A DNA stretch of 64,000 nt from Erodium maritimum (taxonomy: Eukaryota; Streptophyta; Magnoliopsida; Geraniales; Geraniaceae). Under the pieces are notes generated by a model. The model did no database searches. It was given only the letters and a program-made list of their open reading frames with translations, and was not told where the DNA came from. Every line of letters begins with the position of its first letter. Position 1 is the first letter of the stretch. The position numbers and the translations under genes are program-made. Shown here one piece after another: positions 1-64,000 of this stretch. The stretch covers positions 64,713,675 through 64,777,674 of the forward strand of contig OY997594.1 in the NCBI GenBank assembly GCA_963921825.1, read 5' to 3'.

Positions 1-732
1 ATATTATCTCAACTAGAGAATGTCAAATTCGAATTTGTGAAAAGAACTACGAAAAAACATCTCACCAATTAAACAGAGAAACTCATTTTACGTTTGATCT
101 TCGGTCATCAAAGTTGCACTTACCTAATACACTTCAATATTATTCTTATTTTAAACCATCAATACATTATACATCACTTTGGCTCTAAATAAAAAACCAT
201 TATTTAAAACAACAAAGAGCCTTGCCGTTAAAAACAAAATTTGGCCCAATTAAGCCAAGGGTATCTAGCTATGGAATCTTTTGAAAAATTGTTCTCAAAC
301 AGTTATTTAAAATAAATGGTAGTTAGAGTTGGTTTTTCTTTTTTTAAAGAAGATAAAGTTAGATTTTATAAGCTTACTCCTAGTTGAATCGTGTTGCATA
401 TCAAATTATGCTTCTTTTTTTGATTAAAAGTGTAATATTAAAATTTTAGAATTCAATGTTTATAGTTCTTTAAAATACTATAACCGTATGCTTCAAATCA
501 CGAGTATGAACTACATCGATAATAGGAAACAAATTATGCTTCCTTAACTTCAGCATATGCTATTCATTAAATGATGTATAGCATCCACTATTTAATTTTA
601 ATTTTCTTATTATCCTTTCTATTCATATAATAATGTGGATTAATTAACTCAAACAATGATACATAATTTGGTGGATTAATATTTTATGGGATTGTAATCA
701 TGCAACCTGAGTCTCTCATCTTAGTTCATGGT
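1..732. other. Intergenic DNA upstream of P450 gene 1
   Basis: AT-rich sequence without a convincing reading frame or repeat. It ends at the TA-rich core promoter of the first P450 gene. Distal regulatory sites may lie here, but none can be identified by eye. Confidence 0.6.
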
Positions 733-803
733 CGATATATATATATATATATATACACGTAGGTGATCAGTGTGAAGAGTGAAGAGTAGTCTCTGTCTTA
801 ACA
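733..803 (+). promoter_or_regulatory. Core promoter and 5' leader of P450 gene 1
   Basis: A run of TA dinucleotides (about 735-755) sits where a TATA box is expected, some 50-70 bases before the ATG at 804. The following leader contains GTGTGAAGAGT, AGAGTAGTCTCTGT and TTAACA directly before the ATG. The same order of motifs precedes the ATG of P450 gene 3 on the other strand, so this block was copied with the gene and has been retained in both intact copies. The transcription start itself cannot be seen. Confidence 0.65.
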
Positions 804-2417
804 ATGGAGTGGGTAACAAATTATTCAGTGTGGTTTGTTACAATATTGTCCCTACCATGCCTTGTCTTACTTCTCCGGCACAGGAAAGTCAGCAGCGGCG
901 GCCGGAAGCTTCCTCCTGGGCCGCCGGGGTGGCCAGTAATCGGTAACATGTTGGATTTGGGAAAACAACCGCACCGGACACTGTACCAGATGAGAGACAA
1001 GTACGGCGGCGTCATATGGCTGAGGCTAGGCTCAACCAACGCCATGGCCATCGTCACCGCCAAAGCCGCCGCCGAATTCTTCAAGAACCACGACATGGCC
1101 TTCGCTGACCGGAACGTCAACGAGACCATGCGCGTTCACGACTTCAACAATAGCTCGATGGCGCTGGCTCCGTACGGGTCCTTCTGGCGCGTGGTGAGGC
1201 GGTTGGTGACCGTTGACATGCTGGTCACGAAGCAGCTCAACGCGACGGTCCCGATCCGAAGGAAGTGCATGGACGACATGGTGACGTGGATCGAGGAGGA
1301 GGCGGAGCGAGTGAAGCGCACGACAGGACACGCGGGTGGGGTTAAGGTCGTGCACCTCATTGGTCTCACGATGTTCAACATGATGGGGAATCTGGTCATG
1401 TCACGTGACCTGGCTGACCCGCAGTCGGAGGAGGGGGCCCAGCTCTTGGAGGCCTTCGACCGGGTGACGGAGCATGCCGGTACCGGCAACGTGGCAGACT
1501 TTTGGCCGTGGCTGAGGAGGTTCGATCCTCAGGGACTTGTCAGGTCGATGGAGAGGGATATGGGGAAGGCTCTCGACATCATTTGCACTTTGGTCAAACG
1601 CCGCCGCGAGGAACTGCTCGCCGGCGGCTTATCGGAGAAAAGGGATTACTTACAAGTCATGTTGGAGTATGAAGGGGTAGGAGACGAGCCACCAGCTAAA
1701 TTTTCGGACAAAGATATCAACAAATTAATAGTGGTATGCTCAATTATTCATGATGAACAAGTACAACCCAAGTATATATATTTTAAATGTTATTCATTCA
1801 TTATATATGTTTAGGAAATCTTCATGGGTGGTTCCGAAACAAATCGTTCGACCACAGAATGGGCTATGGCCGAGCTGATGCGCCACCCAGAGTCAATGAC
1901 AAAAGTCAAAGCGGAGCTGAACCGGGTCGTGGGACCGAACCGGAAGGTCGAAGAGAGCGACATCGAGAATCTGCCGTATCTGCAGGCGGTGATGAAAGAG
2001 TCGATGCGGTTACATCCGGTGCTTCCGCTTTTGATTCCGCGTAGAGCAATTCACGACACCAAGTTCATGGGTTACGACATACCCAAAGGCACGGCCGTCT
2101 TCGTGAACGCTTGGGCTATTGGGCGAGACCCGGAGGCTTGGGACGACCCGTTGACCTTCAGGCCGGAGAGGTTTCTTGGGTCCAAGATTGATTATAGAGG
2201 TCAGAATTTTGAGTTCATTCCATTCGGAGCTGGCCGGAGGATCTGCGTTGGCATGGCGCTGGCTCACCGGCTTATTTACCTGATCTTGGGCACGTTAGTG
2301 CACGAGTTTGATTGGGAGCTTGAGGCTTCGGAGACTTTGGACATGAACGATAAGTTAGGCATAACCGCTGCCATGCGCAACCCATTAGTGGCAGTTCCAA
2401 AGAAATGTGTGCCTTGA
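804..2417 (+). CDS. Cytochrome P450 (CYP76-like), intact, two exons
   Basis: Heme-thiolate monooxygenase of the plant A-type (CYP71 clan), expected to sit in the ER membrane and take electrons from NADPH-P450 reductase. Exon 1 is 804-1733 and exon 2 is 1815-2417; the phase-0 intron (81 bases) begins GTATGC and ends TTTAG. The product is 510 residues, normal for the family. Visible in order: N-terminal membrane anchor (about 9-24), proline-rich hinge PPGPPGWP (37-44), C-helix WRVVR (128-132), I-helix GGSETNRSTTEW (315-326), the ExxR pair in KESMRLHP (E372, R375), PERF (427-430) and the heme loop FIPFGAGRRICVG with the axial Cys454. Overall wording resembles CYP76 proteins, many of which oxidise terpenoids or alkaloids; that family level is a judgement by eye and the substrate is unknown. 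Closest relative in the window is the minus-strand gene at 62044-63678. Confidence 0.93.
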
Positions 2418-2489
2418 CTCATCTCTTGTTTTAGTTTAAATTTCTTAAACTTGATGGTTAATTTGTCTTGTTTGAACCATAAGATCTGC

Positions 2490-2495
2490 AATAAA
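2490..2495 (+). terminator. Candidate polyadenylation signal of P450 gene 1
   Basis: AATAAA lies 73 bases after the stop codon, followed by AT-rich DNA. This is a typical position for a plant poly(A) signal, although plants tolerate many variants. Confidence 0.45.
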
Positions 2496-2644
2496 GATTG
2501 ATATCAGAACATATGCTATGTATTCTTTTAAAAAAAGACATATGATATGTGTAAAAAGGGAGAATTGTTGTATCACTTGCTTATATTTTCATTGATCAAT
2601 TCAACTATTTATACAAGTGATCATAGATTAAGAAAGGAAACCAG

Positions 2645-3660
2645 TTAAACCTCTTGAGGTTCTCTCCTAATCTTACTGGGTTCATCGTCGTCGCTCTTCT
2701 CCACCACATCCGACCAGCAGCCTCCAACCGGTCCACCGCTCTCGTTCGTACTCCTCACATCTCCGGTCAGTTTTTTCAGCCGAGCACGAACGCCGCCGCC
2801 GTGCTTCGCTCCCGCCCGGCTTCGTCTGGACATCCATCGCCGCCACAGACCCCCTCGCCTCCAACAGCGTCCATTTCCGATCAGACGATGTCGGATCTGC
2901 CTCCCCCCATCTCCACGAGTCGGATATAGTCGGTCCCGACCAGATCCCCTCACATGCAGAGATCCGTCGGGATCTTGGGGCCTCCGCCCAGCACCAGGCG
3001 CGCCGCGACGCTGCTCTCCCGCTGCTGCCCGGACCGGCCGCTGTCCCCCCCCCCCCCCCCCGGCATCCACCGCATACAACATATCTGAAAGACAAGTCGG
3101 GCTTGCCCTCGATAGATCTGATGGACAGGTCGGGCCTGTCTTCGCCCACCGAGCCGTCGCTGGTCGCCGACGATGCTTCTGTACTACCGGAGCTCTGCCC
3201 GTCTTACACTGGCCTCTCGTCAAGACCGAGGGAGGTATACCGGGACTTGGTGACCCCTCCCCGGCCGATACAGTCCCCGACGGGTACCTATCATCCTCTT
3301 TCGGCCGAAAGGGGACAGTTTGCTAGCCCTAGCTGCCCGAGGGTTGGCCAGTCATTGGGGCCACCTCCGGCGGTTCCGGAAAGCCGCATCCCCCCGGCCC
3401 CGGATCTGAGCGACCTAACTCTGAACTCTAAGGTCCGTTCGAGAGAGACTTCCATGGGCATTGGATCGTCCAATACAGGCACTCCGAAGCCTGACTTTCT
3501 AGCTAAGGTTAACCAAGATGGGTTAACCACTACCTTGCAGGGGGGATGGATATGGAGCACCCAACCCGCCACCCAGGCCCACAAAGCCTGACTTCCTGGC
3601 TAACATCAATCCTGCTGCCGGGCATGTGATCCGAGCTCCTCCCATGAATTTTGAATCCCA
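2645..3660 (+). mobile_element. Fragment of a LINE-type ORF1 region
   Basis: GC-rich, proline/serine-rich sequence that stands out from the AT-rich flanks. It carries two copies of a motif encoding K-P-D-F-L-A (3487-3506 and 3583-3603). Variants of the same DNA motif (reading K-S/L-D-N-L-A) occur twice in the ORF1-bearing retroposon at 35126-37473 (36709-36728 and 36803-36822), which is the reason for the LINE assignment. Reading frames are short and shifted, so it is a dead fragment. A 17-base C run (3045-3061) interrupts it. No tail or target-site duplication was found. Confidence 0.45.
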
Positions 3661-3850
3661 AATTTAAGAGTAATTTTTTAAATTATGAGTTGGAGAGAAA
3701 ATTTAAGACATGGGTAAGAGAGTATGAATTTGATTTCGCAATAAAAAGGTATCGTCTGTAAGAAGAAAGATTTAGGGTTATGGGATTATTATCGATGATT
3801 ATTTTAAATTGTGTTGTATAAAACAAAAAATACTCGATATTTTAAAATAG

Positions 3851-4167
3851 TGTTATGAAATAACTAAATGATAGTAATACTTTTTTACTACTCCGTCTCC
3901 GTGCCTCATAAGAAAGGATAGCATGATTTTATCTTTTCTTGTTGGATCCCAGAAGCTTATCAAAAATTTAGCAGTACAACAAATGAATATTGGATAAAAC
4001 CAACACAAAGGATATAAGATGCAGAAACTCTCTCAGTACCCTCATTTCTATTTTGATTGAACCATACACATACAACACATATAAAGCTATTTATATAGGC
4101 AAGCTTCCATCGCCAATGAAGCTTATCGGGTAAGGAAATGGGTGGGGGCCACCATGATATTATAACA
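3851..4167 (-). repeat. 3' LTR of the non-coding LTR element
   Basis: 317-base copy of the terminal repeat, TG...CA bounded, preceded by AATAG. It pairs with 9244-9559. Confidence 0.92.
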
Positions 4168-4520
4168 CTCCCCATTGGACACCACCATTTACGAATATAT
4201 CAAATGCGCCTTAAGTTGCTTCGTTAAAAACCTACTCAGGAAAACCCGGTGGGGTAACCTATAAGAAAAATAGTGCAACGCGCAAAACGTGCTTCATGAT
4301 GTGCTTGATGCTGCCTCGTTAAAAACATTTCCAATAAAACCCTGTGGGACAAAATTTGGATAGGGGAAAAAGAGTGCAGCGCACAAAATTTATCTCCCCC
4401 TAACTTCAGGCAGGTTACTTTGGTTGTTCGGTTGAGTCAACACATCCTGATCTTGAACATTAACCTCTCAACAAGTGGATGTCGGGAAAGCCATACTGAG
4501 TAGAGTGCTTCTTCCATTTA

Positions 4521-7500
4521 CTCACTTCTGGTGAGCTGGACGTGCATAACGGCTGCCTCGTTAAAAACCTTTCCAAGAAAACCTCGTGGGACATAACCTG
4601 AATAAGGGAAAAAGAGTGCAACGCACGGAAACATACTCCCCCTGACTGTCGCTCCCCCTGAAGACCGAATGAGTAATCTAGGCTACTTGCAAATTCAACT
4701 CATATTTTCTTATACTCTGACTTTCCCAAAACCGATGTTACCCAAATATCAGTGAACCAAACCTGCAGGATTTTCACTACGTGATTCTGATTGGCGTCAA
4801 TCTCATGACTCTTCTGGAGTTCATGATAAAAGGATTTCAGAGCACTTAGTGGTTGTAACCAAAACACTGAACACTGAAAACTGTCTTCCCAAACTATAAG
4901 CGTCCTGGGACATGCTTTGCAGATCTGCTTCTTTCTCAAAACCGGTAAATAGTTTCTGAGCTCAAAACTGGCTAGCACATTTACTGCGAATTTTCTATCA
5001 GGCCTTGTACATCATAACGTCTCAAATTTAGATATGGTACTCCAGGACCAAATATCTTTCCATCTCTTTGATACAAGTGAGATCTTCTTTAGGACCTAAA
5101 TATCGATCGATCGTTTGAATATTAAGTCGAAAGCGCTTCAGGCGTTTCTTAACATATGCATATTTATGGATCCATTTGAAAATACGCTCGATCTTCAGGC
5201 CAAGACAATACTTAACCATCAAAGCTTTCATTTGAAAGTCTTTCTTTAGACATATTGCAGTTTCAAGGACCTCTTCAAGAGTCCATATATTATCGACCCA
5301 CACTGCTTACTGAGTACATGGTTTCTCATACCATGTCTTATTACCCCATGCAAATCAAACCCTTCAGAGAGTCATTTCTCTAGATAATCATAAATCCTTT
5401 GGGGAATGACATTGCTTCTGGCAATTTAAATTCTCAAGGGATTTGCTTTAGACAAGTTGCAATGTTTTAGGCAATGCATGAGTTTTGCTTCAGGCAAACT
5501 ACAATGCTTCAGGCAATGCAGGTCCTTCGGGGACTTTTATAAATGTTGGAACTTAAAAGTACCATTAGCAGTGGGTACATATATCTAATATACCATGGTA
5601 ATCACACTACACAACTTTATCAAAAGTTGGCTTTAAGTCATTTGAGTAAAATACCTTTATAAAGCCACTTTATATTCAACATCTTTGTTTTCTCATTCAT
5701 CTATATCCAGCTGGTAAAATATCCTTCGATGTTTTGATCATGATTTTGAACATTGGACATTATACCAATAAGTCAATTCTTCTGGAATGACATTTTCTCG
5801 TATTGGCCAAACATGTCTTTAAATGACAGTAGTCAACACCACATGGTTCAATGTCAAAATCATCTAGCATTTCAATCATGGTAATAGTAATGCCTTTATC
5901 AATGGAACCGATTTTCGGTTCCATGATTCTCAATATGTGAGAACGATATGCATTTGCACATTACTTTGTTCTTCAGGAACCAACGCTTTTGTTTGAACTG
6001 ATATTCTTCTTAAATCAATTTCGAGAATAAATTTATATCACGCTCATTCACGATCTGCCTTTTTGGCAGGAGCAATTGATTCTTCTGGAATCAACGGTTT
6101 TTCTTAAACTGAAATTTTTGTTGGAACAGATTCCGATAGTGAAGACATATTATGTTCATCATTAAAATTCGCCTAATTCTTTCTCTCTTGGAATAAATAT
6201 TATTTGATCCAAGTACCCTCTCACGCTTCTGGCGTGTACAAGAGGAGTCCTTCCACACTTTCACAAAGCTTTTAAATCTTCATTGGTATCTTGGTATGAC
6301 CTTATTATTTTTATAAATGTGTATAGCATTCGGTCTGCAACATTTTGCAAATGTGCAAGCTTATATACTTTAGGTACATATGATGAGACAAAAATAATTC
6401 TTCAAAGAACATTTCATGCCTTACTTCAGGAAGGTCTTCTCTCTTCACTTCAAGATGAACGATATCGTCTCATCAAAATGAAACTGACAGATCATGCAAT
6501 AAACATCTTGTCCTTCAGGGACTCAAGATACCAGCATTGTCAAGGCGGTCGATTTTATAAAGCGTATCAACAACTTAACAAATGCAATGTTACACGATAA
6601 GACCATCTTCTGGATGCGTCTCTTATAAAGTAAGTATTAAGATACCATAAGACCATCTTCTGGATGCGTCTCTTATAAAATAAGTATGGTCACATCCTCA
6701 TGAATTCTGTACTTGAGTAATTAAAATTCCATACTAAAATTGTCTTTGGATGGTTGGACCACAAAATATATCTTGTGAGAAGCCACACAAAATACTTCAT
6801 AGGACATTTGAACATTCTAGTTCTCAATGATCCTACGCATCATCTTCGATCCAAATGATCAATACGAATACGTCGACATATAAAACATTTTCATTATCGA
6901 ACTTCTGGTTCAATATAGCGTAGGCATTGCCTGTTCTTGTATAACTAATGTATCTTAACATTTAGATTTCTAGTACTTGTTTTTCACCATGTTTATCACT
7001 TCTGGTGATACAGAGAAACTCAGTCTCATTTGTGGTCTCAATATGATCGTTGACACTGAGTAGATGCTTCTGGATCTACTTTCATATAGAGCATTTTCAA
7101 CACTAAGTAGATGCTTCTGGATCTATTTTAACATTGAGTAGATGCTTCTGGTCCTACTTTCATATAGAACATTAATGCTTAACTTCATTGTAAACCTCAA
7201 TGACATGGTAGGTCTTTCGGAAACCATAGTTTTACCAATGGCACCCGTATTATGTAGTGATACACATATCATTTTCATTTTTGCACATGAATTGATCGCT
7301 TCAGGGATCAATATATAATAGACAAAATGAACCATGATCATATCGGCTACATCGTTATATAGAGTCGTCTGAGACATTCAATTCATTTAGATCTTCCGGA
7401 TCTAGGTCATCAATCAGACTTTATCTCTATCACCCTTTTCTTTTACCCTTGTTTGATGTTTGATGTAAAGCCATCAAAACATTTAGTCATACAACATGTA

Positions 7501-8943
7501 ATTGACCAATGATCTCTCATGTCTCATATATAACATATACTTTCATCTTTTTTGGGAGCTCAACTCTATAAGCAACTTTCTTTGTGCCTTTCGTATTTGT
7601 CCCACTTCGGGTGGGATTTTGAGATCGAAAGTTATAATTCATGCTAGAATGATCGAGGTCTCAATATGTTCCGAGTCTAGAATTACCATCATGATTTATC
7701 TCATTCACTTCTGGGAATGGTATACTGCCAATATGGCGAGTTTGATGGTTTTTGAGTAATAACTCATTATTTCGACGATGAGTATACAGGAAATTAACTT
7801 CGAATATATAATTTCGTATTTCCCGACATTAATATTGTTGGATCATATGAGATGAATGAACAAATAGTTTCTCTATAACCAAACTAATATGGCGATGTTT
7901 GGAAATAATATATCCTTGAAATGAACTATCAAGTTTATATGAACTTCTGGTCATATAAATAACAAGATTGCACCTTGAATTAGAATATCAAGCTCTGTGA
8001 AATTTAAGTCGGTATGAACTTCAGTCCATACGACATTTAGAAATGGTGCACATATAAATTTCCACTTGAACGATGGTGCAATGAACTTATCTCAAATATC
8101 GTGAAATGTTAAGTCTGTATGAACTTCTGGTCCTACGACATTCAACAATGGTGAACATATCCGTTTCACTGGAACGAATAATTTAATGAACATGTCTTTG
8201 ACGGTTTTGGAACTTCGGATCCAAAGTATCATGATATTTATAAGCTTCGGGTTACAAATATACAACATTTGAATAATCACGATTAGATATATAAAACCAC
8301 ACAATGAGCGAACTCATGGGGTAAACATAATAAACGCGGGAATTAAATATAGGTATAACCGCACAACGAGCGAACTCGAGGGGTATAATAAATATATAAA
8401 TCAAGTATATACATAACCGCACAACGAGCGAACTCGTGGGGTAAGCATAATAAACGCTGAAATTAAATATATAAGTATAACCTCACAACGAGCAAGCTCG
8501 TGGGGTAGACATACTAAATATAAATAGTTTCATATAAAATTTTAGGCTTCAGGCATTGGACACAAGTTACAGGCTTCAGGCCAGTGGTTTGAGCTTGTGA
8601 CATTAATACAAGTTACAGGCTGCAAGCCTGTGGTCTATATTCAGCCTTTTAAGGACATGTTACAGGCTTCAGGTCTGTGATTTGTCAATCAGTCATAAAT
8701 ACAAGTATCAAGCTACAGGCTTGTAATTTATCGTTTGATCGTATAGGCCAGTATCAGGCTTCGGGCCTGTGATTTATCATGTGGCCGTAAAAGGAAAAAT
8801 ATCAAGCCCCGGGATTGTAATTTATTATTTGGCCATAAAATCATATATATCATGCCTCGACCATGTGATTTTTCATTTGGTCGTTCAGGCACATATCAAA
8901 CCTTGGCTTACGATTTTTCATTTGGAGCTTCTGGTCTCAAATG
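4521..8943. repeat. Array of short hairpins with a C-TTCNG-G core
   Basis: Throughout the interior of the LTR element, the pentamer TTCTG, TTCAG, TTCGG or TTCCG is bracketed by short complementary arms that differ from hairpin to hairpin. Examples read directly (arms): 4521-4535 CTCAC/GTGAG; 5411-5425 ATTGC/GCAAT; 6076-6094 TTGATTC/GAATCAA; 6222-6236 CACGC/GCGTG; 6994-7010 TATCAC/GTGATA; 7059-7080 AGTAGAT/ATCTACT; 7291-7312 ATTGATC/GATCAAT; 7388-7404 TAGATC/GATCTA; 7600-7616 TCCCAC/GTGGGA; 7934-7959 TTTATATGA/TCATATAAA; 8206-8225 TTTGGA/TCCAAA; 8234-8261 ten pairs with one mismatch. Some have an 8-base unpaired core such as ACTTCTGG or GCTTCAGG. At least 25 such units are visible, spaced about 30-200 bases apart. 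No coding frame runs through them. The function is unknown. Confidence 0.85.
8301..8505. repeat. Four direct repeats forming ACGAG/CTCGT hairpins
   Basis: Four spaced copies of a CACAACGAGCGAACTCGTGG-type unit. The stems are at 8304-8317, 8366-8379, 8424-8437 and 8488-8501. The loop is CGAA in three copies and CAAG in the last; on the minus strand the common loop reads TTCG. In the first copy both arms changed together (ATGAG/CTCAT), keeping the stem. Confidence 0.7.
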
Positions 8944-9243
8944 ATTTGGTTTCGGTATAATACCGTTTCACAAATAATGTTACTAAAATAAATCAATATC
9001 GACAAAGCTTAACACGTAACAAGATTTCAATATGACCATATTTTCTGATGTGAAAGATCCAAAATATTATTTGGCGATCACAGAGCATACTTATATGGTA
9101 TAAAAATCAGATCCAAATAAGTATAGAACGAACACAAATATATTTCACGAGTACCGTTAATAAATAATATCAACGAATAAAATTTATGATAATATGAAAC
9201 TTTATACCTGAACGATCGAACAGAGCTGTTCGTGCTGATAACG

Positions 9244-9559
9244 TGTTATGAAATACCTAAATGACAGTAATACTTTTTGACTACTCCCTCTCCGTGCCTC
9301 ATAAGAAAGGATAGCATGCTTTTATCTTTTCTTGTTGGATCCCAGAAGCTTATCAAAAATTTAGCAGTACAGCAAATGAATATGGATAAAACCAACACAA
9401 AGGATATAAGGTGCAGAAACTCTTTCAGTACCCTCATTTCTGTTTTGATTGAACCAGACACATACAACACATATAAAGCTATTTATACAGGCAAGCTTCC
9501 ACCCCCAATGAAGCTTATCGGGTAAGGAAATGGGTGGGGGCCACCATGATATTATAACA
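9244..9559 (-). repeat. 5' LTR of the non-coding LTR element
   Basis: 316-base partner of 3851-4167, followed by the AATAG duplication. In the element's own direction this is the upstream LTR, so any LTR promoter would read left, away from P450 gene 2. Confidence 0.92.
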
Positions 9560-9662
9560 AATAGAAAATACCGAATATGCCTCTATAATTGTGGGGAAAC
9601 AAATCTAGCAATATAAAAACAATGGGCAGTAATATCCTAATTCATTTGAGGTGTGATCGACC
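9560..9662 (+). promoter_or_regulatory. Truncated upstream region of P450 gene 2
   Basis: Only 103 bases separate the LTR element from the gene 2 start codon. TATAAAA occurs at 9612-9618, about 45 bases before the ATG. The leader motifs shared by genes 1 and 3 (GTGTGAAGAGT, AGTCTCTGT) are absent. Whatever upstream promoter existed is now beyond 3850. Confidence 0.45.
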
Positions 9663-10584
9663 ATGGAATGGGTAGTAATATATTCCGTTTGTTTTATAAC
9701 GACGATATCTGTACCATGCCTTTTCTTGCTCCTCCGGCACAAGTCCACCGGCGCACGGAGGCTTCCACCGGGGCCGCCAGGGTGGCCAATAATCGGCAAC
9801 TTATTAGATATGGGAACACAACCCCACCGGACACTAAACCGGCTCAGAGACAAGTACGGCGGCGTCATATGGCTGAGGCTGGGCTCAACCAACCATGGCC
9901 ATCGTCACCGCCAAAGCCGCCGCCGAGTTCTTCAGGAACCACGACCTGTCGTTCGCGGACAGAGCCGTCAACGAGACCCTGCGCGTTCACGACTACTACA
10001 AAGGCTCCCTGGCGATGGCTCCGTACGGGTCCTTCTGGCGCGTGCTGAGGCGGCTGGTGACCGTGGACATGCTCGTGACGAAGCGGCTCGGCGAGACGGC
10101 CCCGATCCGGAGGAAGTGTATGGACGACCTGGTGAGGTGGGTCGAGGAGGAGGCGGAGCGAGTGAACCGCACGGCAGGCCGTGAGACTGGGGTTCATGTC
10201 GCCCAACTGGTGGGGATCACGCTGTTCAACATGATGGGGAACCTGGTGATGTCACGTGACCTGATGGACCCGCAGTCCGAGGTGGGGCCGCAGCTACTGG
10301 AGGCCATCGACGGCCTGTCGGTGTGTGCCGGACGCGCCTACTTGGCCGATTACTTTCCGTGGCTGAAGAGGTTCGACCCGCAGGGCCTGAAGAGGTCCAT
10401 GGAGAAGACTATGGGGAGGGCTCTCGACATAGTTTCAACTTTTATAGACCGCCGCCGTCAGGAACTGCTCGCCGGCGCCGGGCCGCGGGGGAGGGATTTC
10501 TTGCAGGTAATGTTGGAGTTTCGTGGGGTGGGAGATGAAGAACCAGCTCAGTTCTCGGACAAGGAAATCAACATATTTATTCTG

Positions 10585-12821
10585 GTAAATTCTAAATCCT
10601 CCCGTACAATTAAATTGATGATGATATATTTTGCGCATAAGTATAGATTTGGTTTATCAATACAAACTCTACAAGGTGTAAGAAAGAATTTGATCCCTAT
10701 TGTTTTGTTTTGAAAATGATATGTTTCATTCCATCAATTTTAATTATTACAGCAATCAACATCAAGTAAGAGAAAACTAAAGTATAGGTTTGTATCCCCT
10801 GTCGAAATAGACAGGTGATCTGGTATATTAGGTTGAAAATAAAAGCATTTACAAAAAAAATATAAAAGGGAGGCGACAACTGAAGATTAACACAACAACA
10901 CGAGTCCAAGGGTCTAAATACTTAAAAGAGTGGTTGTCTTTGCTCACAGAGAGGGGGGATAGAAAAACTCGTCCCAAGAAACATACCCTCCCAAAGAGGG
11001 CAAAGAAAAGGTTGGGAGGTAGAAAAGTCAAGCATCCCAAGCGATAAACACCTATCATAATTTCTGGTGATTCTGGTGATCTTTAATGGAGACCACAGTG
11101 AGCTTCGCTTGTATGTTCTTCAAGATGGCCGGGTTGGGCATCGGAGTTGAATTTGTAGGAGAGGTAGAGGTGAATGCTCGGTGGCGAGAGTCTGGTCTTC
11201 ATCAAAAAGGGAACATGTTGCTTGTTGCTTGTTGCTTGGGAGGCCTTAGATTGCAAGAGAGGCTGCAAGTGTGGGTTGAGGACAAGATTAAGGGCATGTT
11301 GGGGGTCGAGAGCAACGATGACGATATTGTAGATTTGGTGTCCCGTGACGAGGAGGTCGATGAGATGGAGGATTTATTTTATGGTGGGGAGAGTTATGAG
11401 TCCATGGTCGAGACAGAAGGCAGTGAGGATGTCGGGGAAGATGTTGGAGGAGAAAGAAGTTATGTGGAGCTTTGGCGAGAAGAGAAGAAGAAGAGAGGCA
11501 AACCCAGCGTTATCAACACCAGCCTCGGAAGAAAAAGAGAGAGTGAGAGACGCAGACAGAGAGAGCACGTAAGGGAAGGGGTTCAAGACTAGACTATTGT
11601 TTGAAATTAATTAGGGGATAATCGTAAAAATTGATATTTGAGGGATATTTTCAATAAACATATAATACTTTAGATACATTTTTTTTTACAAAAAGTCTAC
11701 TTTAAGGTAAGGGTAAAAGTGGAATTTTTAAGACATTGAACGACATGTGCATGACACGTGATCCATTTTAGACAAAAAAAATATAAATTTTCATTGACGG
11801 TAAAAATAAAAGAAAATATATGATATCAATTGTTATGGCTTTTTGTTACATAATCATTATATGTGAGTCACAAAAGAATAGCGGGGAGTAGTCCCTTCTT
11901 GGACAAACTACAACTAATCCTCAAAAAGAGCCCGAGACATAGACATGCTTTTGAAGTGGGAACAATGACAATTAAAACAACTAAAAAAACAATTAAAATA
12001 AAAAGGGAAGCTACTACGAGAACAAGAATGAAAACGAAAACTAGACCTAAAACCAAAACCATCTACTGCTCAACCTGAGCAAGACCACTATGGTATGAAA
12101 GCTTATAGGTTTCCCAGAAGAAACCATTGATCTCGCCTAGTTTAGGGAATAAGCGCATGAAATGGTGGAGAAGGACGATCAGCCGCAACCGATCGTGATG
12201 GGGGCAGAACGCTTCTCCTTCCTAGCGTCTAGCTTCCCTACAGGTGCCTCATTGGACATGGCGACATTGCATAGCAAACCTCGCCTGATTCGCCTAATTA
12301 TTTGGGCCAACAAAACCCCATCATGTTGTGTCCATGTGTTCGCTCTTGGCGTTAAAGGATAAAATGGAGGGGTGGTTAACACTGCCACAAGGAATTGGAA
12401 ATCGTCGTACAGTGTGCAGCATCGTTCCTAAACACCTAGATTTCGGTGGAGGAACGCCATGCTAGCTTCCGGAGTCAGTGTCTCACAGAAAACAAATTTA
12501 TACCCTAACAGTTCCAGGACATGATTTGCGGATCAGGAGAATAAGAGGGGTGAAAGTGGGCGTAGAGAGGGGGCTGTCGGAGACGATTCCAGAGGAGACA
12601 AAGAGGGAGGAGTACGACATGACGGTCGAGAAGGACCAACTGGAGAGGTGCACCACCGACGGCGCAGATGTGTGTGCGATCCAGAGGGATCCCAGAGGAG
12701 GGTGGGTTCTAAACCCTAAGCTCTAATTATCCCATTATAGCATCCTAAGTCGAGAAAGGAACGGGGAATTTTTAAATGTAAATTAAGGATTTTTTAATAG
12801 CAAAATCATATGTATTTTATT
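10585..12821. other. Left part of the expanded intron, unassigned
   Basis: Contains an open frame at 11086-11592 (+, 168 residues) with an acidic centre and a basic, charged end, but no recognisable domain. Around 11860-12730 there is GC-richer DNA whose minus strand has a short stretch reading M-S-W-N-C near 12525, a phrase common at the start of plant LINE ORF2. That is too little to name it. It is probably inserted DNA, because the paralogous introns are about 100 bases. Confidence 0.35.
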
Positions 12822-15800
12822 TTTGAACAAAGGGTGTAATTCATTAATTTAACTTCAAATACATCTGAGTGCATCAGGAATAAATCCTTGACCACGAAGA
12901 ACAAGAGCAAACAAAAGACACAATGATGTCGTAGTTCTTCTCATACTATAACCGTCATTGACTGTATTGGATGGGCCAGCTATCACTAAGCTGGGATGCC
13001 GTATAGGCAAGTGATGCCCCTTGGGCAAAGAGAGAAGATTTGAGAAGGATCAGGGTACCGGAGATCCTAAGGGACCTCAACAGTAATGGTGATGGTTGGA
13101 GGCAAAGCATCGTCTAGGGACCCCTCCCAAGGCCAGTCCCCGATGCTCCCCTCCCTAGAGAAATCATCGATTCTCTGTTCGACGAGCATTGATCTTGCAA
13201 AGACAAACTCAAATATAAAAATAAAAAAGACCATTTTGATTAGCCAAGTCCATAATCGTGAAAATGGTCGAGGCGGTTGCGGCGGTGTAATTCATATATA
13301 TATGATTTAGTGAAGACGAAATTACATGTGAGGAGGGTGTTATATATTAAATGATATATTTTATTTAAAAGGGATACGAGATGATATAGTTAAACAAGAA
13401 AACAGACAGCAGTACCCAATCCAAAGTGGATATCCCAATAGAGTTCTAGATAAAGTAAATAAGCAAGAAAACGCCCTAACATCATTGGGAAACAATGCAA
13501 ATTAAATAAATGCCCAAGAGACCGAGTTTGAGTTGGGGTCTCTATGGTGTTGGATGGCTTCTTCTAGCTTTCTTTAAAAGAGCTTAATGGTGGTTAAATC
13601 TAGGTCCTCATACCTGTTTTTTTTTTCTAGCTCTTAATGGTTGTTAAATCTGGTAGTGAGACCCGCAACTTTCTGGTTTTTTTCTTTCTGGTGGTGTAGC
13701 AGTTGTGTTGTTTTAGTTGTTGCTTCTCTTGTGGTGTTCTTCCCCGGTTGTGGGGTGTTGTGTTCATGAGGTTCCGTTTGGAATGCTCCGATCCTGTTTC
13801 TGTTCCATCCTCAATCTTTATTACAAAGATTGAGTTCTTATATATGGGCCCAATCCGTTGTAAATGATCCTTATGTTGTAAAATGTAAATAAAAGTACAA
13901 TTTGAACAAAAAATTGTAACATAAAGATCAAGAAACTATAACACCGAATTTTGGGTTTAAGTATTGCTGTAACATAAGGATAAAAAAAACTGTAATAATG
14001 GATTTCGAGTTTAAATATTAGGTTTAGATGTGTTACAGTTTTTTTATCCTTATGTTACATCAATACTTAAACCTCAAATTCCATGTTACAGTTTCTTGTT
14101 CTTTATGTTATAGTTTTTTGTTCATATTGTACTCTTATTTACATTTTACAACATAATAAAATGGATTGTGTACCTGCATTGCTGATCAAAACTAAGAGGT
14201 AGGGCAGAGCCGACCCATTACCAGAGAGATGTTGTGGTGGACTAAAAGCTCTCCCAAGAAAGCAGTGTGCGTTGTCCTCCCTTGAATGATATAGTAGAGC
14301 ATCTAGAACACGAGATTACTGGCTTCCAAGAGGGTAGGAGAGTACTGTGCCAGACTTTGGTGGAACCCCTACCACCTTAGTCCACTATTGCGGTAAAACT
14401 GGCTAACCCCGCCCTGGACCCCGACCTCCTCATTAATGGAGGCGAGGGTGCTTAATGCCCTCCGCCGCTGTCTTATAGACTCCTTATCTGGTGAGGATCC
14501 TTCTGAAACCAGGTCCTGGTTTTCCTCCGTCAGACGCTTCCTCCCTATCGATAATGAAATCATTTCCCTTGCCAGTTGCTCCGTCCGTTGATCCTCAATC
14601 CAGCTCCCAAGGAAGGAGTTCGAGGAAATCCGACTCAGGCCCTTGGACTCTTGCTGATCTTGTCCCCGTGAGGAAGATTCCCCCGGGAAAAATGGGTTTC
14701 TTCCTTTGATGGGAAAGAAGGTAGCATGTGGTCTAGGGTCCTGATTCGTATTACTGTTTTTGACGGGAAAGAAGGTGGCACGAGCGGATGTTGGCATACA
14801 TCAACCATACGGCCACACACTTAATACACACGGAGGCACAATTCATACACACCGGTTCAACAATTAATTAACCATGAAGTATAGTTTTGGTGGCTCATTA
14901 ATGCATGGAGGCAAGACTTACAAGTTGTGAAGATAAAGCAAGATTGAAGCTTTAAAGACAAGGCCAACTTGATGAAGATTGCTTAGCCAAAAGAAGACAG
15001 GGGTGGAGAGAGATCCTCCATAACCCGAGCCTTCCCCTTGACTTTTCGGTCTCCAAAATGGTTTTCGGGATGACTAAAGATTGGGGTTGGACGCCCCGAC
15101 GATCCTCTTAAAACAGTCCAATTGTCCCCAGACTCAGCCTACTCCAGCGGCCGCGAGAACCATCAAGTCTCGGGTCTGCATGGGATCGCAGAGAGAATCT
15201 CCTCTCCCTTGTTCCTGCGAGACAGGTCGACACCAGTTGTCCCACACAACTGCAGTCAAAGCAATGATCTGATAAAAGCTCGTAGGAAATAAGGAGTAAG
15301 GTTTATACCTCCGACTCCGCGAGTCTGAACCACATCTGATTCTGCAGAGGAAGTCTGATGTCCACCCTCATTCTGATCCTCATCTAGTCCCCAACATATC
15401 TTGTCTGCATCACTATCTACCTCCTAGCAGACTCCTAGTGAGTTTCCCAATCTAAATGCAACTTCGTTCTAATCTTCGATCGGAAGGTTTGATACCTGGG
15501 CCCACACCAAAAATTGTGTAAAAAGTATGTCCCGTGGCCTCACATGGGGCCTCAACTCTGTCAAGATGACTAGGGATCTCCTGAAGGCCCACGGTTCTCC
15601 AAGTAGAACCCTCTCCCTTTCTCGTGCTGATCGGAAAAAGAACCCAACAACTCCATCCTCCAATGGTCGGGCCACAATGTGAGGAACCTGCCACAAATCT
15701 GCCATCCAATCCACCAAAGACTGTCAATAGAAAGTCAGGGAGGAGAGCACCCTAGCATTTATTACAAACGCGAAGTTCAGACCACGCCCGCATAACTCCG

Positions 15801-16660
15801 TGAGTGGAATGACTGTTTCTTGAATCCCGAGACGCCCCAAACTCTAACCCAAGTCCGAGACATCTTGAAGGGTCGTAATCTGTTGACCAGCTCGAACCGA
15901 CCCAGCACGGTCGCCCGTAGTTCCACGATCCGGTTGGCCTTGTGACGTTTGGGGTCAAGCCCGAGAACGATTGGGCCAACCCAGATCACGCAGCCCAAAC
16001 TAGGGACTCGATGTTTCCCTCATTTCTCTCGTCTGCCCACGCCGCCACCTTCCTCTTGCTGGTTCCACCGCGAGATTCTACCGACCACCTCTTCCTCCCT
16101 TTCGCCGACATCTCTCGATGTCCTATCGTTTTCTACAACATCCCAGACCGCGTGAAGAAAAGTTCCTGGCCGCGAAGTGGATCGGCTCCATTTCTCCCAC
16201 TCCGGTCTCTTCCATTTCTGAGAGAACCAGAGCCGTCCGAGGCTCCTCCTCATTCACCATAGTCTTTAGCAATCGTCGGGGTCGAGGACCGCGTGTTTGT
16301 ATTCCACGCACCATCCCTCTAGACAAGCCTGACACTCCTCCATACCGTGCTCTCTGGGTCCGGCACCATCACCGGTGCCACGTCCCCTTGTGCCGAAAAA
16401 GTCATCTTGATTTCCACCTTCGGTGCTTCCCTAAACGGTCCGATGATCGGTGCTGAGAACAGAGAGTCACCCACTGATCTGGACAATAGGGTGACCGTAT
16501 CTCTGTTCACCGTGTCCGTCCGTGAAGCTGAACAGGAAAAACTATTATCGTTGTTGTTGTTCTCGTTGTTCGTACATGAAACAAGCGAAGATCTCTACAA
16601 ACCCTAACCATAAGGGAGAGTAGAGAGAGCGAGGAAGAAGTTGAAAAGACTCGGATGAGT
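12822..16660 (-). mobile_element. Degenerate LINE with DUF4283-type ORF1, in the P450 intron
   Basis: On the minus strand, 15998-15452 encodes pieces that look like the DUF4283 ORF1 domain of plant LINEs: a segment around RVLLGEPWAFRRSLVIL followed by FLVWAQVSNLP (15469-15717), with frames broken by indels. Its start lies near 16650, where the minus strand has the 5' phrase CTTATGGTTAGGGTTTGTAG. A further frame at 14797-14369 may be the ORF1 C-terminal part. The probable 3' tail at about 12822-12850 (minus strand: TTAATGAATTACACC then TTTGTTCAAAAATAAAA) resembles the tails of the LINE-type retroposons elsewhere in the window. No reverse transcriptase was recognised. No target-site duplication was found. 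Confidence 0.55.
13848..14173. repeat. MITE-like fold-back element inside the intronic LINE
   Basis: Two arms of roughly 130-150 bases form an imperfect inverted repeat around a centre near 14020. Left-arm phrases TTATGTTGTAAAATGTAAAT, GTAACATAAAGA and GTAACATAAGGATAAAAAAA recur reversed and complemented on the right. No coding capacity. Boundaries are approximate because the outermost bases are degenerate. Confidence 0.7.
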
Positions 16661-17432
16661 TGTGTATATATTAAATGAGATAGAATTGACATACAAATCT
16701 TTTGATGGAAAATTTATTGTGTTCAAGCTCCAGTAATAATCTACTTGGAAGCCGTTAATCTGGTAAGGGTGTATATCAAGAACCACCATTAGAATGTTTA
16801 TTTTATTATATAAAATACAGGAAATGTTCATGGGTGGTGCGGAAACAAGTCGGTCCACGACAGAATGGGCACTGGCGGAGCTACTGCGGTACCCAGAGAC
16901 AATGACCAAAGTGAAAGCCGAGCTAAACCGAGTTGTTGGGCCGAAGAAGAAGGTCGAAGAGAGCGACATCGAGAACCTCCCATATCTGCAGGCTGTGGTG
17001 AAAGAGTCGATGCGGCTATACCCTGTGATCCCGCTCCTTCTCCCGCGAAGCGCAATTCACGACACCAATTTCATGGGATACGACATACCTAAGGGCACGA
17101 CAGTCTTCGTGGACGCTTGGGCCATCGGGAGAGACCCCGAGGCTTGGGACGACCCTTTGACCTTCAAGCCTGAGAGGTTTCTGGGGTCGACTGTTGACTA
17201 CAGAGGCCAGCATTTCGAGTTCATTCCGTTCGGAGCTGGTCGTAGAATCTGCGTCGGCATAGCGCTGGGTCACAGGCTTGTTTACCTGATCCTCGGCACA
17301 CTGCTGCACCAGTTCGATTGGGAACTTGATTATTCTGTGACTCCAGAGACGTTGGACATGAACGATACGTTGAGCATGAATGCTAAGAAGCTCAAGCCAT
17401 TATTGGCGGTTCCTAAGAAATGCGTATCATGA

Positions 17433-17860
17433 ATCGCCAAGCCAAGACATACATGCTATAGCTCAATTTGATATTTGTGATCTTGCTCTGCTTTATGCTC
17501 TGTTTTCCCAATAGTTAGCTGGTCGATTTGGTTCATTTTCCGTGTAAGGTTGTTTTTCATCTACCAATATGAATAAACCAACTCTTGATTTTTCTCTAAA
17601 GCTAACAAGATTATGCCTCTACAAGGATCCACTGAAGGCGTTCTAACCGTGACAAATTAGTCATGGAGATACTCATGCCAACGGTTGATTTTTCTCCAAA
17701 GCTAACAAAGTAATGTAATTATGGAGAAACATTATCGTTCAGTTCTAGATTTCTTTTTATTCTATTGTTGACACTATACAACAAACGGGAAGATATAGGT
17801 CAAGAGTGAGGCTGCATAGGGAATGTGATGCCTCTAAGCTTATGAACCACTGTGAACCAG
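17433..17860. other. 3' flank of P450 gene 2
   Basis: AT-rich downstream sequence holding the presumed 3' UTR. CCGTGTAAGGTT and AATAAACC (near 17570) occur, the latter a possible poly(A) signal. There is a short imperfect repetition of ACTCTTGATTTTTCTC and GTTGATTTTTCTCC with AAAGCTAACAA. No gene. Confidence 0.4.
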
Positions 17861-18247
17861 TGTTCTTAAAATCCCAATCGGGCGTCACTTAGGCGTTCAC
17901 CCAGGCCCTATTTTGTGTCTAGCCGATCCGACTAGGCGTCTAGAACAATTTTTTATACTATACTGACTAAATTAAAATAATAAGATGATTGTCCAGAGTT
18001 GTTCGGTGTCGGTGATATGAGGGGTTGTGATTCTAAGTTGTTTGGTGTTATTTTTTTTAGGTATTTTTAATATTTGTTACCATTTTAATATAAGGAAGTT
18101 CATATTTTGTTTCTATATATAGTAATATATGTATTAAAAAATTTAAAAATAGAAATCCAATTAGTCCCAGATTAATCCCCGTCTAGTCCCTGATTAATCC
18201 CTGAAGGTCATGGCCCCCCGGCTAGCGCCTAACGACTTTTAGAACCT
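17861..18247. repeat. Small DNA-transposon-like element with CGCCTAGG-type ends
   Basis: The block starts TGTTCTTAAAATCCCAATCG and ends with TTTTAGAACC, giving weak inverted ends. It has GC-rich termini with GGCGTCACTTAGGCG and GGCTAGCGCCTAACG around an AT-rich centre. This layout matches the better preserved element at 42291-43492. The target-site duplication is not clear. Confidence 0.4.
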
Positions 18248-18417
18248 TGCTATGAACAAATAAAAGCAGTTAGAACAATGACCTAGGAAGAGGTCATGGA
18301 AGAGAACGTACGTGGACAGAACAGTTGGAGTGGAATTGCTAGGTTTAATATAAATCCAAAAATAAATGCCATATCTGTTCTGGCTAAGATCTCAACAATA
18401 AAGTCTCGATACCGAAA

Positions 18418-19770
18418 TTAACATCCATGAGAGAAACGCTCTCTAGAAAGCATTGCGGCAATATTCACGGAGGCAGCTCCTACACCCAACGCCACGGTGG
18501 CAGTTCGGCTCCTCCTCATCAAGGCGATAACTTTCTCGGCGGCACCTCCTCTCCTCAACAACGTGAGTTTTAGGAAGGCTTTCAGCAACCAGTTCGACAT
18601 GTAAGATCTAGGCAGAAACTCTCCTCAGCTCCAACTCGTATTACCCCAGAATATGCACTTGGTGAAGCAAGGTTAACGGTTCAGGAATTATGTGGAGGAG
18701 ACTCTACAGCCTCGTTGGGCGACATACGAAGGGAGATGCAGCAACAAGCTTCATTCTCAATTGGTCCTCCCTCAGACTTTGAGCATGTTAAAAAAAAGGG
18801 ATCAAGAGAAGAGGTAGAAGATCAACAAGACTATCTCCATCTTCCTAGGACAGAACCCAAGAATACAGCCCTGGTGGGCATACAAAGCTGCTAGATGGAC
18901 AAAATATGTTATATGACAAGTATTTTAGACTTGTAAACTCAGATACAAACTCCACGACTTCTTCTACCCATAGGTCGAAGCTCAGACCACAACCAAAAAC
19001 TCGGGCTCAAGAAGAAGAACAGAGGCAACAGTTGAAGAGGCAACCTATTTCAAAGTTTGTAGTCTATGTCCAGAATATTCCAACCAGAGCAACACAACAA
19101 TGGCTTGCCAATCTCTTATCTGAAATTGGAGGTATTCTAAGGGTGCATGTAGCAATAAAAAGAAGCAGGCTTGGGAACTACTATGGCTTCTGCTATTTTC
19201 AAAAGCATTCCCAAGTGAAAGAAGCAATTTTTCTCTTCAATGGATACTCCATCAATGAGTTCCAACTCTATGTTACACAAGCCAAGAACAAGACAAAGCA
19301 AGACTCCAAGACAAACTCAGCTATGGCTCAACAATCTCTATTAACTCAAGAAGTAGATCTAAAACCTCTAAGCCCTCAAGGCTTAGTAGTTACAAAGCAA
19401 GATCAAATGATGATTAACTGTCATCTAGCTATTACTAATGGAAATCACAGTGCACTTGATATCAAAAGAGAGCTAGTGATGGAGGGAGTTTGTGGTTTAG
19501 GAATCAAGTCTTTGGGAAATAGAACTCTGCTTATTCATTGCACTGACCCTCTCTTGGACAAGGAAATCATGAAAGATGATGGAGCCTGGCTAAGCAAGTG
19601 CCTCTCTTTCATTTCTCATCAACAAATTTTTCTGCAGACAAGGAGGAAAATTCATTTGGGTGGCAATTCATGGCATTCCTTATACAAAGCAAACCTCCGC
19701 CACCACTTGGCTAATAAAGCTGTGTTCATCACATGGAGCCTCTTGATACCAAGGCCTCCCTGATCTTGTG
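18418..19770 (+). pseudogene. LINE ORF1 fragment with an RRM domain
   Basis: The longest frame is 18906-19763 (285 residues); upstream frames back to about 18420 look like the same protein broken by shifts. Residues about 51-130 form an RNA recognition motif with RNP2 VVYVQNIP and RNP1 NYYGFCYF. RRM-bearing ORF1 proteins are known from plant LINEs and would bind the element RNA. At 19771 the sequence jumps directly into 77 bases of the reverse-transcriptase ORF, so the rest of ORF1 and nearly all of ORF2 are missing from this copy. A host RRM gene is a less likely alternative given that junction. Confidence 0.65.
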
Positions 19771-19924
19771 ATCAAGGAGATGGAGAAATCACAAAAGAGG
19801 TTTTTGTGGAATGTGACTGTTACTAGGAGAGTTCTTCATAAATTCAATTGAATTTATGAAGAACTCTCCTAGTAACAGTCACATTCCACAAAAACCTCTT
19901 TTGTGATTTCTCCATCTCCTTGAT
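19771..19924. repeat. Perfect 154-bp palindrome
   Basis: Left arm 19771-19847 and right arm 19848-19924 are exact reverse complements, 77 bases each with no spacer. I compared every base; the first mismatch is just outside, at 19770/19925. The right arm belongs to the minus-strand reverse-transcriptase ORF (its VIKEMEKSQKRFLWNV segment). The left arm is the same segment on the plus strand joined to the ORF1 fragment. Confidence 0.95.
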
Positions 19925-22900
19925 TACTCCCACTGGAGTTTTGAATAAAGACATATGAAATAAAGGGAGCGAGCTGAGAGAGGACTTGATAATGGTGATC
20001 TTGCCCCAAAGGATAGAAATTTGGTTTACCACAAACTGAGCTTCTATTTCAAATTATTGATAATAGGGATCCATGTGTTATATCTCCTAGGATTAACACC
20101 CAAGGGGAAACTTAGATAATTCATAGGAAGGATAGTGATTTCAGCTCCCAATATAACAGTCACAACTGTCTCAGACAAGTGATCAGCATGAAGAATAACC
20201 ACAGATGATTTGTGAAAATTAATCTTCAATCTAGAGATTTTTTGAAAGGCCTTTAGGGTGTGCTTCAAGTTCTGGATCTCCACAGGAAAAGCTTTGATAC
20301 ATATCAAGTATCATCTGGAAATTGCAGATGAGATATATGATAGAACCCTTAGCCCCACAACATAACCCCTCAAACATCCCTTGTTCCAAACCTCTAACAA
20401 TCAGTTGGTGCAAAGCTTCTGCTACTAAAGAAAACAATAATGGAGAGAGAGAACACCCTTGTCTCAAGCCCCTTTGTAGTTGAAAATCAGTAGATGGAGA
20501 ACCATTGATCAAGACTGATACCCAGGCCCTTATATAAGAACTGATCCACATAATCCACTTTTGACCAAATTCCATACAATGCAGTAAAGATAGCAAATAA
20601 TCTAAATCCATACGATCATAGGCTTTCTCAAAATCCGCTTTAAATAGAATAACTTCTTGTTTGGTTCTCTTGATGTTGTCTAAAAGTTCAGAGGCAATAA
20701 GAATTCCATCTAGAATCAGTCTCCCTGCAATGAAGAGTGTCTGTACATCACTTAATAGAGAATTCATAACAAGTTCCAGTCTAGAACCCAAGACTTTAGA
20801 GACTATTTTATAAGGAGCCCCTACTAGGCTAATAGGCCTGTAATCACCAAAACCCAAAGGGGCCATTGATTTTGGGATAAGAGTTATGAAAGAGGAGTTG
20901 ATCCCCTTGCTTAAAGATCCATACATAAGGAAAAAAATCATAGAATGCCAAAATGTCTGGTATTAGAAAATCCCACCCTTTCTGAAAAAATAGAAGTGAA
21001 TAGCCATCAAGGCCAGGAGACTTGTAGTCATCACAGTCTTTAATGGTAGATAAAATTTCCTCTTCAACCCTTCAAAAATCCTTTTAATTTTTTTTAGTTG
21101 TACCAAATAATAAAATGAGGATCCCCTTGGATTATTAAGCTCACCAAGAAATTCTTAACAACTCTCTAGAAAGTTGGATGATCCATCCAAGAATTGTAAA
21201 ATGAAAAAGGTTTGGGCCCCCAATTAATAAGAGGTGAAGAGAGTAAAAGGGGCTTGTGATCAGACAACAATCTAAGGAGACAAGTTTGAGTCAAATTAGA
21301 GAACTGTAAAAGTAACCGTGCAGATAATAAAAACCTGTAAATCCTAATTGATTTGGAAGAGAGACCAAACCATGTATACAAATCCCCCTAAAGTTGCAAG
21401 TCAACTAAACCCATATTCGGAACAAAGAGGTTGAAAGTTCTATTCATGTGCTGAGAGCTACCATGGGAGGGTCAGTCAGAGATCAAGAGGGTGTCATTAA
21501 AGTCTTCAGCACAAATAATAGGAACTATGATAGCTTGCTGCATAATAAGTATATCCTCTCAAAAAAGGCTCCTCTTCCTCTTCTTACAAGGAGCATATAT
21601 GTTGATGATGCAAATTTCTAAATCCAAAGGGAGGAATTTCCCAAACCAGTACATGACAGATGCAGACATAGTGATGTTATTCATAGAGAAAATATCAGTT
21701 TTTTAGGCTGAGATAGTGTCACGCCCCAAATCCGGTTTTGACCGGACTCGAGACGTGAACTAAAACAGTAATAAAATTTAAATAAAAGTAAAATTGAAAA
21801 ACTTAAAATAATAATCCGTGATTCATAAATTTGAATAAACGAGTTCATAACTCTTAAGTAAACCTTAAAGACAATAAATAAATCAAAACGTTGTACGTCT
21901 CTAGACCTACTAGCCTAGGACTCTTGCCAGCTCCCAAGCTCGGCCGTGTCCTGCTAGCACAAATCTCGCTCAACACCTGAAAACCGACAATGTAAGGGGT
22001 GAGCTTTCGCCAAGTAGGGAAAGTAGTTAAGGTAACGAACATAGGCTCACCACCACGAGTAACCGTTCAATTAGGGCATACTAGTACAGCACGACTAACT
22101 AACGACCGGGGTTCATAGCCAAATTTACAATACTCTCAACGATAACTTTCACACAAGAAAACATTAACCAAACAGCAAACATACCAAACACCGAAACCAT
22201 CAGCACATACATCTCGTACTACAATCCTTGAACTCCACCGACTGTACACAGCCCGACATCATCATATCAAATGGTAGGTCAAGTATCCATCGGACTACCT
22301 CTCGATCCAGAGGAGGCGCATAACGTCACAAAGACGTATAACGTCGAGAATGCCGGAGACATCCTTACGAGGACGCATTCGTCGGGACTCTCGGAAACGT
22401 CTCCAAAGGACCATAGATCATCGAGGTTGAAACACGGCACCCAGTGCCCATCACGACCCGTAGGCCCAACACGACCCTCAGGCCCAACCACGACCCGTAG
22501 GCCCACTATGCTATGATTTGGCCCGTCGGCTCCGACCCGTCGGCACTATGCAATATGATATGATGCGGTCCGTCGGCTCTGACCTGTCGGCCCTATGCAA
22601 GATGATATGATGTGGCCCGTCGGCTCCGACCCATCGGCCCTATGCAACACGACCCGCAGGCCCAACACGACCCGTAGGCCTCTACCATATTATGACCCGT
22701 CGGCCCGACCCGTCGGCCCCAAACACGACCCGTAGGTCCAATATTAACCGGAATACCATCCTCAAGGAACACACAACAAATTAACAATCACGAATCGAAA
22801 TGCCACAGATCAAACACGGATCACGCGCCCACACACAATCACAATCATGAAACACCGAGCAATAATCTTATTGCACTCTTAAGCACACTCAAACCGTCAC

Positions 22901-25145
22901 GTACTTACCATCACTTACCGACCCCACGTTCAACATGGTAACCCCACCGGCGTAACCGGTATCAAATCCCCAACCGTCCCACAGTTCAACATATCAATTA
23001 ACAGGAAATAACCACACATGTCATCAGCATGCATCACTAGTTCAATCCTATTCGTTTTCATGTTTGTTATATAATATCCGTTCAAACAACACAAGCACAC
23101 TAGCAGAAGCACTTAGCAAATAATCCTACGGGCACGTCATGGCCCGAAACTACCAGCACAGCAATTCCCAAGACAGAAAACGTAAATGTTCTCAGTTCAT
23201 ACGTCTACGTTAATTGTTCGCATCCTACAAGCCAAACTACGATCTTTCCAATTTTATTATTATTACCTAGCATGCATACTAGTAACTTTCCGTAATTAAA
23301 CCGGTATTCGCTACTTTCCCTACCTCAAGACGATACCACAGCAGCGTCTCCTAGCTGCTGACGACCGGGCCAACACCGTCTTCTAAGGCGAAGTCCGCGT
23401 CTTGGTTTAACTCCGGTCTCCCCTTCGATCGAAGCCGGACTCTACTTTACAATGAAAGCTACAATTAAAACCGGTTCCAACGTTAAATTAACAGTTATGA
23501 CGATTTCCATTTAAGTTCAATCTTTTAAATTCGAGCGGGCTAAAAGCAGGATTACGAAGAATCGGGTTCGAGCTATCGAGTCCCGAGCCCAAAACCCGGT
23601 GCACGTTTCCCGAGGCACGAGTTTCGGGGCACGGATCCCGAGGTGTCCGATTCAGTCCCGTTCTAAGTCAGTTTTACCGTCCAGTTTAAAACGTCACGTT
23701 TAAACGCTTGGGTAGCCCCAGTCCGTTCACCAGTTTAAGGTCCGGTTTACAATTAAATTTCTTTACTTTAATTTTGTTTCAACAGTTCTTGTTACACGAA
23801 CAAACAGATCAAGAAAAAATGAATCTGTTTCAAAACGTCCAGAAAAGTCTAGAACCACAAACCTCGGAAAGGAAAACAAACGGGAAGAAGAACATCGAGA
23901 TGAGAGAAGAGGGCTCGAACGAACTCCGGCCGGCCAACGGCGGCGCTGCTGCCGGCCGAGGCTCCACGGGTCGTGAACTCACCGTGGGGAAAACGAGACG
24001 GCGACGGGCATGTGTGGCGGTGAGCGTGGTGGAGCGTGGTGGGAAGCTCGCCTCAGATCCGGACGATTACGTCCCAGATCCGTCGAGCTCGTCGGCGAGG
24101 AGCTCGAGACGAGGGCTCGACAGCGGCTCGACTGGACGGGGAAGAGAGAGAAGGCGGTGGCGAACTGAGGAGGGAGGAGGAAGGAGATGGAGGTCAGGAT
24201 AACGCCGGTAGACGAGCGGGTGGAGACTCGGGGCGAGGATAAGGTGCCGGAGACTGACCGGGGAGGGGAGAGGTCGAGAGAGCTCGGGGACGAAGTCGTG
24301 TTCCAGGCGTGCTTGGTTCCGTTGGAACGGGAAGAGTGGGCGGCGCTGGCGATCTCGAGCGGAGAGGGAGAACGGCGAGGGGGGAGTGTTGGACGGAGAT
24401 GGTGGTGTGGGGCGGCGGCGGTCTGAGGTGAGAGGAGGAGAAGGTCGGGAGGATGGATCGAGAGAGAGGCCTGACTGCGAAGAAGGGGGAAGATGCAGCT
24501 TTAGGGTTCAGAACCCTAAGGTTCTGCTTATAACCGCGGGCCGGTAGGGAAATTGGGCCGTAAACGGGCCTGGTTCTCTCAGCCCAAATACCAGCTTAGC
24601 CGGTTCAGGCCTGACCAGGCTTGGGTTGCTGATCGGGTCTGACCCGACCCGGTCCGACCCTTTGATTATTATTTTTTATTATTATTTTTTACTTCTTTTT
24701 AAAACGCCCTCGAACCAATTTTTCGATCCGCTTTCCAAGTACAACGCCTTAAGTCGATAAAAACAAAGTACTTTAATTCTTTTAAACCAGGACGGGCTTT
24801 ATAGATAGTCCCCTCTAAGGCCCCAATGGAGGGGATAAAATCAGATTTCCACAAAGAGTTCAAACCACATGAGGCCAGAAAATGATGATGACACAGAACC
24901 AATTTTGTTTCTTGCGGCAATATAAAATTGATAGTTTGCTTAGAGCACACGTTTCTCAGCATTTTAATTTTTTCTTTGAGGATGCACCTCTCACATTCAA
25001 TGAGAAGATTATCATAGGCTAAAGACTGAGAAATAAAGTTGGAGTCCAGAGCATCCAATCCCTCCCCTAGATCATCCTCGAAATCCTCAAACTCATCTTT
25101 AGATTCAGCCTCCAGTGACACTCTATGTTGTATTTCTTCATTCAA
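19848..25145 (-). pseudogene. LINE ORF2 (endonuclease and reverse transcriptase), broken
   Basis: Reading leftwards: 25145-24809 carries the start of an apurinic-type endonuclease with its QETK motif. After the LTR insertion (21717-24803) it continues from 21716 with a DFND segment and the SDHKPLLL motif, then the reverse transcriptase (20941-19848). Blocks visible: LIPK...DYRPISL, FKADFEKAYD, RGLRQGCSLSPLLF, an FxDD-type box present as Q-F-P-D-D-T with a frameshift just after it, and the KITIIKSSLSSLP...KRFLWN thumb-like region. Several stops and frame breaks make it non-functional. The 3' end of the ORF is replaced by the palindrome. The short frame 25365-25138 just upstream may be part of the same element. 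Confidence 0.85.
21717..24803. mobile_element. Solo-LTR-like element, 3.09 kb, family TGTCACGCCCC
   Basis: Begins TGTCACGCCCCAAATCCGG and ends GGGCTTTATA. It is flanked by the 5-bp duplication GATAG (21712-21716, 24804-24808) and interrupts the LINE endonuclease frame exactly. Two relatives with the same start and similar ends are at 48986-52240 and 54811-58041. A lone LTR of a large Ty3-type element is the simplest reading; no gag/pol is inside. It holds a repeat cluster of ACGACCCGTAGGCCCAAC and CCCGTCGGCTCCGACC at about 22440-22740, and a GC-rich stretch 23900-24500 with long but probably meaningless open frames. Confidence 0.82.
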
Positions 25146-26568
25146 GTTTTCTATGTATAATGGGGATTTGATTCAGTAAGTCTTCCACTGGTAACGGTTT
25201 GAGTATGTGTGTGATAGATTGTGTATTGTTTATATTGAATAAATCTCGTGTCTGATTGAATTTAAGATTCAAGAAATTGAATAGCCAAAGAACGTTATAT
25301 TTAGGAAAAGATGGCGCTGATATCTTTTTGTCAAACGATTTCTTACATTGAATTGGTATACACAACCAAAATATTGACGGTGGTTATAGGATGCGGGAAG
25401 ACTAGACATATATACATAGAATAGACCAATGGTTTGAGATTACATGGATCATCCGCTTATATCGGATCCGGTGTTCTCAACTATACAATCAGTCTTATTA
25501 GTTGATGCAATTTGAAAGTACGTAGTGGAGGTTATAAATCATATCACAGTGTCTTGTAGCCGGGGACATCTTCGCTTATTGACCAAAGCAGTGTCTGATA
25601 CCATACCAATTTTAATCAAAATGGATCATAAAAACCGGGATGGACTTCCATAAATAAAAAGATTTGACTTTATTAAGTCAATGTAACCCTAACATTTATA
25701 AGTAGTACTTAATTTTTACTTCTGGTTGATACAAACATAATACACCTGAACAATAAGTTGAACTTAAAATTCGATGGTGGCGGCTAATAACACAAGTTAT
25801 CCGTAAGGTCAATTCGGAGGCTAGGAGCATCTCTTTCGAAACAAAACCCTACCCCAATATTCTTTGTGTCGTAGGCGGTGGCTTTGGTAATGGGAGTCAC
25901 CGTTGATCCTTACTCCCCTCTTATACTCCTCTTTTTGTCCCTCTGTTACTTTCCCCCCGCATCTACTTCTTTCAGATCTAGCCTTCTAGGAAGTTGAATA
26001 GTATGGATATTGAGTTGGCTGTCTCCGCATTCCTGTTTAGAATTTCCCTTTGTATATTTCTTTGTTGGTGTGCTTATTTTCTCCATTACTGAGCTCCGGT
26101 ATTGATCGGAAGGTGGACCTTTTTTGGGAAAAGAAAGTTGTGTTTGTCTTGAGTGGGCTCAAGTTCTATCGCATGTGTCGTACTTCTTTGTTGTCTGTCG
26201 GTTGGGGTCTAGTTTTGTGGTGCTGGCTACCGATCTCATGGCTTGGAGTTCCTTTAGGATTGGTGCGTGCTAGACGGTTTTCTGAAAGTCAATGGTGCTT
26301 AACTACGATGGCGAGTAGCTATGTCTGTTGTCTGAACTCTATAATGTATCAACGCATTTTGGTAATCTGGGCTATGGCCCTTGTTTAGTTTGACTGGCTC
26401 AGATGGTATAGGTTATTTGTTTGGTGTTTTATACGGAATGCATTGCAATTGTTAGGCCTAATGTTTATTGGGTGTTCTTTTTGGCGTTTTTACTCATGTT
26501 GTATTAAGGAATATCGTGGTTACCCTCGAGTCCTCTTTCGGTCTCGAAAGCTGAGTTTTTAACACAAC
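25146..26568. other. Unassigned DNA right of the LINE
   Basis: From 25366 on, AT-rich sequence passes into a GT-rich stretch (about 26000-26540). The open frame 26050-26388 has many aromatic and hydrophobic residues but no domain I know. The GT-rich part resembles LINE 3' untranslated sequence in texture only. No tail or duplication was found. Confidence 0.3.
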
Positions 26569-28120
26569 TTGTCACAAACTAGTAGTACATGTTCAATCAA
26601 GGCCAGCCTCACCACAACCAAAACTGTTCCTTTAGGGTTCCACACCTTCTCCTGTCGCCTACATCCCATGTCGTCCCTCTACAGGTCAACGACGGCGACA
26701 ACCTTCTCTATGAACTCCCGTTTGCCCCCGAAATCTCCTTGCCTTGTTTCTGACCAGCGTCATACTCGTGTCTCCCGCCATATCAAGTCGCGTTGGCCGC
26801 CCTATTATCACCATCATTACCGCACCGATCACTACTCAGGTGCTACTCTATCCTACCGGGGTCATGCTGCCTGCCCCAACGTGAGGCTTTATAAAGCTAG
26901 TTCGGGCGATGAAAACGAGACATCACCCATCGCTCTATCCCCGAGCATCTCCACCCACAGTGGTTCCCCCTCCTCAGCCCTTCCGGTATCCACCATGTTT
27001 GAACTCACCTCCCTTCATCTTGTACCCGACGCGTTTGTACCCATAGAGGTTGTGCCCAGATCCCTTTCTCACTCACTACCCTACTTGGAACCCCCGTCAT
27101 CAGAAAGGTCAACCTTAACCTGGCTCTTCTCCCACCCAATCTCCGCCCACCATCACCACTACCTGCCTTTCCTCCCATTCTACCACTACTGATCAAGACC
27201 ACCTCCATCATAGCTATGTCAGATGCATGTTAGCGGTTCCCCAGTGATCCCCATAGCCATCACACACGAGTAGAACCACTCGGGAGTCGCAAAGGTCCTC
27301 TGATCCTGATGGAACTCTCGTCCCTGAATAGGTGCTATGTATCCCCCTCCACTAGTGAGCTGCTCACCCAAAATCTTCGTCGGCGCAACTGCACATGGAT
27401 TGACCTACCCTTTTTCAGAGAAGAGGAAGCACCAGATCATCACTCTTGGCCCTTGGCATCCTGGCGATGGATCATTCAATGGGGAACTTGGCCTAACACC
27501 CGTATACGATCCATCAGCCGGCTTCTAAAGACCAAAGAGGACTAGTGAAGACTTCCCAGCTACTCTCATGGTCGTTCAAAGTTTAGCTCTCAGTCTCGAT
27601 GGGATGAAGGACAAGGCCCACAATCCAATATATCATTCTTAAGTATGCCTATACTCGGTGTGCCTCCTATCAGCACGTCTAGGGTGTTGGTAACACGTGT
27701 GCCTCTACTCGGTACCATGAACTCATACTTTGAAGGTCACATGACCAAATGAGACAACCGTGACACAAGATTTCCTACCTAACCAGGAGAATATCCTTGT
27801 CTATTCCAGGCACCTGTACGTGCCAAGGGCTAGGGCATCGACTCACCCGGGCATATCCCAAACGAGGACTTCAGAGCATATTCGCCAAAGTCAATGAATG
27901 GGTCAACTAACATCGAGACATATATGAGGATGCATGCGTCGCTCTGCCACCATCGGTGCAAGCCCGATGACCTCTTCCCCCCCCCCCCCCCCCCCCCCCG
28001 TTGTTTGGAATTCTTCCTAACTGCCCGTTATCCCCTCAAACATCCCAGATCACTTATTATGGGCAGTTTCAGGTCAAGTCAGATAATGAGATCTATGTGC
28101 TACAACTGAGTAGCCACCCG
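26569..28120. other. GC-rich, serine/proline-coding unassigned block with a 23-base C run
   Basis: An open frame at 26569-27192 (+, 207 residues) is rich in Ser, Pro, His and Thr with no recognised domain. Composition resembles the LINE-type ORF1 leaders in this window, but the diagnostic repeat motif was not found. A run of 23 C bases (27977-27999) lies near the end and creates a spurious short frame. Confidence 0.3.
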
Positions 28121-28804
28121 ATTCGAGGTGATCCACTGATATAATACCTCTGGATTAGCCGGGTATATTATTATAGGGTTAGCGTCTGGTACACACATGT
28201 CACTCGAGAAACGAAAAACCCAAAGTGCTGGCGAGCGCATCGTGAGAAAAAATTGAACGTGATATTAGCGTTTTTGTATAGGTAACCATCAGCGAAGAAA
28301 GGGGAGAAAAATTAGCAGAATTTTTAAACTTGCGCATGAGAGCGAGTGAGACGCGTTAACTTGTGAGTGGAAGCGATGAGAGTAACGCATGATATACAGA
28401 GTTTTTTTCCTTTTATATATAATATTGATTATTTTAAAACTACATCTACACCTCTAAATTTTAATTGTAGCCAAAAAAATTTATTAGATAAGGCTTTTAA
28501 AAATAAATGACTAACAATTATATTAGGATATAGCAGACCGGAGATATAGATATCACCCGTATGCCAAATTTTGGAAGTTAAAGGGATCAGTCACATATAT
28601 GTGCCTCTACAATCCCCATTTTTCTCGTTTTGTGTAGTTGTTGAAATATGTATCCCATATTAAAATTATATGGATAGATTGACCATTAGATAAGGATATT
28701 AGTGTCTCCACCCATCAGGTTGAGATTTTGGGTTGAATTGTGTTTTACGATTATATCATAGTTGATTCGATATGGCTCGTTTGTCACCTCCACCATGTGT
28801 TCTC
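28121..28804. other. AT-rich flank containing an LTR-like repeat copy
   Basis: No gene. The part from about 28644 to 28745 (phrases ATATGGATAGATTGACCA and TGTCTCCACCCATCAGGTTG) resembles 33389-33500 on the far side of the LTR element (GTATGGACGAATTGACCA, TGTCTCCACCCGTCAGATCG). The two could be terminal repeats of a small older element that was split by the 28805-33342 insertion. Confidence 0.35.
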
Positions 28805-29315
28805 TGTAGGGAATATATGTAAGTATATTGACGATAAACAAATTCAAATAAACAAATTAAAATAATAGAATAACCTTTACCGATCAGCTAGCTTACTGAT
28901 TACGGAATAGAAAATTCGGGTTTAGTCGAGTCCAGGTACTCCTGTCTCCTTAAGACACTTGACTGCCCCGTATGGGCAACGGTCTCCCAAGATACAACGA
29001 CTAACGTCAGCGAACTCAACTCCGTGTAGAGAAATCACCAGGCTAAGGAAGAATGAAAAACGATATGTGAAGTGTTTGGAGTGTATTTGTGATGTGTTTG
29101 AAGTGTGTAGAATATGATTTAGGAAGTTGGTATTTATAGGCTCTCTAATAGGGATAGAAAGGTAATTTTATGGGGTAGCTAATACCATAAAAGCCTTTCA
29201 TTAAGAGGTCATGGCCAACCAACTAATGAATCATATTTAAAACCATAAAATCAATTTAATATCAAAAATCACATTTAAACCCATAAAATCACATTTTGAC
29301 CACATTTTTCCAACA
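28805..29315 (-). repeat. 3' LTR of the second non-coding element
   Basis: 511-base terminal repeat paired with 32823-33342; bounded by TGTAGGG on the left and CCAACA on the right. Confidence 0.85.
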
Positions 29316-30376
29316 ATCCCCCACAAAAATGTGATGGGAACGGAAAAGGAACGAGGGAGCGGTGATTTCTAAAAGTCGATACCTGCATAGGATAGGTAGA
29401 TGTTCATCATTGAACCTTCCCTTGTGAAAGTATATTTACTCTACTGACTGACTAGTAGATGCGATGTCCTTGAACTATTCTGTCGTTTGTGCAGATGATG
29501 ATATACCCCACACAGATACCAACAAACACGGTTTGGTTCTCATTGGTGTGCCCATTATGGTCATGGACACTGCCTGGTTCTGTAAGAGTTTAAAATGACT
29601 AGCCCTATTAGTCACCCTTGAAGCGACCCCACTTCCTCTTACATAGGTGATTCACTTTGCTCAATGCTCTTGATGCAAGGAATCATTAAAAGCCATGCTT
29701 ATCCTTCACACGTCACTTATTTGCATCATAGGAATGGACTCAGGGTTGGACCCCCACAGTGACCGTACACGGGTTATGCAATTAGGTTGTCCCATTGAAC
29801 TTAGATCTTGGGATCTCCAGTCAACTAGGATGGGTTTTCCTTCACATAACGCCTTTAAATGAGCTTTAGTCACATTCCCTTGGATGTCTTTTTCTCAACT
29901 AGATCTCAATGTAACATTTAGTTACTTAGTTGATCGGAAATATTCCATGTAGTGGGACCAACCCCCACATTTACAAGTAATTATACAAAAAAAATGTCTT
30001 TTTTTCCTTTTTATAATTATCCAAAATTGAAATCATTCAACTTGGTCAAAGTACAAATTAGCTTGATTTGAGAATCCAAATTTAATCGTTCTAACGTGTT
30101 TCACAATGAAAACAGAAATTGATTAATTGGTCACCGATCAAACTAATCTTGTCAATAATAAATCGATACGTTCGATCTGACTTGTATCACAGAATTCGAA
30201 TCGATTAGTTAAGTTAAATCGTTCGTACATTGAAAGTCGAAAATAATCATTTTCTCTTTTCAAGTTCGTATAGTTTTATTCCAATTAAGACTAAATTGAA
30301 CATATTCAATTTGTCATTTTTAATCGGATAACTTCTAGTTGTTGAAAACACGTTTGATTTTCATCTATTCGTACGT

Positions 30377-31420
30377 GTTCTACGTTTTAGAACCGAATCA
30401 GATGTACTTTACGGATTTTACCGTCTTGACATGTTTTCCAAGAAAACGATTGATCGCTTTTAGAAAATGAACCTTTCCCCTTCTTTTTTTTTCACGATCC
30501 GTTGTGAAAAATACGTTTTTGGAAAGTAGGAAATCGTTTTGGAATTAATTCCATCTTGTATCCTTCTTATAATTTCGGGAAAGTAAGAAACCGTTTAGGA
30601 AATATTCCACTTTGTTTCCTTTTTGAATTTAGAGAAAACCGTTTAAGAATTTTATTCCAAATTCATTTCTCTCGTTTTTGAATTTCGTATGAATTCAAAC
30701 TTTGTTCAAGAATACGTAATTTCCTTGGAAATTAATTTTGAAACAAACGTTAATTTCCCTTAAATGGAAATATATTTTCTTTTCTTTTATTTTCCACCAT
30801 TCGTTGTGGAAAAATACGTTTTTTTTTCGAAGTAGAAAACCGTTTAGGAAAATATTTTCAATTTGTTTTCTTCTTGAAAAATTAAGAAACGCGTTTAGGA
30901 ATTGAATTCCAAGTTTGTTTATTTTGGGAAAACATTTAGGATCTAAAATTCCAAGTTTATTTCCCTCGATCATGAATTCTGTATGAATTCAAAATTTGTT
31001 CGAGAATATAATTTCCTCAGAAATTATTCTTGAAGTAAAGATTTTTTTTTCAAATTAGAAAACCGTTTAGAAAAATTATTTCCAATTTGTTTTCTTTTTG
31101 AAAAATTGAGAAACACGTTTAGGAATTGAATTCCAAGTTTGCTTCTTTTGGGGAAAAAGTTTAGGAATTAAAATTCCAAGTTTATTTCCCTTAACCATGA
31201 ATTCCGTATGAATTCAAAAATGTGTTCATACGTGTTCTACGTTTAGAACTGAACCACAATAGTTGATCATCTCCACGTGTTTCTAAGAAACAAAATCGAT
31301 CAACAAGAAACCGTTTAGGAACTAATTCCAATTTGTTTCTTGAATCAAGGGAAAACCGTTTAGGAATAATCCAAGTTTCTTTCCCTTGTCTTGAATTCCG
31401 TATGAATTCAAAATCCTACA
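30377..31420. repeat. Array of two-tier hairpins with a CGTTTAGG core
   Basis: At least nine tandemly arranged units share a plan read on the plus strand: an outer arm of GAAAC or GGGAAA type, the constant CGTTTAGG (or close), an inner stem GGAA...TTCC, a short AATTT or AAGTTT, and the complementary outer arm GTTTC or TTTCCC. Examples: 30587-30618, 30632-30674, 30833-30873, 30884-30921, 30927-30965, 31060-31099 and 31306-31341. Interleaved simple hairpins include GTTCTA/TAGAAC (30377-30393) and GAATTC/GAATTC around TGTAT or CGTAT. Arms change together between units. Confidence 0.75.
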
Positions 31421-32822
31421 AGAATTATTTTTATTCCCGTTTGGAAAGAAAATATTCTTGAAGCAACGTTGATTTTCTATAGAAGAAAAATCATTTTTTT
31501 TATTTCTGTCCAAACCGGATCTGATCTGACCCACAATAGAGCCTGATCCAAGCCCAGACCCACACCACAGCCTGAACCGGTCCGCGACCCATGCCAACAC
31601 ATTCGACCCGCGCGCGACCCGGACCCGCAGAACTGAACCGCGCGTTTCCTTTTTTTTCATGCGCGTTGAATTCTAAAACCATGGGCCTCTCTTATTTTCT
31701 GTTTTCTTGGGCCTGCACAATGGAAATAACAGCCCAAAAAAAACACAAAACCCTTTTGCTACTTTCATTCGTGTAGCAGCCGCGTAACAGAGTGGGAATG
31801 GAGTCTCCTTCAACCTCCAGATGCGAAACTCAGCGTGTTGACCTGAAAGAAAAAAAAACGTTCCGACTTTGAAACAAAAAAAAACGGTAGTATTCAACCT
31901 TCGTTTCCGCTTTTTTTTCTTTTTTTTTCTTTCAACCTCTAGCGGAACGTTTCAGATTCAACCTGTAACGTTGATACACCAACAACAAAGAGGAAATCGA
32001 GTTCAACCTGTAGAAGATCAAAAGGAGAAAACACAATCGTGCTCCAAATACGATGTCGAGTTTGATTCAGAATCCAACACACGTAAGAATCCAAAACTCG
32101 ATTCAAACTTTTTGCTTTGATTCTCGGTTCGAAAAAAAAATGAACTGATGCTCTTCTAAATCAGATTTGAAGTTTTTTTTTTCTTTCTGAAAAAAACCAG
32201 ATTCGAACCAAACGATTTTTTTTTCTTTTTAAAAATAAATTCCCCTTGTTCTTCAAAATTGCACCTGAATCCGAGAACCCAAAAGAATTAAAACCTCTCG
32301 GCTGTCAAAACAGATCCTTGAAAAGGACCCCAAATTTTTTTTTTTTTTTTTCAACTCGAATAGATTCGAGAAAATAAAAGTTTCCAGAATCAATTTTAGA
32401 AAAGGATTTTTTTTTTCTCTCTCTGTTTTTCACTCAAACAGATCTGAAGAAAAAAAAAGTTCTTGAATCAAAATTTTTTTTTCTTCCGAGCACATCAAAC
32501 CTGCCACAACAAAATATTAGAAACAGATAAACTGTTATCCTTTGTTTTCTGTTCAGGTACTCCATTCAGAAGTCGAAGAACATTCAAACTAGGCTTTATA
32601 AATTGTAGTTACGGTTCATATGTTGATACACCTTGTAGAATGCTCTGTATCCAATTTGTACCGAGCGAATTTGTATTGTTCCTGCGAAGTCTTAAAAGGA
32701 ACACATTAGAATAGACTACAGATTATATAAAGTTATTTTTTTTCTGTACGAAGAACCTGTTCTTCATCAGATTAGACTTTGAACCTGTTCATAGTCGATA
32801 TACTCCTCAAGTGTCTTAAGAT

Positions 32823-33342
32823 TGTAGGGAATATAGGTTAGTATATTGACGATAAACAAATTCAAATAAACAAATTATCAAATTAAAATAATAGAATAAC
32901 CTTTACCGATCAGCTAGCTTACTGATTATGGAATAGGAAATTTGGGTTTAGTCTAGTCCAGGTACTCCTGTCTCCTTAAGACACTTGAATGCCCCGTATG
33001 GGCAGCGGTCTCCCAAGATACAACGACTAACGTCAGCGAACTCAACTCCGTGTAGAGAAATCACCAAGACTAAGGAAGAATGAAAAACGATATGTGAAGT
33101 GTTTGGAGTGTATTTGTGATGTGTTTGAAGTGTGTAGAATATGATTTAGGAAGTTGGTATTTATAGGCTCTCTAATAGGGATAGAAAGGTAATTTTATGG
33201 GGTAGCTAATCCCATAAAAGCCTTTAATTAAGAGGTCATGGCCAACCAACTAATAAATCATATTTAAAACCATAAAATCAATTTAATATCATAAATCACA
33301 TTTAAACCCATAAAATCACATTTTGACCACATTTTTCCAACA
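32823..33342 (-). repeat. 5' LTR of the second non-coding element
   Basis: 520-base terminal repeat; contains an extra 9 bases (near 32876) relative to the left copy. Confidence 0.85.
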
Positions 33343-33780
33343 TTTCTGGTCCATATACAAATTTCCAGTCCTACACGTGAGAGGGAGTGTTAAAGTGTGT
33401 GTCTCACATAAAAATTGTATGGACGAATTGACCACGCGAAAAATATATCGTTGTCTCCACCCGTCAGATCGAATTTTTGGGTTGGATTGGACTTCAACGG
33501 TTGTTTCAGAAGGTTTTTATATTAAAGATTAATTAGTGGATGTGGTCCGGATGAATATTTGCCTATTAACCGGAAACCGCGTATCAAAGGTGACAACAGA
33601 GACACATATCAAGTAAGCATGATGTCTCCACATAAAGACCAAAACAAACTTTGATACCATATAAATTTTAGATTAAACGAATAATATATGCCGATATGGA
33701 TTTCACAAGTAAAAAATTAAGTTGTGTAATTCTATGACCCTAAAGAAAGCTCCTTGACAGTTACAAGTAATAATACTTTA
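33343..33780. other. Short AT-rich spacer
   Basis: Holds the right-hand copy of the LTR-like repeat (about 33389-33500). A purine tract GAGAGGGAG directly before TGTTAAAG (33389) is what a 3' LTR boundary would look like. The sequence ends with the target-site duplication of the next retroposon. Confidence 0.4.
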
Positions 33781-35037
33781 GTCAAGCTCAAAAAGTTAGA
33801 ACAGTGTATGGCGTCTAGGGTTTTGGCCAGGAGCGGTTGCGCGACCTCCCTGTTCCTCTCTCCCTTGCAGAAACATGCTTGGATCGGCGTACCGAGGAGC
33901 GGCTGTAGGTCCTTGTCCCTCTCTCCATTGCAGAGGCTTCACTTGACTACCCTTTCCATCCAGGTTCATTCGTCTGTTTCTGAATCTCAAAACAATGGTA
34001 GGGGATGCACAGCGGCACCGCTGCTACCATTATCCATGGTGAGTGGTCACCACACCACCACATCTACTCCCGCAGCCTTCCTTTCTTGTTTCTTTTTTGA
34101 AATTGAAACTAGGGCTTTGCGAATTCATGGAGGCGGGAGAACGGTGTTATACCATTGACTCCGACTGTCTCCATGCAACGAGCGGCGGCAGCACAGGAAC
34201 GAGGGCAGCAAGTCTATCCCCTCTATCTCCGACCTCTCAGTCTCGTATATACTCTCGATCCCTTGGATCTCCGACAGCGATGAGCAGTGATCTGCTGAAA
34301 CAAGGGGAGACGGAGTTCACTTTTTCGGCTATCAAAGAGTCAGAGCAGGTTCATCAGATACACGTGGACAGTGGAGCTGCAGACACAAGTGGAGACGGAG
34401 TTCACTCTTTCTGGTGGATCCGATCGGGTCGGGTACAGGTCTCGGGGCAGTTTATGGTTCGGCCCTAATCCAATGCTCGACGAACTCTCGCATATTTGCG
34501 GAGCGGGTGGGTGATACGGGATCGACGACATCCGATGGGGCATCATATGTAGCGGCGGGGGGCTTTAAGCACCCCCGCCTCCAGGAATGAGTGCCTGGGG
34601 GGTCCAGGGAGGGGTTGGTCGACTGTACCTTCTCCCTGGTAGTTTGGTGGCAATGGTTCTTCCAACAGTCGACCAGAAGCTCCCCTACCACTTCGGGGTT
34701 AGCAATCCCGCGTTCAGGAGCCCTACACCTATCATTTAAGGGAGGACGACGCATGCTGACTTATGGGGGAGATATCGGTCCACCACTGTTCAGTTTTAAC
34801 CTGGTCTGCTCGATCAGCGACTTATGGTTTGAGCATACTGTATCAGTATCCATGGATGCTACCGCAGTCACCCCCCCCCCCCCCGACCGCCTCTATGCAT
34901 ATGAGCACCATTTACTTCTCAGCATTTATGTCGTTTATTTGTCTCTGCTAGTGTATTGGTTTGTAAGGGGTTTCTCGTCAGACGAACACCTGTTTATTTT
35001 ACTTAATTAATAATATTACCAATCCGTTTCAAAAAAC
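33781..35037 (+). mobile_element. Short LINE-type retroposon A, no RT
   Basis: Bounded by a 12-bp duplication AATAATACTTTA (33769-33780, 35038-35049). It ends CCGTTTCAAAAAAC, the tail type shared with the neighbouring retroposons. Total 1.26 kb. Open frames (for example 33754-34158 and 34043-34468) are Ser/Pro-rich without a recognised domain, and no endonuclease or reverse transcriptase is present. A 14-base C run lies at 34871-34884. The insertion features indicate mobilisation by a LINE. Confidence 0.7.
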
Positions 35038-35125
35038 AATAATACTTTATTCTTATTTTCTGATCTATACGAAAATATTATATTTCAATACCATGTAATG
35101 CTCCATAATAAAAGATGTGTCGTCC

Positions 35126-37473
35126 GTTTTGCTTATTTAAAAAGCGCTCCGCACACCCTCTTCGGGTTCAAACCTACCGTTTTTTAGGTTTTACTAGTTT
35201 CGCCTCTATTTGCAGCTACCGTCGCTCGCCGCCCAGCTCGCCAGTCGTCATCGGCTCAACCATCACGTCCCTCGTTCCCCGTTCATCTCGCCCACGCCCT
35301 GTGCAACGCCGGACACCTTCAACCGGCGACATTTCTCATCTGCAGCCGCCTCACTCCTCCCTCTCTACGGCCACCCTTGGATGCCCCTCTCCCGTTTGCA
35401 ATCCTCCCCAAATCCTCTTCCGTGTCTCTTTCGTAGAATGGAACCTGTCCAACGAAGCCACCTCGACAGTGCATAGCCGTCCCCGCCGGGTTTTCTCCCC
35501 GATATCACTTTCTCTCTTCCGCCCGCCGGTGGATCTACTCAGTTGCCGGCAGAGCATCAGGGTCTCCCCAGCAGCAGGCCCGTGCCGGTGAAAGACAAGT
35601 CTGGCTCGGCCGAGGAGGGTGTCATCGTTCTCTAGGAGCCTCAATCGTCGGCGCCGTTGCGTCGGTCCTATGCTGAAGTCAGTGGTGCTCACCTCGATCT
35701 GGTCCACCATCAACGCACTCCATCGTCGGTACCATATATGATGTACCGTCCCCCGAGTGTGCATGCCTCAACCTCGAGGGGCCGCACAACGCCTACCTTC
35801 AGATCTGGTAGGAAGTAGGGTGGAACGCCACCTGAGCGTATCTCCCTGTGCCGGACTGGGAGGACGAAGATGAAGAACTAATGGTCCCACTTGAGGCAGT
35901 TTCGGCGGTCAAAAAAGGGACGTACCTGCATTCGTTGGCGGCACGGGTCGCAGGGGGGAAGACCCACAACCAGAATGCAGTTTGCGCCCCGATGCTACAA
36001 AAGTGGAAGGTGGATGGCATCCAGGTCGAGTACCTATCGCTGGACGTCACAGGCTTTCATTTTCATTCTGAGGCGACCATGGAAAATATTCGCCATCGGG
36101 GTCCGTGGATTTTCAAAGGCTTCCCGTTGTTACTGGAACCCCTCTGGCCCTACATGCAAGCCAATGATATCGACTTTGGTCATATCGAGATTGGGGTCTG
36201 AGCGTTGAACGTCTTGGGGGGTGCCCGGACACCGAGGGTCCGCGACCTAATTTCCTCCTCCATGGGCACTCAGGTAATTTCGGCCCCTTTACCTTTTGTT
36301 CGGCGGGGGGATCATTTTCTATGGATGAGGGTTCGTATGGAGGTTGACCAGCTACTGCGGAGACGCCTTCGTCTTCGTTTTCCTGGCAACTCTACTGCCT
36401 CGCTGATTGAACTTCAATACGAGAGGCTGCCGGACTTCTGTCATTAGTGCGGGAGGCTGACACATCTACTGGCGGGGTGTACGGCCCAACTACCAGGGAT
36501 AAGGTGGGAGGAGGTCCGCTATGACAATTCCATATAGGTCCCGCGGCAACTGGACGTGGAACGTCTATTGAAGACGGTGTGGCATCCACCACGTCACACA
36601 AAACCGTCGGAAGTCGATGACCTCCTGACTGGGCTCTCACTGAACCCCATTGGTAGCTCCAGGGGGGTACCGCAAGGGGAAAAAGTATTTGTTGCAGACT
36701 GCCATTCGAAGTCTGACAACTTGGCTAAGACTGCACCGGAAGGGGTGGTCAATATTATGCAGGGAGGGCCCCCAAAAGTATGTGGGGGGAGTCGGGGTTT
36801 ACGAAGCTTGACAACCTGGCTAACGTTCATTATGCTGGGAGTCCTCTTTGCATAGATGGTCCTACAGATGCCTTGGCCAGTCAGGCGGGGAAGGAGAAAG
36901 ACCCCAAGGAAGAAGGCACTGAAGGCAAGCTTGAAGACGCGGAGCAGGCAACTGTATGCTCGAGTTCTGGGGTGGAAGAAGTCTTTGGATCAGTCGGGCC
37001 TCCCGCCAGGAGATTTTGAGCCGTTCAGGACCGAGGAGGACCAGATGGAGCAGGCGGAGGCTGGGCATCCTCCTATGCATGAATGAACCGACCCGGCAGG
37101 GGTGGGTCTGGCCGCTGCTGGCCTATATCCACAGACCCGGGACAGCCAGTCTTGTATGGGAGGTCTCGGGCAGCCTGTATCAACAGCTTTTTATTTCTGC
37201 TCGTCTTTACATTATTATGTTTGTCGTTGGAACACTTTCTTTTCTGTTTTTGGTTAGAACTTTTTACTTTATGTCTCGTTGTTTTGAGCCGACGGTAAGG
37301 GGATGTCCTCAGTTATTGTCTACAATATCAAGTAGGCTATCTTTATGGGTCCATGAGCGACGGGATTGCTACGGTCGGCCCGGACAAATATCTGGAACCT
37401 TGGGCGGTTACGCTCTACCTTGTACAGTTTCTTTTTTGCAGTAATGCACTTCCCCGGTTACCCGTTTCAAAAA
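35126..37473 (+). mobile_element. LINE-type retroposon B carrying ORF1 only
   Basis: Bounded by a 16-bp duplication AAAAGATGTGTCGTCC (35110-35125, 37474-37489). It ends GGTTACCCGTTTCAAAAAA. The 2.35 kb body has a leader, a DUF4283 plus zinc-knuckle ORF1 (see 35848-36490), a segment with repeated K-x-D-N-L-A coding motifs (36709-36728, 36803-36822) and a T-rich 3' untranslated region from about 37180. No endonuclease or reverse transcriptase. The exact duplication shows it inserted in this form or was shortened internally afterwards. Confidence 0.82.
35848..36490 (+). pseudogene. LINE ORF1 with DUF4283 and CCHC knuckle
   Basis: In one frame: an N-terminal acidic segment, the DUF4283 signature around ATMENIRHRGPWIFKGFPLL, a stop at 36199-36201, then a segment reading FLWMRVRMEVDQ and YERLPDFCH. 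A second stop (36445-36447) falls inside a CX2CX4HX4C zinc knuckle whose C, C, H and C are still visible. Both stops are one transition away from sense codons (CGA and TGG). ORF1 proteins of this type are thought to bind the element RNA. No ATG is evident at the 5' end of the open frame. Confidence 0.75.
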
Positions 37474-37755
37474 AAAAGATGTGTCGTCCATTGTTCGGTT
37501 TCTTTAGTCTCAAAGTAGTAGGATTCGATCGAGTGTTTCAGATCGGGTGAAGGACGGCACCGGTGTGTACAGTCCGACAAGAGTAAAAAACAGAACAAGG
37601 GAAAGACAGAAGTGATCGCGAGGATCGGTGGAGATGAATGAGATTCAGAGGAAAGACTAACCAAAGTTACATGTTCAACCCACGTAGTAATATATTAGCA
37701 TCATTTCAATAACACCATATGCATTACTAGCGAAATCTATCTTTCTATATATATA

Positions 37756-38715
37756 TTTTTTGAAACGGGTAACCATAGACTTTCATTAATACCAAATGGT
37801 AAGTAAGTAAGGTGAGGCGTGACCGCCTCGGGTTCCATATTTATATCCGGGCCGACCGTAGCAAGCCCGGTGCTCATGGACCCATAATAATAGCCCACTT
37901 TGTATCGTGGGCACAACACTAAGCCAACTCCTTACAACCGTCCCAATTAGTCGGCCTAAAACAGCTAACTTCTCAAAAAAACGAGACTTGAAATGAAAAA
38001 TCCTAAGCAACAGAATGTCTAAACAGCAAATTATTCGACCTAAAGCAGGATAAAAAATTAGCACACGATCGAAAGATTAAACCACCAAATCTGTGATGCC
38101 AGTTCTTCTAAGCCCCGTGCCATTAGAGCGATCTGGTATCGGCCAATCTTCGACTTGATTCGTCCGGATCTTTCGAAGTAGTGCGGGAGGCGAGAGCAAC
38201 GAGTCGATCCGCCACGGTTTGTCTGAGATCGAGGGTCCCGACTTCGGGTGCCGTGGAGTCAGACCCCGATCTATCGACCTTCCTCCCGGATCCCGGATCC
38301 ATCTAGGGAGCAGGCCCATGCTGGCGAGGGGTGTCCCCGGGGCGGTAGGCCGTTGCAGATGGAAGGCGGCGCGTGGAGCTCGTCTTCCGGAGAACGGCAG
38401 GGGGGCCACGGTGGCTACTGGCTCAAAGGCGGTGCCGGTCCGGCGATGCTGAAACGGTAGCGCGAGACGAGGGAGAGACCGTGACATGGCTTGAACGATG
38501 GACAACGACCTGTGAGGGTAGACCGGCTGCAAAAAAAGACAGAAACAAAAAATTAAAACCCATAAATGGGTAGAGGAGCGCTTTGAGTTTGGAGCTTCAA
38601 CATATTCCATGGTGGAGCAAAAGAGGGGGGGTGGGAGGAGAGGAGGCTGCGCAGAGAACGCGGCCCCTAGGATTTTTGTTTTCTACTTAAAATAAGTCCT
38701 CAATAGTTTGGGCTA

Positions 38716-38733
<18 letters not shown>
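37756..38733 (-). mobile_element. LINE-type retroposon C, no RT
   Basis: Minus-strand element ending GGTTACCCGTTTCAAAAAA at 37756-37761. Its last 300 bases are clearly related to the 3' end of retroposon B (TATGGGTCCATGAGC, TTGCTACGGTCGGCCCGG in both). The upstream part (38610-38077) has a Pro/Arg-rich open frame of 177 residues beginning at an ATG, without recognised domain. Both ends abut CTATATATATAT sequence, consistent with a target-site duplication but not decisive because it is a microsatellite. Confidence 0.65.
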
Positions 38734-38753
<20 letters not shown>

Positions 38754-38754
38754 A
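38717..38754. repeat. CT then TA microsatellite
   Basis: About nine CT units followed by about nine TA units. TA repeats resume at 39011 after the inserted MITE. Confidence 0.9.
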
Positions 38755-39010
38755 GGACTATCGAGTACAAACCTTGTTTCGGTCAGAACGTAGAACCAAT
38801 CTGGGTCATTGATTATCCAAATCGAATGGCCACCGAAATTCAGGAGGGTGGGGGTGATTGATTACGAAATCAATTACAAGATATGCATTAATTAAAAAAA
38901 ATATTAAAAGATATACATTAAATCTGAGCCTTTAATTTTACGATCCAATGGCCCAGATTGAAAGTTCTACGTTCTGACGAAAGATACAAATTTGTACCTG
39001 ATAGCTATCC
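38755..39010. mobile_element. 256-bp MITE inserted in TA repeat
   Basis: Terminal inverted repeats of about 65 bases: GGACTATCGAGTACAAACC on the left mirrors GGATAGCTATCAGGTACAAA on the reversed right end, and both arms hold TCAGAACGTAGAAC and CAATCTGGG. TA repeats flank both sides, so a TA duplication (Tc1/mariner, Stowaway style) fits but cannot be proven in such a context. Non-coding. Confidence 0.75.
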
Positions 39011-40478
39011 TATATATATATATATATATATACACACACAATTATGATAATTAATTTGAGATTTTAAGTTGATCTATATTTAACATATTCTAATTAAATT
39101 ATAAAAGAATATCAAAGAACAGTCAACTTGACTCTTTCTTAATTCGTTTATTCGGAAACATGACATATATATCTTATCAAGGACGAGATCTATGGAGATT
39201 AGTTTAGATCTTCTCAATTAGATTTATCAAAATAAAATCAATAATATTAGCCATCTCTATTTGTTTCTTATATAAATACTAGCAAACTGAAACCAGTCTT
39301 TAAGTATCTTAAAAAGTTAACTGGCCAATGAAAAATAGCCTATCAATTTGTGTGCGAATGTGGGAAAAATTCAAAAACAGTCATAGAAGAGCTATGGTCT
39401 GGATCTCTTGGAATTGTTCTGGCTGTGGAATTGTTTCTTGGGTGTTTGATTATATTATCAGTTTCCTTTTATTTGGAAACTATTGCTATTAGATATGATT
39501 ATCATCCGTTAGTATGTGTTATAATTAGTTTCTTTTCCATAATTTTTTCAATGTTATTTGGAGTTGTGTCTGTTAATATGTTCATCACATTACGTTTCTG
39601 TTGTTTACGCAATCTTTGTCCTGAAACGGAGCCAATACAAATAAGGAATGAAGCCAGCCACGAAAATGTTATTGGAATGTATCTGTTGTTTCCGCAATCA
39701 TTGCCTTAAACGGAGCTAATGCAAATAAGGAGAGAAACCAACCACGAGAGTGTTATTGGAATGCCCGAAAGAGATTTGCAAAAATCATGATTGGATATCT
39801 GTTATCTTGGTTTTGTTTATTTAAGAAAATGTTTGTTTTTTCTTGTATGGAAATAAACATACTGAACTTCCATCTTTGCTGCTAAAGTAACAAGTGTAAA
39901 CAAAACTAACTTGAAGGGGGCAACAATCTAATAAAAGATTGGTACCAACAATGTCGGCTCGATCCTGGGAATTCGGATTGATAGGATTCGACATGGTCTT
40001 GGAGTTCCCCATGATCGGAGCTCAAATCTTCTTGTTTGGATAACATATAAAACCAATGAAATTTGACTATCGAGGAGGAAGAACGTCGAGGGTATATGCC
40101 CTCCTCATGGCTCGAACCCTCCATACTTGTAACCGTATATCTCTCGGCAAGGATACTTTGTAGTCCTCGCCGATTCGCGACTCACGATTCACTAAATAGT
40201 GAATCTAAGTCGCAACTCGCGGTCCATAAATACAAACCTCGAGTCTCAAGTAGTAAGTCACACGCCATAGTATGCTCCTCGTGACTCACCGAAATAGTAA
40301 GTCGTGAATTATGAATCGGTGCGTCACAACGTTCACGGCTCGTTATTTTAGTGAACCCTGAATCGCATACAATTATATACATGCCCTTATACAAATAACT
40401 AAAAAGAGCACACGGTATAAGACTCATAATCAACGTATCATTTTTTTATTTCATCTTAAGTCGAGGAGCATGAAAGGA
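39011..40478. other. Intergenic DNA with a membrane-type open frame and a local duplication
   Basis: A TATATAAATA box near 39270 precedes an open frame 39350-39709 whose residues would form two hydrophobic spans. The frame opens at GTG, has no in-frame ATG upstream and shows no homologue I know, so a gene is not claimed. Within it, about 82 bases (39598-39680) are repeated immediately (39683-39764) with about 15 percent difference. At 40130-40370 phrases such as CGCGACTCAC and GTGAATCTAAGTCG recur in both orientations, possibly an eroded MITE. Confidence 0.35.
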
Positions 40479-41009
40479 TGTTAGAATATATTTAATTGGG
40501 TTATTAAATATAATTATTATCTTCCCTATTATGTGGTCAATTAGAAACCCACACCTTTTAGGAAACGTGTTATTCTAATTAATGGTAATTACCAGTTGAT
40601 TGGTAAAGAAGTCTTTCCTAATTCAATCTCTACTTTGATGAACGGTAGAGATTGAATCCTAATGAAACCCTAATAAGGAATTTTGGTCCTCTCTCTACCT
40701 ATAAATACATGTAACTTATTCCATCATAAGTACTACACAATACATAAACACCTAAAAGAGTGTATAGGAAGGGGAGAGAAACCGAAGTTCATAAGACGAA
40801 CTACGTAGACTTTGATCTCTCATGTAATGTTGGGAGTACGTAGGCAATCCGAGTACGTTCCGGATACAAGTCCCTTATGCCCAACCAAGATCTACTACAA
40901 GTGCATCCACAACCATGAATGGAGGTATTCCTGAAACTCTCTACAACTATATATTCTGTGATTGATTGTGATGTTCACGATTTAGGGTTCATGTAAATTA
41001 TAACTTACA
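40479..41009 (+). repeat. 5' LTR of copia element 1
   Basis: 531 bases, TGTTAGAATATA...TAACTTACA. Contains TATAAATACA (about 40700), a plausible TATA box. Confidence 0.93.
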
Positions 41010-41099
41010 TGTGGTATCAGAGCACGGTTTAGGGCACACAATTTTTCCATAATGTGAATATAATTGTTTCATGATTTCTGATCCATGTTTTGGAGATCT

Positions 41100-42080
41100 A
41101 TAATGTTTATGATCAAACTATGTGTTAATTGTTCGGATGAATAGCAATTTTCGGGATGAACAGTGATTTCGAGTGAATAGTGTTTTTCGGATGAATAGTG
41201 TTCCGGATGAATAGTGATTCGGTGAATAGTATTTTTGGGAAAAAATAATAATATATTTTTTTTTCACGGGTGAACAGTAATTCTGATCTAAAAGCGTTTT
41301 TTTTCGGGATGAATAGTATTTTCGTAACAGTGTTTTGTGAACAGTGTCAAATTTGAATAGTACTTTGAAAAAAAAGTTTTTTTTATTTCGGATGAACAGT
41401 AACTCCGATGAACAGCGCTTTTTAATTTTATTTTTCTCGGATGAATAGTGTTTCCGACTTAAAAATAAATAAAATAAATAAAAAAATTTCTTTTGGAAGA
41501 ATAGTGGTTCCGACTAACAGTATTTAAAAAAAAAGCGATTTTTTTCCTCTCGGATGAATAGTGTTTCCGACTTTAAAAAAAAAGATTAATTTTTTTCTTT
41601 TGGAAGAATAGTTGTTCCGACTAACAGTATTTTAAAAAAAAACGACTGTCCCCAGATGAACAGTACTTCCTTGAACAGTATTTCCCCAAAAAAAATGAAA
41701 AGTGATTTTCCCGATGTACAGTGACTTTTCGAATAAACAATGTTTTCGGATGGAATTTAATTTCGAAAATCATGATTCTTGCATTTTAATTTCGAAAGTC
41801 ATGATTGTTGCACTTTTATTTCGAAACTTATGATCGATGCAATTTATTTCGAAACTTATGATGCAATTTTTTATTTCGAAAATTATGATTAATGCAGTTT
41901 ATTTCTAAACTTATGATGCAATTTTATTTCGAAATTTATGATGAGTGCAATTTATTTCGAAATTTATGATGCAATTTTATTTCGAAACTTATGATGCAAT
42001 TTTATTTCGAAACTTATGAATAATGCAATTTTATTTTGAAACTAATGATAAATGCAATTTTAGTTCGAAAATTATGATTA
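41100..42080 (+). repeat. Leader repeats of copia element 1
   Basis: From about 41130 to 41760 the phrase GATGAATAGTG or GATGAACAGTG recurs some 15-20 times, often between CGGA and TCCG so that it could fold with GAATAGTG in the loop. From about 41760 to 42080 a second unit of about 25 bases (ATTTCGAAACTTATGATGCA and variants) recurs about a dozen times. Neither array is coding. Confidence 0.8.
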
Positions 42081-42290
42081 TTGCATCGTTATTTTGAAAA
42101 TCACATTTATAACTCTATAAAGTTTCCGCACTTATGTTTTGAGTCTGAAGTTTTCCTGAATATAAAAGACATTCATCCCATACATGATATTTTAAACATC
42201 ATATGTATTATTTGTAACAATTATAGTATGTTGTATAATTGTTATTGGTTTTGCAAAATTCAGGTTACGAATCACCGCAGTGATCTTACC

Positions 42291-43492
42291 CATGGTTGTA
42301 AAAGTCGGCGCCTAGGGCCGACTAGTCAGCAAAACCACCCTTGCCACCCCGATTTGGCCAGGTCGGGCGGCTTCAGGCGGCTGGCCGACTTTCTTCCGGT
42401 TGGGCGCGGTCAGGCGGCCGAGGCGGAGCTAGGCGGGGCTAGGCGGTCGAGGCGGGGCTAGGCTGCTGAGGCGGAGAAGCTCATTTTGAAGTTTGTAGGT
42501 CATGGATTAGAACAGATCTGTCAACTTTGGGCTGGTGAGGCCAATCTGTTACCTTTTACTCTGAAGATTTCAATCTGTACTTTTTTTCCAGTCACCATCC
42601 ACGGTGAAGCAAGGATAATACAAGATGAGGAAGAGAGAAATAAGGGACTTTGAAGTTCTGAAGTTCGAAGATAAAAAGAGAATGAAAGAAGATGAAAGAA
42701 AAAGAAAGATAGAATAATTGAAAAAATATTGTTAATTCTTAATTGGGAATACCAAAAGCTGAGTTTGTTTGGGAACACCAAAGGGTTAATCATGTTGGGG
42801 TTTCGACGTGTATAGGAAGTGAATAGGTGCTTTGACTCCCTATGATAGCTTTTTAGGATTTGTAGATATAATAAATACTATTACTAATTAAAATATAATA
42901 TTTAAAATATCATTAAGACAGACCATGAAGTTAAACTAAATAAGTAGATTTAATATAATATAATATAATATTATAATTATTGTTATAATGGATAGGTAAA
43001 AATACAATATTATTATTAAGAATTAAAGTATTTCGTAGGTTGTAATTGTTATTATTATATATAATATAATTATTAATAGTTAAATTATAAATCTGAAAAA
43101 TCATTATATATATATATATATATAATAAAGAGAATTTAATTCTTACTATTATCTATTATGTAATGTATTTTTTTGAGTAATGTAATGTATTTATTAATAT
43201 TTAGAAAATACAAAAATATAAATATAATCCATCCTTGATTATTTTTTGACTTAATTAGGTAGCCTAATAGAATGATTAATCATTAATGACAACATAGTTA
43301 ATCACAATAGATTAATCACTTTGTTGTTTTATGTATTACAAAAATAATTTATTTTGAATTTTTGATTATATATGTCTAATATATATTTATTTATAATTAA
43401 AAAGTAAAATCCGCCTAGGCCCCGACTAGTCCCCGCCTAGCGCCTAGGGGTCCTCGCCGCCCGACTAGCGCCTAGCGCCATTTACAACCATG
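42291..43492. mobile_element. hAT-like non-autonomous DNA element
   Basis: Ends are inverted: CATGGTTGTAAA left and TTTACAACCATG right. The flanking 8 bases ATCTTACC are duplicated (42283-42290, 43493-43500), the duplication length typical of hAT transposons. Both termini are GC-rich with repeated GGCGCCTAGG and GACTAGTC motifs; the centre is AT-rich with a TA microsatellite. No transposase. It sits in the leader of copia element 1. Confidence 0.88.
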
Positions 43493-44039
43493 ATCTTACC
43501 CTATAACAGTTTGCTAATTGCATGTTAAATTAAAGAAGTTCTATTATGTCTTTTTGAACATAATGACATGCGTGATGTTTGAAATATAGTAATCCTTATA
43601 ACAATTATTGTATGTTGTATGATTGTTACTGCAAACATTTAGGTTAGGGATCACCACAGTGAACTTATCCTAGAATGATTTGCTATTTGCATGTATCCAC
43701 CATAATTATGTATGCAAAATTGATCAACATGTGTAGTATTTAGTTACCCACAGGTAGACTATAAACATATGATTGAGTCAATACCTTATGGAGTTTTGTA
43801 TATGCTTAGACCAAGGATATCCACAGATAACTTGATAGTCTAATTAATTCATAATACATCACTCAATTACGTCAATTTTGAATATTGCAACTATGGTATA
43901 ATAGAAATATGTTGACTACCCACAGGAGCACCATAATTTCTTGTTGTAATATTTCAATTATGTTTATGTGTATTTGTTGCCTACTTAAATGCTTGTTGTA
44001 TCTCTATAAAGTATAGCATCTTCACCTGCTAATTTGGCA

Positions 44040-44930
44040 TCCTTAATCTTTATCGTTCCAATCCTCACTGTGACCAACTTCTCAGAATGGAAAGAGAAAG
44101 TTGAGTTCACTTTAAAAGTACTTGATTTGGATCTGACATTTCATTTAGAATAGTCAGCTCCTCTTACTGTATCTAGTACTGAGGTGAAAAGATTTTCCAT
44201 ACATTTTGGAAGACCTTGAACAAATTGAGCTTATGTTATTAAGGATGACAATTTCTGAGCAACATTAAGAATTCTCTTTTACCATAGAGAACGTTAAAAA
44301 TTATCTAGAAGATATGAAAGAACGGTTTAGGATTATAGGCAAACCCCTTACAGGGAAACCTATGACATCTTACAACATGAAGTTTGATGACTCACGGTCT
44401 ATGCATGAATATTGCATTGAAATGACCCACCTAACGGTTAAATTAAGAAATTTGGGAATGACATTGGACTAATAATTTCTCGTCCAATTCATCCTAAGTA
44501 CATTGCCTCCTCAGTATGGACCATTCCAAATTCATTATAGTACCATAATAGGCAGTGAATAAATTGGCTAATGAACTGGCACAAGAGGAAGTCATGTTGA
44601 ACCATAAAGGTATTAAGGTTGCCCATCATAATCAAGAAGTTGAACCTAAAGCTAGGTAAATACGGCATTCAAGCCAGAAAAGAGCATCACCCAGGTTAAA
44701 AGACACCAATAAAAGCAATCAAGAAGGCAAAGAAAGTGGACAAATGTAAATTTTGCAGAAGGTTTGACCACTTTCAGAAGGATTGTCCAAAAACGGAGGG
44801 ATGGTTCGAAATGAAAGGTAACCTTTTGGGTTTCGTAAGATTTTTTTGAATCTAATCCCACTTGTGCTTGAAATTGGTGGATTGATAGCGATGCAAATGT
44901 CCATGTTTCTGATTCCATGCAGGGATTTTT
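44040..44930 (+). pseudogene. Copia element 1 gag remnant
   Basis: A UBN2-type gag start is visible as SEWKEKVEFTLKVLDLDL, followed by many stops and frame changes. Near 44740-44800 a zinc knuckle KCKFCRRFDHFQKDC retains the CX2CX4HX4C spacing in an otherwise dead reading frame. Confidence 0.65.
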
Positions 44931-45239
44931 TTAACGACCAAACCATAAGCCCAAGTGAATTTTATTTTTTATGGAAAAACGAGACATGATAAGTGAAAGC
45001 TATTGGTAGTTATCGTTCATTTTGAAAAATAAAATGGATTTTGCTTAGATTTATTTCAAAATCTTTAAGTTCCATCTATTTATCGTAAATCATTTTCCGT
45101 AAGCGAACTTGGTAAAATTGGTTTTAAAATGTATCACGCAGATGGAACTTTCAAATTTATTTCAAAATTCTTGTCACATTGGTTTGGAATTCTAGTTGAT
45201 GAACTTTATAAACTACGTTATCCTGCATGTTTATGGAGA

Positions 45240-46700
45240 AATTGAATGCGAGTCATAAAGTCACGACTCTTACTTCTTGAAATACACAACTTCTTGAAAT
45301 CATTCATACAAACATTCGTGGACCTTTCGACATTCCTGCTTTTGGAGGTGAAAAGTACTTTATTACCTTTATCGATGATTATTCTCGTTATTGCTACTTA
45401 TATCTATTGCATGATAAATCTCAATTATGGATATTGTACAAGTGTTCATTACTGAAGTCGAGAGGCAATTAGATATGAATGAGAAAATCATTATGTCAGA
45501 TAAAGATGGTAAATTTTATGGCAGATATGATGAAACAGGGAAACACCCTGAATCTTTTGCCAAATTACTCCACAAGCTTGGAATTGTTGTTCAATACACA
45601 ACACCTGGATCTCCATGGTAGAATGGTGTAGCCAAAAGACGTTAAAGAAATCGATAATGTTATATTATATGAATGGCGATATTAGTGGGAGTGCTAAAGT
45701 GAAACATGTAAGCATTCAAGAAGTTCGGGTTCATATTTCTTTACCCCACTTCTGAATGTTGTTAGGAATCATATCATTGTTGAAACGTTGGACAATGATA
45801 ATTACCTACACATGAACGTTCACTCCATGAACATAGTATAACCAATAATGATCATATCAAGTACATTCTAACGAAAGAAATATTAAAGATTCGATTTCCT
45901 TTTCACATGCCATTATTAAAGTCGCTCATTATGACCTCGAGCTACACTAAATGGATGTGAATGCCGTCTTTCTTAAAGAAGACTTGGAAGAGAAAGTCTA
46001 CATGCGTCAACCTGAAAGCTTCATAATCGAAAACTAGGGAGACATGTTCTGCATATTTAAGTAATCAATTCATTAACTTAAGCAAGCTTTGAGGTAATGG
46101 TATCTAAAGTTTTCTGAAATCATTATAGTTTTGGATTTCAAAGAAAACATTATAAATCCATGTATATACCTCAAGATCAGTGGGAGTAAGTTCATATATC
46201 TGATTATGTATGATTGATGATATCTTATTGAATGTCATGTTCTTCTAGTACAATCCAAGGGATTGCTAATTGGCAAGTTGCGAAGAGAGTGTTGAGATAC
46301 TTAAAGGAAACAAGGTAATATATGCTAACGTATAGAAAATCAACACATCCACAGATGGTTGGATTTTCGATTCAGATTGTTTTGGTGGATAGCATGGTAT
46401 ATACATCTACCATGAAGGCTGAATACTTAGCATGTTATGAGGCTTTTATTTAAAGGTCATAATTGCAGAATAGGTTTGAGTTTTGGGGCATTATTTTGTC
46501 CTCAACTCTCTATTATGATAACGAATGTGCAATTATTTTAGATATCTAAGATATTAAAGCGATCACCTTGCATATCCATCATTGTAACAAGATGTTAAAA
46601 GAGGAAAGATTGTCATTGAACACATAGGCATGTATGTTATGGTTGCAGACATATTAACGAGAGAACTACCTTACAAAGACTTTTCAGAAGTGCACTGAAA
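45240..46700 (+). pseudogene. Copia element 1 integrase, RT and RNase H remnants
   Basis: Integrase pieces: GGEKYFITFIDDYSRYCYLYL (about 45340-45400) and an SDKDGKF segment, ending YTTPGSPW with TAG where the family has Gln before NGVAKRR. Reverse-transcriptase scraps follow (MDVNAVFLKEDLEEKVYMRQPE near 45950), with stops throughout. Large parts of pol are missing. Non-functional. Confidence 0.65.
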
Positions 46701-47128
46701 GTATGAGTCTTGACGATAGTTCCTACTTAAGTTGTCTGTCAGTAAGTATGCCTATATTTGACATTTATATTATGAGCTCTTAAGATATCTTTTACATCTT
46801 ACATTCTGTTTTCCGAAGTACAACACATTATCGTGGGAAATTATGATAACAGAATGTGTCTTTTATAAAGACATTATGGGACCTGTATGACGACTTCTGA
46901 TTATGGTCTTTTTCTGAAGGTAGACAATGTTTGTAGTACATGGAAGGAATCACGTCGCAAAGTGGATTTTTTACTTAGATATGTGCCCGCCATGACTCCC
47001 ATTGTCTATTGGATTAGTTAAGACACTTATGACTACCGTATAACGATATTAAGTTTAGCACTTTATGCCGGCCTTATGATCTCTAAAAGGATGGATAAAG
47101 ACTGTTTCTAAATGACCAAGTGGGAGAC

Positions 47129-47659
47129 TGTTAGAATATATTTAATTGGGTTATTAAATATAATTATTATCTTCCCTATTATGTGGTCAATTAGAAACCC
47201 ACACCTTTTAGGAAACGTGCTATTCTAATTAATGGTAATTACCAGTTGATTGGTAAAGAAGTCTTTCCTAATTCAATCTCTACTTTGATGGACGGTAGAG
47301 ATTGAATCCTAATGAAACCCTAATAAGGAATTTTGGTCCTCTCTCTACCTATAAATACATGTAACTTATTCCATCATAAGTACTACACAATACACAAACA
47401 CCTAAAAGAGTGTATAGGAAGGGGAGAGAAACCGAAGTTCATAAGACGAACTACGTAGACTTTGATCTCTCATGTAATGTTGGGAGTACGTAGGCAATCC
47501 GAGTACGTTCCGGATACAAGTCCCTTATGCCCAACCAAGATCTACTACAAATGCATCCATAACCATGAATGGAGGTATTCCTGAAACTCTCTACAACTAT
47601 ATATTCTGTGATTGATTGTGATGATCACGATTTAGGGTTCATGTAAATTATAACTTACA
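47129..47659 (+). repeat. 3' LTR of copia element 1
   Basis: 531-base partner of 40479-41009. Confidence 0.93.
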
Positions 47660-48010
47660 AAGGAGCCTACAATGTACACATATAGTCAATGCATGTAACT
47701 TTATTGATTAGTCACATGCCATATAACCGACATGCAATGGTGGAGGACATTTAAGAGGCATGTGGTTCATAATAAGGATACTATTAGTCCGCAAAACACA
47801 TACATCCGTGGAGGATAAATCGGTTAAAAACTCCTCTTATCCACAAAACTATAAGAATTCATCCTAGCCACACACGCCTATGATCCAACATTCACCAAGA
47901 TGTCACATCATCACCCCAATTTCACCCAAAATACACGCCAGTTTAGCTTTTCTCACACAAGTGAGGGCATAATTGTAATAGCATGGTGTCATGTGGACAA
48001 GTGTCCATTG
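47660..48010. other. Spacer without recognisable features
   Basis: AT-rich DNA starting with the AAGGA duplication; no gene or repeat seen. Confidence 0.5.
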
Positions 48011-48715
48011 TTTTTACCAATTCAATAATTTAATTTGTTCCGCTTTGTTTGAACTCCGATTAGCTTCAAACTTGTGCCGATATTTTTCATTTTCCAAGGT
48101 CTAACTATCAAGTAGCATATTGAATATATTTTGAAGCACCAAAATAAAAGTTATAGGGTGATAAAAATAATATTGAGTGTTGATAAATATTTATTAATAA
48201 ATGTTTATATCGGGGTATTATACGAGTGCTAAATGTTGATAAAAAAACATGTACTTGGGTTATAAAAAAACAAATGATGAAGTGATAAAAATAATGTTCA
48301 ATTTTGATAATCAGGGTGATAAACTAGATTTTAGAGTTGATAAAAAAAAGCATGTGATGAGGTGATAAAACACATGTAATTTAGTGTTAAACATATTGTT
48401 TAGTGTTGACAAAATTAGCGTTCAGTGTTAATAAAAACAAGTGATGAGGTGATAAAAATCATGTTCAGTTTTCGGAAATAAGGTGATAAACATAGTGTCC
48501 AGTGTTGATAAAATCAGTGTAAAGTGTTGATAAAAATTATCCAGATATAATTTTATTTAAATCAACCCCGAAATAAAAAAAACCGTGCTTCAAAATATAT
48601 TCATGAATGATCTTGATAGAAAGCAGTTGAAAAACCAAAAATATTGGCGCAAGTTTGAAGTCAATCGGAGTTCAAAAGAAGCATGAAAAAATTAAATTAG
48701 TGAATTGGTAAAAAA
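48011..48715. mobile_element. Fold-back element with a tandem-repeat core
   Basis: Left arm 48011-48139 (starts TTTTTACCAATTCA) and right arm 48585-48715 (ends TGAATTGGTAAAAA) are imperfect inverted repeats of about 130 bases; both contain a GAACTCCGATT-type and a CTTCAAACTTG-type segment. Between them, from about 48160 to 48540, a degenerate unit around GTGATAAAAATAATGTTCAGTGTT is repeated roughly ten times. Long arms recall Mutator-like elements, but no 9-bp duplication or transposase was found. Confidence 0.7.
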
Positions 48716-48985
48716 AAAATGATAGTTTTACCAAAGAAACTCCTCCCACTTATCAAAAAGTGTTTTATTTTTGCAGTCAACAACTCAGTTGCATCTCATC
48801 CATCCATTTATGAAATGAATGACTTGAATGAGATCACACAGTGTTTAAGTTGTTTTTTTTGTAACCGAGGGAGTGCATTATATTAATGCTTGAGAACCAG
48901 TACAAGTGGCAGACTAAAGTCCTAAGAACAGAATAATGTCTGGGTCTCCCGTAGGACACCCAGCGCTCTGAACCTGTAGAAACAG

Positions 48986-51900
48986 TGTCACGCCCCAAAT
49001 CCGGTATCGACCGGACCCGAGACGTGACTTAAAGAAATTTAACTAATAGCAGTTTAAAATAAGCAATGCATGATAAAGATAATAAAATAATTCAACAGAA
49101 AATTTAAATCTTGAGTTCTACGCTCAGTCAAATACATAAGTCCAAAATAAACGGTACGTCTCTACGAGAACATAAAATAAATCTAAACCCGGACCCTCGC
49201 TAGCCCATGCTCTGCGATGTCCTCTACTCCAGGTCAAAGCCGCTACCTGTAGAAAATGCGGTAAAGGGGGGGACGCTCAGTAGGGAAAACCATAAAAGCC
49301 TTCTTATCACGGATTTACCAAAAGGCCTTTTCCACAAATTAAAATACAATAAAAGTTTGATATAACGATACGACATCCAAGCCAAAAATAAAGTTAACAA
49401 CCCTCGTTAAACTCTGACACTCAAAGTCCAACTATACCAACGTCAACTCCGCCAACTACAATACTCAGGCACACACCGAAAGGAACAATCCAAGTAAGAC
49501 ACCCCAAGTTACGGAAATACAGATAATTTAAGCCACAAGACTCCGAACCACACGCAAACCAATACTCCGTACCGAAATAACCCTCGGTCGCGATGGGACA
49601 CATGTCATTGGGACTCCCGGAAAAGTCCCCACAAGGAACACATATCGTCGCGATTCCCGGAAATGTCTCCAAAGGGACCCAGATCATCAGGGTAAAACAA
49701 GATATCCTCCCGAAAACATCCCTGAAGGGACACATATCATCAGGGTGAAACAAGTCTCTCCGGAACATGTAGCATCGGAATAGAACTACAAATAACACGG
49801 AAGACACTCAATGTTCCAGACATAGCAACACTCGTTCAATCCACAACATTAATCAAACACACAACTCGTAACCAAAGCACGGTCTCGGGAGCAACCCGCT
49901 CGGCCCGACGTAGCCGTACGCAACTTTCCCCTAACACAAAGTCAGGATGGGCGGTCGACCCCATCGCGGCACACAACGTTTTACCGATAGACGGAACGCA
50001 GGAAAACCGCCTCTTCGCGGCCTGGAACCTCGCGGCACACAACACAGCGTTTTACCGAGTGCTAGTCGGAATGTAGGGAAACCACCTCTTCGCGGGACAC
50101 AGCGTTTTACCGACTCACGGTCGGAAGGTAGGGAAACCACCTTTCTCATGTAACCAAGGCACAAACACACGTCACACTTCACCGACTGCGCGCCGAAAGG
50201 TACAACACACTCTCGGGCACAATACAATCACAATCATAATCACACTTACAAGTAACCACGGTACCACAACCACAATCACAATCACGTCGGTCTATCACTC
50301 ACCCGACCACACCACAACCAATGATTCACATCATAACACTCACAGCACACTTGCCCACACATAACAACAACATGATACACCGAATATACCAGGCTTGACC
50401 CTTAATTACACTCACAAACGTTCCACACTTACCATTACTTACCGACACCACACTCCACGTGGTAACCCCACCGGCTTAACCGGTATTCGTCCCCTAACAT
50501 CCCCAAATCAACAGATCAACGAAATAGTAAAATAACCACTCAAGTCATCAACATGTATCACTAATTCAATTCTACTCGTTTTCATGTTCGTTACTTATTA
50601 ACCGTTCAAGCAGCACAGAGTACACAATCAGATACACTCAGTAAACAGTCCTACAGGCGCGACATGGCCCGATTCTACCGGCACGACAATTTCCCAAGAC
50701 AGTAATCGTAAAGGTTCACAGTTCAATCGACTACGCTAGTTGTTCTCATCCTACATGCATACTAGTTCTTTATCCTATTATTAGGTTTCCCTATATGCCT
50801 TATAGAACAACCGTAAATAAGAGGGTTTCGAGGTAATCCCTACCTCTTGACGAACCAACAGATGCGTCTCCTAGTTGCTGACGTCCTGGCCAACTCTGGT
50901 CTTCTCTGTGCTCGGGGTAATGGCCTGGTTTTAACACAAAAGGGACAGTCATCAGTCCCGGTCCAACTTGTAACGGTCCTCAAATTTAATAATCAAGCCT
51001 CGTAGTTTGTTTTGTCCAAAAGTCCTTTAGAAGTCAGATAAGTTGCCGAAATCCAGGTATTTATCTGATTTTAAGTCCAATATTTAATTAATTAATTAAA
51101 TAATCTGGGTTGACCCGGATCCTACCCAAATCCGAGATTCGGATCCGAGTCTGAACCCGATACAGGACCCAGAACCCGAACCTGACCCCGAACCGGCCCG
51201 AACCCGGCCCTAGACCCGGCTCCGATCCAGGTCCGGACCCGAGTCCAGATCCGGTCCAGGAACTTGTCTGGCCCGAGGCCTGGTCCGGCCCGAGTCCCTC
51301 CTGGGCTCAAGGCCCAGTTGATCAAGTCCGGCCCCAAGGCCCACGCGTCTCTTTCCGGCCCACTTCAGCGTCTGGCCTGAAGCCCGAGCACGAACTAGGG
51401 TTTGGGTGAGGTCCCGTCGCTGGCGGCAGCGACGCCAAGGTTGCTCGGATGAGGGCGACGACAGAGGTGAGATAGGGTTTCACGACAGTGGTGGGTGGCG
51501 TCAGGGCACGGAGAGGACGAGTGGAGGTTGAAGGAGCGAGATCTAGACCTCGTCGTCCAGATCCGACGCGGTGAGAAGCTCGCCGGCGAGTATGGCCCAG
51601 ATCTGGAGTTGAGAGCTCCGGCCGAGCTTCTACGCTCTAACTCGGTCAAATCGAGCTCGAGCACTCAGGCTTTCCGGTCAAGGGTTGAAGGGGAAAACAG
51701 AATTGAAGGTTGGGAAGGACATCACAGTCACCTATTTTTGTTTGACGGAGCGGTGAGGTTCGATGGTTCGGCGACGAAACTCGGTTCGGGGGAGAAGAAG
51801 AGGAAGGCGGGGTTTCTGGTACGGTAGCGAGGAGATGGTGGTCGATGAGGTCGCTGGTGGAGGAGGATGAAGGACGAGATGGGGGGAGTGTTGTCGTTCT

Positions 51901-52240
51901 CCGGCGACGTGCTTGACGAAGAAGACGCAGGAGAACTCGAAGGAGTGAGAGACGAGGCTGTCTCGGTTCGTGTGCGAGGTTCTGAGGAGCTCAAAGGTCG
52001 CGTCTAGGGTTAGGAGGGTGAGGTTTTGGGCCTGACTCGAGGGTGGGCTTGCGAGCTTGGCTGGACTTGGTCCGGCTCGGCCCAAGTCCGGGTCTGGCCT
52101 GGTCCAGACCTAATTCCTCTTTTTTTTTTAATTCTTTTCTTTTCCCCTTTTTTTTAATTCGATTCCAAAAATAAAACCCGTTCTCTAACCCTCGACGGTC
52201 CAACGATAAATTAAGTCTTTTAAATTACCCGGTCTTTACA
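48986..52240. mobile_element. Solo-LTR-like element, 3.26 kb, family TGTCACGCCCC
   Basis: Begins TGTCACGCCCCAAATCCGG, ends CCGGTCTTTACA, flanked by AACAG on both sides (48981-48985, 52241-52245). Same family as 21717-24803. It has its own internal repeat (about three copies of GCGTTTTACCGA... units, 49970-50150) and a long GC-rich stretch of clustered GACCCG/CCGAACC sequence at 51110-51350. No gag or pol. Confidence 0.85.
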
Positions 52241-52349
52241 AACAGTCTAGTTGACATCCTAGACAAAGATAAGAGTCCATACGATCAAACCGATCATGAA
52301 ATCTGAAAGTATGGAAAGTGAACCTAATAAACCAAAGTCCAAAACAAAA

Positions 52350-52811
52350 CTAAAAACAACTAATAGAATAAAAGCAGCAAAAGTAAACTGGATCTTGCAT
52401 TGTTCTGCTTGCTTTCCCGAGACTTCCGAACACTGACCGCCTCGGGTCTTGGAGGATAGGCCATCTCCCGACCTCCCCCCCCCCCTCTCCCGGTCCTCTC
52501 ATTTTCCTTGGCGAGGCTGTTGTTGAGCTTTCTCCTACTGATCTTCGCTTAATGAGGCACTTTGCCTCCGCCTCCTGAGGGACAACTAGGATCGCGTCCT
52601 CGTAGTGGTCCTGCTTAGCATCCCGCGCCACTTCTAAGGCATCCTCAATGTCCTCCTCGTCCAGTGCCAGGACCTCCGTCTGAGGAACCACCACAACCGT
52701 GTCCTCGTATTCCTTGTCCTTAAGGGAGAAACCGCCCAGGTGGCTTGAAAGGATATCAAAACTAGGAACAACCGGTGGGAGAGAAGTCGGGAGTGCATTC
52801 AGATCCAACAT
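52350..52811 (-). pseudogene. ORF1-like remnant of retroposon D
   Basis: A 153-residue frame beginning at an ATG. It is acidic, with two similar blocks (YEDTVVVVPQTE and YEDAILVVPQEAE) that form an internal repeat. No DUF4283 or knuckle remains. It could be the N-terminal part of an ORF1 protein; function is not known. Confidence 0.45.
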
Positions 52812-53056
52812 GGCATGTAAGGTCGGTGGCGCGATGGTATTCTGCTCTCAACGCTTTGGAGAGAACCGGCCGTACGGTGAAGGCGGCTGGTCCTGGATCG
52901 AATTTCCTCGAGAAGGAAGGACTGGTGGGATCCATTCGCCGATGACGGTGGTGCCAGCGAAGATGGCTTAACCCTGGGGCGTGGTGCTGAAACGCTTGCC
53001 CTTACTAGTCTAATCGACGCCGTGATTAGGCCGGGGTTGCATCTACATGTCGATAA

Positions 53057-53237
53057 TGTTAGTTCATATTAGTTTAGACTCATAGCTTCATACTATTTCT
53101 TTACTTACTTGTTTGTTAGTAGAGTTCTACTTGTATAGGACATATATTGGTATGAAAAATGTATCTAGACTACACACTTTAACCTATATATCTTGAGTTG
53201 ATTTGGCAATACAAACAACGATAATTATTACCCTTCA
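53057..53237 (+). repeat. 5' LTR of copia element 2
   Basis: 181 bases, TGTTAGTTCATA...CCCTTCA. Confidence 0.93.
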
Positions 53238-53397
53238 CGGTATCAGAGCCTAATATTTCTTTTTCTGCGTTTGACAGGTTCTGCTTCGTCCAGTCGCCAC
53301 CGTCTCCAACTCCTTGCTTCTTACTCTGTCACTCTACCATCCTTTAGCCACTCAACCACATAACTCACTACTTTACCTCCATCTTACGTGATCAACC

Positions 53398-54285
53398 ATG
53401 TCTACAAATTCTAGCTCTACCACCTCTAATGTACCTGCAACAACTTCTCCCACCTCCAATGTACCTGCAACAACTACTCCCACTCCTCCTCATCCAGCAT
53501 ATACGGTTTCCAATCTGTGCCACTCCGTCACGATACGTCTACCCAATAAAGATCGGTGATACAAACAATGTAGGGAGATGTTTAAGATGCTATGTACGAG
53601 TCATCATGTTCTACCGCACATCATGGACTCTCCACCAGAAGATCGTTCTCCCGTATGGACTCGACTTGATGCCTTGGTGGTCACTTGGTTGTATGCTACC
53701 GTTCATCTGGATATACTCTCTGACATATTTAAGGCCGATGCAACGGCTTTCGATCTTTGGCAGTCCATTGAATCTATTTTCCGAGATAATAAAATGTCTC
53801 GTGCTCTAGAATTACATCAGCAACTACGTTATCTCCGTAAGGGCTCCTTGTCTATCTCTGAATATTGTCAGCAACTCAAACAGATCTCGGATTCCCTTAC
53901 GGACATTGATCAACCCATCCCTGATGAAGATTTAGTCCTGCAAACACTTCATGGACTGTCCGAGTCTTATAACACGACCATTGAGGTAATTCAACATCAA
54001 CACCCTGTTCCATCTTTTCAAGCTGTTCGATCTATGTTATTATTGGCTGAAAATAGACAAGCCCAACACCCCGACCCATCTACTGTTCTCCACACATCAA
54101 ATTTTTATCCATCAACAAGCCAAAATACTAATGGCAGAGGTAGAAACAGGGGTCGAGGACGCGGCTACGGTCGTGGTTTCGGTCGTGACAATTCCTCTTT
54201 TAATCATTCTGTAGGTATTCTTGGAGCATCACCAATGCAACATCGTTCATCACGATACTCACCTCAACAATTTCCACGTCAATAG
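53398..54285 (+). pseudogene. Copia element 2 gag
   Basis: From the ATG at 53398 one frame runs to 54285, broken by a TGA at 53557-53559. The body is a UBN2-type gag (FDLWQSIESIFRDNKMSRAL, then LRYLRKGSLSISEYCQQLK and LQTLHGLSESYNT) followed by an Arg/Gly-rich tail (GRGRNRGRGRGYGRGFGR) that would bind RNA. No zinc knuckle is seen. Further stops after 54283 are TAG or TAA in place of Gln codons. Confidence 0.85.
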
Positions 54286-54810
54286 TCCCATGCATTCTAC
54301 AATTCAACACCAACAGTGTTGTGCATGGCACCCATTTCGCAGTAGCAGTTCTCGCCACAACAGTTCTCCGTTCCAACAACCCATTTGCCATTAGTTCCAT
54401 CGCAGCCCACTTATCTTCTGGGCCCAATAGCAGCTCAATAACAACCTGCGATCCTGGTACCATCAGCAGCGCACGCGTGTCAGTTTTACCCGGTACCAAC
54501 AGGACACGCGGGTCTGGCTTACCCGGTAACAACAGGACACACGGGTCCTTTCTACTCGGATCCGTCGAAGCACACGGGTCTATTCTACCAGCCCCCAGCA
54601 ACTCCCATGGGCTTGGCCCAGATTCCACAACATTCCGACTCGGCCCAGTTCTCTCCACGAGCCCAATCCACACAACAGCAGCAGCAAACTGATCTTCATC
54701 ATTTAAACTCCACAATGACTCTCCATCCGCCTCCAGATGACTGGTACATGGATACTGGCGCTAGCTCACATACAGCCTCTCACTCCGGTACATTTTCTCA
54801 TGTTACTCCT

Positions 54811-57800
54811 TGTCATGCCCCAAATTCAGTAGAACCGAACACGGAACGCGAACGGTAAAACAATAAAACCATTTTCAAACCTTTTAAATAAATCGCTTAA
54901 AATCACCATTTAGTTAATCAAAATAGTAATTTACAACTCAAAAGTACGTCCCAACAAGCGGACAAAAGACAGGGCGTACGTCGCTAAACTCAAAAGGAAA
55001 CCCGGACTCCCGCTCCCAGCTCTTCAAGCTTCGAGAGCTCACCTAGTTCGTCCCGCGACCAGTACCTATAGGAAAAGAAGCTAGGGGTGAGCGTTCGCTC
55101 ACCACCACGGATACCAAACTGACTACGGCATACTAGCAGACAATGCCGGAAACACCAACAACAAACCCAACACCGGGGACTACTATCCCCAACTCAAGTA
55201 ACCCGACTGACACACAACTGTTACTTTCCCCAACCGACTCAACACTCGGACACGTAATGTAGACCCAACACAGCGGTTACGACTTCCACCAAAGACTCAA
55301 AAGATAACCACGCAACACCCAAGATCACAAAGGATCGCACACCAAACAAGATCGCAAAGGATCACACTCCAGCTGCTCAGTGCCGGTTGCTAACCGGCTG
55401 GGCTCGAGCCTGCCCACGCAACTTCCCCGATCCCTGTCGAGTCAGGCGGTCGACCTGTCGACGATGTATAAAGCCATACTTTTCCGATAGCTGGTCGGAA
55501 GGGGAGCCGCCCTCATCGCCAAAGAAGACGCTCAACCTTACTGATTCCTGTCGGAAGGCTAGCCAACACCCACGCACTTTTCCCGACACGCAGTCGGATC
55601 AGGCGGTCGACCTGTCTGGCCCCATTCTCAGGCAACCACAATCACAATCACAAGCAACGTTCAACAAAAAACAACAACACCGGTTTAACACTTCACAGGC
55701 ACTCATGGCCACCCAAGACACCAACAGTAAAACACGGGTTCAACAACCCCACGGGCACTCATGGCCACCCAAGATACCAACAGTAAAACACGGGTTCAAC
55801 AACCCCCACGGGCACTCACAGCCACCCAAGACACACTAACAGTAAAAAAAAATACGGGTTTAACAACCCCACGGGCACTCATGGCCACAGAAAAACACAC
55901 CAACAGTAAAATACAGGTTTAACAACCCCACGGGCACTCATGGCCACCCAAGACACACCAACAGTAAAATACGGGTTTAACAACCCCACGGGCACTCATG
56001 GCCACCCAAGACACACCAATAGTAAAATATGGGTTTAACAACCCCACGGGCACTCATGGCCACCCAAGACACACCAACAGTAAAATACGGGTTTAACAAC
56101 CCCGCGGGCACTCATGGCCACCCAAGACACACCAACAGTAAAATACGGGTTTAACAACCCCACGGGCACTCGTGGCCACCCAAGACACACCAACAGTAAA
56201 ATACGGGTTTAACAACCCCACGGGCATTCATGGCCACCCAAGACACAAACTAAACAATCAACCTCCGGGCATAACCAAATGCCTCCAGTAATTCTAATAT
56301 CGATAAGTTCACTGCTCCTACGACACTACTAAGTGTCACATGCATTTCTATTGTTCGATACGTTCCCGTATCATACGACACCACCCGGTGTCGCCTGCCT
56401 TTCTATTGTTCGATAAACTTACTTAACCCACGACACCCAAGTGTCACATGCATTTCTACTGTTAACTTTCCCTAGTCAGGGCCGAGATCCGGCTACTTTT
56501 CCCTACCTCGTATGCTTTCCCAGAAGCTCACAACCAAGCTCCGGCGTGCTCACGATCACTCGCCTAGCTTTCCCTTTCCTCTGTCGGTGGCACGATCTAA
56601 TAAGAACAAAATTTAAAAACTTTTAAGTTCGCAGGCATAAACTGAATTTTAATACACTTGACGCCCAAACGCAACCCCGACAATGTCGATCACTCCCAAA
56701 CTTCCCAATTACTCGACATTGCCGATAATGGACCCGGAAAGGCCCGTTTCGCCCGACCCGGCGAATCTGCCCGGGATTGGAAAACGTCCTTCCGGGGCTC
56801 TGAAAATTCCCGTTTTCGTTTCCACGATCTTAGAATAATTCAAGGGTTCCAACGCAATCGACGGAATCAATTTCCGACTTCCGAGCAATTTAATTCGCGT
56901 TTAAAGTTTCTAAACCCGTCATTTACAACTTTTACAATTTAATTCCAAAATTCTTTCCGGGTGTGGATTAACGACTTGGGGATCGTCCTAAACCACCCGA
57001 ACACGAAAACCCGAGACCCGAGCATGTGGGCCCCACCCGGCCCTTAAGACCCGAGGGTGGTTGGGCCAGTTTTGGGCCGGTTCACCATGGTGGTGGCCGG
57101 TCCTAGCTCCGGACAGCCACCACTCCAACTCTGGCAGCCACCATACAAGGTGGCCAGAGCTCCCCCGAGCCTCCGGTCACCGGAAAACGTTCATCTTTCG
57201 CTCCAAAACGTCTCCAACGAACCCCACACCTCAACTCATCCATAGTCTACTCGTTTTAACCCAAACCCTAAACTTTAAACGTACCAAAACAAAATTCGGA
57301 TAGATGCTCAGCGTAGGGAATGATGACGGGAGCTCGAATCTTCAACCGTTGAGACGATCCGTCGGTTGGATCGTCAGGAGATCGACAAAAACCCAAGCTT
57401 TCTTCTCTTTTTATCCCTTTTCTCCTTCTCTTTCCTCTCTCCACTTTCTCTCTCTAATTCTCTTATTTTTTTCTAACTATGGCCGAACACCACCATACCC
57501 TCATCTTTTGTTTTGTTCAAAAACCAATCAACTACCCTTTAATTACAAAACTAACACTCAAGTCTTCCTTTGTTTTGTTCAAAATTTACCTAACACCACC
57601 ACTTGTATGACATGTGGCAAATGGGTCCCACCCTTTTGGAAAATATCTTCTAGATATTTTTCAGTCAGATTCGCGAAATTCGGCCGTCTCGGGCCCCGAA
57701 CGGGCATTTTTTCCAAGAAATTACGAAACTTCACGTGCTACAAAGAAATGGCTCAACTAAGACCGCTGTGACGAAAGCTAAGCTTTTTGGATTCAAAACG

Positions 57801-58041
57801 AGCCTCGAACGGACCAAAACGTCGCTCGGTTGACTTTTCCAACAAAAAGTCAACATTTCCCAAATTGGTCAGAAAGTTTCCCTGAGTCCCCCAGAACTCA
57901 CTTTGGTCGATATCGGGGTCAACTCAAGTCCGATATGACCCTCGGGGTAAAATTTGGGTTCATTTCGGTGTCTGTCCAAAAATTTAAAATTTTCCTGTTT
58001 TTCGTCGATTTGACTGGTGTTGACCGGGGGCGGTTCTTACA
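54811..58041. mobile_element. Solo-LTR-like element, 3.23 kb, inside copia element 2
   Basis: Begins TGTCATGCCCCAAATTCAG and ends GGCGGTTCTTACA; CTCCT is duplicated (54806-54810, 58042-58046). Removing it with one CTCCT joins the copia frame in phase. Third member of the family at 21717 and 48986. Contains a 58-bp tandem array (55700-56250). Confidence 0.88.
55700..56250. repeat. 58-bp tandem array in the solo-LTR-like element
   Basis: About ten copies of a unit containing GGCACTCATGGCCACCCAAG, ACACACCAACAGTAAAATAC and GGGTTTAACAACCCCACG. The last part can fold (GGGTTTAACAACCC: GGGTT/AACCC). Copies are highly alike, pointing to recent expansion. Confidence 0.9.
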
Positions 58042-58643
58042 CTCCTTGTTTAAATTCTAGCTCGATAATTGTTGGGAATGGTGCTACTATACGTGTTGGT
58101 TTTACTGGTCAATCATCTATTACATCCACATCTAATATATTTTCTTTACGTAACATTCTTATTAGCCCGCCTATCATTAAAAATCTTATCTCCGTTCGTC
58201 AATTCACTCGTGATAATAATTGTTCTATTGAATTTGATCCGTTCGGATTTTTTGTGAAGGATCTTTTGACCGGGACTCTTTCTCTTCGATGTGATAGCAA
58301 TGGAGATGTATATCATGTTACCACGTCCGCCCCTTCATCGTCATCTTCATCACCAGTTTCCTACCTACTCTCTACCGACGTCACGCCCACAACTTGGCAT
58401 CGCCGTCTCGGACACCCTGGCACTCAAGTTTTTAATTTTCTTCGTTCTAGAAGTTTCATTTCATGTAATTTGGATACTCTAGGTCATGCATGTCAATTAG
58501 ACAAACATTCGTGCCTTCCTTTTACTCCCTCTCTTTCTCGTGCTACTCATTTATTTCAAATTGTTCATTCTGATCTTTGGACTTCACCTATCATCAGTGC
58601 TAGTGGTTTTAAGTATTACTTAATATTATTAGATGATTTCTCT

Positions 58644-58653
<10 letters not shown>

Positions 58654-58673
<20 letters not shown>
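58654..58673. repeat. 20-base G run in the integrase frame
   Basis: Eleven T followed by 20 G replace what should be a short segment between the integrase residues LDDFS and PLHAKSEV. The tract shifts the frame. Confidence 0.85.
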
Positions 58674-58674
<1 letters not shown>

Positions 58675-59520
58675 GTTTCCTTTACATGCCAAATCCGAAG
58701 TTTTTTCTCTATTTATTCAGTTTAAAACTTATGTCCAAACTCAATTTTCTCTTCCTATTCAAGTTTTTCAATGTGATAATGGTCGCGAGTTCTATAATAC
58801 TCCGTTTTGCAACTTTTTTCACTCGCATGGCATTCACTTTCGTTTTTCTTGTCCTCACACTTCTCAACAAAATGGAAAGGCGGAACGTATGATTCGTACT
58901 GTTAACAATATGGTTCGATCTCTTCTTTTTTAGGCCCAACTCTCGTCATCTTTTTGGGTCGAAGGTCTCCACATGGTCGTTCATACTCTAAACATCCTAC
59001 CTACCAGAACACTTTCTTTTCGGACTCCATTTGAACTTCTCTACCATACTTTTCCTTCTTATGATCATCTGCGCGTTTTCGGAAGCTTATGCTATCCGAA
59101 TCTTTCTTCTACCGGTCCTCACAAACTTGCACCTCGTTCGGCTGCTTGTGTATTTCTCGGCTATCCTTCAAATTATCGTGGTTTTCGTTGTCTTAATCTA
59201 TCCACAGGTCGTGTCATTATTTCTCGTCATGTTACGTTTGATGAAACAGTCTTCCCTTAGTCCTCTTATCACACTCCCATTCCATCGGACTCGTTAGATT
59301 TCCTCGATCGATCTTCTGATGCGATTTCGCCCTTTATTCACTCTTACTATTTCCCGGATCCTCTTATTACTCGATTCCTTCGAGACAATCTGATCCTTCT
59401 GATTCTACGCCTCTCTATGTCGCATATCGCTCACCTCCAGATTCCCCGTCTACGCCCTCTACCACCCCGACGCCTGTTCCCCCATCTCTACCGGCTCCCC
59501 CGCCCCGTCCAGCCCATCCC

Positions 59521-61128
59521 ATGACTACACATAGCCAGACCGGAAACCTTCACCCCCGGCGTATTTTTGACCTTCACGTCTCCACATCCTCTATCTCCCT
59601 CATTCCTCGATCCTCATCTCAGGCTCTTTGTGACCCCAACTGGAAGCAGGCGATAGAAGCTGAATTCTTCGCTCTTCATTCCAATGACACTTGGGAATTA
59701 GTTATGTGTCCTCTTGATGTCAATATTGTCGGTTCCAAATGGATCTTTCGTCATAAGTTTCGTTCTGATGGATCGCTTGAGCGCTACAAAGCTCGTTTGG
59801 TTGCTCAGGGATACAAACAACAAGCTGGCATAGACTATGGTGACACTTTTAGTCCGGTTGTCAAATCGGCCACCATTCGCATCATCCTTAGTCTATCTTT
59901 ATCTCACTCTTGGCCCGTTCACCAATTAGATGTCAAAAACGCCTTTCTCCATGGAGATCTTCATGAGACCGTCTACATGAAACAACCCCCTAACATTTCC
60001 AATCCTTCCCTTCGTAATCATGTATGTCGTCTCAAGAAAGCCCTCTACGGTCTCAAACAAGCCCCTCGGGACTGGTATCAACGATTTGCCTCCTACCTTC
60101 TGTCCATAGGCTTTGTTAGCAGTCAGGCCGATACCTCCCTTTTCATCTATCGTCGCGACTCTCACACCGCCTATCTTCTTCTCTATGTCGACGACATTCT
60201 TCTCACAACCTCCTCTTCTGATCTTCTTTCGTCCATCACCTCATGCCTTGGTTCCGAATTTTCCATGACCAATCTTGGTGCCCTCCACTACTTCCTCGGA
60301 ATCTCTGTCACTCGTCATTCGTCTGGTCTTCTCCTTTCTCAAGAGAAATTCACACGCGAAATTCTCTCTCGGGCTAACATGTCTTCTTGTAACCTATGCC
60401 TTACTCCAGTTGATACTAAATCCAAGCTCTCATCCTCCTCTGGTTCCCCAGTTTCTGATCCAACTCTATATCGCAGTCTTGCGGGTGCTCTTCAGTATCT
60501 CACCTTCACACGCCCTGATATTTCATATGTTGTCCAACAGATATGCTTGGTTATACATGATCCCCGTAAAACTCATTTCCATGCTCTTAAACGCATTCTC
60601 CGCTATATACAGGGTACTATTTCCTATGATCTACATCTTCGTTCTTCATCTAGTCTTTCCCTCACAGCTTACTCTGATACTGACTGGGTGGGTTGTCCTG
60701 ACACTTGTCGCTCTACATCCGGCTATTGTGTCTTTCTTGGCCCCAATCTCATCTTCTGGTCCTCCAAGCGCGCCAACATGTTGTCTCTCGCTCGAGTGCT
60801 GAGGCTGAATATCGTGGTGTCGCTAATGTCGTTGCTGAGTCTTGTTGGCTTCGTAATCTCTTACTTGAATTACATTCCCCCTACCACTGCCACTATTGTG
60901 TTTTGTGATAACATTAGTTATGTCTACATGTCTGGTAATCCGATTCAGCATCAACGTTCCAAACATGTCGAGCTTGATTTACATTTTGTACGTGAGAAAG
61001 TTGCTGCAGGTCAGGTTCATGTGCTTCATGTCCCGTCTTCGTACCAGTTTGCGGATATTTTCACCAAAGGACTTCCGCTTGCTCTATTTGGGGATTATCG
61101 TTCCAGTCTCAGCATCCTTCCACCATGA
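59521..61128 (+). pseudogene. Copia element 2 reverse transcriptase and RNase H
   Basis: 535-residue open frame. RT blocks: WKQAIEAEF, KWIFRHKF, YKARLVAQGYKQQAGIDY, FSPVVK, HQLDVKNAFLHGDL, the LYGLKQAPRDWY block and the catalytic LYVDDILL. RNase H: SDTDWVGCPDTCRSTSGY, then the tail HVLHVPSSYQFADIFTKGL. Between about 60770 and 60890 the frame is wrong: the conserved SRSSAEAEYRG stretch is readable only in another frame, and a second indel restores phase. So the frame is open throughout but the RNase H core is scrambled. Confidence 0.88.
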
Positions 61129-61146
61129 GCTTCGCACGCGGGGGGG

Positions 61147-61327
61147 TGTTAGTTCATATTAGTTTAGACTCCTAGCTCTATCCTGTTTCTATACTTACTT
61201 GTTTGTTAGTAGAGTTCTATTTGTATAGGACATATATTGATATCACAAATGTATCTAGACTACGTATTGTAACCTATATATCTTGAGTTGATTTGGTAAT
61301 ACAAACAACGACAATTATTACTTTTCA
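61147..61327 (+). repeat. 3' LTR of copia element 2
   Basis: 181-base partner of 53057-53237. Confidence 0.93.
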
Positions 61328-61457
61328 GATAACAATGAAGATAAGGAGGGAGCCATGGTGGATTTGGTGTTCGGAAGTGGAGAGAAGATGGGGTTATGGA
61401 GAAAGCAAGGGGAAACCCTAATGAAAGTATCTGAGACCCGTACACAGTATTCAAGTT

Positions 61458-62043
61458 AAGGATGTGATTCTATTTGATTTCTCTTTTAAATCCGTGATAA
61501 TAGTTTTTCCGTAGTTTACTCAAAAAGTATACGTACAGAGTAACTGTAGCAGATTACACATAAGTTTAGCTTTAGACTATGCCAGTAAGTTTTTTCGTGG
61601 ACGAAGCGATCTTGTCGGCCAAATGTAGAAATCTGTCGGCCAATAATTTCCTGGACCAACTGGACCGGCGAACCGACAAATAATACACATACGGACAAAG
61701 TTAGGAGATCAATTGGGAATTGTATCAGCTATTCTAAAAAAAAATTCCTTGTTCTCCATACTAGTCAAAATAAGACGGCTTGGTACAGAATATATTTGAG
61801 ATACCGATCATTGTAATTAAAGATTCAACACACAATTAAAGTTTACAGATAAGACATCGTCCGTGTTAGAGGCCACTAAACAAACTAAATTATGCTTCAA
61901 ATATAAAGAACGCTATCACATAAACATAAATTAAAGTTGAACGTTTATATAGCATATTGTTCGGACATCAACCGATACTGTAGATGAAACAAACCAAACC
62001 ACCCTGTTTATGAATTTTAATCTAACACAACCATAGGGGTGAA
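61458..62043. other. Spacer between retroposon D and P450 gene 3
   Basis: AT-rich, no gene or repeat seen. It holds the presumed 3' UTR of the minus-strand P450 gene; no clear poly(A) signal was picked out. Confidence 0.5.
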
Positions 62044-63678
62044 TCATGGCACACTTTTCTTTGGAACTGCAACTAATGAATTGAGCTTACTTGTAGTCAC
62101 ACCAAACTTATCGTCCATGTCCATCTTCTCCCAACCGTCAAGTTCCCAATCAAATTCGTGCAACAACGTGCCCAAAATAAGGTACACTAGCCGGTGGGCT
62201 AGCGCCATCCCAACGCAGATCCGCCGCCCGGCTCCGAATGGAATGAACCCGAAATGTTGGCCTCTATAATCGATCTTGGACCCGATAAACCTTTCGGGGT
62301 TGAAAGTGGACGGGTCATCCCAAACCTCCGGGTCTCGCCCAATAGCCCAAGCGTCCACGAAGACGGTCGTGCCTTTGGGTATATCGTAACCCATGAACTT
62401 GGTGTCGTGAATTGCGCTCCGCGGGATCAGGAGCGGAATCACCGGATGTAACCGCATCGTCTCTTTCACCACCGCCTGCAGATACGGCAGATTCTCGGTG
62501 TCGCTCTCTTCGACCTTCCGGTTCGGTCCCACGACCCGGTTCAGCTCTTCTTTGACTTTTGCCATTGACTCCGGGTGGCGCAGTAGCTCGGCCATTACCC
62601 ATTCTGTGGTCGAACGGGTTGTTTCGATCCCACCAATAAATATTTCCTAAACATACATATAAATAATTAATGAAACAAAATTTGTTAGTCTATATATATA
62701 TGAAGGTGTAACCTTAAATCAAACAAAAGTTGAAGTAAGCATATATACCAGAATAAATATGTTGATATCTTTGTCCGAAAATTTAGGTGGTTCCTCGGTT
62801 CCAACCCCTTTAAAATCCAACATGACCCGCAAGAAATCCTTCTTCTCCGACACGCCGCCGTCGAGCAGTTCCTGGCGGCGGCGCTTGACAAAACTCCAAA
62901 TGAGGTTGAGAGCCTTCCCCATCTCCCTCTCCATGGACCTCACAAGTCCCTGAGGATCGAACCTCTTCATCCACGGCCAAAAGTCGGCCACGTTGCCTTG
63001 ACCGCCAAGCCTCGTCATCACGTCGATAGCCTCCAGGAGAAGTGGGCCCTCCTCCGACTTCGGGTCGATAAGGTCACGTGACAAAACAAGATTCCCCATC
63101 ATGTTGAACAGCGTGAGGCCCACGAAGTGCGCGATCTTAACCCCACTCGCCTGCCCTGGCGTGCGCTTCACTCGCTCCGCCTCCTCCTCGATCCACGCCA
63201 CCATGGTGTCCATGCACTTCCTCCTGATGGGGACCGTCTCGTTGAGCTGCTTCGTGACCAGCATGTCCACGGTCACGAGCCGCCGCAGCACGCGCCAGAA
63301 GGAGCCGTACGGAGCCAGCAGCATGGAGCTTTGGTGGAAGTCGTGGGCGCGCATGGTCTCGTTGACGTTCCGGTCAGCGAAGGCCATGTCGTGGTTCTTG
63401 AAGAACTCGGCGGCGGCTTTGGCGGAGACGATGGCCATGGCGTTGGTTGAGCCGAGCTTCAGCCATATGACGCCGCCGTACTTGTCTCTCATCTGGTAGA
63501 GTGCCCGGTGTGGCTGTTTTCCCAAGTCCAACATGTTACCGATTATTGGCCACCCTACCGGCCCAGGAGGAAGCTTCCGGGAAACGCCGGTGAGTTTCTT
63601 GTGCCGGAGAAGTAAGAGGAGGCATGGTAGGGACAAAACTGCAATAAACCACACTGAATAGTTTGTTACCCACTCCAT
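62044..63678 (-). CDS. Cytochrome P450 (CYP76-like), intact, two exons
   Basis: Paralogue of the P450 at 804-2417, on the opposite strand. Exon 1 is 63678-62749 and exon 2 is 62646-62044; the intron (102 bases, phase 0) starts GTATAT and ends GTTTAG. The start at 63678 (MEWVTNYSVWF) is chosen to match gene 1; an in-frame ATG three codons upstream exists. Product 510 residues: membrane anchor (about 9-24), hinge PPGPVGWP (37-44), C-helix WRVLR, I-helix GGIETTRSTTEW (315-326), E372/R375 in KETMRLHP, PERF and heme loop FIPFGAGRRICVG with Cys454. Role as for gene 1: ER-bound monooxygenation fed by P450 reductase, substrate unknown. All catalytic motifs are intact, so it is likely functional. Confidence 0.93.
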
Positions 63679-63735
63679 TGTTAACACAGAGACTACTCTT
63701 GACTCTTCACACTCATCACCTATATATATATAACC
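63679..63735 (-). promoter_or_regulatory. Core promoter and 5' leader of P450 gene 3
   Basis: On the minus strand a TATATATATA box (63721-63730) is followed by GGTGATGAGTGTGAAGAGT, AGAGTAGTCTCTGT and TTAACA before the ATG. This is the same order and spacing as upstream of gene 1. Confidence 0.65.
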
Positions 63736-64000
63736 ACAATGAATTAATTAACATGGAACCCAATGTTGATTGATACAAATATTATTCCACAAGGTAGCGC
63801 CATATGAATTAATTAATCCAAATTTGTAAATAATATCTAACTTTTAAATTGTGTTGGAACTCTCAAAGTCTTAGCCGCCGACGGCGGGGGAGACTCTTCC
63901 TTCGTCTTATACGATTTTTTTTTTTTTGCTTTATTTGTCCAATATAGTATTACAATCATTTTCTATGGGCCTCTTTCGATTTAGTGTCGATAGAGCCAAG
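63736..64000. other. Upstream flank of P450 gene 3
   Basis: AT-rich promoter-side DNA to the window end; no feature identified. Confidence 0.5.

What the first reader, a model, noticed from the sequence alone, without database searches (positions are those of the whole stretch)
4521..8943. Dense array of hairpins with varying stems and a constant C-TTCNG-G core fills a non-coding LTR retrotransposon
Seen directly: at least 25 short inverted repeats, many perfect over 5-9 pairs, each centred on TTCTG, TTCAG, TTCGG or TTCCG (or an 8-base core such as ACTTCTGG). The stems have unrelated sequences, yet each arm matches its partner, so pairing appears to be kept while sequence drifts. The element lacks gag and pol, so something other than coding keeps or creates this pattern. 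The element's sense strand is the minus strand, where the core reads CNGAA closed by C-G; the plus strand core resembles the stable cUUCGg-type loop. Possible roles (inference): packaging or dimerisation signals, substrates for small-RNA or editing enzymes, protection from silencing, or a by-product of template switching in reverse transcription. I do not know of a published description.
Basis: partly seen in the sequence, partly recalled or inferred. Interest (0 to 1): 0.87.

Follow-up and report, generated by a model that had tools for sequence, protein, structure and literature searches.

The report
Repeated RNA hairpin tag in retrotransposon
A plant jumping gene that has lost its protein genes carries about 30 small RNA hairpins with different stems but the same loop, and protein-coding relatives carry fewer of them inside their genes, so the hairpins look like a repeated address label, perhaps for being packed into the element's own particles.

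Summary
In window 4168-9243, 22 TTCNG sites carry a good stem; shuffled sequence gives 0.27 (maximum 3 of 500). In sense (minus) there are 29 C[CNGAA]G hairpins, none antisense, none in the LTRs, 3 in the other 58 kb. The element is a decayed Ty1/copia element with gag, integrase and RT remnants, one of many copies in a 763 Mb plant genome. Across 20 copies the loop letters are held while N drifts at background rate. Two-sided compensatory changes occur but are few. Coding relatives carry such hairpins inside gag and pol: 14 in pol against 1.6 under synonymous shuffling (maximum 5 of 500), in three codon phases. Density rises from coding lineage B (0.9-1.2/kb) and A (3.5-3.7) to non-coding copies (4.6-8.0). 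Best reading: a dispersed cis-acting RNA tag with a sequence-specific loop, probably bound by the element's Gag and multiplied in non-coding copies. Selection on the motif is well supported; Gag and packaging are inference. Nine literature searches listed no such array.

The parts
3846..3850 (.). target-site duplication AATAG, left copy (right copy 9560-9564)
   Evidence: read directly from the flanks
3851..4167 (-). LTR (3' LTR of the sense strand)
   Evidence: 95.6% identical to 9244-9559; no hairpin of this kind in it
4168..4178 (-). polypurine tract (sense CCAATGGGGAG, followed by TGTT of the LTR)
   Evidence: sequence; similar motif in coding and non-coding relatives; 34 of 40 scored places match this junction stretch at 84-96%
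4242..4481 (-). RNase H end and 3' UTR remnant; repeats at 4310-4405 and 4552-4647 in and beside it
   Evidence: tblastn match to an L021 stretch; repeats
4525..8934 (-). array of 29 hairpins, loop CNGAA closed by C-G (heptamer CCNGAAG in sense), stems unrelated in sequence
5031..5306 (-). reverse transcriptase remnant (AVWVDNIWT...), with hairpins at cores 5137 and 5194
   Evidence: tblastn, 91% identity over 92 aa to an L021 stretch; core 5137 lies in the KRLKRF codons, outside the Pro-Glu phase
6178..6371 (-). integrase C-terminus / linker remnant
   Evidence: tblastn
6727..7069 (-). protease / pre-integrase remnant with the widely shared hairpin (core 6903)
   Evidence: tblastn; aligned site found in 25 of 27 sequences, heptamer intact in 19 of these 25
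7494..7777 (-). gag zinc-knuckle remnant with hairpins at cores 7606 and 7709
   Evidence: tblastn with in-frame stops; the 7709 hairpin has an orthologue in coding gag
8287..8535 (-). four ~60-nt tandem units, three of which fold as ACGAG/CUCGU or AUGAG/CUCAU hairpins with loop UUCG or CUUG
8528..8934 (-). ~46-nt tandem units in the sense 5' leader; 2 of the 29 counted hairpins (8759, 8928) lie here, other units have altered loops or weaker stems
   Evidence: units of other copies
9230..9243 (-). primer-binding site CGTTATCAGCACGA
   Evidence: sequence; exact in 14 of 27 sequences examined, several of them truncated
9244..9559 (-). LTR (5' LTR of the sense strand)

Best explanation
The hairpins are a dispersed cis-acting RNA tag on the genomic RNA of one Ty1/copia clade. 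Each copy is a short stem of any sequence that presents the loop C[CNGAA]G, N free, sometimes with one unpaired base beside the closing pair. A factor reads loop and closing pair and ignores the stem letters. SHOWN: the motif is far above chance, in one orientation, outside the LTRs, conserved at every loop position except N, with matching arms, and superimposed on gag and pol of coding relatives in all codon phases. Non-coding derivatives lost the proteins but keep such hairpins at higher density. INFERRED: it acts as RNA; the factor is encoded by the coding relatives, most likely Gag with its zinc knuckle; and many weak sites together get the RNA into the particle, as dispersed packaging signals do in some RNA viruses. 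A non-coding copy with more sites would compete better for a helper's particles.
For: Enrichment and orientation. Ranking of 5-letter loop classes without prior choice puts C[C.GAA]G first in each of L035-L039 (L040 not run). Change in 20 copies at the heptamer sites: T1 0.4%, T2 1.2%, C 5.0%, N 12.5%, G 7.8%, closing pair 2.2/3.4%, against 9.5% for background T and 17-19% for background CHG letters; stems 6.6% against 11.6% elsewhere. Two-sided changes: 24 cells keep pairing, 11 break it. One orthologous hairpin alternates A-U (13) and U-A (4) among 17 distinct rows, covariation score 0.162 against at most 0.066 when slid. Coding overlap: L035 pol 14 against 1.6, L036 pol 14 against 1.55, L037 pol stretch 4 against 0.44; in each, 0 of 500 synonymous shuffles reach the observed count. 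Density: non-coding 4.6-8.0/kb (11 elements), L021 3.8, lineage A 3.5-3.7 (2), lineage B 0.9-1.2 (3). Shared PBS and PPT. Domain order in pol and gag.
Against: No binding, packaging, expression or structure-probing data exist here. Covariation is thin: 13 of the 23 two-sided Watson-Crick cells come from one pair, 5 of 8 such pairs are in one copy only, and the best slid control (-2) keeps 12 and breaks 8. In the 46-nt units 40 of 500 shuffles reach the score and slid +1 gives 0.210 against 0.227. The G-U versus A-C test for the acting strand is neutral (32 against 26 events, 6 against 6 shared); a count of non-independent hairpins leans the other way (19 against 41). Hairpin codons are not more conserved at synonymous sites between lineages A and B (46/65 against 607/870, p=1). 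Of 20 lineage-A sites, 7 have the heptamer in at least one of four B copies; at many others B keeps the stem with another loop. In context folding the closing pair exceeds probability 0.5 for only 17 of 29 (window), 9 of 20 (L035) and 3 of 6 (L037), against 4 of 78, 6 of 79 and 9 of 79 controls; antisense gives 14 of 29, 8 of 20, 3 of 6. Conservation was measured against the window copy, not on a tree.
Confidence: 0.55

Rival explanations
1. The same RNA tag is read by a host RNA-binding protein, for nuclear export of unspliced RNA, stability or storage granules, rather than by Gag.
For: All motif-level evidence fits equally; the hairpins run along the internal region outside the LTRs.
Against: The rest of the window, with other genes and another copia element, has only 3 in 58 kb, so the motif is not common in this sample; a genome-wide count was not made.
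Confidence: 0.25
2. The hairpins serve or evade silencing (Dicer-like substrates, small-RNA decoys) or RNA editing.
For: Predicted hairpins in maize transposons correlate with small RNAs (PMC10760457, title and passages).
Against: Stems are short (mean score 5.4 in the window) and the loop letters are conserved one by one, which silencing substrates are not known to need.
Confidence: 0.07
3. The motif works as DNA (extruded hairpin, or CNG methylation target).
For: The loop holds a CNG; G-U versus A-C counts do not show selection on the sense RNA strand.
Against: The loop AA, outside CNG, is the most conserved part, and loop C and G change less than other CHG letters; one orientation only.
Confidence: 0.06
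4. By-product of template switching or palindrome correction during reverse transcription or replication.
For: Matching arms of unrelated sequence; tandem units near the 5' leader.
Against: A copying error is not expected to conserve a specific loop with one free letter, to choose one orientation 29 to 0, or to leave 14 hairpins inside an open pol frame.
Confidence: 0.04
5. Coding artefact: CCN GAA are Pro-Glu codons, repeated in the integrase-RT linker.
For: N falls on a fourfold-degenerate site; the linker has repeated PE motifs; 8 of 14 cores in the pol of L035 and of L036 are in that phase, as are 55 of 166 core instances in recognised remnants.
Against: 6 of 14 and 111 of 166 are in other phases (instances not independent); synonymous shuffles keep the protein and lose most hairpins; non-coding copies have them without a frame.
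Confidence: 0.03

Closest known systems
Dispersed packaging signals (packaging-signal-mediated assembly, e.g. phage MS2), PMC6281560
   Same: Many dispersed stem-loops with varying sequence around a shared recognition motif; in MS2 also a bulge that counts
   Different: Those are RNA viruses with coat proteins; here an LTR retrotransposon, loop C[CNGAA]G, and no binding shown. Abstract and passages seen
LARDs (large retrotransposon derivatives, e.g. Sukkula)
   Same: LTR elements with a core domain but no protein products, reported well-conserved RNA structures (PMC7215508 passages)
   Different: No repeated constant-loop hairpin is described in the passages seen; this element keeps recognisable gag/pol remnants
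Ty1 Gag and its packaging region (PMC8396678)
   Same: A Ty1/copia-type Gag prefers RNA with a structured packaging signal in competition (abstract and passages seen)
   Different: One proposed region near the 5' end with a pseudoknot, not an array along the RNA
Hairpin-rich copia LTRs in maize (PMC10760457, citing Bousios et al. 2016)
   Same: Copia elements rich in predicted hairpins
   Different: Those concentrate in LTRs (passages); here 0 in the LTRs
Non-autonomous pararetroviruses sharing noncoding regulatory sequences with a partner (PMC5491270)
   Same: Defective element keeps cis signals in common with a coding partner (passages)
   Different: Shared intergenic regions by recombination, not a dispersed hairpin motif
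Retrozymes (PMC4918200, search listing only)
   Same: Plant non-autonomous retrotransposons that depend on an RNA structure
   Different: Hammerhead ribozymes; no ribozyme family matched here
Smaug/Vts1 recognition element (recalled)
   Same: Stem of any sequence with a CNGG-type loop
   Different: Loop here is CNGAA; comparison from memory, no call

Membership tests
Ty1/copia LTR retrotransposon | gag, then integrase before RT, with LTRs, PBS and PPT | tested here: met
   Coding relatives: Retrotran_gag_2 in gag; Pol_BBD (below its cut-off), gag_pre-integrs, rve, SH3, RVT_2 in that order in pol. Window element: remnants in the same order, LTRs, PBS and PPT
LARD | LTR element with long internal region and no coding capacity | tested here: met
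   No ORF of 120 aa or more inside 4168-9243; gag and pre-integrase remnants carry stops
LARD | mobilised in trans by a coding partner | not testable with these tools
   Shared PPT/PBS and hairpins with coding relatives are consistent only
Dispersed packaging signals | multiple dispersed stem-loops with shared loop motif and variable stems | tested here: met
Dispersed packaging signals | loop bound by the coat/Gag protein and needed for packaging | not testable with these tools
   no binding or particle data
Retrozyme | hammerhead ribozyme | tested here: not met
   Rfam scan of 3700-9700, both strands, E up to 1: one weak match, to an Enterococcus sRNA, far below its cut-off
Smaug recognition element | CNGG loop | tested here: not met
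   loop is CNGAA in the 29 hairpins; defining feature recalled

The most novel reading that the evidence does not exclude
LTR retrotransposons can carry a genome-wide hairpin code: tens of stem-independent C[CNGAA]G sites, overlapping gag and pol, read by the element's own Gag so that RNA is packed by many weak contacts. Parasitic copies have shed the genes and multiplied the code to out-compete their helper.
Probability: 0.4. Interest if true: 0.92.

Novelty: new variant of a known kind. Interest (0 to 1): 0.83.

Why it matters
How non-coding LTR retrotransposons get their RNA chosen for someone else's particles is open, and packaging signals of plant copia elements are little defined (recalled; no such description in the nine searches). 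A motif this sharp (7 letters, one free, any stem) with natural dose differences (about 1, 3.6 and 6 per kb) makes the question directly testable by binding and by particle sequencing. It would also extend dispersed packaging signals from RNA viruses to LTR elements.

Tried and rejected
Pro-Glu codon artefact: rejected as sole cause, though 8 of 14 pol cores are in that phase. Template-switch by-product: rejected as main cause. Strand of action by G-U versus A-C: neutral (3 against 3 in distinct window hairpins). Synonymous conservation between lineages A and B: no signal. Relatives outside this genome: a 17-letter pattern in viral contigs gave one contig, judged by eye an unrelated phage-like chance match; plasmids none; protein scans of viral contigs and genome contigs none. 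Rfam: one weak match. The window's own other copia RT gave no printed match to the window element, L010, L018, L021 or L022. No tRNA gene was found in the window to test the primer idea.
Full report
WHAT IS THERE. The element spans 3851-9559 with LTRs of 317 and 316 bp, 95.6% identical, a 5-bp duplication AATAG, PBS CGTTATCAGCACGA and a polypurine tract, so the sense strand is minus. Its internal region has no ORF of 120 aa or more, but tblastn with open stretches from relatives finds gag zinc-knuckle, pre-integrase, integrase-end, linker, RT and RNase H-end remnants, some with stops, in copia order. It is a decayed Ty1/copia element, not foreign non-coding DNA.

THE HAIRPINS. Of 51 TTCNG on the + strand, 30 have a stem score of 4 or more and 22 of 5 or more; 500 dinucleotide shuffles give means of 0.66 and 0.27, maxima 4 and 3. 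The reverse strand has 10 TTCNG and no such stem. In sense the unit is C[CNGAA]G. The heptamer CCNGAAG occurs 34 times in sense and once in antisense, and 29 sites carry a stem. N is A 17, T 12, C 4, G 1. Neither LTR has one; the other 58 kb have three, on either strand. Stems around other loops number 56 against a shuffled mean of 45. Arms of one site match (4.26) and swapped arms do not (mean 1.39, maximum 2.19 of 2000), so stems are unrelated yet paired. 8 of 30 have one unpaired base next to the closing pair on one side and 1 of 30 on the other.

COPIES. The first 1501 internal bases gave 1067 candidate places, of which 40 were scored, with 44 matches: the window's own and others at 79-94% identity. 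L018, L021 and L022 keep open gag and/or integrase stretches. In the 20 copies, measured against the window copy, stems differ at 404 of 6112 letters (6.6%), loops at 118 of 2181 (5.4%), the rest at 7681 of 66453 (11.6%). At the heptamer sites the loop TTCNG changes 0.4, 1.2, 5.0, 12.5 and 7.8% and the closing pair 2.2 and 3.4%; background T changes 9.5%, CHG letters 17-19%. N therefore drifts at background rate while its neighbours are held. This is what a sequence-specific loop reader would leave; N serves as internal control for the choice of sites.

COVARIATION. Of 35 two-sided changes, 24 keep the pair. Slid controls keep 2-12 and break 8-20; the best of them (-2) keeps 12 and breaks 8. 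Eight pairs show a two-sided Watson-Crick change; five of them in one copy only, and one pair (6897-6913) supplies 13 of the 23 cells. That pair lies in the hairpin in the TMNQKF codons of the pre-integrase region, aligned in 25 of 27 sequences (17 distinct rows): A-U in 13, U-A in 4, score 0.162, no shuffle of 500 as high, slid at most 0.066; its two outermost pairs fail in 13 and 9 of 17 rows. The 46-nt units give G-C 7, A-U 4, but 40 of 500 shuffles reach the score and slid +1 comes close, so that case is weak. A third alignment was not counted. No tree-aware test was run. The main support for pairing is therefore the number of unrelated stems with matching arms, not covariation.

CODING RELATIVES. 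A protein search gave 150 scored places of 2158 candidates, several with frames of 1194 aa. I fetched six, chosen for open frames and for divergence. L035 has gag 347 aa and pol 1194 aa; Pfam finds Retrotran_gag_2 in its gag, and gag_pre-integrs, rve, SH3 and RVT_2 in the pol of L036. L035 has 20 hairpins, L036 19, L037 6, none antisense; L038 5, L039 7, L040 3. Three hairpins of L035 lie upstream of the gag frame. In pol of L035 and L036 there are 14 hairpins against 1.6 and 1.55 in synonymous shuffles, maximum 5; in the L037 stretch 4 against 0.44, maximum 3; 0 of 500 reach the observed value in each. For gag the numbers are small (L035 2 against 0.07, reached by 1 of 500; L037 1 against 0.07, reached by 36 of 500). 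Ranking 5-letter loop classes without prior choice, C[C.GAA]G is first in each of L035-L039. Cores in recognised protein remnants fall in phases 80, 55 and 31 (instances not independent); in pol of L035 and L036 8 of 14 are in the Pro-Glu phase, 6 are not. So Pro-Glu codons favour some sites but do not explain the set. Of the 19 L036 hairpins, 12 have the heptamer at the aligned site of at least one printed non-coding copy, 4 in the window copy itself.

GRADIENT. Hairpins per kb of internal region: lineage B 0.9-1.2 (L037-L039), lineage A 3.5-3.7 (L035, L036), L021 3.8, non-coding 4.6-8.0 (window and ten copies, 24-39 hairpins each). Left out of this count: nine of the 20 copies (L014, L015, L017, L018, L020, L022, L024, L027, L028) without a clean LTR pair in my table or with other insertions or truncation, some with few hairpins (L024 2, L027 8, L015 9), and L040. 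Of 20 lineage-A sites, 7 have the heptamer in at least one B copy; at many others B keeps the stem but has another loop. Whether A gained or B lost them is not settled, and synonymous conservation between L036 and L037 is not raised at hairpins (46/65 against 607/870).

MECHANISM. Shown: a selected motif in one orientation along the internal region, independent of reading frame and stem letters, present in coding and non-coding members that share PBS and PPT. Inferred: since the non-coding members make no protein, the function is in cis, most simply on the RNA. A fixed loop on any stem, many times, is the anatomy of dispersed packaging signals (PMC6281560, abstract and passages). Ty1 Gag prefers RNA with its packaging signal in competition (PMC8396678, abstract and passages). 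I therefore favour binding by Gag (0.55) over a host protein (0.25). The strand test is neutral or leans the other way, and context folding supports only part of the stems, with similar values for the antisense strand.

IN PRINT. Searches listed no description of such an array; most subscription journals and preprints are not in that library. Only PMC10760457, PMC7215508, PMC5491270, PMC8396678 and PMC6281560 were opened, by passages; the others were seen as listings.

Noticed in passing
window 9230-9243 (minus): The PBS CGTTATCAGCACGA would pair with the anticodon arm of a plant tRNA-Ile whose first anticodon base is inosine (tRNA sequence recalled), suggesting a half-tRNA primer as in Drosophila copia (recalled); exact in 14 of 27 sequences. 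The genome search for the tRNA did not complete.
   Followed up: partly
LTRs of the window element and of 12 copies (L010-L014, L016, L019, L021, L023, L025, L026, L029): These 13 LTRs align to each other only over short stretches, although internal regions are 84-94% identical and own LTR pairs mostly 95-99.6%. The window's LTR has only two relatives elsewhere at 75-89%. LTR swapping, or an internal region held by selection while LTRs turn over.
   Followed up: partly
L035, L036, L037 between gag and pol: gag and pol frames are separated by about 100 T-rich bases with stops; perhaps spliced or reached by another route.
   Followed up: no
window 8287-8535: Tandem units with a second hairpin type, ACGAG/CUCGU and AUGAG/CUCAU (a compensatory pair) with loop UUCG or CUUG, in 14 of 21 sequences (window and 20 copies); lineage-B L037 and L039 have GUGAG-UUCA-CUCAC.
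   Followed up: partly
window 4204-4660: 3' UTR repeats (4310-4405 and 4552-4647, 81%; a third partial copy at 4204).
   Followed up: no
window 746-2522, 9660-10713, 16794-17432, 61946-63732: Cluster of cytochrome P450 genes or fragments; relatives of one are named CYP76A-like; the element sits between two of them.
   Followed up: partly
window 40479-41009 / 47129-47659 and 28805-29315 / 32823-33342: Two more pairs of direct repeats (98.9% and 95.8%), likely LTRs of other elements.
   Followed up: no
L037-L040: In lineage B several sites keep the stem but have other loops such as CGGGAAG or CCAAAAG, natural variants for a binding test.
   Followed up: partly
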